A DNA stretch of 64,000 nucleotides from Paramyrothecium sp. XJ0827 (lineage: Eukaryota; Ascomycota; Sordariomycetes; Hypocreales; Stachybotryaceae), in the NCBI GenBank assembly GCA_020881915.1, contig JAJFPB010000001.1, positions 3,472,001-3,536,000 on the forward strand, in the 5' to 3' direction. The notes under the pieces are model-generated. The model was not told where the DNA came from, ran no database searches, and saw only the letters and a program-made list of their open reading frames with translations. A program made the translations under genes and the position numbers. This document shows, piece by piece, positions 1 through 64,000 of the stretch. Within the stretch, counting starts at the first letter, position 1; each line of letters starts with the position of its first letter.

Positions 1-242
1 CTCAAGGCGAAGTATACTGGCACATGTCAACGTCATTGTGGCGGATGACATGTGGCTGCCTCCTGTGTGGGTCACGGCCACCCCTTGTCACCCCAGCACC
101 ACCAAGACGGTAAGGGGTCTTATCTTGGTCAAGATTTACAAGTGGTTTTCTCTCTCTTTCTGAATTCACACTTGTATGTTTGTATTGAGATGCGGTTTAT
201 GGCTAAGGCGACATATGACCTGAAGATAAGCACATTTGTGTA

Positions 243-1778
243 TTATTGGTCTGGTGTGTCAGTTAAGTACTGTCGGGCCCTTTCAAGAGCGTCCGCCGTA
301 ACTCTGCTAGCATCGTCGAGCCTCCCGACTCTTTCATAATAATTAGCCAAAACCCACATGTCTCGAATGACTCGTAAATTATTGCTTGCGCCGTGGGCAG
401 CTTCTCGTTTGGTGACTGCCCGTTGGAGGTTCTCTTCGGCGTTTGTTAGATCAAGCTGCTCCTCCTGTATTCTCGCCAACATCTTGCGAGCGTAAGCATG
501 GAAACGATCGCTAGCTCGGACATCGGAGTGGGATTCAGTGTGCCGGAGTAGCTTTATGGCTAGTCGTTCCGCTTCCTGTTTGTCGTTGAGATCCATCTGG
601 GTAAATTCCAGGCTCAAGGCCTCGATTCTTAGGTCGACGGAGCCGTCCACGTGAGGCTCGGACCTTTGAGATTCGGCCAGCCCCTGAAGTGCAGCAATCA
701 TGGCTTCCTGCTGTTGAGCCAAGTGACTGCCTTTGCGTAGTTTAGTCCGACCATCCCAGATAAGTTGTTCGTAAAGCCACAATTGGTGTGGTGCTAGCGA
801 ACATATCCGTTTACCGAGCAGGTCGACATTGCGCAGCCATGCCTGTTTGAGTAAATAGCAAGCATACTGTCGTCCCTGTTCTGTGCGATAGTCCCATCTA
901 CGGAGCAGGTGCAGAATCCTCAGCAGAGGGTGATTTGCAGACAGCCGTGTGAAGGCAAGTTCGTGAGCATGGGATAAGAACATCTGCAGTAGCTGCAGAT
1001 GCCCCCTGTCAATCATGTCGTAGATGGTGTCTAAGACATGCCAAACGAGATCCGGATGATCCTCCGTGAGCACGAACTCGAGGACATAAAACCCCCTGCG
1101 GGCGGCCATGCCAGCCAAATCCCCACGGCCTCGGCGCCACAGGTCAAACACAAGCTCGAACGTCCGATACATTGTGCGGCTGTCCTGAAGGAGTGGTTGT
1201 GTTGGGTTAGACAGGTATCGTGACATGGGGTCAAACCCCGTCTGAGAAGTATCCAACTTGCTTTGAGTCCAGGACGAGGAACTGTCCAACACCTGTTCCA
1301 AACCATCAAACACCTCCAGCCTCGACATTCGGACCAATGAAACGTCCAATGGCCCAGTCTCAAGTTCTTGCTTCACATGTTGTGTTTCCGAGATTGTGTC
1401 AGAACTCGCTGTGGGAGGGGTTGGAGATGAGGAAGTGCTGGGAATCCGAGAACGCTTTCTATACGACTGTTTTCGAAACTCCCACTTCTTGAAACGTTTC
1501 TTGTACATTTGTTCCCTGTGCACGTGTGAGACAACAAGTGGTGAGAGAGACTTGCAGCAATCATCGACTTACGATGCAGCAAACCCATGTCTTCGTCGCA
1601 TAAAGTCCATGGTCTGCCTCAGCGTCCGACTCTCATCCACATAAAGTCGCTTGAGGTGGGGCTTCATGGCCTCCCATTCCGCTTCCGCATGCTCCCTTGA
1701 AAGTGGTGTTGATGCATGATCCAATGGCTTGACACCGATTGGTCGTGGTACCAGTGCCGGCAACGGACTCGAGGACAT
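243..1778 (-). CDS. Clr5-domain protein with helical TPR-like C-terminus
   Basis: Two exons on the minus strand, 1778-1573 and 1515-243, joined across a 57 nt GT...AG intron, give about 492 residues. The join restores a Clr5 domain (residues about 34-90): a WEAMKPHLKRLY...TLRQTMDFMRRRHGF block in exon 1 runs into EQMYKKRFKKWEFRK in exon 2, which supports the splice. Clr5 domains occur in many fungal proteins and are thought to bind DNA or act in regulation; the name comes from the Neurospora cellulose regulator CLR-5. After the domain comes a Ser/Pro-rich linker, then a mostly alpha-helical region. Its last 120 residues look like degenerate tetratricopeptide helices. Such genes are often expanded in Sordariomycetes and vary between strains. 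The target genes cannot be told from the sequence. The domain call is firm; the function is an inference. Confidence 0.85.
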
Positions 1779-3602
1779 CGTGCTGGGAGCGCTGGTCGAT
1801 CCATGCCATGTAGTTCAGGAAAATTGCTATCAGATATCCTTGATGTAGAGCATTGTGTTCACCGACGAAGCAAAATTAATGTCCATCGCCATTGCACGGG
1901 GTTTGACGACTTGAGAAGAGCAGGTATGTGAGCATCATGAGTCGTCGTGGTTGAATGTGAACGTCAATATAGCAGAAGATGATTACAGGGAACGTCCCCG
2001 GCAGTTTCCGCACTAGTGGCGCTACACGTTTAGCGCTCTTCTCGATTGTCCTTGCAGGCGGGCATCGATTGGTTGATTAAGTTCCCTGCAGGTGGCAACC
2101 CTAGGGAGTTGATTGTAGCGCAACTACGCTGTATGATCGTACCTCAAAAACGGAGATGAAAACAGAGCTTCAACCTACCCTAAGGTCTTTAGATACCTTA
2201 GCAGACCAAGCTTCTTGTACACGCAGTGTGTATTCCCAGCATGTGTAAGAAGTACTTCCCTTGCTTCAAGTAGCTTTGAAATTTCGATAGATATCATGCG
2301 CAGAGGGCAACTAGAAGCCATGCCGGCGCCATTGCTTAAAACGTTCTACGATACATTTCACCTACAGAGACTGCTGGAGACCATGGATGGAGAATCATCC
2401 AATTTAGAAAGCGACCTCCTACTCCCGAGCCAGTTCGTCCCGTTCGTCAAACTGCCACCTGAGCTTCGAATTAATCTTACAGGAATTCGCGTTGGTTTCA
2501 TCCCGACCAAGGACTTTTGGAGCCGTCAAAAAGGTGGGAGAGGATGGGCGTGCTACTGAACCATCGCTGACATTGCCTTACCTGATATGGGCTTTCCCAC
2601 AATCTCATAAACTTAACCACCGCGATGAATGGCAAGCGGGATTATAGGGACCAGGGGGAAGCGGTTCTCTTGATACGGATTACCGATTGTCCGGCGAACC
2701 TTCGCTCGCAATTGTATGAGTTGCATATATAATACAGAAGCCGGAACATGTAGCGTTGCAATTAAGTTAATTAACCACAGCGCGGGCAGGCCTGTGCAGG
2801 TTGAGACGTAAACCACTAGGGACCGGGAATTCCTCCGGGCCTAGCCCCTCCAAGTAATGTTTCCCTTTAGGCTAAGGTAGCGTATTCACTAATGAAGCTT
2901 TTTTACGGTATGCAGACTTGATTATTACGTCCAATTCGCGAGCATGGGCAGCACAAGAATTGGCCTAGCGCATGGGTACCTGCATTGGAAGCCTTTGAAG
3001 AACGTCGAAAGTTCGGCACAGGGGCATTGATCTTCCGTATGACTAAGCGGATTCGCACCAGCAACCGGTGAGGATAAAATCTTCCCGTGGCCCACGAAGC
3101 TTCGCTTTTCCTTTTTCCCTTTTCTTCTTCGTGCGGCTGGCATGATGTAGAAATTTTCTCCGTGTTGCTCGAATCCTCTATCCATGGATCATAATCGCAG
3201 CGTCAGTTGTGCCACAGAGAAATCATAATTGCAGGTTGACCTCGTCACCGCTGGAGTCTCACACGCTTCACGTGAGAATCCTGGTGATGGGGACGAACAT
3301 ACCATTTTTGAATGCTTGGAATTGTCTATTGCTGAACTACTCCGTAATATTCTACCCATCGGCTTAAACTTCCAGAACCGATACCATGCATGCGAATTTA
3401 GTAAAGAGGTCATCTCAAGTAGCCCGTACCATTGTCGCTTCAAATTTGGGCTTAGCCCAAGAGGTGGGTGCTATCATCAGCCTTCATATATGGATGGTTT
3501 GGCTCACTAGCCTTCATAATTCGTCAGGAGTACTGGAGGTCGCAGGACTCGTGTACATCTTGCCCAGAGACGGTAGTCTCGGCCAGCGTTCTGGTTCTAG
3601 CA
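1779..3602. other. Intergenic region, about 1.8 kb, no intact gene
   Basis: No convincing complete gene lies between the Clr5 gene start and the 3' end of the thioredoxin-PITH gene. The only protein-like trace is the possible 2EXR fragment at 2215-2559, listed separately. The other open frames are short and of low complexity. Confidence 0.6.
2215..2559 (+). pseudogene. Possible remnant of a 2EXR-domain gene
   Basis: An open frame of 114 codons contains FVPFVKLPPELRI (residues about 73-85). This resembles the opening of the fungal 2EXR domain, usually F-x-x-F-x-x-LPPELR followed by a Trp-containing helix and a P-R-V strand. Here the helix appears shortened or altered (INLTGIRVGF) and the frame stops soon after, so this would be at most a decayed fragment. 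2EXR genes are numerous and often truncated in filamentous fungi. A chance match to a short motif is quite possible, and I found no matching second half downstream. Confidence 0.25.
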
Positions 3603-4756
3603 TTATTCGTCCTCTAATTTCTGCAGCTTTCCCATTTCTCTCTTTGCGCCAGCTTCTCCGATGAGCTTGATTCTGTCAAGGCGAACAGTCTCGGCTTCGC
3701 CATCACCCTGCTGCACATACAGGACAAGGGATGTGGTCCGTTGGAACTTGACGAACCTCAGGCTGACGTTGGCGGTACCATTCTCATTCCAGTCCTCGGG
3801 CTTCAAGGTGATGGCTTGCGTCGGCTCGGTGTCATCGGCCTCGCCAAAGTCCATATTCTGCGGTCGGTTGATGTACAGATGAATCACTCCCGGTCGTGCG
3901 GGCGCATCGTCTTCTTGAGGGGGCAACGATGTGAGCTATGATACGTCAGTTAGTACTTTCAGGGAAAGCAGGACGAGCAGGGAATGGGCTTGCACGGACC
4001 TGTAATGTATGGACTTTGACTGAGGATTGCAACGGGATGAAAAGTAGCAGTTGGTCATCCGCTCCGCTCTGCACCCAGTCCTTGGACGAACCCTTTCCCT
4101 TATCCAACGCGCTAGGCTTGGAGCTGTCGAACAGGACCTTGACGGGGCCAGCGTCGGAATCAGCGTTGAGAAGCTCGCATCCGCGGATCTCGATTTGATC
4201 GGTGATATCGCTGTAGCCTCTTGGAATCTCTGCCCCGCTCCAGATGCCACCGCTGCCAGAACCCTCACCCAGTGAATCAACTTCGGAAACGAGCTTCTCG
4301 ATGGCCGCTTTCAGCTCGCGGTGGTCTGCACCTTGTACTTTGCTAAAGATTTTGCCGTCTCGAAACAGCAGGAAGGTTGGCAGAGCCGAGATGCTGTACT
4401 GGGCCGAGATGTCCTTGTGGTTGTCGCTGTTGATCTTGACGAACGCAACGATCTTGGGTCGAGATAGTGTCTTGGCGATGGTCTCGTAGTACGGTGCGAT
4501 CTGCTGGCAAGGGCCGCACCAGTCGGCGTAGACTGTGGAAGCATTCATGTTAGCAGTCTGCGGCTGCGGCGATCACATGTGACGGCACCGGACGTAGTCG
4601 CGGCGCATCTTCCTTGAATGTGAAGGGAGTGGAGTGGTCAGGCATGGGTAGTGGGCAGAGGCGAGAAGGCTTACAGTCGGCGACAACAACTCGAGTCGTC
4701 TTGAGGATATTCTCAAATTGCCCCTTGGAGCTAATGACAACAGAACCTTCCGCCAT
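3603..4756 (-). CDS. txl1: Thioredoxin-like protein with PITH domain (TXNL1/Txl1 family)
   Basis: Three exons on the minus strand (4756-4675, 4532-4000, 3935-3603) give 315 residues. The N-terminal thioredoxin fold has an intact WCGPC redox site (residues 32-36, rebuilt across intron 1) and the cis-proline stretch ALPTF. A linker leads into a PITH domain (about residues 140-310), with the GCELLNADSD motif and a final block on exon 3 starting LTSLPPQEDD. The domain order matches human TXNL1 and fission yeast Txl1 (about 290 residues), which associate with the proteasome through PITH and act as cytosolic redox proteins. Intron 1 is 142 nt and intron 2 is 64 nt; intron 2 has a weak GTCCGT donor, but the phase and the protein join are good. 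The start is the only ATG giving the complete thioredoxin N-terminus. Proteasome association is known for the family and inferred here. Confidence 0.93.
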
Positions 4757-5889
4757 CTTGCAGCTGGTTGGGGATGGGCGTGTTGATCAAGCTTGTGTGG
4801 AGACTTGGGATCGATGTGCGGGTGAGCATGAGCATGAGCATGAGCTTGTGCATGTTGACGCTGTAGCTCGCGGGTGGCAGTTGCTGAGGGGCATCGTTGT
4901 ACCGGGGCTCCGGCGTCATCCCGCCCCGCAGTCTCGTGGTCGTGCAACCACCACAGAACCAGGAACACGTCCTTTGTCCCTCCCTACCCTGCAGCCTCAC
5001 CGGGATCTCACTACCTCACATCAAAGCTCCTCATCGGCGTGTTCCTGAAACGCGCATATTCGGCTTTCTTCATCCTTGAGCGGATGACATGTAGATAAAT
5101 ACTTCAAGAGCTTTTATCTCGAGTCGGCCATGAAACTGTGCTTGAGCGCTTACGGAACCACCCGACTCTCAATTCCACGTGGTGGTGTTTCGTCGTGGAG
5201 TTCATGAGTCCGGTGTCAGTCAGTATGAGAAAGAAATGGTCAGCATGGCAGCAAATGATTCTTCAAGGACGAGGTTGCGCCTATCCTGGGACCCTAAGTA
5301 AAGCATGCAGGGCCATGCCTTGATTATGCATATAGTTACAGAAGCTTGAAGATACAGTATGTTTACTATGAGGGAGCGACCTCCCATTACAGCTGTCGAC
5401 ATGATCAACTGCACAAGGAGCAGCGACAGATGCCAACTGGAGCTGCTCAACTGTCAAGCAGGTGGCAGATCCGTCCGGTCACGCAAAGCCCGGGTAGTCT
5501 TATTCTCTGCTCATATAAAAACGGTTCCCTTTGGACTTCGCACTCCAGCGTCGCATTACCACGCACACACGCATGCACACTCGATGCGACGACTGTGTTC
5601 CACAGCCCGCCACTGTTGGATATAGAGGCTGCTCGCCGATGATATGTCCCTTTGAGTTGGTGTCTCTAGCAATACGTGCTTCAAGCGACGTAGCTAACAA
5701 ACACTTTGCGACAAGAATGAATTTTGCAAAACAAACCTCGACCACCTCGAATGTTGCTATGCAACTGCGCGTTTCCACATAGCTTCAACACACACTCAAC
5801 ATCTTCCTATGCGGGCTGCAAGACTTCCTCATCCTAGAACAGGAATCTCGTGCTTGCTTTTTATCTCACACTCTTCCACGCTCCGCACC
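4757..5889. promoter_or_regulatory. Shared upstream region between divergent genes
   Basis: This 1.1 kb lies between the start of the thioredoxin-PITH gene (leftward) and the chosen start of the BTB gene (rightward), so it should hold both promoters. I see no conserved gene here. A short GAGCAT tandem repeat sits at 4824-4846. No regulatory site could be identified with confidence. Confidence 0.5.
4824..4846. repeat. GAGCAT hexanucleotide microsatellite
   Basis: Between three and four tandem copies of GAGCAT lie about 70 bp upstream of the thioredoxin-PITH start codon, in its presumed promoter or leader. Confidence 0.8.
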
Positions 5890-7307
5890 ATGAGAAGAAC
5901 GTCCTTGGACGGGAGAACCTCCAAGGCGAAGAGCGACCAGCGCGCAAAGTCGACTATTGCGTTTGCAGAACCCTTGAAATCCACGAACAGGGTTGACCTG
6001 AAGCCGGCTTCACCGCCCAAGATCAACCCATGGCACCGTCGTCAAAGGACAGACACGGAAGAAGTGATACAAGAACAAAACTTTCCTCCCCTAAACCACC
6101 CATTTGAAACACCACCTAAGCTGCCAGCGACCAGCAATGAGGACAAAGAATCGCAAGACTCGCCTCATTCGGGTTCCACATCATTATCAATAGGGGCACA
6201 AGTCGGCTCAGGGAGAGGAGAAGCAGTTGATACGGCCTCATCAACCTCGACATCGAGCAGGAAGCTTTTCGAAGATGCTGCTCCTCGTGCCGGGGAAACG
6301 TAAGTCAATGAAACACTTCACCTAGCGGCGACCGCAGTTAAACGAATCTGTATAGGCTTTGGACGCATCCATTTGGCGCAGATGTTCTGGTTCACGCCGA
6401 GTCAGCAATTTTTCAGGTGCATCGAAGTATAATCCAAGCCCAGTCTGGATGGTTCCGGGATCATTTACCACCTCCTCGTGCCGTGAGTCACCTCAGAAAT
6501 ACAACTGCCTGCAGGAATAAAGCTTACTGTAACCAGGATGGAAGCCCAGTTTCTATCAAATTGCCTTACGCAGCAGGCGCAGTCGCTTGCTGCTTGAGAT
6601 TTGCATACACTTACCGGACGTACCCTCCCTCATGCTTGCTTTCTCATTCTTGTTGATGACGGGGCTAACAGAAACCTACAGGCGTGGAAGTCTGCGAGCA
6701 CGACGAACTCCATGCTCTGAATATCATCCATATTCCACGCTGCATCCTGAGTTACCAGGCTGCAGTCTGGCTGCGATTCGATCAGATGATGTGCCAACTC
6801 GTCAGCACGGTTGAGAAAACGGCCATAGAGCTCGGGGAATATCTGCGGACGAAGCTGCGGAACTCTCGCATGAGCGAAGGGGAGGCGGGCAACTTCATGA
6901 TCCATCTGCACAACGCCCTGGAAATCGCATATGGAGAATCTCAGCAGAAAATGATGGAGCCCATGAGGATGGCTCTGGCCAGTTTCCTGGACACTTGCAT
7001 GATTTTCGTGCTTCAGCAGCCAAACTCAGCGGAGCTTGTGAGGTCGAAGACTTGGCAACGACATTCACCGGCAATATGGGCTGATCAGGTCGAATATCGA
7101 CATCTATTGGGGCATTCACATCCCCTCAGAGGATCGACAACCCCGACCAGAGACGCCGTCAGATCTCTGCTTGGAGATATTTCACCGAGCAAGGGCAGTG
7201 TCAAGGCGAATGGATGTTCAGAGGTGGTGGAAGAAGAGGAAGAAGAGGCAAACGACCCCCAGCAACTGAACGGGTCGCCAAAAGAGAGGGTAGCGAAGTC
7301 GAGCTGA
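5890..7307 (+). CDS. BTB/POZ-domain protein, one junction unresolved
   Basis: Exons 5890-6299, 6356-6482, 6537-about 6619 and about 6682-7307 encode a fungal BTB/POZ protein of roughly 410 residues. The N-terminal 140 residues are Ser/Pro-rich and disordered. The BTB fold starts at LWTHPFGADVLVHAESAIFQVH, continues through SGWFRDHLPPP and VSIKLPYAAGAVACCLRFAYT, and resumes at EVCEHDELHALNIIHIPRC. The C-terminus is helical with an acidic run EEEEEEA. BTB domains mediate dimerisation or recruit CUL3; the partner here is unknown. The start at 5890 has A at -3; an in-frame ATG at 5809 would add 27 residues. Introns 1 and 2 join cleanly. For intron 3 no GT...AG pair links FAYT to EVCEH in frame: the natural donor at 6620 and acceptor at 6680-6681 are one base out. 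A possible poly(A) signal AATAAA lies at 7731. Confidence 0.75.
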
Positions 7308-8241
7308 AGGCACAGGAAAATGCAAGGAGTATGAAAGCTTGCCCTCGCTCAGTGCTCAATTCGGCTGGATTTATATGCACAACTCCCTCTTCATACAGCG
7401 AGCGAGCAAAAGCATGAGGTTGATCCATTGGGCATACTCTCCTCACAAGGTGGCCTAGAGGGTTGGAATATGTTTTCGAAGGGAACAAGCTATGGCCATT
7501 TATTATGTACGACAAACACTAGGAATAATGGAATTGCGTTATTGGTCGAGCTTTGCGTACTTGACTGGAAAGGTGTCTTACATCGCCAGTTGGTCGTTGT
7601 GAATCCTATTATTCCCCTTTCTAGTATTGTCACAGCAAAATATTATGAAGGTAGATCCTTCAAAGCTCCAAACTCTTGCTGGTTTTCTGTGTTAATGTAA
7701 TGGGAAACCCACATGTTACTTCTGGGCTTAAATAAAACGAGCCGATTCGTCATTAGTACAATTTCTCTGTTTCAGCATGTTCTTACTTGATAGAAGTGAA
7801 ATGTGAATAAAGAATGAAATGGCTTCAATAGTCCGTACTAGCCGATCATGAAGCAGAGGCCGTACTAACTACTGCATTCCTGCGTGGGTAATCCCTGTAT
7901 CTCATGAAAGTTGGTGCGAAGGGGCTGGTTTGCAGGGGTCCCTCAGCCGCACCACCAATGGGACCTTTTTAGCCTACCATGTATATTGATGCTGACTTTA
8001 TAACCATTTTCTTTTCCAGGGAGCTGCGGCACAGTCATTGCTTTGAGGGTGTGACGAATAACCCTGAACACAGAACACCTATATCCCGGACTTTTGCTGG
8101 GCACCGCAAGACTCGACCGTGGGACAGTTTAAGACTGCCCAGATTCCCCATGCTGACTCCGCGGAAGCTGTCATCCAGAGGGGTCACGTCTTCCACCCAT
8201 GGTCATTCGTACAGGTATTGTAGCGAAGACTTGCAAATACA
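7308..8241. other. Intergenic region, no gene seen
   Basis: This 0.9 kb holds the 3' flank of the BTB gene, with AATAAA-type signals near 7731 and 7803, and the upstream region of the CorA-like gene. The open frame at 7979-8245 shows no family features and probably overlaps the leader of the next gene. Confidence 0.6.
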
Positions 8242-11200
8242 ATGATGCCTTATAAAGAGCACAGCTACCGCCGCCGATCCCGATCCCGATCCCAATCCCG
8301 GTCGCGGTCCCGGTCGCGGTCCCGGCCTCGCGTAAATCAACTCTATTTGCATACTTTGAGCTATTCTAAGAAGAGTACAGGCAATCTCAAAGGCGGTTCG
8401 CTATGTTTCTCCCAACTCTCGGCTGCTCGGGCGATCCTCTATTGTGAGGGAAACCGAGGCGGTGGAAAGGGACAGGAAACCGTATTATCGTGACAAAAGT
8501 TCCCGCCCCAGTGGTGACAATGAATCCAAAGAAGACGATTCTGAGAGCAGGAACTCACAGTCTGCTTCTTCTGATACATCCTATGTTAGTTCGGCAGTTG
8601 CTTTCGACGATGAAAAGGATATTTTTGAATCGTTGGGTTTCTCAAAACCTTGGCAAAGCTTGGATAACTTGCCTGAAGAAGAAAGTATTTCAGAAAGCGG
8701 ACACGGCGAGGGTGATGAGACGTTCACTGTTGGTAGTGGGAACGCCCAGCTCCTGCGAGTATTCTCCACGCACTATACAGGAAATGCAGAGCTCTTCAGT
8801 GACCACGGCGCAGTCCTAACGTCCATTCATGGCCCGAAGGACCAAAGAAAGCCGTTATTCAAATGGCTGTAGGATTCTCTGGTGCAGATTTTGACCATCC
8901 AAAAGGAGTAAACTGACCATGGCTAGGCATATTCGTCAGGAATTGATGAATTTTGATGAGTTCTGGGTGAGTTCCTTGGGAAATTAGTGCAAACAAATTT
9001 CTAACGAGCGTCAAGTTGACGACAACTCGATACGTCCGCCTCTCGCAAGAGGAAGCCAGCGCCGTTGCAAACCTCAAGGCCAAGGTCAAGAAGCAGTGTG
9101 CCAGATCCACAACAAACTCGAAAGGCGCGAGAGTTGGCTACGTTGAGCCCCGTTACGTTGATGTGCCCCTGAAAAGCCGAGAGCAAACGCCGGGCAGGAC
9201 AGAAGGGGGCCCGGCCGCTCGATGGATTTGCCTGCCCTTCTTCTCACTACGATCCTACTCTGGCTTACTCTCCGCTTCGGATGCAAGACTATTCCCCAAC
9301 CAAACCCTCCTGCAAACATTGTATTCGCGAAATAACCAGCAGAGAGATATGGAGCAAGTCGTTTGCCAGCTCGGTACAAGCAAACCCGGTGAATGCTTCC
9401 ATGTGGAACAAATATGGTGCTTAGTTCTCGGGGACGGTATGCCGCCTCTTTTGTTCTTTCAAGCGCTTTCTTCTTTTTCTATTACCTCTCTCGGAATAAA
9501 CCTGTGCTGCCCTAGGGCTCATGACTGATCTTGATTAGGGCTTCTCGTGACTTGCGGTACTATGGACAGGTCAACTCTAGAGGATGAAATTTTGGAGTTG
9601 AGCACGGAACCCTCAAGACAGCCCTCCCAGGATGAAAATTTCGGAACAATCTGCGTGATGCACGGAAGCTCCACGATGTGGCTATTCTCAGCCGAGGAGT
9701 GTCCTACATGGTTTGTGCGTTTTCCACACAATCTCTCCTCTCCTTCTCAGTCACTGACGATGAGTGAAGTCTTTCCTCAAGCAATTCCACGAAATATGGC
9801 CCGAAGTGATCAAGATCAAGCACAAAGGCCAAATCGTTGGCGCCCCTAACTGGACTGAGATGCTGAATCTGGCGAAACGTCGTCCTTTTGTTCTCAAACT
9901 AGACTTGACAGTAGAGTAAGCCTTTGGGAGAACGTTTCCCTATGCTGAAAGCTCATTGACGTTGACATAGATCGAGCGCTGTTCGCCCTGCTCGGGCTCT
10001 GCTGAACGAAAGATCGCTGAAGAAAGCCCAAGAGAAGCCAGCTACAGAATTTCTCCATGTTCTTACTCTTCTATCGAACGAATCAGAAATTCGAGCATCA
10101 AACGACGTGCCACCAAGTTTGATAGTACAGCTTGATTCCGCCGACAAGTATCTATCACGCGACATATCTTCTTCATTACGTTCAGCCTACCAAAAATGTA
10201 AGGAAACGACGAGACAAGCCGTATATGACGGACTTTTCGAGGTTGTAGAACAGGAAAAAGAGGACAATCGACGACAGCAGTTCTTCTTGGATCGACGGTT
10301 CGATATGTGGATTGCTGTGGATGACTTGTTCCAGTTCTTCTTTCCAGCCTCATTGGAAGGCCCGACTATTGGAAAGTTTTGGGGTGCTGTCCAGGCACTA
10401 ATATTGGTGAGCTTGACATCCAGACTTATGCTGCTTCCCTGCTGACACCACCTTATAGCCCAAACAGCGCCATCGTGGACGCAATGAGTGGATGAACTCA
10501 CTCCCTAAGCTTCTCAGCAAGATTCGAAACTTCCAGAGCATCTTCTCTCACACTAACGGGCAAGAGCGGGCTAGATTGAATCTCCCGCAAGAGTTCTTGA
10601 CAGCCTGGCTCTATGCACTTTCCGCCACTATAGAGTGTGCAGTCTCTGATACTGACCGGAGGCAACATCTCGGACGATGCGAGGAGCTCATCAATGCCGG
10701 CATCGAAAAACTGATGAGCAGTATTTCCAAGAATAGCCTTCGAGGTAAAGCAATGATGATGCCCATGGAGGTGATGTCTCTGGTCTCGTTGAAGCTGCTC
10801 AAGGACCAAGTGACCAAATCGGATGATATCGTGGAGACGTACACGCAGTACCTGAATTCATTGGTAAGTGAATGGCATCTATTCGCCGACAACTCTAACC
10901 GAGACTACAAAGGACATTGACATCGCGGCGAAACCATCTGAGAGACCATATCAGCAGCAACTCAACCTTCTACAGCAAGAGCTGAATGCAATAAAAGGAG
11001 TTTTAATGAAGCAACGAACAGTTATAGAGGGCCTTCGATGCAAGCTGCCAGCATTGGACAGTATGAACGAGGCCGCAGTATTTCCTTTGGAATCCAGCAC
11101 ACGCAGATACGATCGCACTATGCCTCAGCCATACCAGGCCCACGTTCGTAATCAGACTTACAATCACTACCCACGAGCAGACAGAGAGCCGCGATATCAC

Positions 11201-11953
11201 TACACCTCATATGAAGCACCGAGACGAGACTATCCGTTTCCTCCGCAGAGATATGGTGGTGATATCGACGAGCGCGATTTTGCGCAGAATCTCGATATTG
11301 CGGCGCAGCTTCCACCAACTGATCGTGGTGGTTTCCGTGCACTTTTCCTCACCGAATGTTCGCGTTTGATCACACAGCGCGAACTCGACATACAACGTTG
11401 CTCCGAGTTTGCCACGGAGTTAGAGCGGAGCGTCGCCTTCAAGATGAACTGGGTGAGAGATCGACAGGAGAATGCCATTTTTGCCTTTACTGCTGTCACC
11501 ATCATCTTCCTACCACTGAGCTCGATAGCGAGCATATTCGGCATGAACACAACCGACGTGCGTGATATGCCATTCAGCCAATGGGTATACTGGGCCATTG
11601 CTCTTCCCGTCACAGGAATCATCATCATTGCTGGGCTATGGTGGATGAACGAGTTGGGGAACATCGTGGGTTGGGTTACTGGGAAGCGGACACGGCGACC
11701 AGATCCTCGACATGCTGGTATCGTTTCTCCCCAGGCGCTCGACAGCTGGGCGCCACCGAGACCGGACTTTGAGGGGAACAACATGGCCTTTGTTGCAGAC
11801 TATCCGACATATGGCACTGGCATGGCCACACAAGGCCGCTCAGAGACGTATCCACCAATCTCTCCAATGCCACCCCCTCCTCAGTGGACAGGAAGATCCA
11901 TTCAACCCCAGACGGAGTGGAGGAGACGGAGGATCTCACCATCGCCCTGGTGA
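8242..11953 (+). CDS. CorA-like membrane protein with RS-repeat N-terminus
   Basis: Nine exons can be joined in frame: 8242-8331, 8381-8868, 8927-8966, 9016-9436, 9539-9714, 9770-9915, 9971-10406, 10459-10863 and 10913-11953. They give about 1080 residues. The N-terminus carries an Arg-Ser repeat (residues about 10-30), followed by an acidic, Ser-rich stretch. The central soluble part has the block WICLPFFSL...TLLQTLYS...GECFHVEQIWCLVL...LLVTCGTM, seen in many large fungal CorA-like proteins. Near the C-terminus are two membrane segments (about residues 922-944 and 959-981) joined by a loop with the GMN signature of CorA (GMNTTDVRDM). True CorA proteins are pentameric Mg2+ channels. In this fungal branch the transport role is not established, so it is an inference. 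A Pro-rich tail follows the second membrane segment. The eight introns are 49-102 nt. Exon borders are well supported by phase; the exact start codon (8242 or the next ATG at 8245) is less sure. Confidence 0.87.
8278..8330 (+). repeat. Hexanucleotide repeat coding for Arg-Ser
   Basis: Imperfect tandem CGATCC/CGGTCG/CGGTCC units inside exon 1 of the CorA-like gene encode alternating Arg and Ser, broken once by Gln. The repeat could vary in length between strains. Confidence 0.8.
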
Positions 11954-12266
11954 TCATGAAAGGTAAGGACGATTCGGCAAGCACAACAGGGATAATACAG
12001 TGGTTATACAAGAAGTGTCAAAGTAAATAGTCTTCTGTGGCAAGAGGGCCTGGACCAACTATGAATATATATGGATGAAATGAAGAAATTACACCCTCAG
12101 CCAGACTCCGTTGAATACCGAATGTGCCAACTTTAAAAGAAACAATTCCCAAACCGCCCAGGTCTCCTTGGCGCTTGAAAGCGCCGACATTAAATCATAT
12201 ACACATGAAACCAAGCCGCGCTAGGACTGAAAGGACAAAGACAAGCAAAGCAGACTTGTGACTTGT
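11954..12266. other. Convergent 3' flanks
   Basis: This 313 bp separates the stop codon of the CorA-like gene from the stop codon of the proline-rich gene on the other strand. It should hold both 3' UTRs. No gene is visible. Confidence 0.6.
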
Positions 12267-12863
12267 CTAACGACGGTAGTATTCCTGCATACGCCGTCGG
12301 TCATGAACAACGATATGCTCGTGCTCATCTTCCGTAATCATCTTCCTCTGCGGCGGAGGGGGCTCAATGTACCGCCTGGGGCCCTCGACGTAGCGATAAG
12401 TGTCATACTTTGGCTCAACAGGAACCGGAACGGGGACGGGGACAATGCGCTCCCGCTCGATGTAGATCTCCTTCTCGTGTGTGCTGTGACTCCTACTGCG
12501 CGAGCGCCTCTTGGGAGAACGCTTGCGCCGCGAGGGCTCGACATCGACGGCAATGACCTCAATGGAGGGCTCCGGCGGTGGAAGAGCGAGGACCGGCGGC
12601 GGCGGCGGAGGAGGAGTAGGCATGACTGGCGGGGGAGGAGGTGGAAGAGGCTCAACGATGACCGGCGGAGGCGGCGGCGGCTCCTCGAAAACAGGAGGCG
12701 GTGAAGGAGGCATAAAGCGGGTGACACGGCGGTGGACGTACTCTACATCCGGAGGAGGATGCCCGAGATAGAGGCGCTTCTTGCGATACTCCTTGGTCGC
12801 TTTACGCGAGGGAGGCGGATCAGCCGGAGGCCAGGGAATACGGAAATAGAGAGACGAACCCAT
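12267..12863 (-). CDS. Proline-rich protein with basic RS segment, unknown function
   Basis: One uninterrupted frame of 198 codons. Residues about 50-100 are dominated by polyproline runs separated by short hydrophobic pieces (VIVEPLPPP, VLALPPPEP). Then comes a basic SRRKRSPKRRSRSRSHS patch, a VPVPVPV repeat, and a charged tail ending RRRMQEYYRR. Similar Pro/Arg/Tyr-rich proteins occur in Sordariomycetes, but I do not recognise a named family. The polyproline runs could bind SH3 or WW domains, and the RS patch could be phosphorylated; both are guesses. The long frame could partly reflect the low stop-codon density of GC-rich repeats, but the ordered ends and the strand-specific amino-acid pattern favour a real gene. 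Confidence 0.65.
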   Translation of the reverse strand: MGSSLYFRIPWPPADPPPSRKATKEYRKKRLYLGHPPPDVEYVHRRVTRFMPPSPPPVFEEPPPPPPVIVEPLPPPPPPVMPTPPPPPPPVLALPPPEPSIEVIAVDVEPSRRKRSPKRRSRSRSHSTHEKEIYIERERIVPVPVPVPVEPKYDTYRYVEGPRRYIEPPPPQRKMITEDEHEHIVVHDRRRMQEYYRR

Positions 12864-15800
12864 GATGAGAAGACAAACGATATCAGTTAATTGAAGCGGT
12901 TGCAGCAGATTCTGCTATGCGCACAATGAGTCGAGATACGGTAACTGTGGCACTTCGAGGGCCGTTGATGGTATAAGTAACGAGGATGGTCCCGTGTACA
13001 GGCAGGTCACTTCGGAGGGTCGCGCGCTTGGTAGCGACGGACAAAATGTCGCAGCACGAGGAACTTTAGGCAGAAGGGTTGAAGCCTAAAATTGCAAGCA
13101 GAAGGCTAGAGATGAAAAGCAGAACCTCGTGATGGTATTCTAGCGATGGGCATACTCTGGCAGAAAAGGGCAAAGCTGAGTAGGCGCAGGCAACACCCAT
13201 ATACCGCTGGGCGCAATCATGCGAACCAAGCCACGGCAGACGCCCGATGACGTTCGCTTCGTCCCCGGCCTGCACGTCACGCTAGAATCAGGATTTCTGG
13301 GCCCTTGGAGAAGCTCATTGGGCGGCGGTGGGCCTGGTCCATGTGACCCCTGGTCCTGGTTCTCCGATGACTCCCAGCGCTGGGGCCACATGGGCTCTTG
13401 TAGTTGAAGGACGTGAGAGCCTGACTTGTCTAGTTGTCTTACTTCTGTCGAGTAGTTGATGGAGGAACGATGCTGTAAAGAATTTGAAACTGCCAATAAA
13501 GGGTTTACTAGGTGATGGCTTTTATCATCCACCTTTTACCTCTATATTGTTTCTAAAACGAGAGGAGAAAAGTATCCCTAAAACATTCGCCCCAAGCTGT
13601 GACTTCTAAATGCTTTTCTAAGTGTACTAGACGCCCTCAGACCGCTACTATTTTCCTTGAGTAGAAAGCTTTGCCGGCATCTGCTTTTTCGGGAACCCGT
13701 TGCTTGCGTCTTGGGGTGAGCAGGGCTGAGCCTGGCCGAGATGGGCTCAGCAAGACGAGGCTGTTTAGTCGGCAAAATCGGTCAATAGCGGGGCTGTTGA
13801 GCCGTAATATGCCCAACATCGACGGGGAACCCCGGAGTTGGACAGATATCATCTATGGGGGGTCTCTGACATGGGCTAGGTCGAGACTTGGGCGCGGCGA
13901 ATGGAGCTCGCAAATCGCTCAATGGGTCTAGAACTGCACTTTATGTCGACTCGATATTATTCGGTGGCTGGTTGCTGATGCGAGGCATGGGGCCAAATCT
14001 CGGGAACCGCCTACTGCTGAGCTAGTCTTGCCTGGTGAAATGAGCAAAGGAAATACTGTCATTGTGCCAAGAACCTTTGTAGAAAGAATGACGGCCCCGA
14101 AGGCCAGATCGGTGAGACCCGCCGACCTAATTTGAGCCTACGTATACCTACTTATAAAAAGCCTCCGGCTCCGTGCAGCCTTAGGAATGCCGGCGATCCA
14201 ATCGCCCGGGACGCGGAGCTTGCTGTGGGGTCAGGCCGAGCCGGTTTCACGGCATTCCCCCCGTACTGTCCCTCGCCCAGCACGCGCACATCAGAGAGGC
14301 GAAGGCACGCCGAAGTCCGGAGCGCCCGTCCCATCTGTAGAATCTAGCGAACCTCTCCTTTGCCCAGTTCTACCGATTATTTGTCGCATCTGTCGCATCT
14401 ACCCGTGCCATGTTCTATAATTACACCCGAGCGCAGAGACGGGGCCAAGCAGAGCCCGCGGGGTAGGCAACATGAAACCAACACGAGACCATCGCCAAGC
14501 AACGCTGCTCTCGGATTGAGATGGATCGAAGTCCCTATTTGTTTCAGCGTCCGTTTTGCCCGCCTGCGTGGTTCAACTCCCGGTCTGGAAGCCCATCTGT
14601 GGGGTATTTGCGATTTGTGGCACGGAAGAAAAGGAAGCGGGAAGCCTGGCTTGAGGGTCAGGGAAGATGCTGAAAATAGGACGGTGCGTAAACATCTTTG
14701 AGACGGTGGTCTTGTGATGCATTGCCTCGTTGACTCTGCCCGCGGCGTCCAAACTACTCGATTGGGAGCAACGCGCGGAATGGCCCTCAGCCCATAAGGT
14801 GCGCACGCGCCTTCGGCCTTCGTGTAGGAAACGGTTCATGCGCTGAGCCGGTGGGAAACACACCGCCACAAGCATCACTTGCATTCTCGTGCGACCGTGC
14901 CATGCGCACGCCATGCTCTGCGAAGCACTCTATGGCCTACAAGGATCCTCTAGTCAATCTGACATTGATCGTTATCGATACAGCACTCGGGTATCAAGCG
15001 GACGGTCGCAATCTACAGGGAAAAACATGGGCAAGCCAAGGATCTCGTTGTAGGGAGGAGACACTGGAAGGGGTACCTCTTCATCCGACCGAAACCTTGG
15101 CTCCCGTTGGTGTTGCGGGACACTTCTCTTCCCTTCTCCGATAAACAAAACCCCTTAGGGCAGCTCTTGTCGTGCGACATCTGGGGTATCAGGATTGAGC
15201 AAGACCGATTGGCTGGCACAAACCACCCACAGCTCGGCGCCTAACCACGGCACCTGACCGGCCCAAAGGCCAGGAGGGTTTGCAAAACTTGGATTCTGGG
15301 AGATTGCGATGTTCTGTCAGTTGCGATGTTGGCACCCAGGCCGCTCCGGTGTTGTGGGAATGGGCTTTGTGTGGACTGGGTAAGATGACGGAGGCCGATC
15401 ATCTGCAACGACATGACCACATAATTAATTATTGGGCCCCGAAATCTAGGGGACCACGCCTCTCAGAAGCAGTGAACCGCCTGGCCGGACTAAGCGCTCC
15501 AGGTGCGAGGGTGTGACAAATTCGAGCCTAGTGCTGCACTACTCCATTGTCTGATCTTCAATCAAGGCTCGTGGTTGCGACGACAAGCCCTGCCCAGAAC
15601 ATCGACCGCAATAGCAGCATGGCCTCGCTCCCGGATGGGCGAGCTAAGCAACCATGGCTGCCTTTCGCACCCTTTGGCAGCGAAAGTTTGTGAATGTCCA
15701 ATTGCGCCAACTAGAGATTCACAGCGGAAGAATCATTGCAAGCAAGGAAAGCGACTGTACGGCTCTGACGGCTGAACTGAGGATTGCTTCTGCAAGCTAG

Positions 15801-17896
15801 ACCAGATGGCCAAGCCACTAGGTTAACAACCGCCCGATGCATCCATCATTCAGGGGTCCTGTAGAGGCACGTCCAATTGAAAGGTCTTGGCCCCTGGCCA
15901 AATGAGGAGGAGAGAAAAACTCGATCAGCAAGATGCCGGTACGAGATAGTGCAAAAAGAGGGAGGCAGAGCTGGCAGGATTTTGCTGGCCGCAGAAGAAA
16001 ACTTGCGACCAAGTAGACTGGCCACCAAGGTTCCCTCGTGTATTGAATCTGATGTGCTCCCTTCACAACACCAGCTTTCACATCCACATTTGCCAACAGT
16101 GACGGTGTCTGAGCGGGAGCGAAGATCGGAATCCTATTCTCCCATCACGAAAACTCTCAAACGAGAAGTCATGGGGTTAATGTCCACTCAAGGCATGGCG
16201 CAACCACACAGCAGCATATCAAACATGCCTATCCGTGGATCATCCAACTTAGTTGGTCCATTGTAATAAAACTTCAAATCAGAATGCTCGCGACGCCACA
16301 GACTACTGCCGCACCGACAACCACTGGGGCCGGACCACATGTTTGCCGACATGGCCCAACTGTGATGAACAATGTCACGTCTACGAATAGGGGCTTTAGC
16401 TCCGTCACTCGCTGGTCACACCGCTCCCAAAACGTGCAGGCTGTGCGGGAACCGAAAGGGTGTCCTGGCCCCCATTTCCCCTCCAGAGGGGCATGATTGG
16501 TGGGCCTCGGGCCATAGGTGGGAGGAGTGAGAGTACCTGAAAGCTCACGAGCAACCTTTTAGTTTCCCGACCGGTCATTGCTCGAACAGAACCAAAGAAC
16601 ATCAATCAGGTTTTGTGTCTCGAAACGGCTTCCGGGAAGAGGTTAGCGGAAAGGCCTCTGCAACATGGTAAAGCTCACGACTAAAATAGAGGGCCAGGTC
16701 CCGAGGGTTTAGTTGAGGCTTTGACACCCGTCCTTGACAGATGGACACATTCGATTGAATGATATACTCCTGTTGAAGGCTTGGCACGTGAATCAAATAG
16801 GGGACAATCAGCTGAGAAACCTTTAGCAAGAGCCGGGAAGTCCATCGAAATCGGCTATTATGGTGCATCCTTCGGAACTTTCTGATCCACAATCATGGGA
16901 GCGAGGGCTTAAGAGTACCGCACGGGCTTAATAGCTTGCAGGAGATGGCATGCAGTGGTCACAATACGGTAGCTGCCCATCTCCCGGAGGGTTGCAGCAC
17001 GGCAAGTAGTGCAAGGGCTATAAATGCCCCCTCCTATGATCGCAAAGCTGCATCATGTGGGCGGGGTGGTTGATGAGTGAGGTCCCTGACGTGTTTCTGT
17101 GGTGTATGCGCGCGCTATGCCGAAACTCGAACAAGCAGATGCGATGGATACTGTGCCGTACGTGGTGCTGTTTGTTGGTATTGTTGTTGTTGTTGTTGCT
17201 GCGTCACCAACATGCTGCCGAGCCTTTGGTGTATCGAAGTGCTGGCAAGCCACAATTGGCACATCATGTCGAGGTTTGGGTGTCAACCCCGTCTCCTTGA
17301 TTTGCGCATGACAGGAGTCTCGACTGAGAAAGCTTCGTGATTCCACCGGCCTCGACTCCCGGACGAGTCAGCCGTCGACCGGCTACAACAGCGTGCATTC
17401 TCCAAAGGGTCTAGTTGAGCCTGTTCCTGCAGGAAGACAGGCTCTCGATGTTTGGCCAGGCCACCCTCTTTTGTCCACGGGCATTTGGTGGGGACTGGAA
17501 TGCAGCTTCTTGATGGTCATGATCTTGGTCAGTGCGCCATCTAGTTGGGCATGGCTTTTTCGACCCCTGTCCCCTGGTGGCACCCCTGACCATGGGCAAT
17601 TTAACTAAAGGCCGCCTGCAGGCTGGGCTGGGACGTGCCATCTCTGACAGATGCGTTTGCATCCCTTGCTGCCAGACTCCAAGCAGAGCACAAGTGAGTG
17701 CGAATTTGTGGATGAAGACGACCTCTCCCCCATGGAGGAATGTGGCATGACGCGTGAGAGAAGGCTGCAGTGAATGAGGGACCAAAGTAAGGCTGAATAT
17801 GAATAGGCTTTGGGAGGTGGAAATTTGATTCGTGTCTTGACACGGGTGGAAGTGAGACGGAGCGCGGGAGCCAAGCTGCCCTGTTAGGCCCTCTTG

Positions 17897-18985
17897 AAGT
17901 ACAAGTACAAGTACAATGTATGGCAAGGTACCTACCTACCTTCCACCAAGGCGAGGTACAGCACCCAAGGTACCTTAGGTTGGCATCTCTGAGGTAAGGG
18001 GTAAGACATTTGCACTCCAAATACGAACCTCATAAGTTATCCCCTGTCATCATTGGTCGCTTGTAGACGCGCGCGTGAACTCGAGGGGAGTCTTGGTAGA
18101 ACCAAGTTTTCTTTGTTGCTTTGAGCCGACGAATGGATGCCAACCTGATACACATTGTTTTGATGCGCGCCTGCCTGCGTGCCTACCTAATAATGATTTT
18201 GGGCTCTTTTGGTCTGGGGCAATCAAGTCTATCTGGGTTCTGGGCCTCGTTCTCTCAGCAAACATACCTTACCTAGGAAGTAGAAGTACAGTACCTATAC
18301 CTAGTGTTATCAGAGCCGGCCATGCCATTCCGCATGTAGCAGAGGTTGATCTCGTTTGGTGCTTCCGTACTTGCCTTGAGGCAACGGAAAAGGCAAGGTG
18401 AAGAAGTGCTACCTTATCTTACCGTAGGTACGGATACCTGCTGGTCTGTGGAGACGGTGGATACTCCGAAGGCACAACATATCGTGCGCTGCGCGTTGTT
18501 TGTTCCCACTCGCAAAGCCTCGTGGAGCTTCACGATGGAGATGACGTCCCAGAACTTGACTGCCAAGTCATCGTTCCATGAATATAGTTCGATCCAGCCG
18601 TCATGGACTCGATGTCCTGGGCAAGTACGCTGCGACTTGCTTTTGCTTCGGAGCACTGTGCTGTGTTGTGCTGCGCGGCGCCGCACGTGGAGGCAAAGTA
18701 ACATTAAACAATGAAAGTCACCTTGAGAGGCCTTATTTCATTGTTGGACTTGGTCGCCGTTGAACGTTGGCGCTAGTTGATTACTGCAAAACTAGATGGG
18801 GGCTAGAGACACGACCTTACTCATTCCCCCGGCGCTCACCTCGTGGTAGCTTCCAATCGATCTCCCGTCGACAAGCCAAGTGGCCCGCTCCTCCCTTAAG
18901 GCAAATACTAGTGAATCAATCTCTGTACAAGAAGAGAAAGGTACGGCAAGGTAAGGTCGGTACTGTAAGGTACGGTGCGGTAGAG
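17897..18985. repeat. Scattered GTAC/AGGTA-type short repeats
   Basis: Short direct units such as AAGTAC (tandem near 17900), TACCTACC, AAGGTACC, GTAAGGTACGG and ACGGCAAGGTAAGG recur far more than expected by chance by eye. They cluster at 17900-18000, 18270-18300, 18410-18440 and 18930-18985. Similar motifs recur near 32990-33050, 54300 and 60870-60910. They look like dispersed simple-sequence motifs rather than a transposon. Confidence 0.5.
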
Positions 18986-19491
18986 CATGCTTTATTAAAT
19001 GAACAAGAAAATTTCTTTGACAACCTTTCTCTTCTTCCTTTCGGTATCAGGCACTTCTTTTACCTTCGCGCCACTCTTTTCTCCAGTCGTCTTGGTTTTG
19101 TGCTTGCAGAATGTCCCTGGCTGGAATGCGCACTTGAACCCCCGGCACATTGGCTGCGACAGGTACCTTAATTGGGTGCATGTAGCTCCGAGGCTGCCGA
19201 CCACGAGGAGACGCAGAGAAAGGGGCAGAGCAAGGTCTCAAGCAGCCGTAACAGGAAAGCCGCCCACCCTTTTCCTATCTCACTGCTTCCCATCTGCATG
19301 GGGATTGAAGAGTAGAAGGGGGGCTTGGAGGGTCACCAGGATCCAGGGTTACCCCAATTTTTCGATTCCAGACAAGGATACGACCGACATCTACAGAATC
19401 CCAGCCATAGCGTCCGTTCGAAACGAAGTGATACACCGAAATACAGCGAGGTCCGAAAGACTCTACAAGAGAAAAACAAAACAAAGCAAAG

Positions 19492-19531
19492 CAAAGCAAA
19501 GCAAAGCAAAGCAAAGCAAAGCAAAGCAAAG
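19492..19531. repeat. CAAAG pentanucleotide microsatellite
   Basis: About eight perfect tandem copies of CAAAG lie some 270 bp upstream of the BEM3-like start codon, in its presumed promoter or leader. Confidence 0.9.
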
Positions 19532-19799
19532 GGCACGCGCAAAGACTTGAGGAATAGGGGGGGAAAGACGCCTGACCCGAATCGAACAAAGCAGACCTTA
19601 CCACAAACGCCACAAGGAGAAGGCCGCTGGTGGTGCAGGAAAACACAACTGCACCCATAGACCCTTACATACGTGCTACGTGGATCAGGGTGAACCAGGC
19701 ACATCTCGAAACCTCGCCAGCAGAGTAGCCCTCCCCTTGTATGAGCGCGCCGCACGCATCCAACCAAATTGGGCCGAGGCATTCGTCGCATAGCAGACC

Positions 19800-22700
19800 A
19801 TGTCGCAGCTTGCTCTCCGGCGGTCCCAGGCCCAGCGCTCGTCAGACGCACCAGCAACAGCAGCGCCGGCCACGGCACCACTGCTACCCACACCATCAGA
19901 CGAAGACCCGGCGCCCGTTGAGCGCTCCGTTCACCTACCCCGTTCGCTCTCCCTACCCTCTGCCTCCCCAGGACTCAGGTAAGCCCTCTCTGCGACTTTC
20001 CCTCTTTCTCTCCTCACTGCTACACACACCCCGGACGGGACATTCTTGGCAAAGGGCCGCCTACCCCCCCAATCGCTGTCGCCAAAGTACCGTTGTACCC
20101 TTTCCTCCCGCTCTGTACCTCTCTTAGACTCCCTGTACCTTCGCATTCATTTTCTTTACTGCGGTACCTGCTGTGTCTTTCCATACACACCAGCCTCGTG
20201 GTCCATTTTCCTTTCAAGCGATCACCTTCTCTGCACCTCTTGCACTCTTTCTCCCTCTGCACCGTTAGCTCCATCTTTGGCCCTTATTGTACCGGCGGCT
20301 CTTCTGTCGTTCTTTGGAGGTTTCGTCTTTTTGCTTCTTGTTCATTTCGCTGTTTCTATTTCATTATTGGTATTCCATGCTCCACATCCTCCTTCCACTG
20401 CTCTTCTACGGTGCCCTGTGTGGTGATGCCGATTTCCCCTTGCGTCTGGCTCGTACAGTAGAACACCATCGCAAGACTCTCGTCTTCCACCTCACTGCGG
20501 CCTGCCGTGTAACAGCAAGCCTTTCTGATTGCTGTTCTCACTGACGCATTTGCCAACCGCTTAGGTCTCCACGGCCGCTTATACCCAGTCCGCTGTCGGC
20601 CACGAGCACACTCATATCCGAAGCAGACACGCCAAGTCCACGACAAGCCGCCTTCTTCTACGAGCACTTACGACTGGCAACTGCAAATCAGCAGCCCAGT
20701 GACCAAACCACAAACGCAGTCGCCAACGAAAACCTGACATTCTACCGCGATTCCTCCAATTGCTCCACCCCTGAACCAGAGGCCGAGAGGTTCGTCCTTC
20801 AATCCCTACCTAATTCGTTTCCGGCTACGTACCCTGCGAGCCCTCACCTCTGGTCAGCGTTGTTCTTTCTAACATGGTTGATTACTTAGGTTTGAGGAAC
20901 CGACACGGCCGAATGACGTCCGAAGCAGCCCGCGCTCAGTAACCTCCCGGCCGTTCCAGGGCTCCGAATACTCTCCTGGATCGACAATGGGTGGCCACAA
21001 GGGAGCCGTCAAAGACGACTTCAATGAGGGGGTTTCTAGGAAATCTTCCATTAATTCGGCCATCTCCGCCTTGTCCAGATCCGAGGGCAGCTCTCAGGAA
21101 GTTCCGCTCGACATTGAGAACCTCATCCAGACCGCTGGAAGCCCCGAAGCCGTGATTCGACATCTTCTCAAGGAAAAACATTCGCAATCTCAGCAAAATA
21201 GTCAACTATGGCGCCTTGTAGACAAGCAAAGGGCCATGATACTTGGCCTCAACAAGGACCTAGAGCGGTCGCTAAGAGACAAAGAAAAATACAGAACGAA
21301 ACTGAAAGAGATGATGGCCGATCCGGCTGTCTCCAAGGCCGCCGGTGCTCGACATGCTAGAAAAGCTAGCCACGATACTGGTGTTGGCTCAGCTGCGCGA
21401 GGCGAAAAGTCCCGAGGGCACGTTGCCGTTTTGCCAGACTCTCCTACCATTGATTCTGGCAGCCAACCTGCGTCACCCATTGACGTGACTTTGGCCCCTT
21501 ACCCGATCACTCCACCTGCAGATCAACCACAGGGCCCTCCTTCGGCTGTCGATGAGCTTCTGAACCCTAATCACTCCATGCCCAAGCCTCAAGAACACGC
21601 TTTTGATAGTTACGACCACGAAGCGGATGACAAAGCTGCGGATATCGCTCGGAAGGAGCATGCGGATGGGCAATTGAAGGAAATTCCTTACAACCTTTCT
21701 CTACCACCCTCCCGCGCCTTGCCGAGTGACCCGCCAAAAGTACCGCCACCGAGATTGCCTAGACTTGCCATCGTCGAAGCGACACCTCAACCAGACGAAG
21801 GACTTGCAAAGTTCCCCGTGCCTCCGCCTCGCAAGGCACCACCGGCCCCACTGCAGCTCAACAAGATTGCCAACGCGATTTCCACACCCTCTCCAGATGA
21901 CGAGGAAACAGATTCGGACTTGGATCACATACTGGAGGTCGGCAAGCCCGACGAGACAAGGGGCCGTCGCAGGACCCGGGAGGAAGACGACCGCGAGCGC
22001 GAAATACTGGTCATCAAGGAAGCCGAAGCCCGTAGCGCTTCCAAGAAAAGCAAGTCAAGTAACGCCGCCTCCCCAGCCGAGGGTGCACACCCGAAGAATT
22101 TATCTCCAATCTCGCAGGAGGGTGGTACGGCATCGTTGGCTGCTGTGCTCAACGGCGACGCAACCACGGAGCTGGTTCTGCCTCCACTACGGAGCCCAGG
22201 GCTGCCGGCCAGCCCCCGCTCGTTTGCCTTCAACAAGTCTCCAGCCAACGGTTCTGCCGCGTATTCTCCACGGTCGTCATCCTTCCAAGCTGCTCCCTTG
22301 TCACCACGACCTCCACGCCAACCCATCCCGCTCCCCCCAAACACACCTTTGGCGGCGCCCATTGTCCCACGTCCCGCAGAAACACCTAATCATTCTCGGA
22401 AGCCAAGTCAACCAAAGGAGCGCGATGTAGTCGCTCATCAACAAGGCCCAGCTGCGCCCAGGGTAGAGGTACCAGAAAGGGTTCATATTTACAAAGGATT
22501 TGTAACGGAGGAGTATCCCGACCTTCTGCTACCACCAAATGTATTGCCGTCCATCGCGATCAAGGTGGCTTCGTCACGTATGAAGCCATCTCGAGCGAGC
22601 TTGCTGTCTCTCACCCAGCTAGAGGAGGACCCCGTTTTTACCCTGGCTATCCTCTCTCGTGTTGATGGTGGTGAGCTCTGGCGTGTTGAAAAGGACTCCG

Positions 22701-24970
22701 CATCTCTAGCTAAGCTGGACCAACGTCTGAAGCAATGCCCCGCCTTTACGGCCAGAACGCCGGATCGGTCATTGTTCAGTGGTCATGCCCCTGCCAAGTT
22801 GGATGCAAGACGTAAAATGCTGGAGGCTTATATGGATGAGCTTCTTAACACCCCTCTGGATACTGCAACCGCGGTGGAACTCTGCAAGTATCTCTCGACT
22901 CATACTTTGCCCCCCAACGCCCACGAGGAAGGTTCGATGAGTGCTATTACCCCAGAAGGGAGTGTTCACAAACTGGGTCCTGACGGACGACCTCTGAGGA
23001 GTGGTTACCTCACCAAGAGAGGAAAAAACTTTGGGGGCTGGAAAGCAAGATTCTTTGTTCTTGATGGGCCAAGCCTCAAGTACTATGAAACTCCAGGCGG
23101 TGCTCACCTTGGCACGATCAAGCTGCAAGGAGCACAAATTGGCAAGCAGTCGCACAGCAATGATGCTCAATCACCCGCTGGGGCTACTGCTGCTGAGGAG
23201 ATGGATAATCAGTACCGACACGCGTTCTTGATCTTGGAGCCGAAGAAGAAGGACTCCACCAGCCACGTTAAGCACGTCCTTTGTGCCGAAAGTGACAAGG
23301 AGCGCGATCTCTGGGTCGATGCTCTTCTGCAGTGGATCGACTTCCGCGACTCTACTGATCCAGAACCGCACAGTCAACCCTCCAGCACTCATGATCGACG
23401 TCCTTCTGCATCAAACGAACACGCATCCGGAGCCAAGATAACCAAGAAAAATGGTCAAGCTAGATCGCATCACCAACCTTCAGAGTCAGATACGCTAATT
23501 GGTGTCAAATACGACTCTACCTTGGCAGGAGACGCACCACATGTGACAAGTGCACGACCCAAGACATCGGCCGGCGTTCCTGACCACACGAGCAGTCATG
23601 CTCCCGCTGAATCGATGAATTCCCAGTATGGCAAAGTGATTTCAGGGCCGAAGGATGCCCACGTCATCTCAGACTCGTCCAGCTGGGGTAACAGAACTGG
23701 CCTAGGCGTCCCAACTAGCGAGGAGAAGAAGCAACGCAAGCGAAGTTTCTTTGGATTCGGGCCCAAGACACGTTCCTCATCTGACGGACAAGATTCTGTG
23801 TTTGGTGTGAGCGAGAATGCGTTCGGATCCACGCCACCGCCAAACTCGTATCATGGTCCCGTGAGACAAGTCTTCGGCGCGCCGCTCGCCGAGGCTGTGC
23901 GCTACAACGGACCTACAGATGTGCGCGTACCTCTCCCGTCTGTCGTGTATCGATGCATTCAGTACCTGGATTACAAAAACGCAATCCTCGAAGAGGGAAT
24001 CTTCCGTCTAAGTGGCTCCAACTTGGTAATCAAAGCCCTGCGGGAACGATTCAACGTCGAAGGCGATGTCAATCTGGTCACTGATGAAGAGTACTATGAC
24101 ATACATGCTGTCGCTTCATTGTTGAAGCTATACCTGCGCGAGCTCCCAACAACGATCCTCACCCGGGACCTGCACCTTGATTTCCTGGCTACTACCGAGA
24201 TCACGAACCGACAAGAGAAGCTGGCCGCATTGAATGCACTTGCGCAAAGACTGCCCCTCTCGAACGCGACGCTTCTCAAGTACTTGATTGCCTTCTTGAT
24301 CAAGATAATCAACAATGCAGACATGAATAAGATGACAGTTCGCAACGTTGGGATTGTCTTTTCCCCGACGCTCAACATTCCTGCACCGGTCTTCGCCTTG
24401 TTCCTCCAGAACTACGAAGCTATTTTCGGGATTGAGCCGGAAGAGTACGAGCTACCGTCTCCAGTGTCTGAGTCTGAGGACCATGCGCCACATCATTTCG
24501 AGCCGCCTCACCACCGCCCGTCGACGTCGTCAGGTAGCGCGTCGCCTCATCGACAACAGCGGCCGGAATTGAAGCCAACGCAGCAAAGGACAACGCCGAC
24601 GCCGCCGCTATTAATGACCTTGAACGGTGCTAGGGGCTCACCGACACCGCCGCTTGGGGCTTCCCGTCAGCTGCATGAGCCGCCACATCACGGCCAGCAT
24701 AGCGGCTCGGCGCCCGCTTCTAGACCAGCTTATGAAAATACTTATCGTTTGTCCATGAGCCATGACAATCACGGTCCTCACGGCCAGAGCCGGGCTCAGC
24801 CTACTCACGAACGACACGCATATCAGCAACAGGGCGAGGACCATGGCAATGGCCTCGCAGCATACGACCAACCGAATCGTCGGCGCGAGAGCGCCATCTA
24901 CATGGGTAACATGACGTACTTGAACCACCAAGGGTCGAAGAGTCGCCTACGAGAGGAGACGCGATTTTAG
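19800..24970 (+). CDS. bem3: BEM3-like Rho GTPase-activating protein (PX, PH, RhoGAP)
   Basis: Three exons (19800-19978, 20565-20789, 20890-24970) give about 1494 residues. The order is a disordered N-terminus, a short coiled coil (about residues 225-270), a long Pro/Ser-rich linker, a PX-like domain (about 660-810), a PH domain (about 835-955, starting LRSGYLTKRGKNFGGWKARFFVLD) and a RhoGAP domain (about 1128-1315). The arginine finger (GIFRLSG) and the conserved Asn of NVGIVFSPTL are both present, so GAP activity should be intact. This is the layout of yeast Bem3, a GAP for Cdc42 that PX and PH bring to membranes at sites of polar growth; the yeast protein is about 1130 residues. A role in hyphal polarity is inferred. 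Intron 1 is unusually long at 586 nt and pyrimidine-rich. The N-terminal start is less certain than the rest, because exons 1 and 2 encode unconserved sequence; ATG 20987 is the conservative alternative. Confidence 0.9.
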
Positions 24971-25725
24971 GAATCTAATGGAGCATGCGGCTGCAGACAT
25001 CTCTTGACCATGTCTCAACAGTCCGCATTAGCAATGCTTGTTTCTGGTTATATTGCGTAACAAAGTTTTTGGCAAATGCACATTCACGTCTTCAAATGAC
25101 ATGTACTCGCGCAAGACGAGACATGATAATATTTTTCTTTGGGAAGAACAAGCATGTACTGCGGCGTTTTACTGGACCTGGAAGCCATTTTATGCGTGTT
25201 ATGCATTGGTAGTTGGAGTGGAGGAAGAGATTGAGCGCCGTATGGCTTGAGTATCGTTTAAAGTGCAATTTCACTCAGAGCATGGCGTTTCTTCTGGATC
25301 TGGGCATGCAGCCAGCGGCACAGCATTGTTTCTCCGCTGCCCGTCCTTATTGTTTGACTGCGAGGTAGCCACATGTTGCTTTATTTATTATAGGAGAGCA
25401 CCGCGATGTAGAATATGATGATAAGGATGTTGATATTAATATGGGAATTATAACTTATGCTAGTTGTGTATATATGATGTTCGACATGAGAATCATGTCG
25501 TGGTTTTGATCCAGACGTGTGTTGGAGCAGTCCAAGTCCAATCAAGGCAAGGTATCCAACCAAACTAAGGTAGCCAAAAGATTCATTACATAAGGCAAGA
25601 CGGATTTCTTTTGTAGTAACATCGGCTGTCGGCGCCAACAACGTCCGTCATCACCCTCCGAAGCTCCGTGCCCATGGAGCGGCATTGAGAACATTCCAAG
25701 GTTTTCGTGCAGACGCCTTTCTCCA
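24971..25725. other. Intergenic region, no gene seen
   Basis: This 755 bp holds the 3' flank of the BEM3-like gene and the promoter of the Zn2Cys6 regulator. The part at about 25370-25480 is rather AT-rich. No frame with family features is present. Confidence 0.6.
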
Positions 25726-28604
25726 ATGGAACCTGGCCCAGGGCTCCACTCCGATGGTACGGAAAGGCACGATTTGGCGGCGAACGGCTCTTTTGCGACC
25801 CCGTCGTCGCCAGCTCGCCTTCCACGGCTTGCTGGACGCTACGGTTCCGGAGCTTCCTTGAGAAGTCTTGGCACGCAAGGTGGGCAGCCGCACCGTTACC
25901 CGATTGAGGAAAACGGCAGTGAGCACGAACAAGATCACAGCGATGGCGATGCGGAAGCCGGGGCCGCTGATGCTCTCGACGCAAAGAAGATTAGGGCCTG
26001 CGAGGGTTGCCGCGGCCTCAAGGTGAGATGCGAGCCTGACCCTTCCAACGAGGGCCCGTGTAAGCGGTGTAAGAAGGCGGGCCGCGAGTGCGTGGTGACG
26101 GCGCCCACGAGGAAGCGCCAGAAGAAGACGGACAGCCGTGTCACGGAGCTGGAGAGGAAGATTGATGCCCTGACGGCGAGCCTGCAGGCGAGGATAGCAC
26201 AACCCCTGCATCCTCACGGGCAGCAGCCCCCAGCTTCTGAACCCGAGTCGGCGCCCGCCAGCTTCCTGCAGGCCACAGCTCGGAGCTCTCCCAGCGCCTC
26301 GTCCAGCACGCCGCCCTTAGGACAGCGGACATCAAATTCCGGCGAGGATACCGGAGGCAGCAGATACGGCGCTGGCTGGGGAGGCCAACTGCCCCGACCG
26401 TGGAATGCCGGCACGCCGTCCGTCGCGCCGCAGTTGACACACGAGCCTGCGCGGGACCATGGGACGCGGATCCCACCGCCCTCTGGTACGACCGGGCAGA
26501 AGAGAAAGGCGCCGGACCGGCTTGAAGTGGATGACGATCGGCGTGGGTCCCCGTCTTCCGGTGCGGCCTCGTCGTTCTTCCCGAGAACAACCGAAGGAGA
26601 CATTGTGGACCGGGGATTCTTGACGATGGTTGTCGCCGCCGAGGTTTTCGCTCGCTACAACGAGGAGATGGCGCCGCACATGCCCGCCGTCATCTTCCGC
26701 CCGGGGACGACGGCGGCCGACTTGCGCAGGACCAAACCGACCCTGTTCCTCTCCGTCATGGCCGCCGCGTCCGGAGAGTACCCCCAGCTGCAGAGGGCGC
26801 TGCAGCGGGAGATGATGTACGTGTTCGCGGAGAAGGTCTTCATCGTGGGCGAGAAGAACCTCGAGCTTATCCAGGCCCTCCACGTGTCCGTCATCTGGTA
26901 CTGGCCGCCCGAGCACTACGAGGAGCTCAAGTTCTACCAGCTCGTCCACACGGCGGCCGTCATGGCCATCGACATCGGCCTCGGCAAGGGCACCGTGCCG
27001 CGCCGCAACCTGCCCCCCCTGAGCTGGCAGGAGGGCCCGTGGCGCAGGCAGCGGCCGCCGGACCCGACGACGGTGGAGAGCCGGCGCACCTGGCTGGCGT
27101 GCCACTTCCTGTGCGCCAACACGGCCATGGCCATGCACCGCCCGAACCTGCTGCGGTGGACGTCCTTCATGTCGGAGAGCCTCGAGCTCCTGCAGTCGTC
27201 GCCCGAGGCCGCGCCGACGGACGCCTACTTCTGCCACCTCGTCTGGACCCACCGCCACGTCGACGAGGTGGCGGCGCAGTTCCTGGCCGAGGACTCGGGG
27301 ACCAGCATCAACCTGGCGGAGCCGCGGACGCAGCACGCCCTGAGGGGCCTGCAGCGAGAGCTCGACAAGTACAGGGCATCTGTGCCAGCGGATCTGAGGC
27401 AGCGTGAGCAACACCCCCCCCAACTGGAACCCCCGAACCTTTCGCGACCAACTCGCGCTGATCATCACTTCTGTCTTGTATAGCAACCCTGGAGATAGGC
27501 TTCCACGTCGTATCCCTGTTCATGAACGAGCTCGCCGTCCACACCGACCCGTCGGCCGACCACTGGCGGCCGCCCTTCAACACCGACACCATCGAGGACG
27601 GCCTCGTGCAGTCGGAGAAGCTGTCGCCGGCGCACATCGGCGCCCTCTCGGCGTGCCTCGCGGCCTCGACCGGCGTCCTCGACACCTTCCTCGGCGTGCC
27701 CGTCGCCCGCCTGCGCTGCCTCCCCGTCTACAACTTCGTCCGCGTCGCCTTCGCCCTCGTCATCCTGCTCAAGATGCACTTCTCCGTCTCGAGCCCCGCG
27801 CGCGACCTGGCCGACGTCTTCGACCGCGACAGCCTGCGCACCGAGCACTACATCGAGGCGCTGCTGGCCAAGTTCCGCGCCGCCGCCGAGGGCGACAGGT
27901 GCCGGCCCGCCACCAAGTTCCTCGTGGTGCTGACCATGCTCAAGGCCTGGTTCCTCAAGCACGGCAAGGGCGAGGGGGAGGGAGCGGGTGCGAGCGCGGG
28001 TCAGTCTGCGGCGGACATGTCGCCGCAGCAATCGGCCTCGTCGTCCGGCGCCGGCCTTGCTTACCAACAGCATCAGCAACAACAGCAACAACTAAACCAG
28101 TCGCAGACCAGCACACCGCTGCAGGTCCTATCCGAGGTAGCAACCGTCCGCGATCCCATGGCCGGCCGGCCAGCCATGTTCAGCAAAAGCCCCGGCGTTC
28201 CACCATCTCACAGCATATCTCTCTCCGACAGCGCATCCTCAGCCGAGCCACCGCCTGCCCAGCGACGCTCCCTGCAACAGACGCTCCCCGGCCTATCCCT
28301 GCCGCCCCTTGCGCCGAGCGGCGACGCCAGGGAGCGCGGCATGGACAGCAGCCAGAATCAGAACCCGCCGCCGGGAGCCCCAACGCCTGGCCTCGCCGCG
28401 TCGTCCTGGATGAACCCGCAGGCCGCCGACCTGGGCCAGGGCATGGACCTGTCCGGCATGTCCGGGTTCGAGAACGCGAACCTCGAGGGTGAAATGGCAG
28501 ATGCGGATCCCAACCGCCTACCGATGTTCTTCATGAACGAGGCTTGGATCGACATCGGAAGTATGATGCAAATACTACCGGATCCGAACTTATTCCCCTT
28601 CTAG
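25726..28604 (+). CDS. Zn2Cys6 fungal-type transcription factor
   Basis: Two exons, 25726-27403 and 27484-28604, joined by an 80 nt intron (GTGAGC donor, TATAG acceptor), give 932 residues. The zinc cluster CEGCRGLKVRC...CKRCKKAGREC (residues about 92-122) has all six Cys and is followed by a basic linker RKRQKK and a short coiled coil (VTELERKIDALTASL) that should dimerise. The middle region from about residue 300 (DIVDRGFLTMVVAAEVFARYNEEM...) to 740 is helical and has the layout of the fungal regulatory domain of the Leu3/War1/PrtT type. The C-terminus has a polyglutamine patch (QQHQQQQQQ) and a Ser/Pro-rich tail with WIDIGSMMQILPDPNLF, likely an activation region. Such factors bind CGG-type DNA sites in the nucleus; the target pathway cannot be read from the sequence or the neighbours. 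GC content rises sharply from about 26600 to 28000. Confidence 0.9.
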
Positions 28605-29799
28605 ACACGCTTCTTGTTTCCCCGTTCATCACCCCATGCGTTAAGGGTGCACTCGAAGAGGCCCGCAGTCCCCCCCTCCCCTCCCCTCCCCTCCCCTCCC
28701 CTCCTTCACAGCAGATGACCAGGTGACGTCCATACCGTACCTCGAGCGGCATACCGGCTAGCCGAGAGAGCACTTCGGTGGCCAGACGTTAGACGCACTT
28801 TGTACAAACCACGTATTTCCCTTCTCAAACTAATTGAAGGTCGCATTGGAAAGGGGAACGAGCAGGAAATAACGTTTCGTCCTAGCTTGATATATGGCGT
28901 TCCATGGAAAATGTTTGGAGACATTATTGGCGTATGGCTGCTTCGTCTGAATCACGGTAGTGTACAATAGTAGTAATGAATGCTTTGCGAACATCAACAC
29001 CCTCACATTGATGTTAAATGAAGCACGCACATATTTAGAAAATGGGTTGAGTTGTACGTTCTCGGTTAGTATCTATTCAGGGCCTGATTGACCAACATAC
29101 TGGAGCGAGATACATGCCGACCACCTCCTCACAGTCTGTTGCTGTGCCTTTCCAACGCCTTCCAAACGACGATCGCACCTCTGGTGCATTGCAGTCTTGG
29201 TTCCCATGCCGTTTCTTTCTGAGCAAAACTCCATGACCTGAATCCGCCTTGCACTCTTATACACCCGTCTGTGTGCACACCAAAAGGAACCTACAGCACG
29301 CCAGCTGTTCTAGCTACCAGCCAAATATGACCAAATCATCACGCTCGCCATTGTCGCTGTCCACCCAATCGCCACGTTAAAGACTCCAGAATACCACCCG
29401 CACGTATTCTTTTCATCGCTTGTTTTGTTTTGTCCATTCCTCATGTCAACACCTGTCGACAAGGTTTGATAACAGAACCAATGCATTTCGTGAAAAGAAA
29501 AAAAAAAGGAACAAAAGGGAGGAAATGAGGTATCGACGTGGCAGTGTCTAGCCATGTCGGGAAATATTGAATCGAGTACTACAGCTGGAGAAGAATGCAC
29601 GTCATGTTGTGCGACCACCATCGCGCCCATTGAAAATGGAAGACCAAAGCAAAGCTTATCGCAGGTCGTGAACGCCTCGTTGCAGAACAAGGTAGACGCC
29701 GGTCCGCGATCTCGCAGACATAGAAAACCGAGTATGAGAAAGTTGCCGCTCGCGTAGGACATTTCAACGAAATCCAACCGTCAAGTAACATGGCATGCT
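28605..29799. other. Convergent intergenic region
   Basis: This 1.2 kb lies between the stop codons of the Zn2Cys6 regulator and the serine-rich gene on the other strand. It holds a CCCCT pentanucleotide repeat at 28675-28701. No gene is visible. Confidence 0.6.
28675..28701. repeat. CCCCT pentanucleotide microsatellite
   Basis: About five tandem copies of a CCCCT unit follow closely after the stop codon of the Zn2Cys6 regulator, probably in its 3' UTR. Confidence 0.8.
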
Positions 29800-30660
29800 T
29801 CAGTCCATGTAAAAGTCACCCTTGAGGATTCTTTCCTGGAAAGCATCGGGCTTGGGCCTCTCGGGCTTCGCCTGGGCGGCCGAGGCTTGGACGGGTGGCT
29901 GGGGCATGTCGGAGACCGACTTGGCGCGATCATGCTGCATGCTGCCCCTCGGAGGAGAACTGGAGGCGAAGGAGAAGGAAGGTCTGGTGCCAGAGACGGA
30001 GCTCTCGGCTCGCGACCGCAACTGTTCGGACCAATTGAAGCCTTGCTGGTCTGTGCGGGGGAATGGAGAGTCAGAAGATGTGCTTGGAAACTTGGTGTTG
30101 CTTGCCTGTAGAGAAGGAGAAGGCATGACGCTGCTGGCTCGGCGCGCTACCGCTGGCGGAGGGACAGCGGCAGCGGCGGCACCAGGGGCCTGTGCCTGGG
30201 GTGCTCTCTGGGCGCTGCTACGTCGCCCGGGCTGGGGAGGAGAGGCATTGTTACCATTGCCGGGGCTACCGTTGGGGCGGTAGTTCCTCATTGCGGTGCC
30301 TCCGAAGCTCATGCGACGGACGAAGGGCGTGGTAGGAGCGGTCTTGGCGCTGCCCTGTGCTGCTTCGTCGTCGTCGATGGCACTCTCGTCGATGGAATCA
30401 GAGTTGGAGTTGGTGGAGACGCTCCCTCGTCGCATGTTGAAGGGGACGGGGCCGCTGGGAGAGGTTCCAGAGAGGCCCAAGGTTGTGATGGAAAGACGGC
30501 GGCGGTCGCTGGCGGCACCGTTCGGCTGAGAGATGGGGAAGGAAGGAGCGCCGGAGTAGGTGTTTCCACGCTGGAAGAGGTTGGAGAGAGTCGACTGGGT
30601 GATAGAGCTGCGGCGTGGGCGGCTGGCGGTGTCGCCGCTGGAACCGTTGTCAGAGGCCAT
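29800..30660 (-). CDS. Serine-rich protein with six RRxS sites and conserved C-terminal tail
   Basis: A single exon of 286 codons. The protein is low in complexity and probably disordered, rich in Ser, Pro and Ala. It carries six R-R-x-S motifs, the consensus for cAMP-dependent protein kinase, with the target Ser at residues 19, 57, 80, 118, 149 and 176. An acidic patch (DESAIDDDEA) lies at about 91-100. Two ordered blocks stand out: GFNWSEQLRSRAESS (about 207-221) and the extreme C-terminus PDAFQERILKGDFYMD. I believe a protein with this tail is widespread in filamentous ascomycetes, but I cannot name it or give a function. The long upstream region on the coding strand is pyrimidine-rich, as in many well-expressed fungal genes. 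Regulation by PKA is an inference from the motifs only. Confidence 0.8.
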   Translation of the reverse strand: MASDNGSSGDTASRPRRSSITQSTLSNLFQRGNTYSGAPSFPISQPNGAASDRRRLSITTLGLSGTSPSGPVPFNMRRGSVSTNSNSDSIDESAIDDDEAAQGSAKTAPTTPFVRRMSFGGTAMRNYRPNGSPGNGNNASPPQPGRRSSAQRAPQAQAPGAAAAAVPPPAVARRASSVMPSPSLQASNTKFPSTSSDSPFPRTDQQGFNWSEQLRSRAESSVSGTRPSFSFASSSPPRGSMQHDRAKSVSDMPQPPVQASAAQAKPERPKPDAFQERILKGDFYMD

Positions 30661-33600
30661 GGTGGGAGAGGCGGTTTGTAAGCGAGGTGTAGTTGAGCTT
30701 GGAGAGCCGGTATTTGGAGGTAGAGAGTGGTTGTCGGTCGACGGAATCGTGTAGTGCGGTGAGAATAGATAGAAGGGTAGAAAGAGAAAGAAATGAGAGT
30801 ACGAGGAAGAAGTGGTGGGAGGGAGGAGGCTGATGAAGAAGGAGCGAAGTAAGTTGGGTTGGTGGAGAGAGAGGGAGAGGGACGGGCACGTGTTACTCCT
30901 CTATGAGTACCTGATGTACCGGTAGGGCAGATTGGGTGAGAGTGGAGGAATGGAAGGAACGCTAAGGTAGTATGGAGGAAACGTGAAGGAGGTGGTGAGA
31001 AGCAGAGTGGTGTTAGGAGATGGAGGAAATGGGCTGATAGACGGTCGTTTGCCGTAAGATGTGAATGTGGATATGGATGTGGATGCCGGGCCAAAAGAGA
31101 AAGAGGGGCCCCGAAAGGTGCATGCACGCGCGCGAGAGAGTGAGGGAGAGTGTGTGTATGGATGGCACTCCGTATGGACGTCCGGTTTCGCCTCGATTCG
31201 AAACAAGAGGGCGGCTTGGGGAGGACTGACCACCTTGCGTTAGGTAAAGGCACAGAGCCAGCAGCAGCACTTCCCTTAGTTAGCGCAGCACTGCAGCTTG
31301 CCCTGCCTTGCCTTGCGTGCACCCTTGCGTTTGCCCCAGGCTAGCGGGAACTGGGGATGGCATTGGCGGGCTAGGGTGCACCTTTGGGAACCCTGGGGGT
31401 GGGTGGGGGGCTATGTCTTGGAGACGGCACAGTGCAGCGACCTACCTCTACTCTTTTACGCCATACAAAAGGAACGCAAGGTACAAGAAGGAAGTGGAGG
31501 GATGAGATAATGGAGGGAGGCTTCGGGCAGTAGGAGTTAACCACAACACGTTCCGTGCTTACGTAGCACGAGTGCAGGAATAAGGAGAATGATGGCGGAT
31601 GATGAAAGAGGGGAGCGTGTGCGACCGACCAAGCATCGCGCCGATCAACTTAAAAAAGAAAGGTCCTTTTCATGCGATGCGGAGCGGAGGCCCGATAGAT
31701 GAAGACGGATTGGCGCGATTGCTTCTGAGAGCCAACGGGCCGGCCGGATGTGTGCCCAGTATGATCTCGAAGCAGTGCGTGCGAACGGTTAGTGAGGTGA
31801 CGTCGTCAACAACAGGGACGATGACTGTAAAGCAAACCACACAGCAGGGCCACCTTACGTTACCCAGCAGCTTAAACAGGGGACTTGCGGCCGCCCCACC
31901 ACCATGCGGTCCAAGGGTTCCAAGCCTTAGCCTTTCTGTCTTACCTCCGCCATGCCTTGCGTCGTGTTGCGTTGCGTTGCGTTCCGTTGCCTTTCCGCGT
32001 GCGTGGCCTACCTACTTTGCTACTCTAACGGCAAAGGTAATCAATCTTTCGTGGCGTGTTTGGCATGCAAAGGTAATTGCGGTAGCTCCATCCCCAGGCT
32101 CGCCCCCCACGGCATCACGCCGCTACGAAACCAGTCGCCATGCGAATTGAAGCTGACATCCAAGCCGATTCATTGCAGAGTTTGGGACGGACAACTTGGG
32201 GGGAAAAGGTAGAAGCGTGCTGGGTTGACAGCCGGACAGGTCCCCCCTTTGGTGGTTTCCCATCGGCGGATGGGGCCGAGTGAGATCTCTGGGGAAAGTA
32301 TACGTACACGTAGCCAAGACCGCCCGCGCAAGGTACTAGACGGGGGGAAATGCTTCGAGCATAGACGGAGCAGGTCCCCTGATTTGCAGTGCGATCGCGT
32401 GCTGTGGCAAACCCATTACAAAACTCTGTCTGATGGGCGGAGCAAATCAATGCCATAACGAGACGCAGGCCGTGTGTCGCTGCATTCTGCATTCAGGGAC
32501 TGAACCACTGAGAAGGCCAACTCGCCCGTGTCTTGGGTTTTTCGAGAACGACATTGGCACAAGGGCCTTTCGGGGTACAGTATCGGGCTCGGGCACCAAG
32601 CACGGTACCTTAGCAGGAAGGGATCGAGCGACGGTGGGTGCGGACGCTACAGAACCGCGCCGCTAGTGTTGCGAGCAGTGAGAGGAGGAAGTTCCGCGGG
32701 CCAATGAGAGGACACGCGGACGAGTCAAGCACCAGACCGGTGGGCTCCAGTACCTAGTTGTGGGACCCCCTCCACCCCCGCTCAAAGCCGCCATCGAAGC
32801 TGGAGCCACATTCTTGCTTCCCTACAACCCCCATTTTTGGAAGCAGGTGGTCCGTGCGGCCTCGGCGACGTCACATATCGGCAGCTGGGATTTGCGGGGT
32901 AAAAACAAAGGATGCAGCTTGTACTGTACTGCACTAGGGAGAGAAGAAGCAAGCGAGGAAACAATATTCGAGGTGCCCTGGAGTACAGTACCTGAGACCC
33001 TCCTGGCTACAATACCTACTAAATATTCGGACTATACCTAAGGTAGTCGAGTCGTTAGAGACATCCCTACAATGCCTTATCTCGCGTAGCTAGCCCTGTG
33101 ATCTCATAGCAATCAATCTACTTCTGGGGCGTTTTGTAGGAATGGCTGCAGTATAATTTCCGGCGAGGGCAAGCTGATCGTAGGGCACGAAGGGGAGGGG
33201 AGGGAGACACCTTCTGCCCTCAATGCCAATCATTCATTTATGCTCCTCCCATCAGAATATGACACAAATGTCCCTGGCCGACTGACGAAATGTCCCCGTG
33301 GGGCACGACGGCGAGTAATGCAAGCGGAAGGTACAGGCAGTGATGGACACGCTACCACGTCTATCCCTTCAGCCCCCCATTGGCCTTTCATTTAGAGCAA
33401 TGAAGATCTCCTATGAAGATCACTCAAACCGATGCACCTCCCAAATTCGATGCCTCTCTTTTCCCCTTCCCCCCCCTTTCCAAATCGACCTTCAAAATCC
33501 TTAGCTAAACGCCGAATGTGACATTCATTTCCCGCGAGAACCGCATCGACTAACTGCCCACTTTCGTCATGAGCCGTGACTCCTTACCTCTCATAGTGGC

Positions 33601-35921
33601 ACCACACAAGGACGAACGCAATTCGTGCACACCAAAACCATAACGATGGCTGGTTGGCTCATCCCCCTTGTTTATCTCATCAGATTCGGGCAGCTTCCTG
33701 AGGCCAATTTCTGGCACAAAACGTCCCGTTCAACGTGACTGGGCCGGCCACCCCCATGATTTCGCCTTCCAGCTGTCGCCCTTGATTGGTCGACCCAGAA
33801 AACAAAAGCGACGAGACGGGGGAGCGGGCGTTCCCCCCCCCTGCAGGCTCGGTATGTTCTAGACCCTCTCCCCACAGGAGGTCCATCCGTTCAAGCCGTC
33901 CCTGCTTCTCAAGCCGAAACTGCAAATGCACCTCAGCGGCCACCCGCCCGGTGGGAAAGCTACAATGACGAGAACATGAGAACACGGAGGATGTTGCTTC
34001 TGCCCGCCCGCTGTGGCCTCACCGTGGACCCGGACTCTCTGATTCGACTACTGCAGGCCCGCTACACCGGCGACATATAGTCAGACAAACTACTATGGTT
34101 GGGTTGTCTCGCGGGTGTCGGAAGGATCTCTCCGCGGCAGCCTCCCGCGCTACTCCTCAGACAGAGATATGAATCTTTTGCAACGGAATGAAGGGATTCG
34201 TCGCAGGACTGCGCTGTTGACACTCCACCATCGTCAGCCATTATCACAGATGCCTCTAGCAGGCTGTGCCGCTCTGGCGTATTGGTAAGAACAAAGGCGA
34301 AACCTCAAATTGTCCGCTTGCTCCTATCGTGCTAGGAAAAGGCGTAGAGAAGTACTGCTGAACACCGTAAACATGGAAGCGTCAAGACGTTTACCAATCA
34401 CGGTTTTGAACTGTCCTTTATGAATCAACCTAGTAGACAATGAACAGGGGGGCAAAACGGCCTTCATCCAATACAGATAACGACTCCGCTACTCCCCGCT
34501 ACCTCGCTTCTTTCGTCGTAAGAGGGTTTGGCCATGATGCCTTACCAAACACCAATGCGCATCATCAGCTTGGCAATGAGCATCATCGTGGATCCACGAC
34601 GAGGCCAGGATGGTACCAATTCGTCGCTGTCACCTCGTTTTGGCTGCATCTTCTAGTATCGTGACACTGCAACCACTGCGATGACCCAGAGACTCGCTCC
34701 ATCGCCACCATACCAAACGATAAGTTGATAACACCATCGTGAACCAATTAAGCCGCCTCTCATGCACGAGGCATGCCTCCTCCCCCCCTTAGCTCTTCTG
34801 GGACCCCTGCTACGATAGCATTCCTGCATCCATTTTTAACATACTTTCCGGACACCTCGCCAGCAGCACGGCGCTAGCATCAAACATGACATCGGGTTGG
34901 ACGGCAGCTCTGCGGGGGAGGGTGGACTTGCGGAGAAGAAGCGCGTGCGCCTTGTCGCCATGACGGTTGGCCTCGCACGGCGCCAGGGCCGGACCAACAC
35001 TCCCCGTCCACACATCGTCCTCTCCCCAGATCACAGGCGAGTTTGGCGGCTCTTGCGGATGGCCCCTCCCCTATCCCAAAATCCCGATGCAAGAGGAAGT
35101 AAACTACGGGGGTGGAGAGTGGGAAACCTTGACTTGGCGGCCTTGGCCTCCAAACTTCTGTCGCCCTTTTTGCCTTTTGCCGCGGAGGCTGGGGGTCTTT
35201 TTATTGTCAACGCTCCATCTTGCTGTGCGCACGCGCTTCTAGACGGGCTAACCAAAGTCTAAGTCTGTGCTAGGCCCTACGCTTGAGTCAAAGGCATGGT
35301 CCTCCAGCATCAAACCTGATTCCGGGGAGTCGTCGCAAGCAGTCGTTGCTCGAAGCCGACCGCGAAGGCATGGTACCTTGCAAAAGCCTCCAAGCCTCCA
35401 AGCCTCCGGATCCTGTCAGCACAGGGGGGAACGAACGGTGGGCACCGTGCATGCAAAGGGCTTATCAAGCAGCCACGAGCAGCCTGGAAGCACCGTCGCG
35501 CTATCCGGCATGGAAATGCAATCGCGATGTCGCTGGCCTACGTAGTAACCCTCCAAAGATGCTGCTTTTCTGCCGGTGGCGTTAGGATTTAGCCCATCCC
35601 AGCGTGCATGACCTCAGTCCGGCGTTTGGCCAACTTGAACTCTCCACATCTTCTCATAGGAACGACAACGGGCCATTATCATAGTATCGGGGCCCGCAAG
35701 CATGGACTTGTAGCAGAAGCTATATCTCGTTTAGACAAAGCTCGTCAATAGGTCGTAGTTCTTAGCTCTACCGATGCATTGTAAATAGAAGTCATAAGCT
35801 CATACAGCGTGAACATTCTCCCATGATGATGGCAACATTTCGTGTGAGCTGCCACGCTTAGGCTGGGCGTAGCAGCCACCAAGACTTCCACATCCATGGC
35901 ATCCAATCTCGTCTTCACGCC
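30661..35921. other. 5.3 kb tract with no recognisable gene
   Basis: Upstream of the serine-rich gene and downstream of the WLM protease I found no frame with family features. The first 350 bp are a purine-rich strand (pyrimidine-rich on the coding strand of the serine-rich gene), likely its leader and promoter. The frame at 31599-32150 plus (183 codons) looks random. AGGTAC-type motifs recur at 32990-33050, and three GCCTCCAA-type units lie near 35385-35410. Confidence 0.6.
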
Positions 35922-37473
35922 TCAAGACCGCTTCTGTCCGCACAACCCACATACCCCGCAGTCGCTCGAGTTCATGTACAGGCTGCTGCGGCATGACTCT
36001 CTAGCGCATCGCCAAGAGCTGGTCGTCGTGGGGTTGAGAACATTGGCGCACATGGCGCACGTGACCGAGAGCTGAGGGTTCGCAAAGGAGCAAACCGAGC
36101 ACGTAACCGAGCTTGAATCCGACGTTTCTCGTCGACGAGCCTGCGGTGTGGCTGTTGTGGCTTCCGAGTGACTCGGTTGTGGTGCTGCAGCTGGTTGTGG
36201 TGCTGCCTCCTGCGGCTCTTGTATCGTTGATGGTCTTCGAATGGACGTCCCACCTGGCTTTGGTGGCAGGACGTCGAGGTTGGGAAGGCCATCCTGGGGC
36301 TCTGGCTTGACCAAGGTTGGCACAGAAGCAATATCTGCCGACTGTGTCTCTGCCTCCTCTTGCTTGACGACAGTATTGTGGCGTTGGCTCCCTCCCGTAT
36401 CTGATCGTGATGCTCCCAACTGAGTTTCCTGTGGTCGTCCAGCGTGCATGAGACTTCGCAGTTCCTCCAACTCGTTCCTTGCCGACGGATCTTCCAAGGC
36501 ATCGTCCTCGCAAACTTTGATCATTCCTCTTCCCTTGCTATCAAGTAGCCGGCTGCCGTCAACATCCAAGGCGTCCTTCGAGTCCGCATCCTCCAGTCGA
36601 GTAGCCTCGTCGTCGCTTTCACTCCCAGACTCCGTCTCGCTCTCATCCTTGACACTGGGAGGCTCTGGCTTCTGCTGCTCAAACCGGGCCAAGGCCGCAG
36701 CGGCACGGAGCTCCCTGCCTCTGGCGCTTCCAGCTACCCGGGGTTTGGCCTGTATGCGTTTCCCATTCTCCAGTTTGACTTTTGCTTCCTCGTCCATACC
36801 CAAGGGAACACCATTCTTCCCAAATTTCTTGAGGATCCTCTTCTCCTTCCTCTCTTTATATGTGAGCGTAGGTTTGGCTTTTCTCTTTCTCCCCCGTGAT
36901 CGGTAAGTACCGCCACAAAGATGCTCCGGTAACACATCGTCTGCTCGTATAGTGTTTTTCTCCCATTCCGCCGTGGCAAGATTGATGCCTCTACCCCAAA
37001 TGCCATCACCGGTGTACCCTTTGCTCCAGAGGCCCTGCATCTGTGCAGCATATTGGTTTCTGACAGCCCAAAATGCTCGTGAGTGATTCATCTGCTTGCA
37101 GTGTGCCAACTCGTGCATCATGACCATCTGGACATAGTCAAATGGGAGCCACCGCCCTGTCCGAGTGGATTTGAGCACGAGCTGTACCACCTCTCCCGCG
37201 TTGAAATTACGGCCAACGAATTCTCTGTTAGGCTCATACTCCTCCAAAGACATCACATATAGACGATGCTCGCGCATGACGGGCACTGCGATCAGGTTAG
37301 TCTGAAGATATTGCCAACTCGATCATAAGATATGACATACAACATTGCGCCGCTATTCTTTCCAGAAAGTCTTGCGCGATAGCTTCATCTGCACCTTTGA
37401 GCGGCTTGATGAATACAATGTTGGGATTCGGTTGTGACTTTTTTACATTGAGTCTCTGTATGCCGAGCGGCAT
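35922..37473 (-). CDS. wss1: WLM-domain metalloprotease, Wss1 family
   Basis: Two exons on the minus strand, 37473-37341 and 37285-35922, joined by a 55 nt intron, give 498 residues. The WLM domain fills residues 1 to about 200: MPLGIQRLN, NPNIVFIKPL, then VMSLEEYEPNREFVGRNFNAGEVVQLVL. The gluzincin-like zinc site HELAHCKQMNH has ligands His102, His106 and His112 and catalytic Glu103. A basic region follows, then an acidic disordered linker, a RanBP2-type zinc finger (CSVC...CAMC) and a second Cys-rich cluster at the C-terminus. Yeast Wss1 cuts proteins crosslinked to DNA, together with Cdc48 and SUMO signals; the zinc fingers fit DNA or ubiquitin-like binding. Activity on crosslinks is inferred from the family. 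The intron join gives CLPVMREH, close to the expected family sequence. The start was placed at the first ATG; the upstream frame opens only with TTG. Confidence 0.9.
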
Positions 37474-38196
37474 GGTTGCAGCGGTTTTCACTTTGGACAA
37501 GACAAGCGCTGCCGTAGCCGACTGGCCCTGGTGCCAGTAAACAGTGGCAATCTAGAACAACGAACGAATGATATCCTGGGTGTGTTCTTCCTGAGATTTC
37601 GAGGCCTGCAGAGGCTGTCTGATCCAGCAATGGTTGGTTAGTTGAACGTTCAGTGAGACGCATCTCAATTTACGCGTGGGTCAACTCGCCACCACGCGAG
37701 ATCAGGTGACCACCCTTCCTTCTTAAAAGTGTTTCTTTTCAACCTGAGGACCCAGCTTCAGCGCCTTTCCACGCCTTTCCACGAAAGGCGCTTAAACAAA
37801 TGACGAACGACATGTCCGGGCTTCTCTCTTTCCTTTGTATTGATGCAAGAACTTATATAAGTAGAACCAATAATTTGGAGAATCAACGTTCGTTGATTGT
37901 ACGTATGTGGAGCAATGCTGTCACGCCATTTTTAGATGGCGACCTGTCACAATCCGCATGCGAGGATAATCAATGATTGAAATCGAATTAAGATAAATGC
38001 AATTACGAACACCATTTGCCATGATGCTAAGGGTATCTCGTGCTCCTAAACTAGCCAAACGCCATTACAAATGCCGCTGTAAGCTGCTTCCCGCTACCAT
38101 TGGAAAAGGCTTGGCCAGCCATCCGCTTCACATACGCGGTACTCTGCTGGGTCTATGACCAACCCATATGCCTGACTATTGCTGTACAAACCTAGC
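37474..38196. promoter_or_regulatory. Upstream region of the WLM gene and 3' flank of the SulP gene
   Basis: This 0.7 kb lies between the WLM protease start and the sulfate permease stop; both genes are on the minus strand. It contains a perfect 10 bp inverted repeat at 37760-37792, listed separately. No gene is visible. Confidence 0.5.
37760..37792. repeat. Perfect 10 bp inverted repeat
   Basis: AGCGCCTTTC (37760-37769) and its exact reverse complement (37783-37792) flank a 13 nt loop. The loop repeats part of the left arm (CGCCTTTCC). It lies about 290 bp upstream of the WLM gene and 400 bp beyond the SulP stop, so it could be a paired protein-binding site or a hairpin in a 3' UTR. Confidence 0.6.
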
Positions 38197-40666
38197 TCAT
38201 AAGCCTGCCCTTTCTTCGATATTCAAAATAGCACTTTGAACCGCGCTTGTCAGGTCAACATGGAAAAGAGGCTTGTCTAAGCCATGTATCACAGCATCGT
38301 TCTGCGTGCGCGTAGCCTCATCCCCACACCTTTCATGGGGACAATTTCCTGAGCCAAGAGAACCTCTATCTCCAAGATCATCCTCATCCTTACCCATCTC
38401 CTCGTCGGGATGGTACGATACCTTCGCACTTCTTTGTTGGAGTAGTGCGTCCTCGTTTGTAGCTGCCGCAACAAGATGCGAACATCCGATGTCTGCAACA
38501 CTGAATATTGACGTCCATCGGTGGGTACCTCCGTCACTCGGTTTCTGAGGAACACCAAAGCCTCCGGCACCAAGTGCTCGTTTCGTCCATCTATTGTTGA
38601 TGCATGCAAAATGCCAGTCAACAACATCTGGTGATGCATAACCATCGAGTTGGTTCCTCACATCGATAAGGCGTTGTATGGAGGTTATGTCGACGTTATT
38701 AACTGAGCTCAAGTCCAAAATGATGGCTTTGAGCGTCGGTAACTGTTGAAGCCGGTGACTCTCTGGAGACTTGGCAGTCTGCCGGAGCCCGGGATTGTTC
38801 CATGGTCTATCTCCCTTGCTCTGGTAAAATTCTGGTCGGCCTCTCCTTGTATTCTCGTGGATGTAACCAACTAGATGATCCAGGGTCGAGTTCGCGTTGG
38901 GGTAGTTGAATCCCTCGGCGAACCGGTATATAAAAACACCAGGGTACGGGCTACTCATGGGGACTATTGGATTCGAACCATCCCCGTGGTCAATAGGTAG
39001 GAAGACGTTACGCCCAGAATCTACTGCAGCTGCACAAGAGCCGTACGATCCCATTCGCTTATAGTCATCCTCCATCGAGCGATCTTGAACAACGGAGCGT
39101 ACTCTGATTCTTCCGAGGAAGCGACCCTGCGCTTTCAAGATTCGATACACAAATATTGACCCAGATAGCAAGACTGTTGTGTAGAGACCGTTCTCTATAT
39201 GCGAGAAGATACTCACAAGGACGCCGAGGAAGAATATGAAGACTTCAAGCGGCGAGACATTCCAAAATTGTCGTATGGTGGATGCGGGGGTAACCAGATC
39301 GATCACTGCGTGGATAATGACAGCTGATAGAGTGGCCGTGGGTATGTAGAAGAAGATGTCGGTGAGAAAACAAGTTGTCATAAGAACTATAAGCCCGGTA
39401 ATGACGCCGGATGCTGGTGTTCGTACCCCGGCTTTGGATTGAATGGCCGTGCGACTAAATGAGCCAGTTGATGGATAAGCACCGAAAACCGAGCCCAGGA
39501 TATTGGTTGCCCCGATGGCAACCATTTCCTGAGAAGGGTCGATATTGTAGTTATTCACTCGGCCAAAGGATTTCGAAATGGCAACGTGCTCCACGAGCAT
39601 AACGATGGCAACCGCAGGTAGATGGGCGCTAAGCTCTGAAACTAAGTCGACGTTGATCCTGGGCATCTCCGCGAGTGGCAGGCCTGAACTATGTGTCAGT
39701 CAATTGCATCACTGTCGAGGACTTATGGTCAGGGTGCCTACCGCTGGGTACTGGACCAAGTATACCAAAGAGTGTATCGTCATCCCTCTGCCTATTGACA
39801 ATCCAGCTTGCCAAAGTATAAGTCATAATGACGAAAACCGTTCGCATGGTATTCATGAAGAAGATAACGCGTTTCAATCGAGGAAGGCGCTCAGCAGCCC
39901 CAGACAGCCCGTGCTTGACGATGTATAAAAAGGCGAGCGCAGATAGACCGACAACGGCGTCGGGGCCCGCTTCTTGGAGATGTGCGATGGTGTTTACAAG
40001 AACCGTATATGGCGAATCTCTGTTGGAAAAGCCGCTCACACCGAGTAAGGCAGGCAGCTGGCTAACAACAATCGTAATGGCGGAGCCGGTCATGAAGGCG
40101 GACAAGGAGGTAATGGGGATGAGGTCTACCACGAACCCGAGCCTCACGAGTCCAAGCACAAGTACCAAGCATCCTGCCACGACGGACAGAGCAGACGCGA
40201 TGACATGGCCTGGGATATCTTGGCCAGATGCTCTGACGCTGTCGATGACATTGCCAACCACTGTTGAGAGAACAGCAACGGGGCCGATAGAAATATCTTT
40301 CGAGGTGCCGAAGATCCAATAGATCATGACACCAACAAATGATGAATAGAGCCCATACTGGGGTTCGAGATTTGCCAGGATAGCGTAAGCCATCCCCTGC
40401 GGTACAACTACGGCACCGATCGTAACTCCGGCGACGATATCGCCAGCCGCCCACTGGAGATTGTAATGGTGTATCCATGTGGCGAACGGGAAAAGCGAGG
40501 AGCAATAAGCGGCCACCTCACTGGCGGCGGGTATTTGGTCCTGGAACCACTCGGACACAGTGGGAGGACTCTCGACAAAGTGTATAGCATCGTTGGTTCG
40601 GTGAGACGGAAGGAGGGGCTCCCTCTCAGCACCATCGTTGTTGTAGTCAGGGCTATTGTTCTCCAT
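38197..40666 (-). CDS. SulP-family sulfate permease with STAS domain
   Basis: Two exons on the minus strand, 40666-39742 and 39683-38197, with a 58 nt intron, give 803 residues. The N-terminus is cytosolic and polar. The SulP signature DIVAGVTIGAVVVPQGMAYA appears at about residues 70-90, followed by ten or more hydrophobic membrane segments and NILGSVFGAYPSTGSFSRTAI, the other conserved SulP block. The C-terminal third is a STAS domain with LKAIILDLSSVNNVDITSIQ. The layout matches yeast SUL1/SUL2 and Neurospora CYS-14, proton-coupled high-affinity sulfate importers of the plasma membrane. The length (803) is close to theirs. Sulfate is the likely substrate but is not proven by sequence. No sulfur-assimilation genes are nearby. 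Only a partial match to a CYS3 site was seen in the upstream region, at 41190-41200. Confidence 0.93.
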
Positions 40667-42694
40667 GTTGAGTTTCGAGAGTGTCTGCTTCTGAAGCCGG
40701 AAGCGCTGGCGATCCCGCGACCCCTAGCAGCAGGTTCTCCAGTCTTATCATGCGTGCTGTTCGCAGGTTTGCCCACGGATTTGCTTGAGTTGTCGAGATC
40801 CGCAGTTCAGTTGTAGTCCAGGCTGAATGCCACATGTGCTCTCTCTGTGCGTGGAGTTGGGTGCAGAGCAGCCCGGATACACTCGTCCAGGTGATTTCTG
40901 ATGCGCCAAGCTACGAGACGTCACGTTTTGAATGACGTTACCATAGATTTGTAATGGCGGAGACCAGAGCGGAGCAGCGTCGGTCAAAGTGTCGAGCGGT
41001 CAGAGGAGGCGATCCTATGTGGGTGCGCGCAGGAGAGAATATGCCGAATATAAGTCAAGGCATCTTGGGAAGAGTCACAGCAGGCACCAGCGCATGGTGA
41101 CCTGCTCAAAATTAAAGCCTCATGCCAACTATGCGTTGGTGAGCTAGGGGCGCGGGCTGAGCCGTTTGGCCACGAGCCGTGGCAGCGTGATCAGCGCCAT
41201 GGGTTGACCGTTGATGGGATTCGGTGATGGGCCGCAACAGATCGAAATTGGCAATGCAGCTGCAAAATGTCGCAATCGACTTCGATGATCAGGCGTGTGT
41301 CCAATAGGATCCGCCGCATGGTATCTTTCAGGAAATAGGCCCGCTGCACAGCGCCATCTATACCCTTTCCATGGAACTTCTGCGACAGCCCGAAATGTGG
41401 GGGATTTTCCATTGGGTCCAATTTCTCCGACACGAACCGTTGGCTAGAGGCTGCACGAGGGCCTCAACTAGACCAGGAAGGCATATTGGATGCATTCCGG
41501 AATGTTTACACAAGGAGAAAACTTCCGAGAATCGACTGAGGATGGTTCAAAACTGCTTGAGATCATGTTGCCTTTCCTCTGTGGCACGGTTGTGGATGAA
41601 AGGTGTGAATGATGCTGACGTGGGTTTTCCAGGGCTGCTAGTCTTAGCCAACAACCCAGAACGGCGGCCTCGGTGGGAGGCCAGGTCAGGGAGCTGGAAA
41701 CAAGGCGCTCTAGCTTCCTTGTGGTCGCTTTGGATACCACCATCGAGTGCCTTGTTGCTTACATGGGACAGGCATTTTGGTCAGAAGGTGGAAAACCGCC
41801 AAGGAATCCCGTGCCTACGGAACTGGGCAAGCGGTTAGCAAAAAAACGGGTACCGCAAAACTTCGACTTACTACTTTAATAATAAGATCAAAAATAGTTA
41901 TGATTATGTCAAAAGGATGCTATACGTAGAAATAAGTGAACTTTCTTAGAATTTTATTCTGTTTCACTTATGCTTGGAAGATAATATATTAAGATAAATT
42001 TATAAAGCGACTTGCGATTGCTAGTCAGTTTCCCGTTTTGTGGTGCTGTTTTATTGCTCATCGCTTGCTGGGGCACATTGTAGGTTCGGAATCTCTATTG
42101 CCAGCACTGGCTTTCTATAATGCAGCTTCATGTACATGATCTCCTTTTGAGACAACCCTCGCCCTGTGAGTCGGACATTTATGGAATACCAACTACAAGT
42201 TTCCCTGGCGTGGCACGCGAGGCTCTTGCGTTGGGATCATGTTGCGTTGGTAGCAGCTCAATTACACACACCGCAAAAGTAGCTGGTAACTTGCCACAAG
42301 AACCATATCAGAAGATATCAAATAGGGAAGAAGGATCTTGGCACACGAAAAAAATTCTTCAGAAAAAGAAAACTCAAATCCAACCGTTTTCCCGTTGTTG
42401 CTTTTTAAGAGACGAACCTGCAGGCGTTGGTGATGCCTCTCGGCCAGGCGACGCGAAAACAACACGCAGTTCGCGTGCCCAGCCTTGTTCCGCCATTTAC
42501 ACCTGCACCCTGTAATCGCCATCACCAGCCTCCCCACTTCCCGCCCGCAGCCAGGCAACGTCTAGTCGCAAACGTCGACCGGCAACCCGTTACACTAGAG
42601 GGCGTTGATTTTCTGTCTCCTGCGCTTCCCTGTGCGCCTGAGATTTCCTCATCCCCCATTGACCCATACGGCTGTCCTCCAGATCTCGCCAGCC
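40667..42694. promoter_or_regulatory. Divergent upstream region with an AT-rich pocket
   Basis: This 2.0 kb separates the starts of the SulP gene (leftward) and BUB2 (rightward). Two TGACGT-like boxes lie near 40917-40940. The stretch at about 41870-42010 is strikingly AT-rich and holds a 9 bp inverted repeat. No gene with family features is present. Confidence 0.5.
41870..42010. other. AT-rich pocket with a short inverted repeat
   Basis: By eye about three quarters of these bases are A or T, against roughly half in the surroundings. ATAAGTGAA (41932-41940) pairs perfectly with TTCACTTAT (41963-41971) across a 22 nt loop. It could be a relic of a mutated mobile element or a structural element of the intergenic region. 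No coding trace remains. Confidence 0.5.
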
Positions 42695-44194
42695 ATGCCG
42701 AGTCCTCCTGGCGGCGACCCTCCGCGCCTGTCGCACCATCTCATCACCGAGCTCCAGGCCCCTCCATCCCCACGGACGCATCGAGCCCTCCGCCGCCTTC
42801 AGTCCGCCCATGCCCTCGGCGCCCGCGCCGCCATCACGCCCTCGCCCTCCCTCATCTCCCAAAAGCGCAGAGCCGAGCAGCGCAATGCGTCGCCCACCCG
42901 CCCCGCGGGCGCTGCGCCTGGCGGCGTCAACCGCTCGCCGCAACGGGGCCGCGCCAACAGCGACGCCACGCTTCCGCTGCTGCAGCCCGTCAGTACGGTG
43001 ACGGCGTCGCGGCGGTCCGGGGTGAAGAAGCCCGTGTTTTCGCATGGTCACCTGTCCCTCCAGCAGATAATCCGCGAGGGTCCCGCCGACGGCGACTTCC
43101 TCGGCGCTCTGGAAAGCGCCCGCTGGAAAGTCATTGACGAAGGTGTCAAGAGCGCCGAGGATGGAATGGTAAGCTTCCGCGACGTCTCTGTGATACTCTG
43201 ACATGTCACAGCTAACAGCCATGTCTACAGTCGACGCTCCGAATCTACGTGTGGCTCGTCCTCCTCGATGCTCCCATCATGCCCACCGATGACTACCTCG
43301 CCCTCATCCATCGTGGCGCCTCCCCTGCCTACTCCAAAATCCGCAATGACACGTTCCGCACCCTCACGACCGATCCTCTCTTCCGACGCCGCGTCAGCGA
43401 GGCGAGTTTAATCCGGCTGCTGAATGCCATTGCTTGGAGGCTCCATGACGCCAACGAGGAGCAGCGACAGACCAGGCCCAGCAGCAGATCTTCCCTGCCG
43501 CGCGAAAGCTTCTCCGGCAGCGTGTCTGGCCACTCTCAGACAAGTGCGTTACCCTAGGCCTCCAGAAACCGCGTACGAGCTATGACGCTGACGACCGAGG
43601 GCTCAGAATCCAGCACAGCAGCAGAACCAGGTACCTACGTCCAAGGCATGAATGTCCTCGCCGCCCCGTTTCTCTACGCCGCTCGCAGCGAGGCCGAGGC
43701 CTTCGTCGCCTTCCACTCCCTCTTAACGCGCGAATGTCCTGGGTACATCCGTGGAGCCATGGATGGCGTCCATCGGGGACTCGCCCTGGTCGACAAGGTG
43801 CTCGCGATAGTTGATCCGAAGCTCAGCATGTATCTCACTGCCAAAGGGCTCTCGGCTGAAATCTACGCCTTCCCCTCAGTTCTGACTCTGTGCGCCTGCA
43901 CGCCACCTCTGCCTGAAGTGCTACGCTTATGGGATTTCCTCTTCGCTTATGGGCCTCATCTCAACATTGTCTGTATCGTAGCTCAACTTACCATCATGCG
44001 TTCACAGATATTACAATCTCCAAGGTATGTCTTGCCAGAAGAATAGAGAACCGGAATTAACAGTCCGCAGCCCGAACAAGGTCCTTCGATCATTTCCTCA
44101 ACTAAACGCCGACCTCGTCAAGAACGTGACCATTGGTATTATCAAGAAAATACCTGACGATGTCTACGCTGAGATTGTATCGCATGCACTGTGA
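42695..44194 (+). CDS. bub2: BUB2-like TBC-domain GAP
   Basis: Four exons (42695-43168, 43231-43543, 43631-44024, 44071-44194) give 434 residues. The first 120 residues are a disordered, Pro/Arg-rich extension. The TBC domain follows and carries both catalytic fingers: IRNDTFR (IxxDxxR, about residue 194) and YVQGMN (YxQ, about residue 265). Later blocks (YAFPSVLTLCACTPPLPEVLRLWDFLFAYG, LRSFPQLNADLV) match BUB2. In budding yeast Bub2 with Bfa1 is the GAP for Tem1 at spindle poles and holds back mitotic exit or septation; the equivalent in fission yeast is Cdc16. All introns join in phase (62, 87 and 46 nt). The N-terminal extension is longer than in yeast Bub2 (306 residues). Intact fingers suggest an active GAP. 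Confidence 0.93.
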
Positions 44195-45073
44195 AGCTTT
44201 CTGGCAACCAGGAGAGACGATTAGAGCTTTGATGCTGTCGGCGACCGGTCTATGGCTAGCAGGACATCACGTCAGCGATCTTGATCGGAGCATGGCTGCA
44301 TCGCACCAGCTCCTCGTACATCGCCAGGCGTCGTGGACAAAGGTCTGAAAACATCACTGGTGACACACAGAACATCAGCACCAGAAGGCACTTACCAAAA
44401 GTGAGCTGGCCCGGTGCCGCCTCGCTCGTATTCGCCATACGAGAGCATCAGTCACTTGTGGACTTATGATCAGCAAGGCATCAGTTGAGCTTCACAAGCC
44501 TAAGCCACATCGCGCCGAGGCACTCAGAATTGCCATCCTACTCGATTCTCGAGTGCAGATCCAGCAAAAAACACGAAGTTTCTCGCCTAGCTGCTGACTA
44601 CCGATGGATCTCTGGGGACCTTTGTCCTCGCGCAGAAACGATTCATTAATGAAGCTGGCATTGCATGACCGTTCACGACATACATGGCCTTCGGGTAGAA
44701 GCACAGCAACTCATGAGATGACGTTGAACGTGGGAATAGAGAAGATCTTCGTTTGGGTTATGCGAACAAGCCTTCTAGTATTGGCTTAGAGCACACTACC
44801 CATACAGATGCTAATTAAATGCATAAATCATAACGCCTTTATCTGCAAATCATGATGTGCCCAACGACACCTACCCCATCCGCCCCAGAATTGTGCATCA
44901 TAGCCGGTGGTTGATATCTAAAGTGACGATGAGCAATATGTACAAGTGAAAGGAAATTGTGAATATGTAGTTTCGGGTGGGCTGGCCAGACAAAGGTGAT
45001 GTCGACTTTGAGCCGGAGACCTCGAAAATGAAATATTTGCATGACTTTTTGCAATGCTTCAAAAACGCTTTAT
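44195..45073. other. Convergent intergenic region
   Basis: This 0.9 kb separates the stop codons of BUB2 and the PAQR gene. Short frames here show no family features. On the minus strand an AATAAA sequence (45069-45074) overlaps the stop codon of the PAQR gene. Confidence 0.6.
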
Positions 45074-46618
45074 TTAATACGCAGGGCAGCCGTCAACTGC
45101 GCGACTGAATGCATTCGCGAAGAACTGCTGCATGGCTGTGTAGTGAAAGAAGATGCCGCCTAGTACCGCGGCATGCCACAAGTTGTGGCTGCCTCCAATG
45201 TAGTCGAACATGCCCGGCCACCAACGCTCGGGTGTCTTGCTAGCGTAAATGATTGCGCCTCCAAAATAGACCAGGATCGACTTGCTGATCGGGGAGTAGA
45301 ATCCGTAGACAAACTCGGTCCCATGTGTCAACGACAACTGCAGGATGGGCATGAAGCCAGTGATTGCCAAGCCGACAAAGAAGGTTACTCGGGCCCACGC
45401 CATATCGGCCCCGTTGAACTTTGGGTGCCACGGTAAAATGACACCCCCGATCCCAAGCATGGCGGTAAGAGACATGTAGGTCCATCGACTAATGGGATCG
45501 CAGTAGAAAGCTGTGTACTCGGTTGTCATGATGGAGGCGGCAATCAACAGAGAAATGCCAGTGTAATCCACGCAAGCAAAGAGGGAAACGGCATCAACGT
45601 CCGCGACTGCGTTCATGGTGTGCCAAACCGTCGAGCAGCCGAGAGTCAAGCAAGCCATGACGAAAAACACCGAGGCGACGAAAATGTCGGTCTTGGTACT
45701 CAGCAAGAAATTGGCACTGCTTGGGTAAAAGTAGAGGGCAAGTGATAGAACCAGAACCAAACCCAGAGCATGGGACCAAATGTTGATAAACTCGTTGGAA
45801 ATGTTGAAGGCTGACAGCACACACTCCAGCTTTGTTTCCGCAAAGCGATATCCCTTGATGATGTGAGGGTTGTTGCGCCATGGCAGAGGCAAGTCGTCGT
45901 AGGACAGGAGTTTGCCCTGCTTGGCCTGCAGGACAGCTTGTTGAATGTGCTCTTCCAAGGACAAAGCTGCTCGGCGTGCTCGTTCCAACCCCTCGTCCAC
46001 AACGCCCTTTGCACGCTCAATACCCTCGTTGGCAACACGGCGACCCTCGTCCATAAACGCACCAGCGGCATTGGCGGCGTTGGCGAAGCCTTGTTCACGC
46101 AGCTTGTACGCACGCCCCTCGAACTCTGTCAGCATCTCCTCGAGAAGATCGACACCCACGCGGGCTTTTTCGTTGAGCGATTCGGCTGCTTCCAAGGTGT
46201 CTCGATAACGTGTTTCCAGCGTATCAACCATGACTTGGAGCCGCTGACGGCCAGCCCCAAGTACTTCCTCGGAGGCTTGAGAGCACCGGGAACGCACAGC
46301 TTGAAGCGTGGAAAATGCGCGAGACACGCTGGAATCCTTCCTGTCCTTGCCTAGGTCGAGGTAACTTTCAATAAAGTCCAGACGTCTCTCGAGTTCGGAC
46401 AGGAACAGGTCGACCCTGAGGAGTAAGCCATCCTCGCCGTCCATAATGTGGCCCACAATGGATCTCTTCCGGGGGATGAAAAACGAGTGTCGTCGCCTTC
46501 TGGCTGTCGGTCTCTTGGCTACCTGCAACTCGGTTCCCGACGAAGTAGCCGCGTCTAGAAGGTTGTCATGTTGCCCGCTACAACCGTAGGATGTTAAAGG
46601 AGTGCCCATGCTTGACAT
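45074..46618 (-). CDS. izh3: PAQR/hemolysin-III family receptor, IZH3-like
   Basis: A single exon of 514 codons. Residues 1-60 are basic and polar. About 60-230 form a long helical, probably coiled-coil region with many Glu, Arg and Ala. The PAQR core starts near 250 (IIKGYRFAE...SAFNISNEFINIWSHALG) and has seven predicted membrane segments. Zinc-binding residues typical of the family are present: His in STVWHTMN, Asp in ACVDYTGI, and the paired His of HNLWHAAV near the end. The long N-terminal extension is characteristic of yeast Izh3, a zinc-homeostasis protein related to adiponectin receptors, which have ceramidase-like chemistry. The ligand and reaction here are unknown. I looked for a Zap1-type zinc element upstream and did not find one. 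Confidence 0.92.
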   Translation of the reverse strand: MSSMGTPLTSYGCSGQHDNLLDAATSSGTELQVAKRPTARRRRHSFFIPRKRSIVGHIMDGEDGLLLRVDLFLSELERRLDFIESYLDLGKDRKDSSVSRAFSTLQAVRSRCSQASEEVLGAGRQRLQVMVDTLETRYRDTLEAAESLNEKARVGVDLLEEMLTEFEGRAYKLREQGFANAANAAGAFMDEGRRVANEGIERAKGVVDEGLERARRAALSLEEHIQQAVLQAKQGKLLSYDDLPLPWRNNPHIIKGYRFAETKLECVLSAFNISNEFINIWSHALGLVLVLSLALYFYPSSANFLLSTKTDIFVASVFFVMACLTLGCSTVWHTMNAVADVDAVSLFACVDYTGISLLIAASIMTTEYTAFYCDPISRWTYMSLTAMLGIGGVILPWHPKFNGADMAWARVTFFVGLAITGFMPILQLSLTHGTEFVYGFYSPISKSILVYFGGAIIYASKTPERWWPGMFDYIGGSHNLWHAAVLGGIFFHYTAMQQFFANAFSRAVDGCPAY

Positions 46619-47777
46619 GTGAAGTGGGCGCCGGCGGTTTCAATCGAAAGCCGTCCGCTGTAGAGGTAGTGCAGTTTGCCACCCAAAACCAGGGTCCTTG
46701 GGCGCCCCTACCACTCCTGCACAAAGGGCTAATCGCGGAGGTCTAGGAACCAAGGATTGGTGGCATAGAGGCACGAGTGATGTTGCTGCCGGTCAATTGG
46801 TGGGTGGGATTTTGGTCTTCTGCACGTCCTGCGAGTCGAGGGGGAGGGGCCGATGTGCGCAATTGTTGAGACCGATTCGTCCGAGGTGTTGGGTCGCTCA
46901 GCTGCAATCAGGTACAGAATGTAACAGTCCCCAATCGAGGTCGGTTCAATATCGTCGACGTCGCACAATTTTTTGCGCAAGAGGGGAAAATGAGTTCTTG
47001 AAAGTTGTTGCTTGCTTGCTTGGAGATGATGAGTACAAAAAAGAAAGCAAAGACAACCGCCACCAGGAGAGGAGCGATGACAAAGGGTACCTCCCGAGGC
47101 CCTCAACGGGCTCCCTAGCAGGGGCAACTGGTGTACATCAGGGTGCTCGCTCCGAGATTGATGTAGTGGCAGCACGAGTTGGGTGGATAATCTCTCCTCT
47201 TTCCCCATAAGGTACCTTGTCCGACTGGTGGGACCCTTGAATGACCCTGTATCCGTACTAATGCAGACTTGGCGGCTACTTGTGTAAATGCACAGCGACG
47301 CAGCCAAGTCGGCGAGAAAAACAGCGATACTACAAACCGTACAGTCCGTGAGGAAAAGAAAGAGTGAATAAGTAGGTAGTAACGAGGAGAAATGAAGGGA
47401 AATTTCCCATCATCTAAAAACTGTTCATCACAAGACAATGACAGTATCAAGTTGAGTCAAGGGAGAACAAACTGATGGGAGCGAGTACGAGTGGTACCTA
47501 CTTGAGGTACTGAACTGCTAGCGCCCGCCAAGTCCCAATCGATAGCGAAGGTAGCACTGCCAAGAGCACCAATGATTCGGTGAGGCTTGAGACGAGTCCT
47601 CGCAAGCGCATTTCTTGACGACTCAATCACCTTGGGTGGAAATCCGCAGTAACAGTGCCTTATCCTGAGTTACGGTCGCACCAAGGGCAGCCCACAACTA
47701 CCTGCACGAGATACCACAGTCACGCCCTGTTGGATCCTAAGCAATAGACCTGCACCTGATCCCACCGTGCCATCGCA
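46619..47777. promoter_or_regulatory. Divergent upstream region of PAQR and THOC5 genes
   Basis: This 1.2 kb between divergent starts should contain both promoters. An AAGGTACCTT palindrome lies near 47211-47220. The frames seen on both strands lack family features. Confidence 0.5.
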
Positions 47778-48511
47778 ATGGCCGTCGAGCAAATCGTCGC
47801 CGAGCCCAGCCTCGCCGCCGTCCTGCAGATCTCGGATCAGGCGCGCGACCAGGCAAACTCCCTGGTCCTCCTCGTCAACCAGGCAAGCGGTGGCCGGCTA
47901 TCCGCAGAAACGCAAGCGGAAATCGCAAAGCAGCAAAAACAACTGTTTACCTCCATCGCTCAACTGCGCGGCCTCTTCCGGGCTGCCTGCTTTTCGGCAA
48001 GGGAAACCAGAGCCTCCACGGCCGAGTCCAGGCAAGCGGTCGATCGTCTACATTTGCAGCTGCAAAACCTTTACTATGAGCAGAGACATCTCCAAGGAGA
48101 GATTCTGGCATGCGAATCTTACGAGTGCGTCGCCTTTGTCAATTGCCCCTTGAACCATGACTTACATCTCGCAGCCACAAGTACCAGCAACTGCCCTTGA
48201 TTCCTGTAGAGCAGTTCCTGGCTCAATTTCCCGAGCATGTCGATGACGACGAGAACCAGTTGATGGTTGCACGAATCGAACATGAACGAACAGAGCGTGA
48301 GGCGTTGGAGCAGCAACGGCAAGAGCTGTTGAAACGGAAGCAAAAGCTCATCGCCGACAATAAGAGAAGAAAGGACGACCTCGCCAACCTGGACAAAGAT
48401 CTCGAAAAGTTTATTGATGTATGTGTTCTTTTTGGTTATATCGGGGTCTATCACTAACAAAGCTTTCAGGCTGCCAAGCCGATTATTGAACTTTTCGAAA
48501 AGGCACCTTGA
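47778..48511 (+). CDS. thoc5: THO complex subunit THOC5
   Basis: Three exons (47778-48124, 48175-48418, 48470-48511) give 210 residues. The protein is almost wholly helical. Residues 85-140 carry the family core: LQLQNLYYEQRHLQGEILACESYDHKYQQLPLIPVEQFL, in which the DHKYQQLPL block is rebuilt across intron 1. A long coiled coil follows (EHERTEREALEQQRQELLKRKQKLI...DDLANLDKDLEKFIDAAKPI). This matches the N-terminal half of human THOC5/FMIP (683 residues); filamentous fungi have this short form. THOC5 is part of the THO complex, which packages nascent mRNA for export in the nucleus. The third exon is only 42 nt and encodes the last 13 residues, AAKPIIELFEKAP. The start codon has a strong context (GCAATGG). 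Confidence 0.92.
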
Positions 48512-49581
48512 ACACGATGGACGACGCTACGCTTTCCAATGACTGACGAACGCATAATGCACAACCACTTTCCAGCTGCAACCGCTTGGCCTCCTCACCC
48601 TTGTCGCCCTAGTCAGGCCAACGATGTCTTGACCGCCTTCCAACCAATACAGCACAATCCAGCTCAAGATGGGGTAATCAGGACAGACATGGGGAAGGGA
48701 ATTCTCACTTGATCACATGTGCCTGTACCGCCAGGCTTTCCCAAGGTGGCTAAAGCGGCCATCATACAAGCCACTACCCGTCCTGGGCTTAAGAGCTTCA
48801 GACTTCCCAGAAGGATCTTGCCAGTTTTAGGCTCGATTTAGCAACCTTCTGCGTAACGATACCCCTAATTTTCATGCCTCTCCTGGCTGGCGTCTTGCAA
48901 CAACTTAGATTCGACTGTACCATATATTAATAAGAACAACCAGTACGTTGAATGCGGAAGGTTGGCTTTATGTACGTTGTTGCTCCTGAATGGCAATCTA
49001 TGCCTGTGGTTGCCGATTTTGTGCTTAGTGGGAGCAATGTGAGTGCGAGAAATCATGATCTCGCGACCCGCAGTTTGAGCAGGAAACGACGATCGTTACA
49101 GTAGCAAACTGTCCAATGAATTCAAGTAGGAGAAAATGAACTATGCGATCATCTCGGAACTGTGTCCCAATGTTTGTGTCATTCTTAATTCCATTTGTCC
49201 GCTAACATGTCGCTGTGGTCATGTGCTTACTTCAGTGTCCTTGCCGTGCACCTGGCTCTCTGTACTAAAGCACAACATGTCCTATACCGTAATTTGTTGG
49301 TGGTCACACACGATGGATTGAGATAGTTGATGCCGTTATCCACATCGGAATGGCTGTCCAATACCAACACTTCGTTGCAGCAAATTGTATGAGATGTGCA
49401 AGGGTTCATGCTTTGAATGCCACCAACATTATTTGCCAAAAGTTTTGCCCGTATTACAGATATACCAACTGGTGCAAAGGGATGATATGCTCTCCATCTA
49501 CCAGCTCAAGGTTGATGGTTCCCGTCTAGATTCGCGAACTGCAACCATACGACTAGGACAAGTGAGCCACAAGCCAAGAGA
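48512..49581. other. Intergenic region, no gene seen
   Basis: This 1.1 kb holds the 3' flank of THOC5 and the upstream region of the hydrolase. No frame with family features is present. Confidence 0.6.
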
Positions 49582-50765
49582 ATGACCTTACTCTCACCGG
49601 CGATTGCCACGGTCTCTCTGGTAGCTCGAACAGTCGCGTTCTATATCGCCTTCGTCAGCCTTCTTACAATTCCATTTTTCCAAAACCAGGTCATATATCT
49701 CAACAGCATTACGTTGACCTGGTTCAAGGATCTCTCTATCCCAGAACAATGGGGATTTCTAATGAACCAAGTCACACCTTTCACACTGCACACATCTGAC
49801 GGCGAAACAATCCATGCATGGCATATTCTTCCACTAGGCCTTTATCAAAAACACGAGGAGCAGCTCGTAGAGGAGCCTACAGGAATCGCGTCTGATGTGT
49901 CCCAAAGACTAGGCTTTCAACTTCTTCGGGAGGATCCAGAGTCACTCCTGGTTCTCTACTTCCATGGAGCAGCGGGCACACTTGGCTCTGGCTGGCGACC
50001 GCCGAGCTATAGAGCGATGTATGCTGGAGCATCTCAAAACATACACACCGTGGCCATCGACTACAGAGGTTTTTCTCGAGCACGGGAGCACCATCTGAGG
50101 AAGGTCTTCTGATAGACGCATTGACACTCGCAGAATGGGCCATGCAAGAGGCCGGGATCCCTCCCTCACGCATTGCCATTTTCAGCCAATCCTTGGGCAC
50201 GGCAGTTGGTATTTCCCTGATACATTATTTGGCAACACAGCCGGAGCCCATCTTATTTTCGGGCATTGTCCTTGTCGCTCCGTTTGCTGATGTGGAGCAG
50301 CTGACTGCAACATATCGAGTGGCGGGAGTGGTTCCTCTACTTGATCCCGTGGCTCATTTTCCCAAGATTCTCGCCTTCCTCAACAGATTCATCGTCAGCA
50401 AATGGCCCAGCAAAGATAAGCTTGCTGAGTTTGTGCGGACTGTTGAGAACATGCCGGGAGACGACGTGAAATACCACATCACAATTATACATGCCGAGGA
50501 TGACTATGACATCCCCTGGTCTCATAGCGATCAGGTTTTCTGGCACGCTATGAATGCTGCCAGGCCAACAGATATCAGCTTTGAAGACCTCGAAAAGAAG
50601 AAGTTGGAGACACGGCAGGTCCTCGGAGCTGGAGGCTGGGTTGTCAATCAAAAGACAGCCAAAGGCACAATCAGGGAGGAAATTGTCAAATACGGACTGC
50701 ATGATCGCATAATGTCATATCCCGTAGTGAGCCTAGCCGTTCTGCGGGCATTTCAACGAGGTTAG
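49582..50765 (+). CDS. ABHD12/13-like alpha/beta hydrolase, frameshifted
   Basis: Two overlapping frames together encode one alpha/beta hydrolase of about 394 residues. The first (49582-50112) has an N-terminal membrane segment (VARTVAFYIAFVSLLTIPFF), the oxyanion stretch LVLYFHGAAGTLGSGWRPPSYR and DYRGF. The second frame continues with SSTGAPSEEGLLIDALTLAEWAM, the nucleophile elbow FSQSLGTA, the acid in HAEDDYDIPW and the catalytic His in GLHDRIMSYP. The switch falls at a run of five T (50070-50074): one extra base would give GFFSSTG, with the spacing of the family's GFGxSTG. The missing base is either a real mutation, which would leave a 176-residue dead product, or an assembly error. Family members are membrane-attached serine hydrolases acting on lipids. 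The elbow has Ser for the usual first Gly, a change I believe is common in fungal relatives. There are no introns. Confidence 0.8.
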
Positions 50766-53700
50766 GTGCGTAAGTGGCTCAGACATGGCTTATAGACAAG
50801 AGCTGAAGTCGAGGCACTGAAAGCTTCCATGGTCTTGTTTCGTCGCAATGACTGATTTTTGCGTCAAGACGTTTTACCTCTATGCAGACATACAGGCACA
50901 GTGGTTGGAGATGTTCAGGAACAGTTGTCTCATAAATAGCGATAAGAGCAGACAAGCATGAAAGGATGTCATTTATCAGTCCGTTTCTCTACAATTCTTT
51001 GGCAGGTTGTGTGCAGCCATTGACCGTCTTTCCATTAGATCCCATCTCAGCGTAGGGTATCAATACTACAGGCTGGAGAGAAAGAGTTGCCTATATGGTT
51101 TTGTATACGACACGAGCAGCAAGTTAATTATAGTGTGGATAATTTGTGACAAGTTTTGGCAGAGGTTTGTGGGATCCTGCAAATCATGGTGACACACCTC
51201 AACTTGAATGCCATGAACATGAGGGGCCGCCGATGTTTCGCGCTCTACGCAACCACAGGCAACTAGTAAATGTCGCTTTGATGCACGAGTCAACCTACCA
51301 AGATGCATTTGCTGTTTCGACTTAGTGCCAACAAGCAAGACTTACCTGCCTAAAGGTGACATAAAGATGAGGCATCTTATGCAAGGAGTAGCGCGATACT
51401 TTGGATCCGGTGACGAAGCCGTGTAGACTCAGGTAGCGTTGATGGTCCCTGACGTTAACTTAGGTAGGTGGACCACGAGATTTGAAACAAACCAGCGGCA
51501 ACCAATAGTTCGACCGTGCGCCAGGCGTGTGCAAATTGCGGGTGCCAGGGTTCAGCCGGAAGCGTGGAGCGTGGGGAGCCACTTCGAATCGACAGCCATG
51601 GTCTTAGTTGAGTTTAATAAACGGGCACGGAGGGGTGTTTCGTTCGCGCCTCTGTAGAGAATTGACTCTGGAATGACCCTTTACGTGTTGGGGGAGAGAA
51701 ACGCCACCAGATTGCCCAACCTCATCGTCTTAGCTCGGTGATGAGGGACCGAAAAGTTCGACTGTGAAGCGAATGCCGCAGGATATCGAAGCGGTGGATA
51801 CGGCGAAAGCAGGTTTGTCATCTGTCGTTGCACTTCTCTCGTGCAAGACGCTCTCCCTCGGCTGTTGAGGCCCCGGCGAGTCGTGGGGCAGTAACGCAAG
51901 GCGGAGTCTTATGACCATGCTTGTTGCTGTCGAGGCTGCACTGGGTATGTAGCTAGCAGAATGTGATCGTCACTGCTAGCAGGCGGTGCATCGGAGTCCA
52001 TCGGCACGCGTAGCCATCGACCTCTCTGACGGGCTGCTTGGCGCAGAGCCATGATTCGTTCGCACGGGTGAGATGATCACTCTGAGCAGCATCTGCCTGT
52101 TATGGTTCATTAAGTGAAATGAGAATTGTGATCCAACAGGCTGGCCACATGTCTTAGCATTACCGTGGTATCGACCAATGAACTCGCCTGGTGGCACGTT
52201 TTACAATGAATGGTTGATTTTAAATCTTGGTGTCCGTACTGTAGAGCACGAGGCCGGGAGCGCATCGGGGTCTGTCGGTACTGCACTAGACTGCAGGAAC
52301 ATGCCTCAAAGAACCATGTCGATAAAATTCAGCTTGGATTCAAATCGACCTGATCTCTCTACAACAAGGGGCAAGCCGGGATTTTGACTGGGTGGAAATG
52401 CAGACTCGAACCAAACAAGAACCTCTTGTTGCAAATGGGGCAATGCTTATGTCATGAAATTAAAAAGAGCCAGCAACGAAAGAAAAAAAAAAAGAGAAAA
52501 GAACAACGCGAGATTGAAGACCACAGGCAGGGATGGGGGAGCTGCAGGGGTGGAGGGTATGTGCCAAGCCGAGATTAGGGAGCACACGCAAATGAGCCAA
52601 GCCCAGATGACGCGGGCCTGCATTGTTAGCGACCAAAGCTCCATCAGTGCATTCTTGCGCAATGCGATTGCGATCTTCCAATGATGAGCGACATCCCACC
52701 ACAACACTGGCTGTCTGGCAGAGGAGCTTTGAGCCATCACAACGCCCCCACAGCAGCGGGAATAATATCGTCAGACACAAGAGCAAATGCCATAGCAGAG
52801 TGCCTGATAGAAACCGGAGTATTTTTTCCAGAATCAGACATCAGATAGCAGACAGCAGGAAGCGATCGAGCCTTGGTTTCTGGTGAGTCATGAAGAATGC
52901 GCAAGCGATTAGCTTTGTGGTTGAGCCCAGGTGTATTGCAGCTTCAATATAGTTGGTGCTGCCAGCTCGACCTTATCGTCGGAAAACCTTCCCATGTCCC
53001 AACCCCAAGGCTGCATTTGGTTGGCACATGATTCTTTTCCACACCAAGCAAATGCACGAGCTATTACCTGTCGTTTTCAAGTTGCCGGCGGTAAGCCTCA
53101 GATGCGCGCATTGCAGAGCTTAGCTTGCTTGCATCAGTTTCACTTGCTGCCAAACCATAATGCAAGGGTTCTTAGCTGGCGCCGTCAAGAAGATCGCCAT
53201 GTTTTTGCGCTGAGGTCAATCTTGGGCACTCTCGCCCATCGGGGTTAACGCAAGCGACCGGGTCTATTCAGATGTACTGTGCCGCATAGCGTTATAGCCA
53301 TGATCGCACCGGCTGCAAGGTGCAGCAAGTCAAGTAGATCGATACCTGAGAGTAAGGCATTGGGGGTCAAGGAGCAACTCTCTAATGTGATGACTCGCCG
53401 TAGCTCAACCCCAGAACGCGCGGCTGGCTAGCCTTCATGGATCAAAACCATATGCGGGCAGACAAAGTGCCTACATCATCCCTCGCAGGCCTCGGATGGC
53501 AAATTGGCAATAGACCGCAACGAGTTTGGCTGTGAGGCATACCACGCGGGCAGGGACTGCGGCACAGGGGGGCTGAGCCCGGGCCACAGAGAGGGGTGAG
53601 GTGAAGCGGCTCTCGAACCATTCAAGAAACAAATGCCGGGCATTGGCTGGATGGGAACTCATAAGGTAAGATAGAAACAGGTGAGGAAAAAGGCAGGATG

Positions 53701-54893
53701 CAACCCGAAACCTGTGTGGCACGCGCTACACGGCTCTGGGTTACACACAGGTTCATTCAAACTTGCAGCGCTCATGGAAAAGTATCAGGCTGTATTACAC
53801 TTCAGGAACAGAGGCAGGTAAGGTAGCTGTGAGGCAGCTCTCCTGCGGGAAGTACTTTTCTCAGCACTTCTCTAAATATGGCCACAGACGCGCACCCCTC
53901 GTCACTAGTAGCACAGCCCGCCGTGTCATGTCCCGCATCCAAGATGCATGTGCAAAGCCAGGTACCTAAATGTACCATGCCTCGCTTCAGCATTCCAGGT
54001 TGTCGGACCTGGAAAGACGTGGAAATCTCCGGCTGCTTTTCCTTGGCTCGAATGAATTGCCGGAGCCCAAGCAGAATTTATCGCTTCTCACCTACTCCTA
54101 ACCATCCTTACGGGCAGGCAATCGACGGGGGGAAGAACGAGAGGAGGCCTGTCAGTCGCGGTGTGTAGCGTGAGGTACCTGACCTACCAGTAATTAAACG
54201 GCGGCCCATTCTCATCCTTGCAGCTACATTTGACGCTGCCAGGGCGCGCAAGGCCTGAGCCACGCTCCACGCCCACGCCCACGCCTCCTGCGTGACTACC
54301 AGGTAGGTAAGGTACTGTGGTACGACCATCCACGTACCCGCAACGGCTCCCCTTGTCAAGAAACTCGGGTGGCATCCACTGCTCACCACGACACCACCCA
54401 TCTGCCCCGTATACTCCATGCCATTGGCTGCGCTCGATTGGCTTTCTCCTGTTCCAACCATAGGCCCACGAGTCTAGCGTCTCCTTTTCGCGCAAGTCCT
54501 GTACTACAACATCTAAATCTTTTCTTGCTTGCTGGACACGCCCCTTGGAGCAGCCGGCCCCCCCCCCCCCTTCGCTTTCCCTTTTTCCCCGTGGGTCTTG
54601 ACTCCAGAGACCTGGAAACACTTCTCAATCTCCCCTGGTCTCGAAGCTCGGCCGTCTGAATCCTCCTTGTTTCCTACTCTTCTCTCCCTCTTGTTCCCTC
54701 TAATTGTGTTCCTTTTCCTTTCTCGTCTCCGGTCTTCCCCTCCCCTCCTGTATCACCACGGGTCATCGTTGTTGTCGTTGTTGTCGTCGCTGCGGTAGTC
54801 GCCCTTCTGCACCCGTCACGCCGCTGTCGATCGACGAAAACCCTCAACAACTGGGGGCTCTTCCCAACCAACGTCTTGGCGACTCCTTCGACG
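50766..54893. other. 4.1 kb tract with no recognisable gene
   Basis: Between the hydrolase and the glycosyltransferase start no frame shows family features. The last 350 bp are pyrimidine-rich with a C13 run at 54558-54570 and TTGTCGT units near 54765-54790, consistent with a promoter and leader of the glycosyltransferase gene. AGGTA-type motifs occur near 54300. Confidence 0.6.
54558..54570. repeat. C13 homopolymer run
   Basis: Thirteen C in a row about 325 bp upstream of the glycosyltransferase start. Such runs are also prone to sequencing error. Confidence 0.9.
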
Positions 54894-57131
54894 ATGTCCG
54901 TTTTCGCATGGTGCTCGCGACGAGCGGGCGGCCTGAGCATGGTGATGCTCATCGCCCTGAGCTACTGGGTTATCTCGTCCGAATACACAACTCAACGGCA
55001 CGGCTACAAGTATGAACAAGCCGAAACCCTCGCAGCATCATATTCCTCCACCTCGACCACCGGCGCCGGCATCTGGACCTACGTCTTCGCCTACTACTGT
55101 CTACTCGTCCACTTCCTCGTCTTCATGCTCCCCTTTCGCGCATGCTGGGCTGTATGGGACATCACCCAGGCGCTCAAGAAAATTACGCGAGCCAACACCC
55201 TCGAGGACTACAAGAAGCTTGTCGTTCGCCGTCGCGATTCCTACGCCTCTCTGTCGAGCTCGGAAACCCTCACCTCGGAAACCAATTTCGGCTCCGCCAC
55301 TGCTAGCGAAGCTGGCGATACTGAGCTAGAGATGTATACTGATGGCGCTGAGGCTTTGCAAGATCCAGTGGTCCACGCCATCATTATTCCGAACTACAAG
55401 GAGGAAATGGACACACTCAAGGAAACTTTGGACGTCCTGGCCTCACACCCTTTGGCCCGCAGCTCTTACGACGTGAGTAAAGCCTTCCCCAGACGATGAA
55501 AATGGCAAGACAAAACTCTTGTCCACTGCCATGGTCGCTAGTAACTTTTTGCCCCTGGCTGGTGTCTGCGATTAGAGCAGGGGCGGTGCCACTTAGCACC
55601 ATGCTATGTCGCTAAGGTTTGCGCGTTGGCTAACGGTGTGCACATCAGGTCTATCTCGGCATGGAACAGCGCGAAGCGAACGGCGAATCAAAAGCTCTGA
55701 GTCTGATTCAGGAATTCGTCAAGAAGTTTCGGTCAATCGATTACAGTCTTCATCCCAGCGATATTCCCGGGGAGGCTGCAGGCAAGGGCAGCAACATTGC
55801 TTGGGCAGCTCGGAAGCTCAGCGCCAAATATCCCTTGTCGATTCGCAAAAATGTCATCATCACGGGTATTGACGGTATGTACATGAATTTTGCTCCCTGC
55901 GATTTTTTTAGCACCCTCCTGCAGGTTGTTCATCCTCGGAATGGAGCGTTCGTTGCTGACCAGGCCAATCACACGTACAGCTGACAGCCACCTCTCCGCC
56001 AATTATTTCACCCTTCTGACCAACATGCACCTATCGTATCCCGAGACTGCCTCAACTACACTTTACTCAGCCCCAATCATCTTCGACCGCAACGCCCACA
56101 ATGTGTCAGCTCTCGTCCGCGTTGCCGATATCTACTGGTGTGCCGCTGGCATGTCTGGCCTGTACCGTGGATCTTCAATCGCCCCTCCCACCTCGGTTTA
56201 CTCCCTCCCGCTTGAGATGGTTGACCGCGTGGGTGGCTGGGATACCGACCCCGAGGCCATCGGCGAGGACCTTCACATGTTTATCAAATGTTTCTTCGCC
56301 CTCAACGGGAACCTGACCTGCCGAACCATCTTGAGTCCTGTCAGCCAGAGCAACGTTGCTGGTGAGGGTGGAAAGGTGGGTGTCCGGGGAGTCGTGGCAG
56401 ACATCAAGGCCCGTTACTCGCAGGCCCTTCGTCACATGTGGGGGTCTCTAGATTCGGGATTCGCCATGCGTAAAGGCGCGGAAATGTGGCAGGACCGCAA
56501 GCACACGACGAGGGCATTCCGTCCTCTGCACCGGACTCATGGCGACAATTCGGAGCTTTACATCCCTGACGCGCAGCTCGACAACGAAAGCTCAGAACAT
56601 TGCCGTGAGAGCGGTATTTTCTCCGACATCACGCAGGAGAACATCAAGGAGCCGCACTGGGAACACATCTTTTACATTTACCACCGACTTTTTGAGGCAC
56701 ACTTCATTCCGGTCCACATGACCATCATGGTTGTTGCCTCGGCCCTCTACGTCTTCGTTACGGACGGCAACGACGACCCTTATAACCTGGCCTGGGTCTT
56801 CAATCTTTGCAACATCTTCCGTACTATCGGTTTCATGGCTGCGGCATGCTATTTGTTCCTTTACGAAGGCTACCACCGGATCTGTGTTGCCAACCGTGAG
56901 AAAGAGATGACGAATGCGGGACTCGCCCGGGGCATGTGCTTCTCCCACCGGTCCTGGAAGAAGAACGGACTCGACTACGCCTTGACTCCCCTCGTCGCTC
57001 CGCTTTACGGCTCCCTGCCCTGTGCTCACGCCGAATTGGCGCACTTCTGGTCCATCGATCTGGTCTACACTGTCAGCAAAAAGGTCACGAGGCAACGAGC
57101 AAAGTCGTTGATAGCGGCAGACATGGCGTGA
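54894..57131 (+). CDS. Membrane glycosyltransferase, family 2
   Basis: Three exons (54894-55472, 55649-55874, 55981-57131) give 651 residues. Two membrane segments flank a short extracellular loop near the N-terminus (about 8-25 and 52-80). The catalytic part has GT2 motifs: NYKEE (about 165), a DxD-type DAD (residues 268-270, rebuilt across intron 2), the catalytic-base-like GED in WDTDPEAIGEDLHMF (about 362) and QALRHMWG (about 418), a variant of the QxxRW motif of processive synthases. Two or more membrane helices follow at the C-terminal side (about 530-595). Chitin, hyaluronan and cellulose synthases share this plan, but this protein lacks the exact QRRRW, so the sugar product is unknown. 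The start is the first ATG (A at -3); the frame extends upstream only through TTG. Introns are 176 and 106 nt. Confidence 0.87.
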
Positions 57132-58615
57132 CAGGTAAAAGTGCATCTTGATCATGAAGGACCCACGATAAGCACAGCCGGATCTTTGATTTCGGTTTGA
57201 TGTGCATGTTTTATTCGATTCTTGATTTCTCATTGGAAGAAAATTCTTGGCGAGCGGGTGGCATTGGAAATCCACGCGCGTGTATATAGACGGGAGGGGT
57301 CATTTTCACTTTACGTCAAGTTTATATGCTCGGCATGGCAAATCGGCGTCAGCATTGTACCACGACATGGAAGGTTCGGGACGAAAGACCGGAGTTACGG
57401 AGAAACAAACGGCACATCAAGCAATGTGCCAAAGGCTGGTTGGTCTATTACATTCGTTTACAGGGAAACGGCACGGCAAGCGATTCAGAAGGGAGCTCTG
57501 TCTTGAACGTTATAATGAGCTAAGGGCGGAGGTTGCGCCAAGTACTTCTGAGTGACATTAACAGGAGAACGATTGCCGGACGGCAATGAGCTGCTTCATG
57601 GATCATAGACAGGAAGCGAGAGGCGACATACCATACCTTAATCTTAGCTCTATAATACTTAATCAATAGAAAGCGGACCAAAAGGGCAGCTCAGGCCAGC
57701 CCCGACCGCGAAACAATAAGACAATATGCTTCGGCTTCATATCATGATCCTCAGATGTGACTGTGATACAACGAATCTCTGTTGCAACTTTCACGTTGAA
57801 TTTGGCCAGGCTCCGCCATTCTCCCTGCCTTTATCAACATCCAAAATTTCTTAACTGCTAGTGGTCAAATGCAGCCGATCAGGAACGAATACCCGGGCTC
57901 TGTGGTAGGGAACGAGCTGCAAAGGCCGGCTCAAGCAGCCTGCCAGCCATCGTCTAGCATAGCACGACAAATTGACAAGATTTCGTACTTCTACATCAGC
58001 GCACATAGGACGTCTGCTGAAGACCTCGACAGTTCCCTGGACCATCATTTTCACCGCTTCACTGGCCATTGATAACTCTCAAGATACGGGGCTTCCGAGC
58101 ATGTCCCGAAGGCTTTAACTCTAGAGTCCAGTAAGGGCGGTCGGCCTTCGTAACGCATCCGGCGGTACGAGCCATGTCAACGAGTCGTGCGCCCAGGGCG
58201 CCCAGGTTGGCCCACTACTAAGGCAGGGTAGCAGTAGTGATAGTAGTAGTAGCCAGGGCGGTGAAGCAGTCCCTTGAGCAAAAGGCTGCAGCGGGGTGGT
58301 TGCTGCGACAATAGAGATAAGACGTACCTTTATCGGGAGCCTCCCAGTGGCGGGCGTGGCGCAGAGTGGGGAAGCTAGGCAGGCCTCGAGTCCTGCCAGT
58401 GCAAAAAAAAATTTCGAAGGCTCTACTCTTCGGCTCGACTTCGATACTCTTCTACTCGTTGTGCACCGAGCCTTTGCATCCAGAAGAACAAACTTCGCAA
58501 CGCTCTTCTTCATTCATCCTGCAGTGTCCAACATTGATCATCTGGTCAATCGCTGCATAGTCAAACTTTTTTCCTTCCCTTCCGTTCACAATTATCACAT
58601 ATCAAATCCGGCACA
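57132..58615. other. Intergenic region, no gene seen
   Basis: This 1.5 kb holds the 3' flank of the glycosyltransferase and the promoter of the FKBP gene. Short frames at 57222-57555 and 58121-58513 show no family features. A GTAGTAGTA-type short repeat lies near 58230-58250. Confidence 0.6.
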
Positions 58616-60288
58616 ATGTCTGCTATGCCAGGTCCCGTCTATGGCCTCGAGGTCCCCCCCGGTGAGATCCTCATCCCCGCCGCCATGGAATTCCCTGCTT
58701 CCGTAAGTCTGACTCTCTGAATCATTGCGCTCGTTGATTCTTGCTATTGCGCTCCTACGTGTCCCACTGGTGCTTGCAAAGCGCGGCGCGCCATAGCTTT
58801 TCTTGCGCTGACCACATCGCTTCAGTTCCGCATCACCATGGCTGCTGTCGATCCTACCGAGGAGCCCGAGGCCGACGATGAGGGCAACGTCCCCGCCGTT
58901 CCTCGTTCGACTCTGCGCATCGTTAAGCGCGCCTTCCCTGGCCTCGATGATGATGAGGACGACGAGATCGATGAGGAGTACATGAAGGCTTTGCTCGAGG
59001 GTGATGATGATGAGGACGACGAGGACGAGGACGAGGCCAACGGTGGCCCCAGCGACCCTGCCAAGTCCAAGAAGCAGAAGCAGGCCGCCGCTATCAAGGC
59101 CCTGCTCGAGGCCACCCAGGGCGACGACGAGGATGATGAGGATGAGGAGATGGAGGATGCTAAGCCCAACGGTGTCAAGTCTGCCAAGGGCAAGGGCAAG
59201 GCTAAGGCCACCGAGGAGGAAGAGGACGAGGATGATGAAGAGGATGAGGATGATGAGGACGACTCTGATGACGAGGAGGGCGGTGACCTCGAGAACTTTG
59301 TCATCTGCACACTCGATACCGAGAGGGTAAGGGAAATGATCAACCGGCTCTCCCTTGACAAGCTGCTAACAACATGTTTTCTAGAACTACCAGCAGCCTC
59401 TTGACATCACTGTCAACCACGGCGAGAAGGTCTTTTTCGTCGTTACTGGCTCCCACACCGTCTACCTCACCGGCAACTACATCATGGATGATGAGGACGA
59501 GGAAGACAGCGATGAGGATGACTACGACTTTGACCCCAGGGACATGGAGTATGCCCTTGGTGAGGATGAGGAGGATGAGAGCGATGACCTTGATGACCTC
59601 GAGGATCCCCGTGTGACTGAGATTGAGAGCGACGACGAGGCCCCCAAGCTGGTCCCGACCAAGAAGGGCAAGAACAAGCGCCCTGCTGAGGACGCCGCTG
59701 AGAGCCTCGACGCCTTGATCGCCAAGTCTGACGACTCCAAGGCCTCCAAGAAGCAGCAGAAGAAGCTCAAGAACAACAAGGGCGAGGCTGTTGCCGCCGA
59801 GGAAGCGAAGAAGGACGCCAAGAAGGTCCAGTTTGCCAAGAACCTCGAGCAAGGCCCTACCGGCTCCACAAAGCAGGCCGGCAAGGCTGCCGGCGGCGTC
59901 AAGGTTGTTCAGGGTGTCACCATTGACGACCGAACTGTCGGCACCGGCCGCACGGTCAAGAACGGCGATACCGTCGGCGTCCGATACATTGGCAAGCTGG
60001 CCAACGGCCAGCAGTTTGATGGTGAGTTGTCCTAGCATACCCAAGTCTTTGGTGTTGGAAAGTGACTGACTTTTTCGTGTAGCCAACAAGAAGGGCAAGC
60101 CTTTCTCCTTCAAGGTCGGCAAGGGTCAGGTGATCAAGGGTTGGGACGTCGGTATCGCTGGCATGGCCATCGGTGGTGAGCGACGCTTGACGATCCCTGC
60201 TCACCTTGCCTACGGCTCCAAGGGCATGCCTGGCATTCCCGCCAACAGCCAATTGACCTTCGATGTCAAGCTGCTGGAGATCAAGTGA
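58616..60288 (+). CDS. fpr4: Nucleolar FKBP-type prolyl isomerase, FPR3/FPR4-like
   Basis: Four exons (58616-58702, 58826-59326, 59385-60021, 60083-60288) give 476 residues. The N-terminus ([20 protein letters not shown]) begins a nucleoplasmin-like domain, which continues after intron 1 and is interrupted by long Asp/Glu runs. After a second acidic stretch comes a Lys-rich linker ([11 protein letters not shown]). The last 110 residues are a complete FKBP domain: [36 protein letters not shown], and [22 protein letters not shown]. This is the plan of yeast Fpr3 and Fpr4, nucleolar histone chaperones and prolyl isomerases that act on histone tails. The acidic parts bind histones in the family. 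All three introns join in phase. Histone action here is inferred from the family. Confidence 0.94.
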
Positions 60289-61213
60289 GCAACATGATAC
60301 CAGACAGGAATTGTGTTCCTCTGTAACAACATCTCGCTGCTACATCCCGCGAATGGGAAGGAGGCTGTGCTGTGGTAGTAGCGAACACTATGCCTTCTCG
60401 TTGGCCTCACGCCTCGGTCCAGATGCCTCGTGGTTGTGAGGAGCCTTAGACCCGCTTCCCTCTCTCCGGTTCAGACATTTTTGAAGAAAAGAGATAGAGT
60501 GCAGCGCGTGGATGAAGAGGCAAAGGCCGGCATTGCATGGATTGGCGTACGAGAGCTGCTTTCTTTTTACCCAAAAATGCGTCAAAAGTTGACCAGTGGT
60601 CGTTTTCCAAGTTTCTGCAACTCCGATAAAGATTTTATTTTGTCATGCTTCGATGAGCCTACTTTCTTTATGCCTAACGTGAAACAAGGTCCCCTACTCG
60701 AGGTTTACTGTTGTCGAAGGGAAAAGCCACCGCCCTCCCCAATCCGAAGCAACACGTCTATAATGTATAAGCACGTACCGACATGTGGCGACCTGACTCT
60801 GCATTATGTGCTGAGTGGCTCCCTGTTATAGATTTAATACCCAAGTGACTTTGTCTAAAGCATCCAAAGGTCAAGATACCTTACCTTACGTACCTACCTA
60901 TGTGACTTACCTTTGGGGGTCAAATCCTTCCTCCTCCTCATCATTCTGTAGGCAGTGGCCTGCAGAAACGGAAGGAGCCATGGCAGCCTCAGCAGGAGGA
61001 AGCTTGTTCATCAATAGGTAGCCATCACTTTCGACCAAATACCAACGCTTTTCATGCTCTTCTCTCCTCAATATTTGCATGTCCAGTTGATTCTGGAGTC
61101 CAACACTCCCGCCTCTCGTTCATTTGGTGTTTAGAAGCAATATTTTCATCAGAACAGTCATCACAATCAAGGTTACAATCGTTCCGTGCTACGAGCCCTC
61201 TCTCGAGGCCACG
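60289..61213. other. Intergenic region, no gene seen
   Basis: This 0.9 kb holds the FKBP 3' flank and the upstream region of the kinase gene. ACCTTACCTTACGTACCTACC-like motifs occur at 60878-60910, the same family of short motifs seen at 17.9-19.0 kb. Confidence 0.6.
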
Positions 61214-63915
61214 ATGGGATCGGGTTTACTTCGAAAGCGCAGTTACCCTCCACTCGACATCGCACCACCGACCTCCATCGATACCACCGGGTCCCCTTCG
61301 CTGCAGGTGACACCGGAGCACGAAATACAGGGAGACCCTAATGTTTTGAGGCTCTGCCACGCCAGTTCCAAAGTGTGGTCTGATATTCGAGGCGCGATCA
61401 AGGCAATTGGGCGGAAGAGCCACAGCAGCGGTGCGTTTTGCCCGCCATGGCCATGTCCCTTCTTCCGGCTGATCCAATGCAGTTTCAGAAGGATCAACCA
61501 TCATTGAATGGGGCCCCATCACCCATTCCGCACCGGTACAGAGAGATCTGGATCATCATGCGGTCTCAAAGCGGCCGGAGGAGCCTCGATCTCGTGGCAT
61601 TACCCCGAGGGAGTTTGCTAGGAGACTTTGCCTCGCAAATTTGGGACGGAAATCAAGCACTGCTGTGGTCGTGCAGGCCTCGTCCCCAACAGCAAAGGGC
61701 TCACACAAAGCTCCGGCTAGGTCACAATCCACACCATCGAGCGACGCAAGCAGTGGCGTATCCTCGAAGTACAACAGTAAGGTGTCAACTATAGGGAACG
61801 GCTCTACCACAAAAACCTCTCTCGACTCACGTTCAGCAACTTCCATCAAGGGCACCATGAGAAAACGGACCAATGGTCGAATTCCTCGAACTCGTTCAAG
61901 TCCAGAAGGCTGCGCACTTGATACCATTGTCGAATCTGGCATTGACCAGGTCCAGCCTACAATCTTGACTGTCGAGAATGCCGCCGCTGCCAAAATTTAT
62001 TTCGAGACTCACTTCAATGACTTGATTCATATGCGAGCAGCGCGTGATACTCGCCGGCATTACATGGAATCCCAACTTTACTTTAGCCCACACCTTGACA
62101 CAACCCAAAAAAATGCCATTCGCTCGTCTTTCTTTCACGAAGAGACATGGCATTTAAGAGAAATGCGTGTGTTGAGATGCCAAAGCCAATCAGCATGCAT
62201 GCACGGAACAGAAGGCCCATACGCAAACAAATATGAACCACTCAAGATTCTGGGCAAAGGGAGCTTTGGTGTTGTAAGACTGGTTCGTGAACGTTCCACT
62301 CCACAGAGCCACTCGCCACCGCAAGTCTTCGCCATGAAGGTCATTCGGAAATCTGACATGCTTCGGAGCAGTCAGGAAGGCCATCTTCGAGCGGAGAGAG
62401 ACTTCCTTGTGGCATCCGAAGGCTCAGACTGGTATATACACCTACTGCGCGAGCATGTTGCTTTTGCTAATTTCTTTGCTTTCAGGATTGTGCCGCTGGT
62501 AGCAAGCTTCCAAGACGCGTCAAACCTCTATCTCGTCATGGAGTATATGCCAGGTGGGGACTTCCTTGGGCTTCTCATCCGAGAGAACATTCTCGACGAA
62601 GCAGTCGCCCGTTTCTACATAGCGGAGATGGTCCTCGGGGTTGAGGAGGCACATCGCCTGAAGTGTGTTCATCGTGATATCAAGCCTGACAACTTTCTCG
62701 TATCTGCTTCAGGGCACCTGAAATTGTCCGACTTTGGGCTCGCCTTCGATGGTCACTGGTCTCACGATGCCTCGTACTACAATTGCCATCGCTACTCGTT
62801 GTTACGCAAATTAGGTATCAATGTGAGCGGCGACGATGTTGATCAAAAGGAGGGACGCAACATCCACACACAACTCAAATGGGCTCAGACGCTCATGAGC
62901 GGTTTGGAACGGCACGAAAGGCGAGATGCGTCGAGCGAAGACGACCTTTGTGATCTTGTGGAGTGGAGGAATCAATGTAGCAATCGGGCAGCTGCGAACT
63001 CCGTGGTCGGTACCAGTCAGTACATGGCTCCGGAAGTGGTGCAAGGGCTGAAATACGACGGAAGATGCGATTAGTAGAGCATAGGCATCATCCTGTATGA
63101 GTGTCTCTATGGGCATACTCCTTTTCTTTCAGAGGCTGGGCGTCAACAGACGAAACAGAACATCTTGGTGAGTCGTCTTAGCTACTTATTAATTTCAACA
63201 TCAAGCTGACCCGAAGCAGGAACACAGAACACGCTTCTACTTCCCTCAGCATCCAACGTCTAGCGAGAAGTGCAAAGATCTGATATATCGCCTTATTCAA
63301 AATATGGAGGATCGTCTATGCTCCAGGCGATACCAACTGAAAGATCAAGGTCAACTCGACGGAGGTCGACAGGTTGAGCTCCTCGGGCCGTTTGTCTTCC
63401 CAGATGATGGCGAAGACATCAAAGCCCATCGTTGGTTCAAAGGCGTTCCATGGAATCATCTGCATGCCCTCAGCCCACCTTTCATACCTCATATTCACGG
63501 AGCTGAGGATACGCACTATTTTGACGAATCTGAACCTATCAAGGATTGGTCTGAGAGCTCGCCATCGTTCGCAGGTCCTACCGCGGCTGACGTCAGGGTC
63601 GTTCTGAGTGATTACCGTGCAGAAGTGCAGGATATTGCAATCAGACTGGTGGCTACTCCATTAGATTCGGCCAAGCTTCGCGGACTCGATCAACAAATCG
63701 ATTCGACAGTATCCCTGACAACCGAAGAACGCGAAGTGCTCAAGCACTTTATAAGATTTTATGGCAAGAAAGAGCGGAAACGTCCACGAGATCGGCTGCT
63801 CAGGGATGGAAGCACGAAGCAATTGGTGTTGGACATTCGAAAGAAAACGGCATTTTTAGGATACACATGGCGCAGAATGACACCATTAGGAGGGGCAGCC
63901 CCTGGTTGGGCATGA
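61214..63915 (+). pseudogene. NDR/AGC-type protein kinase interrupted by tandem TAG TAG
   Basis: Four exons (61214-61430, 61483-62431, 62486-63167, 63220-63915) would encode about 847 codons. The parts are a disordered N-terminus, an NDR-type N-terminal regulatory helix region (about 205-300), and a kinase domain with KILGKGSFGVV (about 329), VFAMKVI, HRDIKPDNFLV (about 450), DFG, a long NDR-style insert and GTSQYMAPE. The C-terminal extension ends in the hydrophobic motif FLGYTWRR. Catalytic residues are intact. However, at 63072-63077 the codons between GRCD and SIGIILYECLYG are TAG TAG, where related kinases have two Trp (TGG TGG). The frame is otherwise open on both sides. The product would stop at residue 584, losing the last third of the kinase fold. 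Such kinases regulate polarity and cell division; this copy is not a clear match to COT-1 or DBF-2. I call it a pseudogene or a strain-specific null, unless the bases are wrong. Confidence 0.82.
63072..63077 (+). other. Tandem in-frame stop codons in the kinase gene
   Basis: TAG TAG replaces the expected TGG TGG in the DWWS motif of kinase subdomain IX. Each is one G-to-A change, equal to C-to-T in a CpA context on the other strand, the mutation type made by repeat-induced point mutation. Confidence 0.85.
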
Positions 63916-64000
63916 GTATGGTCAAAGAAAACCGATTGTTTCTCTGGTGTGGAAATGCATTATTACAGTGGCGACGAGTAGCCAGTACTCAATACGTTTT

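Follow-up and report, generated by a model that had tools for sequence, protein, structure and literature searches.

The window, by which we mean the whole stretch of 64,000 nucleotides analysed, contains a PUK1/STK-21-like NDR-type kinase gene (61214..63915, + strand) of 847 codons, in which 2 adjacent TAG codons are located in frame at 63072-63077. The gene model was placed by hand from the splice signals and checked for phase, and its 3 introns of 52, 54, and 52 nt all follow the GT...AG rule. Exon 1 (61214..61430, +) starts with the ATG at 61214 and ends at the donor GTGCGT, and exon 2 (61483..62431, +) has an alternative acceptor 6 nt further on (61488) that also keeps the frame. The catalytic core, with the HRDIKPDN, DFG, and APE motifs and both stops, is encoded by exon 3 (62486..63167, +), whereas exon 4 (63220..63915, +) encodes the end of the C-lobe and a C-terminal extension with the hydrophobic motif FLGYTW (63853-63870), and closes with TGA at 63913-63915. 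The first internal TAG (63072..63074, +) is codon 585 and the second (63075..63077, +) is codon 586; the adenosines that would have to be edited are 63073 and 63076, positions 1754 and 1757 of the coding sequence. The stops are flanked by KYDGRCD upstream and SIGIILYECLYGHTPF downstream, and occupy the DWW motif of the kinase.

A sequence-only reading of this DNA had described the pair as lying in an NDR-type kinase gene that was otherwise intact, including the catalytic residues and the hydrophobic motif, and the gene model bears this out. Codons 585 and 586 are the sole internal stops between the ATG and the TGA. The part upstream of the stops matched the Pkinase domain (PF00069, E 4.4e-35), and the top sequence matches among PDB structures were the NDR kinases STK38 and CBK1. 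With HRD, DFG, APE, and the C-terminal hydrophobic motif, the protein has the features of an NDR/AGC-type kinase.

The upstream neighbor is a gene for an FKBP-type prolyl isomerase with NPL and FKBP_C domains (59385..60285, +, in 2 pieces, 59385-60032 and 60070-60285). In 3 public protein models of 1049 to 1269 amino acids, from Paramyrothecium (P0001), Stachybotrys (P0002), and Fusarium longipes (P0103), the NPL/FKBP_C and kinase domains were fused, which points to the same neighbor gene in all three.

The position of the stops within the kinase is more than would be expected by chance. With codons 585 and 586 counted as TGG, 75 single transitions could create a stop in the coding sequence, and of the 2775 pairs of such transitions only 4 strike both tryptophans of the single Trp-Trp in the protein, and only 1 yields TAG TAG. 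Elsewhere in the genome, 11 other kinase loci were taken from 57 matches that include the PUK1-like gene itself. A DWW motif was found in 5 of these loci and was encoded by TGG TGG in all 5, while 5 others showed D-x-W with a single TGG and one (L047) had no motif. Among the former is an NDR-type paralog (L045), presumably COT1/CBK1, which is likewise an AGC kinase with DWWS, but in which the 2 tryptophans are encoded by TGG TGG. The 5 intact motifs indicate that TAG is not generally read as tryptophan in this genome, and a reassignment of the codon was ruled out on these grounds. A scan of the window for same-frame open stretches of at least 120 amino acids parted only by TAG gave no other pair; the PUK1 pair itself falls below this limit because of the third intron.

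Among the matches listed, the best protein match was to Paramyrothecium foliicola, a member of the Stachybotryaceae in the Hypocreales (86% identical across 68% of the query), followed by Stachybotrys chartarum (61% identical across 98% of the query). In a rapid maximum-likelihood tree with 121 rows, from which the region of the stops was left out, the kinase fell among Hypocreales, with P. foliicola as its sister (SH-aLRT 100) and 2 Stachybotrys sequences next (SH-aLRT 97), inside the group of Sordariomycete kinases with disturbed models at the DWW motif. The genome thus belongs to neither Fusarium nor Neurospora. From these relationships, the gene is most likely the ortholog of PUK1/STK-21. 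The best 120 of 1479 clusters contained neither F. graminearum PUK1 nor Neurospora crassa STK-21 by name, and the F. culmorum cluster P0040 (54 members) was the nearest stand-in among the listed proteins.

Fungal A-to-I mRNA editing was first found in the PUK1 gene (PMC4817773). In F. graminearum, PUK1 (FGRRES_01058) has tandem UAG UAG codons in the kinase domain that are changed to UGG UGG; at least 1 of the stops was changed in more than 99% of the perithecial reads, and both in 90% of these (PMC4817773). An allele with uncorrectable stops fails to complement the mutant, which grows and infects plants normally but forms abnormal ascospores that are not released (PMC4817773). The gene studied here shares with F. 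graminearum PUK1 the tandem UAG UAG in place of Trp-Trp in the kinase domain and the misled annotation. The likeness to PUK1 and the DWWS motif proposed in the sequence-only reading are supported. It differs in belonging to a member of the Stachybotryaceae and in the coding-sequence positions of the 2 adenosines, 1754 and 1757 as compared to 1831 and 1834. Codons 585 and 586 are presumably the equivalents of UA1831G and UA1834G; the expression, the editing level, and the mutant phenotype are known only for Fusarium. The PUK1 orthologs STK-21 (NCU03242) of N. crassa and FVEG_01191 of F. verticillioides are also edited in perithecia, but at one codon, since they contain a single stop, the first in N. 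crassa (TAG TGG) and the second in F. verticillioides (TGG TAG), whereas Magnaporthe oryzae and Claviceps paspali have G at both positions (TGG TGG) (PMC4817773).

Automated annotation conceals such stops as false introns, which in F. graminearum proved to be exons (PMC4817773). A conserved premature UAG similarly misleads the gene prediction of CHE1 in Fusarium, giving false introns or truncated models, but CHE1 is a zinc-finger gene with a single stop that is edited at low level in hyphae, and is reported only for closely related Fusarium (PMC11169179).

To see whether relatives bear such marks, as the sequence-only reading had proposed in the form of an ortholog alignment, we aligned the listed protein clusters (the best 120 of 1479 with the window gene as query) to the gene and inferred the codons from the protein models. 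The cluster orders were assigned from the genus names. One or both tryptophans were missing in 76 of these 120 clusters and both were present in 44. The missing class comprised 65 of the 67 Hypocreales among the best 120, including 19/19 Fusarium and 12/12 Claviceps clusters, together with 7/7 Xylariales, 2/4 Sordariales, 1/2 Amphisphaeriales, and 1 Glomerellales; the last is Verticillium, whose place on the tree is unsure because of its very long branch (1.39). Both tryptophans were present in the best-120 clusters from Leotiomycetes (24/24), Magnaporthales (6/6), Diaporthales (4/4), Coniochaetales (1/1), and unnamed taxa (4/4), as well as in 2/4 Sordariales, 1/2 Amphisphaeriales, and 2/67 Hypocreales.

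The disturbance is concentrated around the stops. Among the Hypocreales of the best 120 clusters, the gap rate was 0.96 at codon 585 and 0.93 at codon 586, 0.91 to 0.94 at the 6 codons just before 585, and 0.3 to 0.7 further downstream to about codon 616, as would result from false introns of differing length. The background in the same clusters had a median of 0.015 at codons 330 to 560 and 0.03 at codons 620 to 760, and at 8 other Trp codons that were checked, out of 12, the gap rate was 0.01 to 0.07.

Since TAG ends in AG, it may pose as a false splice acceptor, the splice phase being invisible in the protein. Among the best 120 clusters, 22 models, all from Hypocreales, restart exactly at the Ser that follows codon 586, which fits a TAG at that codon. 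Another 13 restart exactly at the second Trp (7 Xylariales, 3 Hypocreales, 2 of the 4 Sordariales, and 1 of the 2 Amphisphaeriales), a single-codon scar at the first codon that fits TAG TGG, and 3 models (one Hirsutella and two Ophiocordyceps) continue past GRCDW before they skip, which fits TGG TAG. Of the 76 models with a missing tryptophan, the remaining 38 skip a longer stretch or are truncated, and the affected codon is not readable from them. The P. foliicola model P0001 ends exactly at GRCD, directly before the first stop, as would be expected if codon 585 were a stop in this species too. Taken together, the gene models of the relatives suggest a very ancient retention of stops at this place, and a faulty annotation of PUK1 in almost every Hypocreales cluster of the sample.

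The only Hypocreales clusters with both tryptophans among the best 120 were Clonostachys solani (P0015) and Geosmithia morbida (P0106), so the stops are not indispensable. These 2 clusters group together (SH-aLRT 99) on long branches, and the stops may have been lost in that line. There is also a tension within Claviceps, in that 12/12 of the other clusters among the best 120 skip the site, whereas TGG TGG is given for C. paspali (PMC4817773). When the clusters were labeled as having both tryptophans or as skipping, a minimum of 5 changes of label was required on the 121-row tree, a count by which gain and loss are indistinguishable.

The sequence-only reading had raised a very recent loss of the gene or light repeat-induced point mutation (RIP). 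A recent null allele would have arisen through 2 nonsense mutations, whether caused by RIP or not, while the gene was under no selection in the strain. As it stands in the DNA, the gene does code for a shortened kinase, the 2 changes are of the CpA to TpA type when read on the minus strand, and a gene for a RID-type cytosine methyltransferase with 2 open catalytic stretches was found (L034, C9:3048500-3055500). However, the rest of the 847-codon frame is intact, and the kinase gene lacks the signature of RIP, in which C-to-T changes at CpA are numerous, TpA is elevated, and the composite index is positive. The composite index was -0.89 in the coding sequence, -0.63 in the 500 nt around the site, and -0.65 in the window, and TpA/ApT was 0.47 in the coding sequence. 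Of 48 RIP-type sites that could become a stop, only those at codons 585 and 586 carry one. When 921 bases of the kinase gene were used to search the genome DNA (51.8 Mb in 15 contigs), the gene itself was the one match, with no duplicate. A recent event is also at odds with the disturbance of the same position in the models of nearly all Hypocreales among the best 120 of 1479 clusters.

Nor is there excess divergence downstream of the stops. The mean identity to other Hypocreales upstream of the stops was 0.710 for the window gene and 0.735 for S. chartarum (64 clusters listed), and downstream 0.534 and 0.538, respectively (63 clusters listed). Conservation of the protein downstream is thus not relaxed relative to Stachybotrys; since a stop may also be present in the S. 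chartarum gene, the comparison speaks of equal rather than absolute constraint. A recent null allele or RIP product was rejected on the conservation in relatives' models, the RIP index, and the single copy, and we consider that only a slight chance is left for it.

The RID-type gene was also considered as a second shared editing site, as FgRID of F. graminearum is listed among the genes that need correction of a premature stop. No TAG was present inside its 2 catalytic open stretches, and the one in-frame TAG noted precedes the first Met. RID was rejected as a second shared site, and not every F. graminearum site appears to be shared with this genome.

A frame conserved past the stop would equally be expected if readthrough or a suppressor tRNA placed an amino acid at the stops. 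Tandem stops multiply the inefficiency of readthrough, and the 5 TGG TGG motifs in the other kinases give no sign of such decoding. In F. graminearum the tandem stops of PUK1 are resolved by editing (PMC4817773), and we regard readthrough as very improbable.

Least credible are the 2 explanations in which there are no stops in the message or in the DNA. If the stops lay within a genuine intron, as is supposed in many public models from relatives, the upstream GT at 63036 and the TAG ending at 63077 could serve as its borders. Such an intron would be 42 nt, shorter than the 3 others in the gene (52 to 54 nt), and would delete the GRCD motif and both tryptophans, which the kinase fold requires. 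The models of near relatives differ in where they put the gap, and comparable stretches in F. graminearum are exons misannotated as introns (PMC4817773). We rejected the intron on its length and on the loss of the GRCD motif. An error of sequencing or assembly is just as implausible, as the independent P. foliicola model P0001 stops at the same codon and the TAG pair reproduces the arrangement published for PUK1.

Editing of the 2 adenosines, which the sequence-only reading had put forward as the route to a full protein, is supported as likely. A hairpin was predicted at 63060..63093 (+), with a GAUGC/GCAUC stem at 63064-63068 and 63085-63089 and outer pairs at 63060-63062 and 63091-63093. Both adenosines lie in its 16-nt loop (63069-63084) in the minimum-energy fold of 61-nt windows, the length used in published work. 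Compared to shuffled sequences, the hairpin is predicted to be only modestly more stable, with z values of -2.08 for 34 nt, -1.88 for 44 nt, and -1.37 and -1.16 for 61 nt; in a 102-nt window z was +0.24, with the hairpin itself retained. The sampled probability of being in a loop was 0.60 for the first adenosine and 1.00 for the second, values matched by 14 and by 0, respectively, of the 73 other UA sites in the coding sequence. At positions -2 to +4 the first adenosine has U, U, G, U, A, and G, in agreement with 5 of 6 published preferences, and the second has G, U, G, A, G, and C, in agreement with 3 of 6. Both have U at -1 and a purine at +1, which is true of any UAG. More than 62% of the F. 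graminearum editing sites are in such hairpin loops, and the neighboring bases outweigh the structure (PMC9600606).

The editing enzyme is Tad2-Tad3 acting together with Ame1 (PMC11087585, PMC11156358). The genome also appears to encode this machinery, with candidate genes for Tad2, for Tad3, and for an Ame1 that carries the Met-Val specific to editing. Three DUF726 loci were found. In the gene at C8:2186795-2187879 (L032, C8:2184500-2190000), Met and Val stand at -31 and -30 relative to the catalytic Ser, and Glu, Arg, Asp, and His at +15, +17, +58, and +98. These spacings are those of M500-V501, E546, R548, D589, and H629 around S531 in F. graminearum Ame1, in which the pair is ancestrally Lys-Asn and Met-Val is needed for editing (PMC11087585). 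Neither of the other 2 DUF726 loci had Met-Val at the pair; the residues were Ser-Leu and Ala-Ser without gaps, or Leu-Asp and Ser-Ser when aligned by eye on the DNPW motif. Each of the 2 matches within the AME1-like gene contains one TAA, which lies between open stretches that can be joined in frame by candidate GT-AG introns, and the gene is probably intact. The Tad2-like gene (C9:2136470-2136910) contains HAE and PCVMC, and the Tad3-like gene (C7:5669718) the pseudo-active HCV in place of HAE, together with PCVEC. With NCBIfam TadA scores of 62.3 and 28.6 bits, respectively, neither gene reaches the cut-off of 150, and the names are given by motif. The best match to the deaminase model, a locus at C1, was rejected as Tad2; we take it to be dCMP-deaminase-like.

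A MAT1-1 type locus (L031, C9:2586000-2595999) was identified by a MAT alpha box (PF04769, 140.5 bits against a cut-off of 28.1) and MAT1-1-2 (PF17043). It also contains an intron-split HMG-box gene, presumably MAT1-1-3, which adjoins a gene for an I/LWEQ-domain protein that we take to be SLA2. No MAT1-2-1 gene was identified within this stretch. A sexual morph has been described for the Stachybotryaceae, and is given as "undetermined" in the descriptions of 4 species and one genus (PMC11905103). The passages of PMC6583245 mention neither "sexual morph" nor "teleomorph".

We conclude that the locus very probably contains a conserved, editing-dependent double stop in the PUK1/STK-21 ortholog of a fungus in the Stachybotryaceae, with editing argued from Fusarium. 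The UAG pair, located in subdomain IX of the kinase, would lock the genomic PUK1. Any mRNA present in vegetative cells would be translated only as far as GRCD, into a kinase that is presumably inactive for want of the core of the C-lobe and the regulatory tail. In the sexual phase, Ame1 would redirect the tRNA deaminase Tad2-Tad3 (PMC11087585, PMC11156358) to both adenosines in the hairpin loop, which would be deaminated. The edited UAG UAG would then be read as Trp-Trp to give the full kinase, as in Fusarium, which may act in the formation or release of ascospores.

The case from which mRNA editing in fungi became known is thereby extended to the Stachybotryaceae, and within the accessible open-licence literature no report of such editing in the family was found. 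The kind of system is already known; what would be new is the apparent order-wide depth of conservation of the PUK1 stops. This depth bears on whether editing sites are the repair of accidents or a kept switch, and the label changes needed on the 121-row tree, no more than 5, contrast with the turnover of individual editing sites that has been stressed previously (PMC5381528). The scars left in annotations also offer a cheap means of finding conserved editing-dependent stops in other genes. A bolder proposal, which we advance tentatively and rate slightly below an even chance, is that the double stop is an old and selectively kept lock rather than a neutral accident. In view of the single-codon scars in Xylariales, Amphisphaeriales, Sordariales, and 3 Hypocreales, the age of the first UAG may be close to that of the editing machinery in the Sordariomycetes, and the second may have been added in the Hypocreales, with both retained in lineages for which mainly asexual morphs are known. 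If this were the case, an intact PUK1 frame around TAG TAG, together with the Met-Val of AME1 and an intact MAT locus, would be a genomic marker of hidden sex, and the same set would signal working mRNA editing in fungi without a known sexual stage.
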